In this document: positions 1-29,213 of the stretch, in pieces
Layout: each line of letters opens with the position of its first letter
How positions within the stretch are numbered: the stretch's first letter is position 1
IMG/VR virus record: IMGVR_UViG_3300008050_000203
Location: 1 to 29,213 of that record
Strand: one strand, 5' to 3'
Length of the DNA: 29,213 bases
From: a virus
The notes under the pieces: model-generated
What the model was told of the DNA's origin: nothing
Databases searched by the model: none
The model's input: the letters and a program-made list of their open reading frames with translations, nothing else
Made by a program: the position numbers and the translations under genes

Positions 1-400
1 CCCGGAGCCAAATAGGAATAACTTTAAATGCCTGCTGCCTGGCAACACTTCTTTCTTTCTTTGCGGCGGAATCGCGAAGCTTTCGTTTAAATGCAGAGAT
101 CTCTTTTGGCCTTAAAGCACGAAGTTCTACTACAGCTAGGGCAGAAACATGCCACTTCTCTGCAAGCTTTTCATGGCTAACAGCAGGATCAGCAACGGCA
201 GGATCAGTCTGCAGTGTATATGTCCTCTTAAGGAAGGGATGCCTGCCGGGTGTCTTGTATTGTGTAATACCCAGCTTATTCTTCGCGTAGGCAATTGCTA
301 AAGGTGACACATTATACTTTACAGCAAGCCTGCGTAGCCGAGCAGCCCCAGAACCGTGGGCAAGATCAGCTTCATTATCCCAGTGTGCATTCTTTTTCAT
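1..400 (-). CDS. Unknown protein with two HTH-like repeats, 3' end off the window
   Basis: The frame opens at an ATG at 400 and stays open to the window edge, giving 133 codons with no stop. The ATG overlaps the stop of the LamG gene as ATGA, as at most junctions here, which supports the start. I do not recognise the family. The protein is basic, and two segments resemble each other and a helix-turn-helix: about residues 22-44 (LAVKYNVSPLAIAYAKNKLG) and about residues 78-95 (KLAEKWHVSALAVVELRAL). They share the pattern L-A-x-K-[YW]-[NH]-V-S-x-L-A. A Lys/Arg-rich stretch follows at residues 104-122. A DNA-binding role is possible but inferred only from this pattern. A structural role is also possible, because it follows the virion genes directly. 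Confidence 0.7.
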   Translation of the reverse strand, partial: MKKNAHWDNEADLAHGSGAARLRRLAVKYNVSPLAIAYAKNKLGITQYKTPGRHPFLKRTYTLQTDPAVADPAVSHEKLAEKWHVSALAVVELRALRPKEISAFKRKLRDSAAKKERSVARQQAFKVIPIWLR

Positions 401-2205
401 CAGATATCGTGCCTCAGCTTGAACAAAAGGGGCCTGTTTGGAGTAACTCTGGCAGGCTGCGCAAGTTTTGCAGTCGCAACCAGCTCATAATGTTCATTAT
501 AAATCCCAATTGTTGTTACGTAAACTTCATCTTTTGTTGCCCTGAAATTGTAACTTGACCCAGTTAGCGGCGATGGTGGACACGGGTGATCAGCAATGCT
601 CGAACCTGACAGTGACTCAGCGTCAACAATTCTTGCATAGGATGCGTTGGTTGTGCTGTTCAGCGTGTTTGCTGGCAACCGGCAGAGGTACATGTTTTCA
701 AAAACGCGATGGTCTGCCCGAAAATGTATCGATGATGTTGACAGTGGGCCTAGGCCATTATTCAATGTCAGTGGGTTTGTCAGCATGATAATTCCTCTAT
801 CATACATAACACGCCCGAGCTTATTCCATGTGTGCCCGCCAGAGAGAATAAGGCAACCGTTGCCATCGTCAATAAACTTTGTGGCATTGTAGGCTGGTAA
901 TGAGCCAGATTCGTCAGGTACACCAACAGCTGTCGATGCGCTCAGGAAAGAGTTTTCCCAAATCTCAATGGACTCTCGCTTAATTTGGTCGCCATAATAG
1001 ACATGTGAAATATCAAAGACCATTGCATCACTGTACTGTGAAACAGCACTTTCGCAGAATGTGAATAGCCTATCGGTGCTAATACCCCATGATCTGCGGT
1101 CGGTAGGAAATGTCGGGTGAAGTGGCAGATCAATAGGAGATGTAGCAGCACCATAATCAACAAGAGTTGAACCAGAGCCAGCAGTCGCAGGCCAATAATG
1201 CAGAAGATTAGAGTCAGCTGCCTCATCAGTGGTTAGTGAACGGTTCCAAGTACCTGACATCTCTGCAGGAGTTCTCTTGTCAGACCAAATTCGTGTTTCG
1301 TGCAAGGCGCCATGAAGACGATTCACATTGATCACTGCTGTTGTTGCACGCCCACCAACACAAACTGGACCGACTTCTTGCACAGCAATGTTGTCAGAGC
1401 TTGAAACATGCATAGTTTCAAGATTATGCATGAATGAGCCCGATTGAAGGACACCATCCCACTGAAAGGCGAAGTGCGCCCACTGGCCTACACTTGCAGT
1501 CACGCCTGGCTTAAATTGAATTGTGCCGAGAGCGCCTGAGAATGCAACGCCTAATTCATTATCTGTATCGATGAACACCCGAAAGCCCTCTTCGGCAGCC
1601 TTACGGCGCGCAGAGAAGAGATATTGGACTACGGATGATGTTACAGGATTAACGAAGTATCGTGTCTCATAGGTGAAAGTTTGCCCAGCAGCAAATTCGA
1701 TGTCAGCTGACGCGAGCCAAGCTGAATCAGCATCCTGATAGGAGTGCGCATGAAACGCATGATGAAAGAAAAGTTTCGGTGCCGCAGAGTCTGCAATGGT
1801 ATAACTTTGCTCACTGTCTGCCATTTCATAGCAGGGATCAAAAACACGATAGATTGATCGTAATCGGGATTCTGGATTGCTGCCTGCTATCTCACCAATC
1901 GATTCAGAGAAGAATCGAACAGCAGAGGACATTTCCCAGCCAAGTGTAGCAGTAGCAAAGTTTAAGAGTGCAGAATCAGGATTGTATACACAGGTGCCAG
2001 ACGTCGCAAAAACGTTCTTAAACTTAACAGCATTACCATCAAGTGGCACTGGAGCAAAAGATGAACTACGATAAAGTTTTGCAGGCGTCCCAGTGTCAAT
2101 TACACCAGATGTGTACGTGACAAAGTTGCCACCCTGCAGCTTGTACCGCGGGGCCGCTCGAAAATTTCCGTATACTTTATCACTATCGTCAAATTTGAAG
2201 AACAC
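400..2205 (-). CDS. LamG-domain phage structural protein (601 aa)
   Basis: This is a probable virion, tail or baseplate-attached protein. A Laminin-G/concanavalin-A-like jelly roll spans about residues 165-330, with the typical sequence W-A-H-F-A-F-Q-W-D followed by the G-A-L-H-E-T-R-I-W-S signature that ends LamG_3 domains. This fold often binds glycans. The last 90 or so residues form a second module (VTTIGIYNEHYELVATAKL then FKLRHDI) that is related to the C-terminus of the neighbouring 401-aa protein. The start codon is GTG: no ATG fits, and an AAGGTG Shine-Dalgarno sequence lies 7 bases upstream, just past the previous gene's stop. A surface or adhesin-like role is inferred from domain and position. 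Confidence 0.85.
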   Translation of the reverse strand: MFFKFDDSDKVYGNFRAAPRYKLQGGNFVTYTSGVIDTGTPAKLYRSSSFAPVPLDGNAVKFKNVFATSGTCVYNPDSALLNFATATLGWEMSSAVRFFSESIGEIAGSNPESRLRSIYRVFDPCYEMADSEQSYTIADSAAPKLFFHHAFHAHSYQDADSAWLASADIEFAAGQTFTYETRYFVNPVTSSVVQYLFSARRKAAEEGFRVFIDTDNELGVAFSGALGTIQFKPGVTASVGQWAHFAFQWDGVLQSGSFMHNLETMHVSSSDNIAVQEVGPVCVGGRATTAVINVNRLHGALHETRIWSDKRTPAEMSGTWNRSLTTDEAADSNLLHYWPATAGSGSTLVDYGAATSPIDLPLHPTFPTDRRSWGISTDRLFTFCESAVSQYSDAMVFDISHVYYGDQIKRESIEIWENSFLSASTAVGVPDESGSLPAYNATKFIDDGNGCLILSGGHTWNKLGRVMYDRGIIMLTNPLTLNNGLGPLSTSSIHFRADHRVFENMYLCRLPANTLNSTTNASYARIVDAESLSGSSIADHPCPPSPLTGSSYNFRATKDEVYVTTIGIYNEHYELVATAKLAQPARVTPNRPLLFKLRHDI

Positions 2206-2216
2206 GTAGTTGCACC

Positions 2217-3422
2217 TTAGTAGTCTAACCGCACCTTCACGCTTACTGTTGTATCAAAGTGCTTTGTAATAATGCTACCATGACCTGTGAGCTTGCCGAC
2301 TGCGAGCATTCTATCGTTGGCGTCATAAAGACCGACAGTTGAAATTGCGACCGCTGGTGCCGGTGTATCAAGTGAGCCCGTGTCTACTACACGAATTGAA
2401 CCAGAAGCATCAACCCACGTTGGATTTGAACTGTAATTAAATTCGTTAGGTCCTGCGAAGCAGAAGAATGTAGATGACTTCAGGTTTGCCTGCCCTTGGA
2501 AATCCAAAACAGCAATGGTTTTCAGCACAGTAAATGCAGCAACATCAACGGTTCCAGACTGTAGCATGTCCTGTAAATGCTCAGAACCTGCTGACAAAAT
2601 CCCACCAACAGACGAACTATACTGGCTATCCATGTCGAATTGAAGATCAGTTAGATTCCAGAAGCCAGGGCCGCCGGAGGCTGACGTGGCCAATGAAACG
2701 ACTGCAACTTGTGCGTCAGTGAAAACAACGCCGTGAGCATTAGCACCACCGACTACCACAAGATCCCTTGCAACGCCGCCAGGATACACACGCCTTGAAG
2801 CGTCTGTTGTATCCTTCATTGAAATGAAAGTGTTATTTGCGGTTGGATGCGAACCTGTTGTATACGAGCCTGACACCAAAAACGTTAGTAGCGTCTCTCC
2901 TTCTCGTAACTTGTCCTGACCAAAGAAACGCTTTGTGCTGATGAAGACGGCTTCTTTAATATCTGCGCCGCCTGACGTCTTGAAAACTTTATCCTTGTCT
3001 CCAAGAAGCGTTTTGGCCATCAACTCATAAACTCTATTTTTTTCAATTTGGTGTGCTGATGAAGACGCGGCAGGAAGAAAAACAGATCCTGTGTTAAGGC
3101 CGACTGTTATATCAAAGATTTTATTTGTTGTTGCTAGCAATGAATCAGAATCGTGTTGTGTCGCAAAGAATGCAGAGCGAGGATACGCAACAGTCACGCC
3201 GTTTGAGGCAGATGAATTTGTTCTGTAGACTACATTTGCAAGTGCAAAGCCGTTAGCTGTATCACCAGACGCAGAAATTGTAAACTGTGATGTTGTAAAA
3301 TGATCATAATCATCGCTGCCACCGTTAAGAATATCAGATGCCGTTACGTGCACGGCAGTTAGATTGCGGGTGCCCGCGACTGTGATATCCCTTTGCTTAT
3401 CAAAGGTTTTAAAAACTGACAT
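2217..3422 (-). CDS. Phage structural protein with shared C-terminal module (401 aa)
   Basis: This beta-rich protein (Ser/Thr/Val/Gly-rich, no signal peptide or membrane segment) lies inside the tail/baseplate module, and a virion role is inferred from that. The start overlaps the stop of the 245-aa gene as TAATG. The final 80 or so residues carry the motif AISTVGLYDANDRMLAVGKL and end in VKVRLDY. They align with the end of the downstream LamG protein (VTTIGIYNEHYELVATAKL, FKLRHDI), including an upstream Asn-Ser-(Ser/Thr)-Asn patch. From memory, tail proteins of other marine T4-related phages end similarly, so this may be an assembly or attachment module. The N-terminal 300 residues match nothing I recognise. 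Confidence 0.8.
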   Translation of the reverse strand: MSVFKTFDKQRDITVAGTRNLTAVHVTASDILNGGSDDYDHFTTSQFTISASGDTANGFALANVVYRTNSSASNGVTVAYPRSAFFATQHDSDSLLATTNKIFDITVGLNTGSVFLPAASSSAHQIEKNRVYELMAKTLLGDKDKVFKTSGGADIKEAVFISTKRFFGQDKLREGETLLTFLVSGSYTTGSHPTANNTFISMKDTTDASRRVYPGGVARDLVVVGGANAHGVVFTDAQVAVVSLATSASGGPGFWNLTDLQFDMDSQYSSSVGGILSAGSEHLQDMLQSGTVDVAAFTVLKTIAVLDFQGQANLKSSTFFCFAGPNEFNYSSNPTWVDASGSIRVVDTGSLDTPAPAVAISTVGLYDANDRMLAVGKLTGHGSIITKHFDTTVSVKVRLDY

Positions 3423-4159
3423 TATCGCTGCTCTGCTACGCGGAAGTTAATTTCTGCAGAAGCGCCGCTAGATACGCCTTCAACACGTGCAGTTAAATCA
3501 AAGGTTCTGCGAGGCGCAGTTCCAACAAAGAAATTATCCAAGAATCTATTTGACAAAGGCGGAACAACAAAGTTCAGATTTACAAATGCTGTATTATACT
3601 GTTCATTCATACCTGACGATCGAACAATATAGCGAGCCAAACCATTCTTGGAAGTTTGCACAGGCGAAAGCCTACGGCCCTTTGAGTCCATTAATGAAAG
3701 TGCGTCGGCACGCATAGTTACAATAAAAGCAGGATCAGTAAGCTCTGCATCCATAACTTGCGGTTGATCTGACGTGCCAGCAAGGAATTGCTGTGAAGCA
3801 ACAACAGTAACTGGTGTATTTGCATTATCACGCTCACGGATATCAAGGCGCGCATCAGGTGTTGAAAGACGAAGTGTTGGAAAAGTAAAGAGGCGCTTGC
3901 TAACTGACACAAGCTTATTCTTAAGATCCATATTTTCGTTTGTACTTGCCTGAAAAACGGGTGTATTGACAATCGGTGAAAAGATGGCTGAAATTGTCGA
4001 GCCGGACACATTCACACGTGTATAATCAAACTCGTCATCTCCTAGCGCAAACTTTACAATATCGAATGAACCATCTTGGCGTGCAAGTAGCTCGCGCCCC
4101 AACTCTGTCAAAACAGCGTCAATAACGATTTCATTCTCTGTTGGATTAATCATGCCCAT
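3422..4159 (-). CDS. GRELLA-type phage structural protein, copy A (245 aa)
   Basis: This is a structural protein paralogous to the 243-aa gene at 9257-9988. The N-terminus shows L-T-x-x-G-R-E-L-L-A (residues 17-26), then F-A-L-G-D-D-E-F-D-Y-T (37-47) and N-T-P-V-F-Q-A (65-71), all matched at equivalent places in the paralogue. The rest of the two proteins diverges. I recall similar N-termini in virion proteins of large marine myophages, but a precise role (baseplate, fibre adaptor) cannot be read from sequence. The ATG at 4159 is preferred over the ATG at 4153, because an AGGAGAG Shine-Dalgarno lies 8-9 bases ahead of the first. A 31-base gap separates it from the upstream gene, unusually long for this window. 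Confidence 0.82.
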   Translation of the reverse strand: MGMINPTENEIVIDAVLTELGRELLARQDGSFDIVKFALGDDEFDYTRVNVSGSTISAIFSPIVNTPVFQASTNENMDLKNKLVSVSKRLFTFPTLRLSTPDARLDIRERDNANTPVTVVASQQFLAGTSDQPQVMDAELTDPAFIVTMRADALSLMDSKGRRLSPVQTSKNGLARYIVRSSGMNEQYNTAFVNLNFVVPPLSNRFLDNFFVGTAPRRTFDLTARVEGVSSGASAEINFRVAEQR

Positions 4160-4190
4160 TGAACGTCTCTCCTAGTAGCGTTATTAATAA

Positions 4191-5468
4191 CTAGACAGCA
4201 CCGAGCGCCTTGATGCGAATTTTGGTATTCTTACAAGTGTCTATTGATGTAAAGTTCAAAACAATGTCTCCAAAGTCATTATCGACTGCAAAGAATAATG
4301 CTTCATTAGCAAGCGCATCTCGTAGTCCCTGCAATGGTCGTACCTTCACTTGCTTTAAAGCCATCATGTTTGTTAGTGGCTTTTCTAGTATCTTATCACC
4401 AAGTTCCATTCCTTGAAACGAGATTTGCCTATTAGTTTTCCCGATGCCCTTGTCTTTATGTACTGCAATTTGTGGAGATAATGCTGACTCATTTCCATGT
4501 ACATCAATCGAAGTAACAGCAAAAAACAATTCATCACGCTGGAGTGCTGTGAATAGACCTGTAGGGCTTTCAAACACAAAGCTGCGCTCAGCAAGTCCAA
4601 TTAATTCTGAATTCATTCTCTTCCAAGTTCCATCAACGTCATTCTTTGCATAAAGGTTATAACCTGCAATCGGCTCTTGATCTGTATGCGGGATCGCATT
4701 TTCCCATGTGACGCGCGCTGTGACTTTGAATTGCCCATTTGGAAGCAAATCAGGAACAGGTGGATTTCCGGAAATTATGGTTGCACCAAGTGAAACCAGA
4801 AGGTTCTGGAATTGTAAATATTCATCCAAAAGCCGGCCAATCACCTCACCTAAACCAGTTACATCACCAACAATTTCGGTAAAAAATTTTGTGCCTCCAG
4901 TTTCAATAAGCTCAAACTTTCTGGGAGGCGGCGCCCACCAAAAGAAAAGTTCACTATTACCTAAAATTGCATGGAAATCGTCAATGGCTGCAAACGGCTC
5001 TGTGTCAACGACTTGAGCCGGTGTTAGATTTGAATATGGTGATGCGACGCAATATTCAGCATTTTCGTATTGGTGCATTGCTTCAAGGATTGCAGCAGGA
5101 CGTCCAATATTTTGATCGATAGGATTTAGCGGTGATGAGTAAAATTGCTCATTTGCATAATATACATTTAACTCTTCATCAGGGACAGTTTCCCCTAGGC
5201 TAATTTTATCATTAACAAGCAGTGAAAATTTTCCAAACTCGTTTGTGAATACAACATTCTCATTAGAAGCTTCAATTGTTGTTGAGAATCTATCTTTGAA
5301 CTCGTGATATTGATCTGCGGCCGTCGCTTGCTTGCTTGAGGCGTTAAGAACACTTGTTAGCTGGCTATCAAAATTGTCAGTCGCAACAGTCACACGGGTC
5401 CAATTTTCTTGAACCGGAAACGGATTATTTTTTGTGAAAGCAACCTGGACACTTTTGCAACTAGTCAT
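4191..5468 (-). CDS. FN3-like phage structural protein (425 aa)
   Basis: This probable tail or baseplate protein has one fibronectin-III-like domain at about residues 245-340. It shows the strand pattern V-T-W-E-N ... G-Y-N-L-Y-A-K followed by F-F-A-V-T-S-I-D-V-H-G-N-E-S-A-L-S, a classic FN3 ending. Such domains are common in phage fibres and baseplate proteins, where they are thought to aid weak surface binding or spacing. A longer start at 5483 is possible, but the ATG at 5468 sits 6 bases after GGGAGA and gives an 8-base overlap with the upstream stop (ATGACTAG), so I chose it. No transmembrane segment or enzymatic motif was seen. Confidence 0.8.
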   Translation of the reverse strand: MTSCKSVQVAFTKNNPFPVQENWTRVTVATDNFDSQLTSVLNASSKQATAADQYHEFKDRFSTTIEASNENVVFTNEFGKFSLLVNDKISLGETVPDEELNVYYANEQFYSSPLNPIDQNIGRPAAILEAMHQYENAEYCVASPYSNLTPAQVVDTEPFAAIDDFHAILGNSELFFWWAPPPRKFELIETGGTKFFTEIVGDVTGLGEVIGRLLDEYLQFQNLLVSLGATIISGNPPVPDLLPNGQFKVTARVTWENAIPHTDQEPIAGYNLYAKNDVDGTWKRMNSELIGLAERSFVFESPTGLFTALQRDELFFAVTSIDVHGNESALSPQIAVHKDKGIGKTNRQISFQGMELGDKILEKPLTNMMALKQVKVRPLQGLRDALANEALFFAVDNDFGDIVLNFTSIDTCKNTKIRIKALGAV

Positions 5469-8400
5469 TGATATCTCCCACATTAAGTAGGTGACTCAAT
5501 AAAAACTCGTTTGAGAATTCAGCGTGATCAGTGTCAATTCTTCTTAGCACAGCTTCATTCAGTTCACTGATTTCTGGACGATCTATTTCTTTTAATTCAA
5601 CCCCAAAATTCTCTTGCCCAAGAGGTTGGCGCAAAACTGCCTCACCTTCTCTTAGATTATAGCGTGGGTTCTGGCTATATATTGGATTTCCCGTATTTGT
5701 TTGCTGTGGGGTTGTCTGCTGCGTTGGAAAGCGGAGTGTTACAGGCGCAAAGTTTTGCAGTTGCGGAAGGTTTACACCAGGACCAATGATGATTGGGCCA
5801 GGTGAAAGGATACCGTTTAAGAATGCTTCAAGGTCTGCAATGTTAACAGAAATTTCTCCCAGAAGGCCACCAGCAAATGGGCCACCAGCAGCATCTGGAT
5901 CAATTTCAATAGGAGGCTCTAAGAAAACATCAAACTCTAACCCATCAAGGCCGGGGAGCAATGGACCAGGATCAATCTCTGGCACCTTTGTGCCTGGCTC
6001 TGCAATCGGCGAACCGCCGGCATTGTCAGTATCACCTGAGAACTCGGGGGCCGGAGGTGGCGAAAATTCAATTGATCTCAAATCCCAAAGCGCCCTTACT
6101 CTATAATAATAGAACTTTCCGTATACAACATTAACATCGGTCCAAATATGCGGTTCAGTCGGCGGAAGTGAAACAGTCTCAACAAGCTCCATATTTTCGT
6201 CAAACTTCTGCAATTCATAACCCTTGATTGCGTGATTCCACAAAAAGTGTTTTGTAAGTCTATCATACCCGCTAAATTGATGTGTATAATGACTGTGTAG
6301 ATTTGGAATAAAAGGAAGCTCTGTTGTCACCCATTGCACAACATTCTTCATTTGAGGTTCACCATTACCATCAACAACTGGTCCATCTGGATTCAACTCA
6401 TTTTCGCCTGCATCAAAGAAGTTATACACAGATTGTGCAAGCACACGCGGAACCATATAGGCATTCATTTCAACTGAATCTGAGATTCTTGATGCAAACA
6501 CAATATTTTGCTTCTGCGACTTTAGTATTCCGCCTCTCTCAACTGTTACATCTCTGGCGCGGAAATAATTTGGCTCGCGCCAGTCGTGCTGAATTAGAGC
6601 ATCGATGATTTGCAAGGCGCGAGCTCTCCACATGTTAAAGATGTTCATGAAGGCGTCAATTTGCGCATTGGCAACATCAAATGAACCGACGATTTGTGGA
6701 ATATTTGCAATAGCAGCAAGAATCCCAAAGGGAGGTGGAATTGCCATATAACCTGACGCAGCAAGATTTGCTGCGTGGACCTTGGCCTCTTCATTCAGCT
6801 CCTTCAATTTCAAAATTGACGTCCAGCGCTCATCATTAAGTAGCGCTCTAAATTGTTTGTACATTTCAAGGCGCTTTACAATGGCGCGCTCGCGATTTTC
6901 GATTGCAGGGTCTGAGAAGTCCCCGCCATTATCATCAAGTGCTTCATAGATATCGCTAAAAAATTCAACTCGATGTGAAATTTGGCCCTCTGACAAGTTT
7001 CTTGTACTTGAAAAACTATCAGGATCACTTTGCACGTCAGCCAAGCTTCCAATTGCCTCAGGTCCAATATTTAGTGTCTCAACAAGATCGTAGAATAATG
7101 GTGCTTGCGAAACGATTTTTGGAATGAAAAATCCAATGTCAATTAATTGATGAACATAAACCTTAAATTTTGTTCTAGCCTGCAAATGGCTTTCAACAAC
7201 CTCACCATCTGGACCGTCAATGAAGTTAATTCTTGGAATTGTGAATGGATTGTTTTCAACATAATCCCATTCCTCCTGCCAGGACGGCAGCGTTTCAAGC
7301 GGCAAAACATATGGATCAACAGATCTACCTACAGCATGGTAAATTTCATCAAAAAGACTTCTAAACTCATCCGGATCAAAGCCTAGCTCACTTAGCACAC
7401 CTTGCGTTTCATCATCAAAATCGTTTGGCCCTTCATTGCGTGTTGGGCCTTCAAGCGTAATTAAATCACGCAGTTGGCGCATGTTTAGCATGACCATTTC
7501 ACCTAGTCCCTTACGGTCCTGAGCAGGTGTTAAAGTATGTGTGAAATTAGAGAAGCGTAGGTCATACCATTTTACTTCCTCAGTCTTAATTGCAAATCCC
7601 TGAACTGAATATCGCAAAATTCTGTTATCAGCAGCACCAAACGGTGTGTCCTCAAAAGTATCCTGAATAATCGCTAAATCGCTATTCTCGCGTATGGAAA
7701 TGCCCAAAGAAGCTTGAATTAAATCTTCGAGTTCATCGCTAATTGTTTCGTGGTTATATACGCCAAATGCCCAGTTCGGATTTGTTCCTGGTTGTTTACC
7801 AATTGTGTAAGGGCCGGCCCGTGTTATAGATGCTGCGCTAAATTGCGCCATGGCACATGAAATCTGTTTTCCAAGTTCCTCAAAAGAATCACCAAGAATT
7901 AGTTTCGAAGCCTCCTCATAATAGATTTGCATGTTTGCATCTGACACGACAGACGTGCTATCAACGTTAAAGCCAAGAGGGTTTGGGAATCTTGTTTGCG
8001 TTAAATAATCTTCAATTACAAACGGCGGATGAAAGGGATGCGCCAGCTTTTTATCAGTTGAATCTTTTGATGCGCCGAATGTTTTGGCGCGGCGCATCGC
8101 GACGGCGACAACGTCTACAGCACGAAGAAATTGCTTATCTTCTGTCAGCGCGTGAGGCGTTGCCCATGGATTACCAAGAATTGGACCTGGATCTTGATTA
8201 ATTTCAATCTGGTTAATTCTTCCCTTCCCGATTAATGAGCCTGTAGCATATGCTGTGAAGAATGAATAAACAGAATCAAACGTTGGATGCACGCGAATAT
8301 CTAAAGTATTATTCGGAATGCGATCATAAAAGCGTGTCTTTAAATCAACAAGAACATTGGCATCACGCTCTGCGAAGCCAGGAAGAGGAAAGAAGCCATC

Positions 8401-8931
8401 TGCACCCTCTAGGCGCATATACGTAATTTTTTCCTGTAATTCTTCTTGTTTTTCAATTAGCCATGATTCATCATCAAGTGTGTAGCTGTAGTGTGGTGAA
8501 AACACAGATGGCGCGTCACCAAAATTGTCATAGTTTGATGGTTGATCTGTCCCCTCAAAAAGTGGGGGCTGCGAAAACCACAGGTCATTGTTCTGCGTGA
8601 TATCTGCTGCTGTATCAAGACTACCAAGTACAAGCGCGGGACGATCACCCAGCTTGATGAAATCTGCTTTATTCTCTAAGTGAAGTCCCGCTATTGTTGC
8701 TTCACCACTATTTCGTGAGCCATAATGAAGATTTGGATCGATTCTATAAAGAGAATACGCATCATATCCTGTATCACGAAAAATAACAATATTGCGGGTC
8801 TTAAATGTATCAGGGTCTGGCACGTTAAGAACTGCCAGAACTTCAGGCGCATCTAACTCAGCTGTTCTGTCGCCTCTATTGACACTGATCTCACAGACCT
8901 CTTTTCGCTTGCCTGCTGACAAATTAATCAT
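5461..8931 (-). CDS. Very large phage structural protein (1156 aa)
   Basis: This is the longest gene here, a probable baseplate/tail component. The first 700 residues are rich in aromatic and acidic residues with no family I recognise. A hydrophobic Ala/Ile/Pro stretch lies at about residues 713-747 (ASGYMAIPPPFGILAAIANI) and could be a buried helix or membrane-active segment. A weak FN3-like unit follows at about 885-955 (GYELQKF ... YGKFYYYRVRALWD). A Pro/Gly-rich low-complexity linker at about 955-1090 (EIDPGPLLPGLDGLEFD, FAGGLLGEI, GPIIIGPGVNLP) then precedes a charged C-terminal tail. The start overlaps the upstream 110-aa gene as ATGA. Membrane interaction is speculation. Tape-measure identity is unlikely, since there are no long helical repeats and it sits after the baseplate genes. 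Confidence 0.8.
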   Translation of the reverse strand: MINLSAGKRKEVCEISVNRGDRTAELDAPEVLAVLNVPDPDTFKTRNIVIFRDTGYDAYSLYRIDPNLHYGSRNSGEATIAGLHLENKADFIKLGDRPALVLGSLDTAADITQNNDLWFSQPPLFEGTDQPSNYDNFGDAPSVFSPHYSYTLDDESWLIEKQEELQEKITYMRLEGADGFFPLPGFAERDANVLVDLKTRFYDRIPNNTLDIRVHPTFDSVYSFFTAYATGSLIGKGRINQIEINQDPGPILGNPWATPHALTEDKQFLRAVDVVAVAMRRAKTFGASKDSTDKKLAHPFHPPFVIEDYLTQTRFPNPLGFNVDSTSVVSDANMQIYYEEASKLILGDSFEELGKQISCAMAQFSAASITRAGPYTIGKQPGTNPNWAFGVYNHETISDELEDLIQASLGISIRENSDLAIIQDTFEDTPFGAADNRILRYSVQGFAIKTEEVKWYDLRFSNFTHTLTPAQDRKGLGEMVMLNMRQLRDLITLEGPTRNEGPNDFDDETQGVLSELGFDPDEFRSLFDEIYHAVGRSVDPYVLPLETLPSWQEEWDYVENNPFTIPRINFIDGPDGEVVESHLQARTKFKVYVHQLIDIGFFIPKIVSQAPLFYDLVETLNIGPEAIGSLADVQSDPDSFSSTRNLSEGQISHRVEFFSDIYEALDDNGGDFSDPAIENRERAIVKRLEMYKQFRALLNDERWTSILKLKELNEEAKVHAANLAASGYMAIPPPFGILAAIANIPQIVGSFDVANAQIDAFMNIFNMWRARALQIIDALIQHDWREPNYFRARDVTVERGGILKSQKQNIVFASRISDSVEMNAYMVPRVLAQSVYNFFDAGENELNPDGPVVDGNGEPQMKNVVQWVTTELPFIPNLHSHYTHQFSGYDRLTKHFLWNHAIKGYELQKFDENMELVETVSLPPTEPHIWTDVNVVYGKFYYYRVRALWDLRSIEFSPPPAPEFSGDTDNAGGSPIAEPGTKVPEIDPGPLLPGLDGLEFDVFLEPPIEIDPDAAGGPFAGGLLGEISVNIADLEAFLNGILSPGPIIIGPGVNLPQLQNFAPVTLRFPTQQTTPQQTNTGNPIYSQNPRYNLREGEAVLRQPLGQENFGVELKEIDRPEISELNEAVLRRIDTDHAEFSNEFLLSHLLNVGDIND

Positions 8932-9260
8932 GTGGCTCCCACTAAGACTATGTCAGTCAGCAGTGCTGAAGACCTATTTCCAGCTGCATCAATTCCAACA
9001 ATTGAAAATTGCAAGGCATGACCAATCTGTGCGCCCTCATCAACATAGCGCATGCTGTCTCCTGACGAGATGATTGAGCCCGCGTATTGGAAATATTTAT
9101 GCCCCAAATTGAAATTCCGCTTGTGAATCTCATACATTACAAAACGCTTATCATGTACTTCAATTATAACGATAGCTTCAACTGCTGATTCATCTTTCAC
9201 ACTTACAATTGGTGTCAATGTTGCGAGTGCAAGGAGATGCGCTGACGATTTCTGGATCAT
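8928..9260 (-). CDS. Small FN3-like protein (110 aa)
   Basis: This small beta-rich protein shows one probable fibronectin-III-like fold across most of its length. Hydrophobic strands A-I-V-I-I-E-V and R-F-V-M-Y-E-I-H-K are followed by the ending F-S-I-V-G-I-D-A-A-G-N-R-S-S, which matches the FN3 final-strand pattern. It lies between two large virion genes, with ATGA overlaps at both its start and its end, so it is probably a minor virion or adaptor protein translated with them. There is no signal peptide, although Ala/Leu-rich residues 7-16 could be mistaken for one. Function beyond the fold is unknown. Confidence 0.72.
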   Translation of the reverse strand: MIQKSSAHLLALATLTPIVSVKDESAVEAIVIIEVHDKRFVMYEIHKRNFNLGHKYFQYAGSIISSGDSMRYVDEGAQIGHALQFSIVGIDAAGNRSSALLTDIVLVGAT

Positions 9261-9988
9261 TCTAACTCAAACTCGATCATTTCTACGTCATTATAAACAA
9301 CACGAAAAACAGTATCACTCACCCTTTTCAACGTATAAATATCGCCGTTGGCCATGCTTACTGTGTTATTTAGCTCAAGTCTAATAAATTGTTCAACAGT
9401 GTCGCCTGCGCCAGGTGACGATTCAGCCCCAAGTACGCGCTTGAAGACTTTTATGACAAATCCACCAGCAGGATCGTAGTAATGTGGAATAATATCAACT
9501 ACCTGTTCTGCTACAGAATCGCGTGAAAACTCAATAAGATCGTTTGCCAATTCAACATCAGCAACCTGATCAACCTCTGCATGCTGGCTGAAGAGTATTC
9601 CTGAATGTAAACCCTTTTGAAGATCAACGACACGACGGGTAGTACTTCCTCCAAGATGAATCTCATTAAACTCTGTTGTTACATTGTTACTTACACCGAT
9701 GGAGCCTGACTGGATTTGTGCCATGTTGGACGAATCATCTAGCGTGCCCAAAGGCATGTCATGCGCTTCAAAGATCGGCGTTTCCAAGATTCTTGCTTGC
9801 GCTTCTGCTGGCAATCGTTTTCTAAGCTCAGTTTCTCCTATTGGCAAAATCTTGTCAGTATAGAATGTATAGTCAATCTCAGCATCACCAAAATTGTAAA
9901 ACGAAAACTTAAGCTTACCCTGGGCGAGAAGCTCGCGGCCTCGTGCAGTTAGCTTAAAATCAATGACTTCTTGTTCAGAATTTAGCAT
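9257..9988 (-). CDS. GRELLA-type phage structural protein, copy B (243 aa)
   Basis: This is the paralogue of the 245-aa protein at 3422-4159. It has L-T-A-R-G-R-E-L-L-A at residues 13-22, F-G-D-A-E-I-D-Y-T at 33-41 and E-T-P-I-F-E-A at 68-74. Total lengths differ by two residues, and the C-terminal two thirds have drifted. It starts by TAATG overlap with the 441-aa gene, with an AGGAGCG Shine-Dalgarno 4 bases ahead of the ATG. The two copies flank the 1156-, 110- and 425-aa genes, so each may dock a different neighbouring protein onto the same kind of structural site. That is inference from layout. Confidence 0.82.
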   Translation of the reverse strand: MLNSEQEVIDFKLTARGRELLAQGKLKFSFYNFGDAEIDYTFYTDKILPIGETELRKRLPAEAQARILETPIFEAHDMPLGTLDDSSNMAQIQSGSIGVSNNVTTEFNEIHLGGSTTRRVVDLQKGLHSGILFSQHAEVDQVADVELANDLIEFSRDSVAEQVVDIIPHYYDPAGGFVIKVFKRVLGAESSPGAGDTVEQFIRLELNNTVSMANGDIYTLKRVSDTVFRVVYNDVEMIEFELE

Positions 9989-11313
9989 TACGCTCCTGTA
10001 ACTACAGCGGCTGGAACTGCCATGGCAAATTCCCGGGCGGCGGTCGGATCAATATCAGCTGGAGCACTCAACTTGTGATGAAAAATAGCATGAACTTTAA
10101 TAGCAAGTGAATTTGCCGACGCGTATCCAGAATTACCAAGGCCCTGATCAAGTGCTCCAGTTGCTACAAGACTGAGACGCATATTGTTTCCAAAGTCGTT
10201 ATCTTCATCGTCATTGAACGTGAAGTTAAACATGAAACGCGGTTCTTTTGTGATATAATCTGCTACCGAGGAGATCGACACATTCGGCACTGCACCATTT
10301 CCAGATCCACTTATTGTCCACCTCTTTATTGCAAGCACACTTCCAAGGTTATCTGCGCGCTGGCGTTGATTTGATACATCAACTGCACCACTAGTTTCTA
10401 GAATAACGTTAGCATCAAACCACTCATGCCCCCTTGAGGGCCTTTGTTGTACTGCGATGCCGATGCCCAACCAATTAATCGGACTTGCGGCAAGGCCATT
10501 GTTGACAGTGACATTTTCACCATTGTCAAGCAATTCAACAAACACTGACATGCCAGCGTACTGCGCTGCATCAAAATCGCGGGTCGGAAGAGGACGATCA
10601 TCAGGAAGTGTAACGTAAGATGATACGTCTGTGTTTGTCTTTCCACTATACAAAAGCAACTTGTAATCAGTTTTTCCGCCGACTTGTGTAACAGGCGAAA
10701 TAATTGGCGAAGATGAAACAGTCGTTCCAGTCCACATGGCATATTGCATAGTTCCTCGCGCGGAACCAAAATCAACGCGGCGCCAACCTGTCTCACCAAT
10801 GAATTGTGATGGTAAAACCTGCGCTGACGATTGCAATACACCCTTATAATAAAAATTCTGATAGTCTTTCGTAGACGACGATACAAGCAGGCCTATTCCT
10901 GAATCTAGTTCTTGAAACTCATCTGTTCCCAGTGGGCCACGCTTAAAGAGATTTACTGAGTTTAAGGAAATCTCCTGAAACTCGACGGTGTACTCTTCTG
11001 GTCCACCTAGATAGTCTGTCGTTGAAAAGATGGGCCTTTCGGCACTTCCTGTGTCAATACTTTGAACTACAGTTGATGGCCCAGGAAAATTGTCGTTCCT
11101 ATGCTGCCTCTCAAATTGCGGCATCCCAGATGCATTTCCGAATCCTGGGGTTGCAATTTGTTGTGATGAATTTGCTGTCCCATCCTTAACAGGAAATGGT
11201 GTCAACGTAACAGTTATATTTTCTTCTGCTTGCACAGCTGGTGCAACGGCAACCTCAGCGTTCTGTGCTACAAAATAATCAGCTGACGCGCTATAAAATG
11301 TAGTTCTTGCCAT
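9988..11313 (-). CDS. Phage structural protein, unknown fold (441 aa)
   Basis: I do not recognise the family. The protein is Ser/Thr/Gly/Val-rich and probably mostly beta, with an Ala/Val-rich N-terminus (VAQNAEVAVAPAVQAEENI) and an acidic turn (NFTFNDDEDNDFGNN) near residue 375. Residues 170-190 hold an Arg/Trp cluster (ETGWRRVDFGSARG) and residue 300 onwards an aromatic one (RGHEWFDANVI). Start and stop are both coupled to neighbours by TAATG overlaps. It lies between the large LamG protein and a GRELLA-type protein, so a virion role is inferred. No enzyme motif, coiled coil or membrane helix was seen. Confidence 0.78.
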   Translation of the reverse strand: MARTTFYSASADYFVAQNAEVAVAPAVQAEENITVTLTPFPVKDGTANSSQQIATPGFGNASGMPQFERQHRNDNFPGPSTVVQSIDTGSAERPIFSTTDYLGGPEEYTVEFQEISLNSVNLFKRGPLGTDEFQELDSGIGLLVSSSTKDYQNFYYKGVLQSSAQVLPSQFIGETGWRRVDFGSARGTMQYAMWTGTTVSSSPIISPVTQVGGKTDYKLLLYSGKTNTDVSSYVTLPDDRPLPTRDFDAAQYAGMSVFVELLDNGENVTVNNGLAASPINWLGIGIAVQQRPSRGHEWFDANVILETSGAVDVSNQRQRADNLGSVLAIKRWTISGSGNGAVPNVSISSVADYITKEPRFMFNFTFNDDEDNDFGNNMRLSLVATGALDQGLGNSGYASANSLAIKVHAIFHHKLSAPADIDPTAAREFAMAVPAAVVTGA

Positions 11314-14300
11314 TATGTCACCGTGAAGAATGTTTCAATTACTGCTTCAATGACGTTCGATGAAGCCAAGTAATCTTCACCAGCATCTAGTTCAGCAAGA
11401 TAAGTATCATTAAATGTTGTACTTCCATCAGGTCTAAAAATCGCTGGTCGGCGCTGCACTTTCTGCCTGTTGAGAGGGTGGTTCTCAATAGTGAATGCAA
11501 TTTCACTAAAGTTTGCTAGCGCTGGAATCAATTGTGAAACAAGCCTTGAAAATGTTGCATCAATAACACGATATGCATTCATGAAATATTCGAATGAAAT
11601 TGCCTGACGAAGACGAGCTCCTCCTACACGCTTGAAATAAATTGCGCGATACTCTTCTAAATCGCTGTAGTCAGCCCACCATTTCATAACAGGCCTGCCG
11701 ATTGTTCTATTGAAATCTTCAAAATCTACAAACAGATTCAGCAGCTCTTCAGAGAGTTCATCAACCATATTCATTTCAACAGTTACAAGCGGAACATCAC
11801 CAAACTGCTCTTCATCATCAAGCTCTGTTAGATCACCAATATCATTACGAATTCGTGTTTTGAATTGTGTATCAAGCAGACCCACACTTGTTCCGTAGGG
11901 AAAATATTCTATTTCACGATATTGTGCAATAGATGATTTGCCTGGAATCTGCCAAGTGTGCTGACTGCCAGTTACAATATCAAAGATTGTACTTCCTGTG
12001 TCATAAAGTTGTGCATGTAAACTAAGCAATTCATAACTTGATGTTACGTTTGTTGAACCAAAACTTTTATAGTTTGATGCGTGTGTAAATGACTCTTGTA
12101 GAGAAACAGATTTTTCCCAAACACGAACCTCATGAAAATAACCCTCTGAAGATGTTAGCACAATCTTGGCAGGATTAACGACAGGACCTAGGATTAGCTC
12201 ATCAGTGTCTCTCATAAAAAATGAGTCCGTGGCCGAGTATGTTCCTGTTACATGCGCTGTTCTTTCAACCTCACCTCGACGAACAGTGTGTACTGTCAGA
12301 TAATCTTCACTTCCTGTCAAGAACTCTGTTCCACCTCGACCATGTGTAATATGCACATAGGTATCATCACCAAATAAACGAATTGTTGGTGTCGAAAATG
12401 ATTCAGATCCAGATGTAAAGTGCAATTTTCCATAACTTGATGTCAGTGAACTTGACATTCTTGTTGTATAGATTCTTGGTAGCAGAGGATCTGGATTTCC
12501 TGAGGACTTCAATTCAACATTCCAAATTGAAGCAGTTACAATTGACGCAGTAGACGGGAAGTGCCCAATAACTTCAAGCGCAAAACCATCAGTGGCATTT
12601 ACTTGTGGAAAGAATTCGCTGGCACCCGTATTGTCAAAGTGCGCCTGCCACTCTTGTGAAGAAGAAATATATGGGATTAACTTTGTGTCACGCATACGCA
12701 ACGAGCCAGATCCGATCTGGGTTGGATTAACAACATATTCCTTAATGCGAACAAGAGACTCATCAACACCAAAAACGTTTAAAACTTTACGCAGTGCTTC
12801 TCTTGTTCCTTTGCTTTTGTGAATGCCCGGTTGCGCGTTGTAGAGGCGCCTAAGAAATTCCTCACGAACTTTAACAGGCGTTAACGGCGCTTCAATACAC
12901 GATGTTGCATCAATTCCGTAGAGTTGCTCTTCTGCAGAGAGTGTTAAGAACTGAAAGGCAGTATCGATACCATTTACGCGAAGCATTTCTGACAGCATCT
13001 CTGCTGGAATACGATTAAATCCCGTCAGTCTATCATTTTCCAATGCAGTCATGCCATCAATGGCTGCTTTTGCTTCATCAAACATTTGGCCAATTGTGAA
13101 TAAGAAATCACGCATTGCGTCTTGTGCAAAATCTTGATCATCTTGTAGATGAAGGACATGGTCTGTTATGCCTGACCCTGACGCATTATTTCCATAATCG
13201 CTAACAACGCTGCGCACAATATCATCAGTTACTAGATGCGCTGGCAACAATCGTGTAATGAGATTTGGATTTCGTGAATCGTAAATCGTTCCTGACGTAA
13301 TTAAGGCGTCAGCAAAATCAACAACCTGTCTATTCTGCACAAACATAACAGGCGTTGGCACTTCATAATTTAGTAACGATGAGCTAGCGGCAACAAGTTG
13401 TAGGCCATCAAAAACAGTATCTGTAGTAGTTACAACTTTTGCATTAGACGTGAAGACGTATTCGCCTGTTCGATTATTTGCTGCATATGAAGTAAAAGCT
13501 CCGTGGTTTTCATTTCCTGAATAATCAGCAACAATTTGGTCAAATCCGGAAGTTCCAGTAATCCCCTCATTAAAGCGGTAATAAAGTGTTAATCCAGGTT
13601 GCGCAAAGATGTTTACATTATATGAGCATGACATCTCAGACAGGGGGCGCGCATAATTAAAAATTCGAATTTCATCAAGTGATCCAGAAAACCCGAAATT
13701 TGAAAAACCAGCCGGAAATGAGTCTGCAAGACTTCCAGAGGCAATCTCAAGTGCTCCGCCAATATTATTGATATCTCCAAAGAAATCTGGCTCAACAGTC
13801 TTCGTTGCTTTTTTAACACCATCTACATAAATCGCTATTTCATTTGCGTTTCTGGAGAAAACAGCGTGTGTATAAAAAGAATCAATTGTGGGTGTATGCG
13901 TCACACTCTTTAAGAAAGATCCTGACACAACAGTGAATTCAAGCTCACCACTTGTTGTAGTAAGTGACCACCCCATATTATCTGACTGCGTTAGGTGCGA
14001 AATAATCTTTTTCTGCGCAGCAGATTGTATTCTTGATACTGCAACACCAACCGTTAAAGAACCTGTCCCGATGTAACCTGCAGTGCCAGACGCTTCATAG
14101 TTATTTACAGTTACTTGATCATTTTCATGAAAGTGCGCAATTCCTGCAAACTTTGGATATTTTTGATAAATATGCTCTTGATATTGTGATGAACTTGCGT
14201 GAAATTTCTCAATATCGACTGCAGAACCAAGAACAGGATATCGATTTAGTATTCGTGCAATTCCAACATCTACCTGATGTGCAGCTGAACCAAAGAACAC

Positions 14301-14429
14301 AAATTGACTATAGGACTCAAAATCAACATCGAAACTTGCTGTTAGCGCGCGAGCGTCGCGAATTGCCAATGATGTCACATTATGAACAGAACCTGTTACA
14401 GTGCTAAGCGTTCCATATATTGTTGACAT
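11313..14429 (-). CDS. Baseplate-associated protein with two LamG domains (1038 aa)
   Basis: Three regions can be seen. A LamG jelly roll at about residues 120-290 shows Y-T-H-A-V-F-S-R-N and G-S-L-D-E-I-R-I-F-N-Y-A-R-P. A helical core at about 430-570 contains G-I-H-K-S-K-G-T-R-E-A-L-R-K-V-L-N-V-F-G (about residues 534-553), similar to the pattern in tail proteins related to P2 gpI. A second LamG lies at about 605-790 (Y-V-H-I-T-H-G-R-G-G, E-V-R-V-W-E). The helical C-terminal 200 residues are rich in Phe, Tyr and Glu. The length is close to T4 gp7 (1032 aa), which also follows gp6, but I see no sequence match and treat this as a positional analogy only. The start is TAATG-coupled. Confidence 0.82.
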   Translation of the reverse strand: MSTIYGTLSTVTGSVHNVTSLAIRDARALTASFDVDFESYSQFVFFGSAAHQVDVGIARILNRYPVLGSAVDIEKFHASSSQYQEHIYQKYPKFAGIAHFHENDQVTVNNYEASGTAGYIGTGSLTVGVAVSRIQSAAQKKIISHLTQSDNMGWSLTTTSGELEFTVVSGSFLKSVTHTPTIDSFYTHAVFSRNANEIAIYVDGVKKATKTVEPDFFGDINNIGGALEIASGSLADSFPAGFSNFGFSGSLDEIRIFNYARPLSEMSCSYNVNIFAQPGLTLYYRFNEGITGTSGFDQIVADYSGNENHGAFTSYAANNRTGEYVFTSNAKVVTTTDTVFDGLQLVAASSSLLNYEVPTPVMFVQNRQVVDFADALITSGTIYDSRNPNLITRLLPAHLVTDDIVRSVVSDYGNNASGSGITDHVLHLQDDQDFAQDAMRDFLFTIGQMFDEAKAAIDGMTALENDRLTGFNRIPAEMLSEMLRVNGIDTAFQFLTLSAEEQLYGIDATSCIEAPLTPVKVREEFLRRLYNAQPGIHKSKGTREALRKVLNVFGVDESLVRIKEYVVNPTQIGSGSLRMRDTKLIPYISSSQEWQAHFDNTGASEFFPQVNATDGFALEVIGHFPSTASIVTASIWNVELKSSGNPDPLLPRIYTTRMSSSLTSSYGKLHFTSGSESFSTPTIRLFGDDTYVHITHGRGGTEFLTGSEDYLTVHTVRRGEVERTAHVTGTYSATDSFFMRDTDELILGPVVNPAKIVLTSSEGYFHEVRVWEKSVSLQESFTHASNYKSFGSTNVTSSYELLSLHAQLYDTGSTIFDIVTGSQHTWQIPGKSSIAQYREIEYFPYGTSVGLLDTQFKTRIRNDIGDLTELDDEEQFGDVPLVTVEMNMVDELSEELLNLFVDFEDFNRTIGRPVMKWWADYSDLEEYRAIYFKRVGGARLRQAISFEYFMNAYRVIDATFSRLVSQLIPALANFSEIAFTIENHPLNRQKVQRRPAIFRPDGSTTFNDTYLAELDAGEDYLASSNVIEAVIETFFTVT

Positions 14430-15904
14430 TAGTCACTTACCTTAAAAACAAAGCTGTCTTTAAGAATACGCCTGTAGCCATTCTCATCAAGCAAAAATTC
14501 AATCCTATATGCATTTCCAGGAATAAGCATTGACATATGCAATTCTAAGAAGTTGGTTGCACCATCATAGCTCAACTTTGTATACTCTTCACTTGAGCCT
14601 GTGTAAAATGGAACGATGATTGTGCCTGAATCGGCCTCCTTGATTCTCCAATAAGCTTTTTCAAGATAGTTATTCTTTATGCCAGCTGACCCAGTTGATT
14701 GTACAGAGGGTTTCCAGTTATCTTGTCGCGCAATAATGTTAATACGGGCATACTCAGCTGCACCATACCACTTTCTCATATTTGTTGCTTCAAGTGCATA
14801 CTCAACTGGATTAATGGTTGCAGTAAAATTCTCAATAGAGCCAGTAAATGCAGATCCTGTAAAAAACAATGTCGCAGATGGGTCTGGAGCAAGTAAGCCG
14901 TGACTACCAGAGAACCAAACTTCATGCAGAATGTTTCCTGTGGTTGCACTTCTAATAGCTGACGATGTCATTGTTGTTTGCCAATTATAAACACCTGGGC
15001 GCACATAAGAACCTGTGAAAAACGCCACGTGCTGTCCATTAAGTGCGTCCTTTAGCTGGACTTTTACATCTTTCAGCACAGAGCCTGTTGCTAGATTAGT
15101 TAATTGCCCTCTTACAATGTTATAACCATAAACTGTTGATGATTCATCAAACAAAAAATCGTCACGTTGATCACGAATATTAGTTTCAAAACGCGCCTCA
15201 ACATAAGGGCGTCGATCAAGGAAATGTGTAGTACGACTATGAAACTTCTTCATGTAAAGTGAAGTTGAATTTGCAGCCTCTTGTGACGCTGTAATCTTTA
15301 GAAGTAATCCGTTATTTGGAATATTTCCAGACAGCCAATTGTTCACAATTTCTGTCACATCAATTTCTAGATTTTCATTTCCAATATCAAAAAACTGCGA
15401 TCCAGATCCATAGTAGTCTGGATCGCCAGGGTTGCTAGTGTAGTAATCACCTCCATCCGCAACCCAATCAAGTGTTGTTGAGGCTGTTCCCCAATTAGCA
15501 ACACCCGGATCACCAAGGGTGTCGTTATCAAAACCTGCACCCTCAACCCAAATTTTACTTGAACCAGCTGATGAAGAAACTGGAAAAACCTTTAATGTGA
15601 ACTGCTCTGCTTGTTGGTTGCCATGCGGAGCGTCAGTCATCTTAAGAAAATATTTTACACCAATGCCTGTGGAAGGCAGTAGTTCGTCATCAATTAAATC
15701 CTGAAATGGTTGATGATTTAGATACACAAGCGCCCTCGCCCGCTCTTCACCTTGTGAACCTGTTCTGTAGAAGACATCAATTATCTCAGATCTGCCCAAG
15801 TTAGAGCCTGTTGCACGTGTAGATCTACCTTGCCTATACGGCTTTGGATCCATAAATGCATCAGTAATAGACGTGTCGCGATCAAAAAATTTTCTAAACA
15901 GCAT
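14429..15904 (-). CDS. DNRLRE-like domain structural protein (491 aa)
   Basis: The N-terminal half looks like a DNRLRE/CBM96-type beta-sandwich (about residues 25-240). It contains I-D-V-T-E-I-V-N-N-W-L-S-G (about 175-190), N-N-G-L-L-L-K-I, then an F-H-S-R-T segment and the closing R-R-P-Y-V-E-A-R-F-E. That is the usual order in this family, which includes carbohydrate-binding modules. The C-terminal half is beta-rich and unassigned (VYGYNIVRGQL onward). The gene is TAATG-coupled to gp6 upstream and to the 1038-aa LamG gene downstream. It probably forms part of the baseplate periphery. Glycan binding is possible but is not shown by identifiable binding residues. Confidence 0.75.
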   Translation of the reverse strand: MLFRKFFDRDTSITDAFMDPKPYRQGRSTRATGSNLGRSEIIDVFYRTGSQGEERARALVYLNHQPFQDLIDDELLPSTGIGVKYFLKMTDAPHGNQQAEQFTLKVFPVSSSAGSSKIWVEGAGFDNDTLGDPGVANWGTASTTLDWVADGGDYYTSNPGDPDYYGSGSQFFDIGNENLEIDVTEIVNNWLSGNIPNNGLLLKITASQEAANSTSLYMKKFHSRTTHFLDRRPYVEARFETNIRDQRDDFLFDESSTVYGYNIVRGQLTNLATGSVLKDVKVQLKDALNGQHVAFFTGSYVRPGVYNWQTTMTSSAIRSATTGNILHEVWFSGSHGLLAPDPSATLFFTGSAFTGSIENFTATINPVEYALEATNMRKWYGAAEYARINIIARQDNWKPSVQSTGSAGIKNNYLEKAYWRIKEADSGTIIVPFYTGSSEEYTKLSYDGATNFLELHMSMLIPGNAYRIEFLLDENGYRRILKDSFVFKVSD

Positions 15905-17712
15905 TATCGCACGACTCCTCTAACATCTGTTTCATCAAACTTAATCTCAAGTAATGAATTAGCAGGTACATGAATTATACCACCATGCGTAACACTTTGA
16001 ATTGACAATGCATCACGTGAATATTCACGACCCTCAATTGTACCTGCCAGATTGCGAAGATTAACAGATGCGACTGCAAGCGTGCCGGGCATTCCTGCAA
16101 GGATTCCTATAATATTTGATAGAATAACATTCTGCCCCATTTGCCATCTTGAAGTGTCAAAATAATCAAGCACGCGTTGAATTGCTGACGCCAGGAGCGC
16201 ATTTTTATTAACGCCGGATCGTGCTACAAGCTCAAAATCAACACCAACGTTAACGATTTTGCCATCAAGAATATCGATTCCTGACGAAAGCATCTTATAT
16301 TTGCTAATGTACTTTTTCAGATTTTCTTTCAATGCTGGTGTTGGTACTACCAGCGTTCCTGCTGCATCTTTTGAGATTGCCCACAAAGAAACTGAATTTC
16401 TATTGCCTTCATTTTGCGCTGCCCGAGCACGAAAAACAGAACCAAGTGAGGCAGGCATTGACATTGCTCTTACAACAAAATCTTCAGAAGTAACAACGCG
16501 ATCTTGTGCTGCTTGATGCGCAGGAATCATACGTGCAAGTTCATTAATTGTTAAGCCGTCATCGCCTCCAATGATTGGCTTTGCATTTTGGACAGAAACA
16601 GAATTTTTTACAGTTGTAATAATTGTTGCATCGTAAAAAGGATCAGGCATCTCAATATCAAGTGAAACTGGACTCTGTAATTGGCCAGCTCCAATATTTG
16701 AATTAAACCCTCCACCAACTCTATATTGCACCGTCAATGTTGTATTTGCTGGACCAACTCCAAAACTTGTTGTTTGAAGAAAGTTTTGTGGATCTATAGA
16801 AACGCTTGGAAATTGTGTCCTACCCGCTAGTGGTAATGCAAGCTCATTGACATCTGGAATAATTACTTGATCAAACCTTGAGCCATCAGCACCACCAAAT
16901 GTTAGCTTAGTTAGCTTAGTTAATGGATCATACTCCTTCATGAATCTACGGGGTGCGCGCACTAATTTAAGCACACTTGGCACTGTTGCAGAATCTGCCC
17001 CTACATTTTGTTCAATAACAAAAACCATATCCTGCGAAAGATTTTCAACTTCATAAAAGCGGTTGCCGGCAGAATCAAAAACATCAATTATATCAGTTAC
17101 ATTCAAGTCTTGCAGTGTTATTTGATGAAATTTCTTGAAAGAACCAATAATATGCTGCTTTTTAACAGTTTTTCCTGCTACACAAGGTACATTTTGCTTA
17201 AGAACGATCAAATCTGTGAATGATCCAACAGCAGCTGGTAAAATCTTTCTGTTAACTGAATTGGCAAAATCGCAGTTTTCAACTGTTTCTACGCTTGATC
17301 CTGCCCCAGAAAACCGAGATCCTGCCCTCAGATTCATTAAAAGGTTAGGAACGGGCACAATTTCACCATCTATGACTGTGGATGGTACAATAATGGCAAT
17401 ATCAATGAAGCCAGACGCAGCTGCACCTGGTCGAATAGAATAGCCTTGTCGGCGACCCATATTAATCACGTTTTTAGCTTCGCGAGCAGCAAGAGTGCGT
17501 TCACGTACCTGATGATCGATATAGAAATTTAACACATCGGTTGCTGTCGCCATTAATTCAATCAGCATCATACCTGACGAGGCTTCATTGAAGTCTTGGT
17601 ACGTCTCGGGGAAATTCTGCCGAATATACTCAATCAGGCGGGCGCGTGTTTGATCAAAATCACGATCTAAATATTTTACGCCTACAGGAAGATTGTCATC
17701 ATTTACAGTCAT
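15904..17712 (-). CDS. Baseplate wedge protein, gp6/Baseplate_J family
   Basis: This is a T4 gp6-like wedge protein that forms the ring of the contractile-tail baseplate. The N-terminus is typical: V-K-Y-L-D-R-D-F near residue 15, F-P-E-T-Y-Q-D-F-N at about 33-42, and M-L-I-E-L-M-A-T-A-T-D-V-L-N-F-Y-I-D. The R-E-A-K-N-V-I-N-M-G-R-R-Q-G-Y segment then matches the family's Leu-Ile-x-x-A-x-x-x-G-Y region. The C-terminus contains the V-N-V-G-V-D-F-E-L-V and S-N-I-I-G-I-L-A-G-M-P-G-T segments seen in Baseplate_J proteins. At 602 aa it is a little shorter than T4 gp6 (660 aa). It lies directly after gp25, overlapping as ATGA, a common order in T4-related phages. Confidence 0.93.
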   Translation of the reverse strand: MTVNDDNLPVGVKYLDRDFDQTRARLIEYIRQNFPETYQDFNEASSGMMLIELMATATDVLNFYIDHQVRERTLAAREAKNVINMGRRQGYSIRPGAAASGFIDIAIIVPSTVIDGEIVPVPNLLMNLRAGSRFSGAGSSVETVENCDFANSVNRKILPAAVGSFTDLIVLKQNVPCVAGKTVKKQHIIGSFKKFHQITLQDLNVTDIIDVFDSAGNRFYEVENLSQDMVFVIEQNVGADSATVPSVLKLVRAPRRFMKEYDPLTKLTKLTFGGADGSRFDQVIIPDVNELALPLAGRTQFPSVSIDPQNFLQTTSFGVGPANTTLTVQYRVGGGFNSNIGAGQLQSPVSLDIEMPDPFYDATIITTVKNSVSVQNAKPIIGGDDGLTINELARMIPAHQAAQDRVVTSEDFVVRAMSMPASLGSVFRARAAQNEGNRNSVSLWAISKDAAGTLVVPTPALKENLKKYISKYKMLSSGIDILDGKIVNVGVDFELVARSGVNKNALLASAIQRVLDYFDTSRWQMGQNVILSNIIGILAGMPGTLAVASVNLRNLAGTIEGREYSRDALSIQSVTHGGIIHVPANSLLEIKFDETDVRGVVR

Positions 17713-18110
17713 AGCTTCACTGTTACCTCATCGAAGATGTTATTGTTGAATGTATATGTAAAGCGCACAAAAACTTTCATCTCATTAGCGAGAAGATCAG
17801 GCTCTTCATCTTTTGTTGTGATTCTTAAGTCAACAATGGAAACGAATGACATATATTTCCCAACAGATGATTTGATGCGATCTGCAACATTCAACTTCAT
17901 ATCCTGCGTCATTTGCTCAAATAAGAGGCCGCGGATGCCGGCGCCGAAATCAGTGAACATCAATCGTTCACCTGGGTTTGTTAGAAGTAAGTTGATGATA
18001 TTATCACGAACTGCAGAGCGTGAATCACGATTCATCGCAAAATATGAACCATCACCTGTACGTTGGAATGGAAGCTTGAAATTTAACCCTGGAATGTTTC
18101 GCCTTGCCAT
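17709..18110 (-). CDS. Baseplate wedge protein gp25-like (GPW_gp25 family)
   Basis: This 133-aa protein matches the gp25/TssE-type family in length (T4 gp25 is 132 aa) and sequence. The body reads S-A-V-R-D-N-I-I-N-L-L-L-T-N-P-G-E-R-L-M-F-T-D-F-G-A-G-I ..., and then L-L-F-E-Q-M. This is the classic region with the conserved Asn-x-x-Gly-Glu-Arg and Asp-Phe-Gly elements. In T4, gp25 joins gp53 and gp6 in the inner baseplate and helps initiate sheath assembly. The ATG at 18110 lacks a clear Shine-Dalgarno and lies 8 bases after the upstream stop, so reinitiation is likely. Confidence 0.95.
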   Translation of the reverse strand: MARRNIPGLNFKLPFQRTGDGSYFAMNRDSRSAVRDNIINLLLTNPGERLMFTDFGAGIRGLLFEQMTQDMKLNVADRIKSSVGKYMSFVSIVDLRITTKDEEPDLLANEMKVFVRFTYTFNNNIFDEVTVKL

Positions 18111-18118
18111 GTTAGTAA

Positions 18119-19081
18119 CTAGTCAACGAATACATTTTCTGACGTGAGATTTTCAGCTGCAGTTTCTGCATTTACAATATCTGCGCTTGCAACAGGCGTT
18201 GCAATTCCAACAGCAGCACCGGTCACTGTTGTTACTTTTTGAGCGTCTAAACGCTGGACGGCATTTATCAAGCTGTCAATGGTTGCCTTCAATTGGTTAC
18301 CTAGAACAACTGGCTCTTGAGCATTCTCTGGATCAAAACCAACAGAAACTGAGTTTCCGCCAATATTAACATCACCTGCTGCAATTGCGTTTAATTGACC
18401 GCCGACCTCTGCAGTCATATCGCCATCAACTGCTAGTGCTATATCACCTTTGCATGTGATATTGATTTTTGCACCTTCTGTCTTACCAACAACAAGATTG
18501 ACCTCATTGGCTACCAGAATGTTGAGTGTTCCACCATTTTCGCTATTACCAACAACAACTGTGTAGTCACCCTCAACGACATCTTGCCTAATGCCAGCCG
18601 TGAGTGTAAGGACTTGATCCTCACCATCATCTGATATTTCTATTACAGATGTTTTCCCATCACGCTGTGCAACTCCGAGGCGCGCGTACGTCTTTCCAGC
18701 AACTTCATTCAAGTCTAGATATGCTCGTAGTTTACCATCTTTTACAAGTGTAATTGCACCTTCTGGCTTTGCACGCAATGTAATATACTCAGTTGAAACA
18801 ATAGCACCGGGCCCCTCGAGCTTATCTGTATCTGAGAAGAGATATTCCTTCACAAGCCTATCTGTTATTAGCTTCTTCTGCTCCTCAGTTAGAAATTTCA
18901 AATCATCCTGAATTGTGATTTCAAGTTCATTAGCAATATTTCTAATAAAATCAGCAGGCTGCGCTGCTCTAAGTAATGCTATAAAGCTAGAGGCTGTTAA
19001 GTGCTCTGCAACATTTCTTGGATTGAGCGACAACTCAATCCCTTCTTCACTAACAAGCAGGCCCTCTGCAAGAACAACCAT
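18119..19081 (-). CDS. Baseplate spike protein, gp5/VgrG C-terminal type (320 aa)
   Basis: This is a putative central spike or needle of the tail. Residues 140-255 are a run of short beta strands with Gly and Asp turns, for example I-T-C-K-G-D-I-A-L-A-V-D-G-D-M and A-I-A-A-G-D-V-N-I-G-G (about residues 205-245). This is the pattern of the triple-stranded beta-helix in gp5, gpV and VgrG proteins. It is followed by V-V-L-G-N-Q-L-K-A-T-I-D-S-L-I near residue 262, which resembles the tail end of phage baseplate assembly V proteins. The N-terminal 100 residues are helical and charged, and I see no OB fold or lysozyme domain. Lytic activity may instead come from the upstream 546-aa protein. The start is TAATG-coupled. 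Confidence 0.72.
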   Translation of the reverse strand: MVVLAEGLLVSEEGIELSLNPRNVAEHLTASSFIALLRAAQPADFIRNIANELEITIQDDLKFLTEEQKKLITDRLVKEYLFSDTDKLEGPGAIVSTEYITLRAKPEGAITLVKDGKLRAYLDLNEVAGKTYARLGVAQRDGKTSVIEISDDGEDQVLTLTAGIRQDVVEGDYTVVVGNSENGGTLNILVANEVNLVVGKTEGAKINITCKGDIALAVDGDMTAEVGGQLNAIAAGDVNIGGNSVSVGFDPENAQEPVVLGNQLKATIDSLINAVQRLDAQKVTTVTGAAVGIATPVASADIVNAETAAENLTSENVFVD

Positions 19082-20721
19082 TACATTAACCTCCCTTGTT
19101 TGTTTAGCGCCCGAATTTTGGCATATGTCAATTGGCTGTAAATATCGCTATACTCATCAATGAACTCTGCTGCAAAGTCAGCAATCCCTGCTGACTCAAC
19201 ATCATTATCATCCGATAGTTCTAGTAAATGTACACGCTTAATTGGTCTGCGAACTGTATTGTCAGTTTCACGTAGGAATGCACTCTCTGTTGTAAATTTC
19301 TGCCCCACTTGCTTTGGAGCTTTGCGCGCAGGAGGTCGTTCATTGCGGGCGCGAATAATACGCAAAAGAAAATACACACGCATAAACTTCAAAATGTCAA
19401 TATCTGTTAAAAGCTCCGGGGTGAATGTCTTCTTATAGCGCTCTTTATATAATTCGTGTGCAAGGTTCCAATGTGAATCAGCGCCGGTGTGGCCTTGCTC
19501 AACATCACGATCAAACTCAATACGCTCGTATAACAACTTAAGCTTCTCGCCCAGGGATTTAATATTTTTCCTAGATGGCAGTAAATAGCCATTAATGGCT
19601 GCAGACACCTGGAAGGCTTGTGCGGCGGTCCCCTCGTCGGTGGTGCCGTCGAAGACTTCTTTATAAAACTCTTTCCATTTTCTTTTAAATGGTGAGCGTG
19701 TATCCGAGATCTTCTCTGCCCCAAGCTCTGCTTCTCTTGCAAAGATTACTGGCATGAAAATTCGAGTTTCAAACGTATATGTTCCCCCAAGATGACCATT
19801 TACTGCATACTTTATACGATCAATTATTGTGCCGTCGCCAAGCGAGTCGTTATCAACTGCATTATCATGCGTCTCTTCGTATTGCGCACGTAATGTTCCT
19901 GGAGCGTCGGGACCTATCTTTTCAAACTCTGACCTGGCTTCTTCAAGTGTAAATGAATATTTCCTTGATGCAGCTGCAATTCTTCTTTTCTGCTTCTCAT
20001 TGTTCATCATTGTTGTCATCAGCGGTTTATATCCACCTTGACTGTTGGGGAAAAACTGAATTATTCCGACAGCTCCCTGAGGATTGAGGGCCCAAAAATT
20101 TGACCATGTTTTTGTATCAAGCTGACCTGTCTCGAGCCTAATAGTTGGCAGCATAACAGCAATATCATGGGCATTAAGGTTTGCAAAACGTTGCTGGAAT
20201 GCTGCAATATCGTCTGTGACTTTAACCTCACTGGGGATATTTACTTGCCCAAAAATCGTATCACTGTCGTTATTTAACGCCTTACACATTATCTCAGTCA
20301 TGTAGATAATTGTATTAACGTCATATGATGTTTGCGCAGATGAAAATGATGCATGCGAATCATAGCTATACGCAATTACAGGAGGAAGCTCAATGAGCTT
20401 CTTGTCTAATTTCATGAAACTATTAAGCGTCTTAAGCGTGCCGTGATCTGCTTTGCTATATTCAAAGACAGGAATGCAGACTGCCGTAACATCTCTGCGC
20501 TCAATTACATTTCGAGACAATTGCTGCATATCTCGAATTCCCTCAATAGGATAAACAACTACGTAATTAACACCTGCGCCAAGATATGCGAATGAGTTCT
20601 TTAGTGCAATTAATTGTTCTTCTGGTACATCAGTTGAAAGTAGAATTGGGATTCCATAGAATGTGTCAACACGAGTTCGCTTCCCACTGTGCCTACTGAT
20701 ACTATCATTAAAGAGCTTCAT
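19081..20721 (-). CDS. Putative baseplate hub transglycosylase (546 aa)
   Basis: The central part carries a lytic transglycosylase-like signature. R-L-E-T-G-Q (Glu197 the likely catalytic acid) is followed by N-P-Q-G-A-V-G-I-I-Q-F-F-P (residues 213-225), which matches the family pattern E-(S/T)-G followed by (G/A)-A-x-G-L-x-Q-(F/I)-x-P. The first 190 residues and the last 300 are of unknown family. The C-terminal half is helical and charged, with an Arg/Pro/Lys-rich patch near residue 465 (ARNERPPARKAPK). The gene lies immediately upstream of the spike gene, TAATG-coupled, which suits a tail lysin that opens peptidoglycan during injection. Its own start overlaps the previous gene by 14 bases without a well-placed Shine-Dalgarno. 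Confidence 0.68.
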   Translation of the reverse strand: MKLFNDSISRHSGKRTRVDTFYGIPILLSTDVPEEQLIALKNSFAYLGAGVNYVVVYPIEGIRDMQQLSRNVIERRDVTAVCIPVFEYSKADHGTLKTLNSFMKLDKKLIELPPVIAYSYDSHASFSSAQTSYDVNTIIYMTEIMCKALNNDSDTIFGQVNIPSEVKVTDDIAAFQQRFANLNAHDIAVMLPTIRLETGQLDTKTWSNFWALNPQGAVGIIQFFPNSQGGYKPLMTTMMNNEKQKRRIAAASRKYSFTLEEARSEFEKIGPDAPGTLRAQYEETHDNAVDNDSLGDGTIIDRIKYAVNGHLGGTYTFETRIFMPVIFAREAELGAEKISDTRSPFKRKWKEFYKEVFDGTTDEGTAAQAFQVSAAINGYLLPSRKNIKSLGEKLKLLYERIEFDRDVEQGHTGADSHWNLAHELYKERYKKTFTPELLTDIDILKFMRVYFLLRIIRARNERPPARKAPKQVGQKFTTESAFLRETDNTVRRPIKRVHLLELSDDNDVESAGIADFAAEFIDEYSDIYSQLTYAKIRALNKQGRLM

Positions 20722-21016
20722 CCTGCGGGTTTTCCTCGTCGTAGATATCTAAATCTTGTGCAAGACCATCTAGATCATCGTCATCATTTTCAGGCTGCAT
20801 TTTTTCAAGGATTCTAGCAATTGCCATTAATTGATCAACCGTCTTTGCACGAGCAGCGTACATCTTTGGAAGCTCTTTCATATATGCTGCAGCACTGCCA
20901 GGCTCAGAATCGATGCCTTGTTCAATGTAGCCAAGTACGACAGTTATTGATTCTCTATCTTCCTCAGCCTGCTTATAAGCCTGCTTAAGCAGTGCTTCAA
21001 CATCAAGTTCATTCAT
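20708..21016 (-). CDS. Small acidic helical protein (102 aa)
   Basis: The family is not recognised with confidence. The protein is helical, with a middle segment A-A-A-Y-M-K-E-L-P-K-M-Y-A-A-R-A-K-T-V-D, and it ends in a strongly acidic tail (residues 77-102: N-D-D-D-D-L-D-G and more). The helical spacing (Gly-x-x-Ser...Ala-x-x-Tyr...Asp-x-L) is weakly like small terminase subunits (gp16) of T4-related phages, but with no decisive motif I would not name it so. The start overlaps the sigma-factor stop as ATGA, and the stop lies inside the start region of the transglycosylase gene. The acidic tail could mediate binding to a basic partner, which is inference. Confidence 0.7.
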   Translation of the reverse strand: MNELDVEALLKQAYKQAEEDRESITVVLGYIEQGIDSEPGSAAAYMKELPKMYAARAKTVDQLMAIARILEKMQPENDDDDLDGLAQDLDIYDEENPQDEAL

Positions 21017-21717
21017 GGCGCTCTATAACCCTCTTCAAACCTTTTCAATGAATAAGTATAGCGTACCTTGAGTTTGCTGATTGCGTTCGTTATCTTTTTA
21101 GTCTCTAGTCCCGTTATCTCTCTAAGATATACATATACAGCTCTCTTACTGAGTATTTCAAGGCCATCAGCCTCTTTGAACAACTCAATTACAGCAGAGA
21201 TAACAATCTTATCATTCTCCTTTGCAGCTTCAGTAAGCCATCTTGTTTGCGCTTCAAATACAATAAATCTAACAAGCTCTGCCCGCTCAAACTCATCTTC
21301 ACTTGTTGCAATCTGGTTCGTACCTTCATTTGCCCTTGTCTTAATGACATCGTCATAACAGAGATTGCGTGATGAATCGCGTTGCTGGCGCCTATAGGCT
21401 GCAATGAAAAAGTTCTTGGTAATCTGATTGAAGTATGAAAATGCCTTGGTGCCGCGGGTTGGATCAAACCTTACAAGTGCCTTGTAGATGTGAACGAGAC
21501 ACTCTTGCTCTGCTTGCTCAATATCATGAATGGTTCTTCGAAACTTATACACATTGATGACATTTTCAATTAGCTTTGAAACAGCTGGATGAATTTCTTT
21601 TGTGTAAATTCTTTCACGCTCTGATGGATTTTCGCTTGTATTAAAGCGAACAATTGCAGCATCAACTTCTGGTCCAAAATATAATTTCTTTGTTGAATTC
21701 TTTTTACGCCTGCCCAT
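21013..21717 (-). CDS. Late transcription sigma factor, gp55-like (234 aa)
   Basis: This is a phage sigma-70-family factor that would redirect host RNA polymerase to late promoters. The region 2 core runs about residues 62-112: I-E-Q-A-E-Q-E-C-L-V-H-I-Y-K-A-L, F-D-P-T-R-G-T-K-A-F-S-Y-F-N-Q-I-T and N-F-F-I-A-A-Y-R-R. That order is typical of gp55-type sigma factors, including the FGPE start segment (14-17) and K-L-I-E-N-V-I-N. The C-terminus (about 185-225) has an HTH-like region 4 relic, R-E-I-T-G-L-E-T-K-K-I-T-N-A-I. The frame extends to 21768, but that would overlap the upstream gene by 65 bases. The ATG at 21717, 6 bases after GGGAG, fits better. The coupled gene order puts it in the same transcript as the baseplate genes. 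Confidence 0.85.
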   Translation of the reverse strand: MGRRKKNSTKKLYFGPEVDAAIVRFNTSENPSERERIYTKEIHPAVSKLIENVINVYKFRRTIHDIEQAEQECLVHIYKALVRFDPTRGTKAFSYFNQITKNFFIAAYRRQQRDSSRNLCYDDVIKTRANEGTNQIATSEDEFERAELVRFIVFEAQTRWLTEAAKENDKIVISAVIELFKEADGLEILSKRAVYVYLREITGLETKKITNAISKLKVRYTYSLKRFEEGYRAP

Positions 21718-22030
21718 CATCTTCTCCCATATTTGATGTAATATGCCCGCCATCAATGACAATTTCAAGAGACTCGCATGAACTAATTATTGTATGCTCA
21801 AGAAATCGCCATGTTGCAAACATAGCACGGAGCTTTGGCGTGTCAAAGAAAAGCTGTTGCTCATTTACTTCTTCAACAAATCTATTAAACTTCAAAATAT
21901 CAGCTGAAATATCGCCGACGACGCCTGAATAATTGTCAAGCTTGATGAGTGCTCTGTATAGCAGCACAGAGACAATTCCCAAACACGCAAGTGCTGCAAG
22001 TAAGGCGCCTCCTAAAATCCATGGCATCAT
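21704..22030 (-). CDS. Membrane-anchored small protein (108 aa)
   Basis: The family is not recognised. A strongly hydrophobic N-terminal helix (about residues 3-27: W-I-L-G-G-A-L-L-A-A-L-A-C-L-G-I-V-S-V-L-L-Y) is followed by a charged, probably helical domain of 80 residues. That arrangement suggests a single-pass inner-membrane anchor rather than a cleaved signal, as no cleavage motif is visible. Two ATGs are adjacent (22030 and 22027), and the first forms an ATGA overlap with the upstream stop. The tail overlaps the sigma gene's start by 14 bases. Possible roles such as lysis control or superinfection exclusion are only guesses. Confidence 0.75.
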   Translation of the reverse strand: MMPWILGGALLAALACLGIVSVLLYRALIKLDNYSGVVGDISADILKFNRFVEEVNEQQLFFDTPKLRAMFATWRFLEHTIISSCESLEIVIDGGHITSNMGEDDGQA

Positions 22031-22236
22031 GTTAAATCGTCAAAGGAATCATCATCTAGGTCGACATCACTTGATTCGTTTGCATCATCAATTAATTGCG
22101 GATACAGTTCACCATCAACAGCATTATAACGAACACTTCGCAAGTATTCAGATACGTCGGTTCCATTTAGCAGTGCGCTCTGCAGCGCTAAAACAAATTG
22201 TGCTGTCGCCTCTGACGATAGCTTTAAGTCAGTCAT
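22027..22236 (-). CDS. Small acidic protein (69 aa)
   Basis: The family is unknown. The sequence begins with a helical segment (about residues 7-36, A-T-A-Q-F-V-L-A-L-Q-S-A-L-L). It ends with an acidic stretch, D-V-D-L-D-D-D-S-F-D-D-L-T, whose alternating Asp/hydrophobic residues are faintly like the clamp-binding tails of T4 late-transcription proteins. The gene is ATGA-coupled at both ends, to the HAD phosphatase gene upstream and to the membrane-protein gene downstream. Being two genes ahead of a gp55-like sigma factor makes a transcription-accessory role thinkable, but the sequence alone does not show this. Confidence 0.65.
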   Translation of the reverse strand: MTDLKLSSEATAQFVLALQSALLNGTDVSEYLRSVRYNAVDGELYPQLIDDANESSDVDLDDDSFDDLT

Positions 22237-22583
22237 TCTTTAAGTCCTGGTAGAGAATCTAAATCTTCTGGGTTATCAAAACAAAAACCCTTATCATCAA
22301 TGTATATGTCAGCTGACACTTTCCCAAAAAAGATTGAATCATAGGGCACATCCCATTCATCCATTTGGGAAAGTGTCAGCTCTTTAATTGCTTCTGGAAT
22401 ATTCTTTACATTATCTTTTGTTCGGCCCATTCCTCGAGCCGTTTGTAGTTTTATTGTGTTCCCTTTATTATAAAGAGCCCGCATTCGCTCAATAACAGCC
22501 TCATTTGGCACAGAATTTTCATAATTGCTGTCCTTTGTAGCACAAACAACTCCATCAATGTCAAAACAATAGGTTTTAATCAT
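22233..22583 (-). CDS. HAD-superfamily phosphatase (116 aa)
   Basis: This small HAD hydrolase has all four motifs: D8-I-D10-G-V (nucleophile and acid/base Asp), T48-A-R-G, K88 (F-F-G-K) and D96-D97 (Y-I-D-D-K-G). Length and motifs resemble capsule-biosynthesis phosphatases of the EcbF/BcbF type, a minimal HAD without a large cap. It lies after the HldE-like kinase and the cupin, so a sugar phosphate is the likely substrate. By context it may stand in for GmhB, which removes a phosphate between the kinase and nucleotidyltransferase steps of heptose activation. GmhB itself is longer (about 190 aa), so this equivalence is inference. The gene is ATGA-coupled on both sides. Confidence 0.82.
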   Translation of the reverse strand: MIKTYCFDIDGVVCATKDSNYENSVPNEAVIERMRALYNKGNTIKLQTARGMGRTKDNVKNIPEAIKELTLSQMDEWDVPYDSIFFGKVSADIYIDDKGFCFDNPEDLDSLPGLKE

Positions 22584-23032
22584 AACGTAGTCCCCCGCAT
22601 TATGCGGTATGAGTCCTCATCAAAGTGTTCTGTGGAGAACTCGAATAGCTCCAGACCGCTGCGAGAGATGATCTGGTGCACAGTTCTGGGTGGAATTGGG
22701 ATGATTTCGCCCGCAAATAGCGGTATAACCTGCAAATCTAAAATTTCTTTTGCCCTCGACCACGTATCAGTGAACTCTGTTCCTTTGAGGCTATCGATGC
22801 GCAAACCCTTCGGGAAATGAACATCAAGTTGGCCCGGGGCAAATTGTCGAGAAATAAGAAGAAGGCCCTCACCGCCCTGGATGTAAAATGTCTCGTTCTT
22901 CTTCTCATGATAATGAAGAGAACACTTGGTGCCAGGACTAAATACAAGCTTTTTACCGCAGTAAAGAGACGAATTTGCCGCCCAAAGCTCATAGCCCCAC
23001 CCCTTTGCTACACGCACTGGTTCAAACGTCAT
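22580..23032 (-). CDS. Cupin sugar isomerase-like protein (150 aa)
   Basis: A single cupin barrel fills the protein. Cupin motif 1 is S-L-H40-Y-H42-E-K-K-N-E47-T-F-Y, motif 2 includes I-P-P-R-T-V-H119, and the C-terminus reads S-T-E-H-F-D-E-D-S-Y-R-I. These are metal-site His and Glu residues like those of type II mannose-6-phosphate isomerase-like and D-lyxose isomerase-like cupins. Such proteins often convert or bind sugar phosphates in nucleotide-sugar pathways. The frame is open to 23104, but that overlaps the kinase gene by 83 bases. The ATG at 23032, 6 bases after AAGGA and overlapping by only 11 bases, is preferred. The exact substrate is unknown. Confidence 0.85.
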   Translation of the reverse strand: MTFEPVRVAKGWGYELWAANSSLYCGKKLVFSPGTKCSLHYHEKKNETFYIQGGEGLLLISRQFAPGQLDVHFPKGLRIDSLKGTEFTDTWSRAKEILDLQVIPLFAGEIIPIPPRTVHQIISRSGLELFEFSTEHFDEDSYRIMRGTTL

Positions 23033-23873
23033 TTGATGTCCTTGGTAAGGCAACTGCCTTTGTTGCAGCAGCCTCAGCAATTCGAGCGGCCCATTTAAAA
23101 TCATCCTGAAATGTCAAAGCATACGCGAACACCGCTGTCACTACATCACCTGCTCCGACAACACTTCTTACTGGTCCAGCTGTTGTTTTTAGGCGCTCAG
23201 TTTCATTACCCAACTCAAATACTGCTAGGCCATCAGCTCCCATTGAAACAATTGCAACAGGGATGTCTTGTTTATTATCTAGAGCAGTCCACTCTGCAAA
23301 ATTTACTGTAATATACACATCAAAATCACGTGATAGAAAACCATCATAATCTTGAAAATTAGCTTTCTTGGTATCAATTACAATTTTTGCTGTTTCTGGA
23401 AGGCGGGTGGCAATCTCATCAATGAGCTCACGTGTAACAATTCCCTTTGCATAATCAGACACGATTACTACATCTGCTATATCAAGAATATTACATTTCT
23501 GCGCATTCATAGATTTCACTGACTGCAGAACAAGATTACTATCTTGCGGTGAGAATGACTTACCGGTGTCAACACGAAGAAGTGTTACGTCACCATTCAT
23601 ATAACGTGTCTTCAACAGCATCTTGTCGATTTCGCCGTCTATAAACATAACTGTTGGAGCTAGATATCGCAAGTGACTATTTACAGGGCCAATGAAACTT
23701 GTTGAGCAATGAAGCCTGCTAATTATTTTTGCAACGTTTGCAGCTCCGCCAGCCTGCTCTACAGTGTCATTGACATCAAGCAGTAGGCTCGGGGCTTCAG
23801 GGTTCACCCTGCTTACGTCACCGTAAATGTAGCGATCAACCATTGGATCACCGATAACAACAACATTAGGCAT
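23022..23873 (-). CDS. hldE: HldE N-terminal-type sugar kinase (pfkB family, 283 aa)
   Basis: This is a stand-alone counterpart of the kinase half of HldE/RfaE, which phosphorylates D-glycero-D-manno-heptose-7-phosphate at C1 in ADP-heptose synthesis. Supporting motifs are G-D-P-M-V-D-R-Y, R-V-N-P-E-A-P (residues 22-28), G-G-A-A-N-V-A (42-48), the LLRVD segment (98-102), D-Y-A-K-G (140-144) and V-G-A-G-D (239-243). The last is the pfkB ATP/anion-hole signature with its catalytic Asp. HldE kinase domains are usually about 320 residues, so this copy is compact. The frame is open to 24008, but starting at 23873 (MPNVVVIGD) overlaps the previous gene by only 8 bases. Related sugars are possible substrates. 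Confidence 0.85.
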   Translation of the reverse strand: MPNVVVIGDPMVDRYIYGDVSRVNPEAPSLLLDVNDTVEQAGGAANVAKIISRLHCSTSFIGPVNSHLRYLAPTVMFIDGEIDKMLLKTRYMNGDVTLLRVDTGKSFSPQDSNLVLQSVKSMNAQKCNILDIADVVIVSDYAKGIVTRELIDEIATRLPETAKIVIDTKKANFQDYDGFLSRDFDVYITVNFAEWTALDNKQDIPVAIVSMGADGLAVFELGNETERLKTTAGPVRSVVGAGDVVTAVFAYALTFQDDFKWAARIAEAAATKAVALPRTSNDV

Positions 23874-24378
23874 TAATACGCCCGCGAATTGCTGTTGAAC
23901 TAAATCCCTCGACTGTTGGAAAAATTGCGATTGACGCATATTCATGTCCAACAACATCTTCTGGTTTATAATCACCACCTTTAACGATGATATCAGGTTC
24001 AACAGCAAGAATAAGATTTAATGGTGTGTCTTCACTGAAGGGAATCGTTACAAGATATTTTACTGGGTTGGTCGCAATGTTTTCAATCATGAAACATCTT
24101 TCATCAATTGGCACAAAGGGCCGATCGCTACCTTTGTAGCGGCGCACACTGCTATCACTGTTTACACCAACAACTAATGCGCCATATGGGCCTGCAAGCG
24201 CCGCGGCATATTGAATAATCTTTACATGGCCAGGATGTAGAATATCAAAGCACCCATTTGTAAATACAACTCGTGATGGTAGAGGAATTCTGCGAAGTTG
24301 TACAATCTTTTGCTCCAGTGAATATCCTGTTCTTGGCTTAATAGCTGTAGCATAACTTTTCTTTACTCTACGATCCAT
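23866..24378 (-). CDS. hldE: HldE C-terminal-type nucleotidyltransferase (170 aa)
   Basis: This is a stand-alone counterpart of the nucleotidyltransferase half of HldE/RfaE, which joins AMP to heptose-1-phosphate. The motifs are almost textbook: V-F-T-N-G-C-F-D-I-L-H48-P-G-H51 (HxGH), G-V-N-S-D-S-S-V-R-R-Y-K-G (71-83), E-D-T-P (116-119), I-V-K-G-G-D-Y (131-137) and S-S-T-A-I-R-G-R-I (160-168). In E. coli the two halves are fused with the kinase first. Here they are separate, with this half upstream. The ATG at 24378 follows an AAGGGGGG Shine-Dalgarno, and the gene overlaps the methyltransferase gene by 16 bases. The nucleotide used (ATP or CTP) cannot be read from sequence. Confidence 0.9.
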   Translation of the reverse strand: MDRRVKKSYATAIKPRTGYSLEQKIVQLRRIPLPSRVVFTNGCFDILHPGHVKIIQYAAALAGPYGALVVGVNSDSSVRRYKGSDRPFVPIDERCFMIENIATNPVKYLVTIPFSEDTPLNLILAVEPDIIVKGGDYKPEDVVGHEYASIAIFPTVEGFSSTAIRGRINA

Positions 24379-24977
24379 GCGATTTGGCCCCCCTTTTCAT
24401 GGGCAGAGGCAAACAGTGGTTCGATACCAATCGCGTTGAAGTACTCCTGCACCAGCTCAGGCTTGCTTGCTCCCTCGCGGTGGTAGTCGTCAACCATGAC
24501 GATGACAGCACGAGGGAAGCGGCCAGTTACGACGGGCCAGATGGCTGTCAGCTCCTTGAGGTGGTGAATCGCAGCGGCTTGGCCCTCCAGGGGGTTGTAA
24601 TCGTAGGAATCGAGGTATACGAGGTCAGGAAGTGTGCCCTGGGCCGCGATTCTGTGCAGTTCTGCCACGGAATCCGCAGTAATTGCGGTTACGTATTTGG
24701 AATCGCACACCTTTCGGGCAAGCTCAGTAGCTGCCGGATCGATGTCAATTGTGATCACCTGGCCGCCCGTTTGGGCCACGAACCACTCCCAAACACGTGT
24801 AGACTGCCCGTCCCACGTCCAATTATCATACTGGCGCACGGTTCCTGTCTCGATGATGATATGACCAGTATCTCGCTCTTCTAACATAGCAGCAATGGCC
24901 TTACGAAACGTAGCAAATCTACGGCCTAAGCGCTTATCCATGAAAAACTTGTCATACTCTGCAAGAATGTTGGTCAT
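24363..24977 (-). CDS. Class I SAM-methyltransferase-like protein (204 aa)
   Basis: A Rossmann-type methyltransferase fold is likely. Motif I is I-I-E-T-G-T-V-R (residues 41-48), the acidic strand ends V-I-T-I-D-I-D (74-80), a Y-L-D-S-Y-D-Y (121-127) follows, and V-D-D-Y-H (162-166) resembles motifs of the Methyltransf_24 group. No acceptor specificity can be inferred. The start is well supported: GGAGG lies 4 bases ahead of ATG, after the longest non-coding gap in the region. The gene is at the start of the visible GC shift towards higher GC and shares that composition with the genes upstream. The pathway role (O-methylation of a sugar or glycan) is inference from the sugar-gene neighbours. 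Confidence 0.72.
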   Translation of the reverse strand: MTNILAEYDKFFMDKRLGRRFATFRKAIAAMLEERDTGHIIIETGTVRQYDNWTWDGQSTRVWEWFVAQTGGQVITIDIDPAATELARKVCDSKYVTAITADSVAELHRIAAQGTLPDLVYLDSYDYNPLEGQAAAIHHLKELTAIWPVVTGRFPRAVIVMVDDYHREGASKPELVQEYFNAIGIEPLFASAHEKGGQIAWIVE

Positions 24978-25024
24978 CCTGCCTCCAATATGTACATTGT
25001 ATCACGCAGTTAAGGGCGTGGAAC
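24978..25024 (-). promoter_or_regulatory. Short intergenic leader with possible extended -10
   Basis: This 47-base gap is the longest non-coding stretch between genes. On the minus strand, TGATACAAT (TACAAT at 25001-24996) resembles an extended -10 element, and a GGAGG ribosome site follows at 24986-24982. A 5-bp inverted repeat (CACGC and GCGTG, 25003-25020) overlaps the TG of this element. No good -35 hexamer is present 16-18 bases upstream, so a working promoter is uncertain. Confidence 0.28.
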
Positions 25025-25432
25025 CTATTTTGCGGCTGCAGCCAGAGCGCTGGACGACTGGACCTTGCCACCGCGACCGACATTCCAGAGGAGACCCACA
25101 TTCATGTCGTTACAGAGGTTGACCTCAGGCGTGTTGTCGCTGACACGATCTCCACCATTGGCGAAGTAGTCAGGCTTGAACCGCTTGATTGCGTCACAGG
25201 CAGTGTCATCAGAGTCGTCAAAGGCAACCACCTGTGAGACGCCGCGGATGGCCATCAGAATCTCCTTGCGCTCTTCAAACGGCATGAAAACGAAGCCCTT
25301 CTTGCGGAGCAGCCATGCGTCTGAATTGAGGGCGACAATCACCGGGCCCATCCGGTTCGCCTGCAGGATCATCCTCACATGCCCGATGTGAATTGGGTCG
25401 AAGCCTCCGGATACCATGATTCGCTCATTCAT
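25025..25432 (-). CDS. HxGH nucleotidyltransferase, second copy (135 aa)
   Basis: This is a second member of the cytidylyltransferase-like superfamily. It has S-G-G-F-D-P-I-H15-I-G-H18 (HxGH motif), V-A-L-N-S-D (33-38), F-M-P-F-E-E-R-K-E-I-L (49-59), A-N-G-G-D-R (91-96) and the closing V-Q-S-S-S (124-128). That order is like RfaE2 and TagD (glycerol-3-phosphate cytidylyltransferase), which activate sugar or polyol phosphates. It is shorter than the HldE-type enzyme, lacks the KGGDY form and has GC-rich codons, so it is not a recent duplicate. Its sugar may differ from that of the 170-aa enzyme. It lies in the GC-rich block, 11 bases after the previous stop. Confidence 0.85.
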   Translation of the reverse strand: MNERIMVSGGFDPIHIGHVRMILQANRMGPVIVALNSDAWLLRKKGFVFMPFEERKEILMAIRGVSQVVAFDDSDDTACDAIKRFKPDYFANGGDRVSDNTPEVNLCNDMNVGLLWNVGRGGKVQSSSALAAAAK

Positions 25433-25443
25433 CTCAACACTCT

Positions 25444-25695
25444 CTATTCTGGCACAAAGCAGAAGCGCATGACGGGGACCAATCGATCACCCTTCTCGTA
25501 CATGTCAAAGTTTGACGTGCTCTTGCAGAAGAGCTTCCCCCGGAGGCCGGCAAAAGCCCTCTCATCTCCGGGCCAGGCGTACTCTGACGTGAGATGGCGT
25601 GATACCTCACCATCAAGAAACTGCGGTGTCTCTACCTCAACCACCTCGATGCCAGGGTAATCCGCGAAGAACGCTCTAACTTCGTCAACCGTCAT
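25444..25695 (-). CDS. Small unknown protein (83 aa)
   Basis: The family is not recognised. It begins M-T-V-D-E-V-R-A-F-F-A-D-Y-P-G and has a mixed aromatic and charged sequence with two Cys residues (C57 and C79) and no membrane segment. It is ATGA-coupled to the 91-aa gene upstream, supporting a real gene rather than a chance frame, and its GC-rich third positions match the neighbouring glycan genes. Its function is unknown. Confidence 0.62.
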   Translation of the reverse strand: MTVDEVRAFFADYPGIEVVEVETPQFLDGEVSRHLTSEYAWPGDERAFAGLRGKLFCKSTSNFDMYEKGDRLVPVMRFCFVPE

Positions 25696-25967
25696 GGGCG
25701 GTTGGCGTCCATCTCCGCCAGCAGCTCATCAGCGTCGTAGCCACACATTGGGGCGGCATCACGAATCTGCTTCTCGGTGATCTTTCCATTGACGAATGGC
25801 AACACGACTAGGGTCTCGCCATCCTCGGCGAGTAGAAATACTCCCCCGCCTCGCTCCTTGAAGAGCGCCTGCATGTTGTTCCAGCCTGGGATAGGTTCTT
25901 CAGTTGCCAAGGGAAAAAGCCCTTCTGGTGTGCACTGGATGCTGTCCAGTGAACTCGTAGATGCCAT
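25692..25967 (-). CDS. Small unknown protein with uncertain start (up to 91 aa)
   Basis: The family is not recognised. The certain part is the acidic C-terminal half (G-V-F-L-L-A-E-D-G-E, and D-A-D-E-L-L-A-E-M-D-A). Starting at 25967 would overlap the glycosyltransferase by 68 bases, an outlier for this window. A later ATG at 25874 gives a 60-residue protein with no overlap, but the ribosome site ahead of it is weak (CCAGGCTGG, about 9-13 bases away). I list the longer limit and treat the first 31 residues as doubtful. The end is ATGA-coupled to the 83-aa gene. Confidence 0.5.
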   Translation of the reverse strand: MASTSSLDSIQCTPEGLFPLATEEPIPGWNNMQALFKERGGGVFLLAEDGETLVVLPFVNGKITEKQIRDAAPMCGYDADELLAEMDANRP

Positions 25968-26700
25968 AATCGCCCGTAGTGGTGGCTTTTCCGTCCTCTA
26001 CAGCCCAATCGTAGGTGAATTCCCGGTCTCCGAACCGTGTATTCCACCAATCGATCTTGGACTGGATACGCTCTGGAGGCCGCATAAATGAGTAGTGGAA
26101 GTAGGAAATCGGCAGCTTGAGGTGCTGCGCGTTGCCCGAGAACCATCCAGCGTACTCCCAATCCATGTAGTTGTCGTTTACGAAGCGGCAACCAGGCGTC
26201 ATCCTGAAGAAGCGAGGAAATTCATGCCACGTGTACGTGTCGAAGTCGTTCACGAACGTCCTGGACTTGACGTGCACGCAGTCGACAGGAGTCACGTCCA
26301 GATTCCTTGTCAGGACCTTAGCAGCAATGGCCAGCTGGTCATCCTCCCACACCTCATCGCCATCAACGATGAAGAGATAGTCCTCAACGCCATCACCGAA
26401 GTTGCAGAGGTTGTCACGAATGTAGTTCAGGCCCGCGTTTCGCTGGTGTGTGTCAGACTCCTGGTTGGTCTGCAGCATGGCCACCTTGTCGTGTGCCTCA
26501 GCAGCATCGACAATGCTCATGATGAGACCAACGGTGCCATCAGTGGAGCGAGCGGAGCGTCCAATGCGGATGAACTCCTGGTACGCACCTTCCACTATCG
26601 TGATGGAGGCGACGTGGGGCGACTCGATCATTGCTGGAAGGGAGGCAGGAATGAACTCCGCCTCGTTGTACACTGTCATGAGAACGTGGATTCTAGCCAT
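25900..26700 (-). CDS. GT2-family glycosyltransferase (266 aa)
   Basis: This is a GT-A-fold glycosyltransferase, inverting family 2 by motif. The N-terminus H-V-L-M-T-V-Y-N-E-A-E-F-I (5-17) is the usual nucleotide-binding start, S-T-D-G-T (52-56) follows, and the metal-binding DxD is D113-G-D115 (I-V-D-G-D-E). The C-terminal half has a Trp/Tyr-rich acceptor region (FHYSFMRPPERIQSKIDWW). There is no transmembrane segment, so it probably acts in the cytosol on soluble acceptors or a peripheral lipid. It overlaps the 79-aa gene start by 8 bases and shows the higher GC content of its block. Acceptor and donor cannot be read from sequence. Confidence 0.88.
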   Translation of the reverse strand: MARIHVLMTVYNEAEFIPASLPAMIESPHVASITIVEGAYQEFIRIGRSARSTDGTVGLIMSIVDAAEAHDKVAMLQTNQESDTHQRNAGLNYIRDNLCNFGDGVEDYLFIVDGDEVWEDDQLAIAAKVLTRNLDVTPVDCVHVKSRTFVNDFDTYTWHEFPRFFRMTPGCRFVNDNYMDWEYAGWFSGNAQHLKLPISYFHYSFMRPPERIQSKIDWWNTRFGDREFTYDWAVEDGKATTTGDYGIYEFTGQHPVHTRRAFSLGN

Positions 26701-26932
26701 TTTCTGCGGCCCTTCGCATTGCGTCCCACTCCTGCCCAGCAGTAAACATCATTGTCGCCAGCAGAGTGTTTGACAAGCCAAACTCATCAAACTCTTCAGC
26801 GACACTCATGACAAATTTGGCCTGCATGTCTGGGGCGTCCATGACCATTGTCTGGCCGCTCTTGAATTCTGCGTAAACTGCCCTCATGTTGCGGCACAAT
26901 ATTTCGTAAGCGATTACTTCTGCATTATCCAT
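26693..26932 (-). CDS. Small unknown helical protein (79 aa)
   Basis: The family is not recognised. The sequence is Ala/Met-rich and probably helical (A-Y-E-I-L-C-R-N-M-R-A-V-Y-A-E-F), with seven internal Met residues. The start overlaps the previous stop by 8 bases (ATGGATAA) and its end overlaps the GT2 start by 8 bases. That tight packing favours a real gene. No signal peptide or motif was seen. Confidence 0.62.
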   Translation of the reverse strand: MDNAEVIAYEILCRNMRAVYAEFKSGQTMVMDAPDMQAKFVMSVAEEFDEFGLSNTLLATMMFTAGQEWDAMRRAAENG

Positions 26933-27746
26933 CTTCTACCCAGAGAATGTCATTGATCTGGCCAGTCTTGGGGAGCTCAATTGTCTTCAAGACCTCACCA
27001 TTCATTGTAACCAAATGTAGGTGAGATGGAACCTCACCATGCCTCTCGCCTCGTGAAGCGCGGAAACTTTCACCAACCCAGAGGTTCCCATTGGGGAGCT
27101 GGGCAATGCCACGAATGAAGCCAGACAGCTTGACGAGTGGCTCATGGCCGCCGACGAGCCAGACCTCGCTGTCGTGAGACGAGCAGTAGGCGATGGTGCC
27201 ATCGTGGAGGACTTCGATGTCGTGGGTGTGCGTTCCACCCTGGCTGACTGGATGCATCTCGCTGATCTGGATGACGTCACCATGCGAGGCTTCGTCAATC
27301 CAGCTCCAGGGGATGAGCCCAATCTGACTTGTCTGCCCGCGGTTGTTGAGGCCGACCATGAGGCCATGCTCAGTCGCCGCCAGGGCGTTGATGTGGTTGA
27401 TGTCAGCTCGGCGCTGGCCAATGTTGATCCGCCACTCTCTTTCCACTTCCGCCACTACGATGGAGTTGTCCTTCGTGCTCGTGAGGAACATCTGGTTGGC
27501 TTGCCTGAAGGCGATTTGGCGGCAGTCCAGCACATTGGGAATCCGGATGAACACCGCAGGGTCGTCGCTGGAGTAGATCCGCACGCCTGTGGCACCCTCA
27601 TCACGACCTGTCGCAGCTACAACACCGGAGTCGTCTGTGATCAGACCAAACCAGTTGCTGCAATTGCTGTCATGGAAATAGAGCTCCGCCCGCGTTCCTT
27701 CATCATTTACCTGGAGGGCGCCGGCGGTTGTTGCTACATAGAGCAA
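26925..27746 (-). CDS. Beta-propeller-like protein (273 aa)
   Basis: A repeated four-strand pattern fits a beta-propeller: A-A-T-G-R-D-E-G-A, A-F-R-Q-A-N-Q-M-F-L-T-S, H-G-L-M-V-G-L-N-N-R-G, D-G-T-I-A-Y-C-S-S-H-D-S-E-V-W and P-N-G-N-L-W-V-G-E-S-F. The G-T-H-T-H-D-I-E-V (about 170-178) could be a metal or substrate site, similar in style to TIGR03032/DUF4915 or SMP-30-like proteins. This family link is a guess from pattern. The start is TTG: no ATG fits, and GGAG lies 6 bases ahead, overlapping the upstream stop (GGAGTAGAGCTTG). It lies at the right border of the GC-rich block, among glycan genes. Confidence 0.72.
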   Translation of the reverse strand: MLYVATTAGALQVNDEGTRAELYFHDSNCSNWFGLITDDSGVVAATGRDEGATGVRIYSSDDPAVFIRIPNVLDCRQIAFRQANQMFLTSTKDNSIVVAEVEREWRINIGQRRADINHINALAATEHGLMVGLNNRGQTSQIGLIPWSWIDEASHGDVIQISEMHPVSQGGTHTHDIEVLHDGTIAYCSSHDSEVWLVGGHEPLVKLSGFIRGIAQLPNGNLWVGESFRASRGERHGEVPSHLHLVTMNGEVLKTIELPKTGQINDILWVEDG

Positions 27747-27752
27747 GCTCTA
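27739..27752. repeat. 14-bp inverted repeat at the GC-block border
   Basis: TAGAGC and GCTCTA arms flank a two-base spacer. The repeat is centred on the TTG start codon of the propeller gene and includes the stop of the small basic protein gene. It could hinder or regulate translation start, but its shortness allows chance. Confidence 0.3.
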
Positions 27753-28004
27753 CTCCGCTTCTTTGTCTGCTGTCTTCGGCTTGCGCTTCCTGCTACTCGG
27801 CTTGCGCTTTGAAGGTAGGCGCTTCTCAGCAAGTGAAGGTAAGGCTGGTGCTGGTGCTAAATCTACAGGCTTAGCTTCAACAGGCTCAGGCTTAGCTTCA
27901 ACAGGCTCAGGCTTGGCTTCAACAGGCTCAGGCGTTGGAAGAACCCAACCTGCTTGCCTCTCACGCTGTGAACGCTTAATTCGTGCTCGTGAACGTTTAC
28001 TCAT
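27750..28004 (-). CDS. Small basic protein with PEPVEAK repeats (84 aa)
   Basis: This protein has an unusual layout. The Arg/Lys-rich N-terminus (M-S-K-R-S-R-A-R-I-K-R-S-Q-R-E-R, residues 1-16) is followed by three near-perfect copies of P-E-P-V-E-A-K (about 25-45). A Pro/Ala linker then leads to a second basic block (R-K-P-S-S-R-K-R-K-P-K, about 66-77). Basic ends joined by a Pro/Glu linker recall histone-H1-like or nucleoid-type proteins, but no family is recognised. DNA or polyanion binding is inference. The start is supported by AGGAGA 7 bases ahead of the ATG, overlapping the upstream stop TAG. The repeat tract at DNA level is listed separately. Confidence 0.75.
   Translation of the reverse strand: MSKRSRARIKRSQRERQAGWVLPTPEPVEAKPEPVEAKPEPVEAKPVDLAPAPALPSLAEKRLPSKRKPSSRKRKPKTADKEAE
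27874..27936 (-). repeat. Three tandem 21-bp coding repeats
   Basis: The unit gcttcaacaggctcaggctt occurs three times in a row (27874, 27895, 27916), with only two or three mismatches at the unit ends, and a partial copy precedes it at 27863. Each unit encodes P-E-P-V-E-A-K on the minus strand. Because the unit length is a multiple of three, copy number can change without a frameshift. Confidence 0.9.
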
Positions 28005-28015
28005 CTTTGTGTCTC

Positions 28016-28921
28016 CTAGTTTTCAAGTGCTGCAACAATTCTGTTGACAACACGTTCTGGTGTATAAGTAGCCGCAATCTTGCTTGCAGGCCCAAGATCC
28101 CACTCAAAATGACTCTGTATAAGGGCTTCAACTACGCTAACAAAATCTTCGATATTATCTGGCTCAAACATTGGAATAGTATCACCCCACACTTCTTGCA
28201 TCACGGATGTAGCAGCTACAACAGGAACTGCTCCACACAAAACAGCTTCAATCGGGATAAGGCCTAGACCCTCGCGCACTGAAGGGGCGAGCACGCACTT
28301 GGACGCACAGAGTATGTTCGTCAGTGACATGCTATTCAAAAAGCCTAGGCCGCGGGCGCAGCCGTACTTTCCTGGCTTAATTGCTGGGCCTGCGACCATA
28401 TATGTAAAGCTCTTATCATAGATAGTATTCAGCGTTCTTACAGTTTCCTCAGCTAGTCGAAACCTCTTTGCTTCATCTTCAAGACGACCATAGGAAAAAA
28501 AGTCAGCTGTGCCACGTGGAATCTTTCCAGCGATTGCAGAAGCAACCGTGAGGTTCACGTTGACTGGGTCACCCACTACGTGATATGCTCCTTCATAGCC
28601 CAACTCACGAATCTGCTTACCCACAAATTCAGTATTAACAAGAACGCAATCAGCAAGATCGAGGCGCCACATATGCTCCTTAGCTCTTGCGTCTTCAGCC
28701 TCTGCAGCCCAATTCATATCGAGCACTTTAGCTACAACCTTTGTCTTTCCTTGCAAAATTGCAGTATTGTACTTCACATCAAGCAATGCTTGGGGATCAT
28801 GGCAGTATACCCAATCGGCTTCACTACTATCTGTAGCAAGCATTCCGCGTTTATGCAGCTCAGTAGCCAATGTTGGTACCTGCCCCCAAGGGCCTGCAAA
28901 CCCTGTTAACTTAATCTTCAT
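28016..28921 (-). CDS. GT4-type glycosyltransferase (301 aa)
   Basis: This is a GT-B-fold glycosyltransferase. The C-terminal half has the retaining-GT4 signature P-S-V-R-E217-G-L-G-L-I-P-I-E225-A, an E-x7-E pair that holds the donor nucleotide-sugar, followed by C-G-A-V-P-V-V-A. A F-S-Y-G-R-L segment (142-147) starts the second Rossmann domain. The N-terminal half is short (M-K-I-K-L-T-G-F-A-G-P-W-G-Q), and 301 residues is compact for GT4. The start forms an ATGA overlap with the sulfotransferase-like gene, with GAGG 7 bases ahead. The donor and acceptor are unknown. AT-rich composition separates it from the GC-rich block downstream. Confidence 0.88.
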   Translation of the reverse strand: MKIKLTGFAGPWGQVPTLATELHKRGMLATDSSEADWVYCHDPQALLDVKYNTAILQGKTKVVAKVLDMNWAAEAEDARAKEHMWRLDLADCVLVNTEFVGKQIRELGYEGAYHVVGDPVNVNLTVASAIAGKIPRGTADFFSYGRLEDEAKRFRLAEETVRTLNTIYDKSFTYMVAGPAIKPGKYGCARGLGFLNSMSLTNILCASKCVLAPSVREGLGLIPIEAVLCGAVPVVAATSVMQEVWGDTIPMFEPDNIEDFVSVVEALIQSHFEWDLGPASKIAATYTPERVVNRIVAALEN

Positions 28922-29213
28922 CTATGATCCTCAAATTTATAACCAAAATATTCAAAATCTTCTGCAAAGCGGTCATAGATAATTCTTATTAAATCATCAC
29001 TATCATAGTAGAGGCTATAATGTGGAAGCCTTTTACTCGCGACTTTATTATTATTTTTGTGTGGCAACAAAGTTGTTATACCAATCGCTTCACCAGCAAT
29101 GGCCCAATCAGCTGTAAGGTTTTCAAACCTCCCAATAAAATCTGCTGCTATTTCTCCACTGTTGTCGCGAAAGAAATCTAGCTGATGTTGCTTCTCTGTT
29201 GGATGAACCTGAA
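28918..29213 (-). CDS. Sulfotransferase-like protein, C-terminal fragment (start off window)
   Basis: Only 97 codons and the stop are inside the window, and the frame continues past the right edge. The fragment reads D-F-I-G-R-F-E-N-L (24-32), L-L-P-H-K-N (48-53), H-Y-S-L-Y-Y and D-F-E-Y-F-G-Y-K-F. This order is like the C-terminal end of Sulfotransfer_2-type carbohydrate sulfotransferases, where the Arg-Phe-Glu-x-Leu and Leu-Pro-His-x-Asn segments are conserved. The PAPS-binding 5'-loop is expected upstream and cannot be seen. The stop overlaps the GT4 start as ATGA. Glycan sulfation fits the neighbouring genes but needs the missing part to confirm. Confidence 0.7.
   Translation of the reverse strand, partial: QVHPTEKQHQLDFFRDNSGEIAADFIGRFENLTADWAIAGEAIGITTLLPHKNNNKVASKRLPHYSLYYDSDDLIRIIYDRFAEDFEYFGYKFEDHR

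Follow-up and report, generated by a model that had tools for sequence, protein, structure and literature searches.

Four overlapping genes in a viral contig appear, on balance, to encode a phage pathway to ADP-heptose, in which a cupin takes the place of GmhA and a mini-HAD phosphatase that of GmhB. The stretch of DNA analysed, termed the window, is a complete IMG/VR record of 29,213 bases, itself a fragment; its main genes lie on the minus strand. At positions 15904-18110 there are T4-like baseplate genes and at 21013-21768 a sigma-factor-like gene. In order of transcription, all on the minus strand, the operon runs from an RfaE2/HldE-C-like nucleotidyltransferase (24378-23866) through an RfaE1/HldE-N-like PfkB kinase (23873-23022) and the cupin (23032-22580) to the mini-HAD phosphatase, of EcbF/BcbF type (22583-22233). 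Successive genes share 8, 11 and 4 bases. For kinase and cupin the automatic open reading frames begin too far upstream, and the ATG codons at 23873 and 23032 were taken as starts instead. The active-site motifs of the operon proteins are intact. The original prediction, of a cluster carrying the two halves of HldE as separate genes together with a cupin and an HAD phosphatase, agrees with the family matches and stands in position.

The nucleotidyltransferase (P0003) has TIGR02199 as its top NCBIfam family (E-value 1.4e-36, 125.5 bits, the equivalog cut-off of 181.5 not being reached) and is 40% identical to the C-terminal domain of Escherichia coli HldE over 139 residues. It carries the HxGH nucleotide-binding motif as HPGH, and a KGGDYKPE segment that matches HldE. 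The top family for the kinase is TIGR02198 (8.7e-37, 126.9 bits, under the equivalog cut-off of 345). Overall identity to E. coli HldE is 27% and the R-x-x-PEAP, SDYxKG, NxxE and GAGD motifs are common to both proteins (alignment A4). The HMM search proposed with the original prediction thus places both enzymes closest to heptose families, each below its equivalog cut-off. Since heptose families score best and the relatives of these genes are accompanied by HldD-type epimerases, and sometimes by GmhB, heptose activation is the best reading, and the suggestion that the virus makes an activated heptose-like sugar gains support.

In the pathway that we infer from the observed gene content, motifs, gene neighbourhood and absence of GmhA, with its substrate, nucleotide and sugar end use, the cupin is the predicted aldose-ketose sugar-phosphate isomerase. 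It would carry out the first step, normally that of GmhA, the isomerisation of sedoheptulose 7-phosphate to manno-heptose 7-phosphate. The kinase, a predicted heptose-7-phosphate 1-kinase, would add the 1-phosphate, the mini-HAD would remove the 7-phosphate as GmhB does, and the nucleotidyltransferase would generate the NDP-heptose, the nucleotide being ADP if family membership is a guide. In relatives an HldD-type epimerase would act next; the window virus may lack such a gene or carry it beyond the ends of the fragment. Glycosyltransferases could then place the sugar on a host surface polysaccharide or a virion component. The scheme shares with the bacterial ADP-heptose pathway (GmhA-HldE-GmhB-HldD) the HldE-related kinase and nucleotidyltransferase and the kinase-phosphatase-nucleotidyltransferase logic, but differs in having a cupin for the SIS-fold GmhA, a mini-HAD for GmhB, a split HldE and no HldD in the window. 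The first reading of the DNA had seen neither GmhA nor HldD, and our search of the 29,213-base contig, a fragment, likewise found no such gene. That reading also held the splitting to differ from the usual fused hldE. The split is real but not unusual, being common in phages such as the Prochlorococcus phage P-SSM2.

Does the arrangement recur? Scans of viral contigs with single sequences of the kinase, the HAD and a neighbouring gene found no relatives; anchoring on the nucleotidyltransferase and the cupin instead yielded 160 loci. Kinase and nucleotidyltransferase, split or fused, are present in 113 entries, the window being counted twice (as itself and as L001). About 100 further phage loci have the operon genes together, which places the arrangement far above chance. 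Among loci anchored on the nucleotidyltransferase and flanked on each side by 2.5 kb or more, 44 of 46 have the cupin and 44 of 46 an HldD-type epimerase as judged by a broad model built in this analysis, whilst GmhA (TIGR00441, SIS fold) occurs in none of the 46. A search of 50 whole phage records gave a single, weak match to GmhA. A stricter test for HldD, using the E. coli sequence at E < 1e-20, was positive in 67 of the 113 loci. With TIGR02197, the HldD family, one locus (L078) scores 309.8 bits, above the equivalog cut-off of 274.6; another (L003) and P-SSM2 score 238 and 210 bits, respectively. With all the other steps of the pathway present in phage loci, the isomerase is most naturally sought in the cupin.

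The association is looser when viewed from the cupin, since only 39 of 80 cupin-anchored phage loci have a kinase or nucleotidyltransferase gene inside the flanks. Three records lacking both there were read further; one carries the genes elsewhere and two do not in the parts read. In L143 and related loci (L137-L161) the cupin gene follows a thymidylate-synthase-like gene, away from heptose genes. A search of phages with E. coli GmhA identified ten GmhA-bearing loci, none with heptose kinase or nucleotidyltransferase genes in its flanks, and phages therefore offer no clean comparison of GmhA with the cupin. One cassette contig (L247, G019:9500-25500) has in addition a separate nucleotidyltransferase-epimerase-SIS isomerase locus. 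Contigs assigned to archaeal, planctomycete or Bifidobacterium genome bins (L183, L184, L186, L188, L200 and L204) also have a phage-type cassette and look like mis-binned phage DNA.

The mini-HAD, of 116 residues, matches TIGR01689 (EcbF-BcbF; 1.7e-13, 50.6 bits against a cut-off of 162) and phrog_1238, and shows no match to the GmhB family TIGR00213. The HAD motifs are intact and the closest solved structures are 9iqw, the nearest, and 1xpj. In the 113 phage loci with kinase and nucleotidyltransferase a mini-HAD is present 46 times, GmhB 19 times and the two together never, an exclusion that is not significant after dereplication (17 versus 2 clusters, p = 0.49). The corresponding values in the 46 flanked loci are 17 and 11, and 13 of the 50 whole phage records have GmhB. 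Mini-HAD homologues of RB69-like, Enterobacter and Acinetobacter phages (L165-L167) are located in modules whose other genes include ones resembling thymidylate synthase or thymidylate kinase; two of these modules also contain an annotated arabinose-5-phosphate isomerase. Homologues of this type are often annotated as 'phosphoheptose isomerase'.

The cupin falls just short of the Pfam Cupin_2 cut-off. An HxHxxKxE...H pattern is invariant over the 27 phage cupins aligned, and in the window protein the invariant His40, His42, Glu47 and His119 correspond to a three-histidine, one-glutamate metal site in the cupin barrel. Profile searches identified D-lyxose isomerase (2y0o and 7nzo), L-ribose isomerase and phosphomannose isomerase (7zvm), plus general cupins. 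The predicted structure is a confident cupin model (mean pLDDT 84.8), poor in an insertion at residues 70-83. D-lyxose isomerase and the archaeal phosphomannose isomerases 7zvm and 7zvy are among the structures that it resembles, with a Z score of approximately 15 for phosphomannose isomerase. Many cupins score similarly, however, so the fold alone does not assign a function. The cupin isomerases share fold and metal-site pattern with the modelled window cupin, which thus resembles sugar isomerases, but sequence identity is low and it is the window family that is placed in heptose operons. The conversions of fructose 6-phosphate to mannose 6-phosphate and of sedoheptulose 7-phosphate to manno-heptose 7-phosphate involve the identical stereochemical change. 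The cupin tree displays distinct phage groups, including heptose-type loci, with one group strongly supported; the window cupin, with its insertion, is a divergent long branch.

Bacterial genomes allow a comparison of cupin with GmhA. A genome scan with an alignment of more closely related cupins, chosen because the initial one was too diverse, found the cupin in bacteria; thresholds were at least 150 bits for the cupin and at least 100 bits for GmhA. In the class of genome G064 the cupin is present in 22 of 118 genomes, all 22 of which have HldE. Among the HldE-bearing genomes of that class GmhA occurs in one of the 22 with the cupin as against 55 of the 70 without, counts that ignore shared descent and may include incomplete genomes. 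The class of G057 has HldE in 121 of 121 genomes and GmhA in 111; all three cupin-bearing genomes fall among the ten that lack GmhA, for which the chance probability is 4e-4, subject to the same caution. Weak SIS-domain matches were noted in five cupin genomes. The Binatota-like cupins form a single clade in the tree, so a Fisher p value overstates independence. In these Binatota-like genomes the cupin gene adjoins that for GDP-mannose 4,6-dehydratase, which in L187 and L210 directly follows HldE (order HldE, dehydratase, cupin). An identification of this epimerase-like neighbour as HldD was dropped, NCBIfam assigning it as GDP-mannose 4,6-dehydratase. No heptose gene lies next to the cupin in the Planctomycetota loci examined.

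GmhA is thus missing from the flanked phage loci and depleted in bacteria that have the cupin, and mini-HAD and GmhB were not found together. These comparative data fit the earlier idea that the cupin and the mini-HAD may stand in for GmhA and GmhB. We regard as evenly poised the broader proposal that the cupin is an unrecognised sedoheptulose-7-phosphate isomerase, a non-orthologous replacement of GmhA in many phages and in GmhA-less Binatota-like and Planctomycetota bacteria, which with the mini-HAD would give a compact phage ADP-heptose pathway assembled from non-textbook parts.

The dehydratase gene beside the Binatota-like cupin makes a phosphomannose isomerase role the main rival. The cupin might be such an enzyme, another sugar-phosphate isomerase or an NDP-sugar epimerase serving a different sugar, with kinase, HAD and nucleotidyltransferase making heptose from an isomerase product supplied by the host. 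The matches to 7zvm, 7zvy and D-lyxose isomerase would suit this, as would the phage loci with a cupin but no kinase or nucleotidyltransferase. The dehydratase is rare in phages, however, occurring in only five of the 113 loci, whereas the cupin is near-constant in the flanked set. It would also be odd for phages to bring all steps except the isomerase, and depletion of GmhA in cupin-bearing bacteria counts against such a role. We consider this explanation rather unlikely. Less likely still is an NDP-sugar other than a heptose, such as a derivative of a pentose or hexose, as the product of the operon, its kinase and nucleotidyltransferase having drifted to a new substrate; such a sugar might serve to modify DNA, as happens in RB69-type phages. 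The scores below equivalog cut-offs and the lack of HldD in the window are compatible with that, and the mini-HAD family also occurs in DNA-modification-type modules of RB69-like and Acinetobacter phages near an annotated arabinose-5-phosphate isomerase (PMC6024577). Like the window operon, the arabinosyl-hmC module of RB69 type places a mini-HAD from this family beside genes for a sugar-phosphate isomerase and an NDP-sugar enzyme. It differs in that the annotated arabinose-5-phosphate isomerase stands in for the cupin, the nucleotidyltransferase is of another kind and some modules have a thymidylate-synthase-like partner; unlike in the window operon, PfkB kinase and cupin were not seen there. 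Against a non-heptose product are the HldD- and GmhB-type genes of cassette relatives and the agreement of the kinase R-x-x-PEAP and nucleotidyltransferase KGGDYKPE motifs with HldE. No thymidylate-synthase-like partner was noticed in the window, and we rate DNA modification as the main role lower. That these are ordinary acquired LPS genes forming no coherent pathway, perhaps 'stuffer DNA', was left open by a 2010 comparison of cyanophages (PMC3037559), but is very improbable given the overlapping frames, the intact active-site residues and recurrence over deeply different phages with varied gene orders.

The cassette itself is not new, its members having been recognised in 2010 as LPS genes that occur together in cyanophages. 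T4-GC 304, 305, 307 and 308 were noted to be jointly present in P-SSM2, S-SM2 and S-SSM7, with a functional link between them suggested as possible (PMC3037559). The P-SSM2 LPS cluster (PSSM2_309-313; T4-GC 304-308) has, as in the window, adjacent nucleotidyltransferase, kinase, mini-HAD and cupin genes, but there the HAD precedes the cupin, the two cupins are 38.6% identical and an HldD-like epimerase is added. Of PSSM2_309-312, the first two are annotated as nucleotidyltransferase and carbohydrate kinase; the HAD, third in line, is mislabelled 'phosphoheptose isomerase' and the cupin, fourth, 'nucleotidyltransferase'. Our literature search found no paper describing a cupin phosphoheptose isomerase or the cassette cupin as an isomerase. 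What is new is the comparative case, which suggests from sequence data that the cupin stands in the place of GmhA. If this is true, it would fill a gap in a phage sugar pathway that is widespread, allow erroneous annotations of HAD and cupin genes to be corrected and lend weight to the view that marine phages produce heptose themselves, for remodelling either the host surface or their own particles. It would also explain how some HldE-bearing bacteria live without GmhA, which has been investigated as a drug target.

Several genes near the operon, all on the minus strand, merit comment. A methyltransferase-like gene (24363-24977) overlaps the cluster upstream; it matches phrog_24975 (6.5e-22), a family of unknown function, gave no Pfam match and has a homologue close to the cassette in L042 and L044. 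A second RfaE2/CTP-transferase-like nucleotidyltransferase (25025-25432) scores 60 bits with TIGR02199 and 50 bits with PF01467, weaker than the first. Both this gene and the methyltransferase-like one had escaped the first reading. Candidate users of the activated sugar are a GT-B glycosyltransferase at 28016-28921 (PF13692, 35.7 bits, above the cut-off of 27) and a GT2-like glycosyltransferase at 25900-26700 (PF00535, 18.8 bits, below the cut-off of 23.3). The segment from 24400 to 28000 is a GC-rich island, with a GC content of approximately 0.55 compared to about 0.40-0.48 on both sides, and contains the second nucleotidyltransferase, GT2-like, methyltransferase-like and beta-propeller-like genes.
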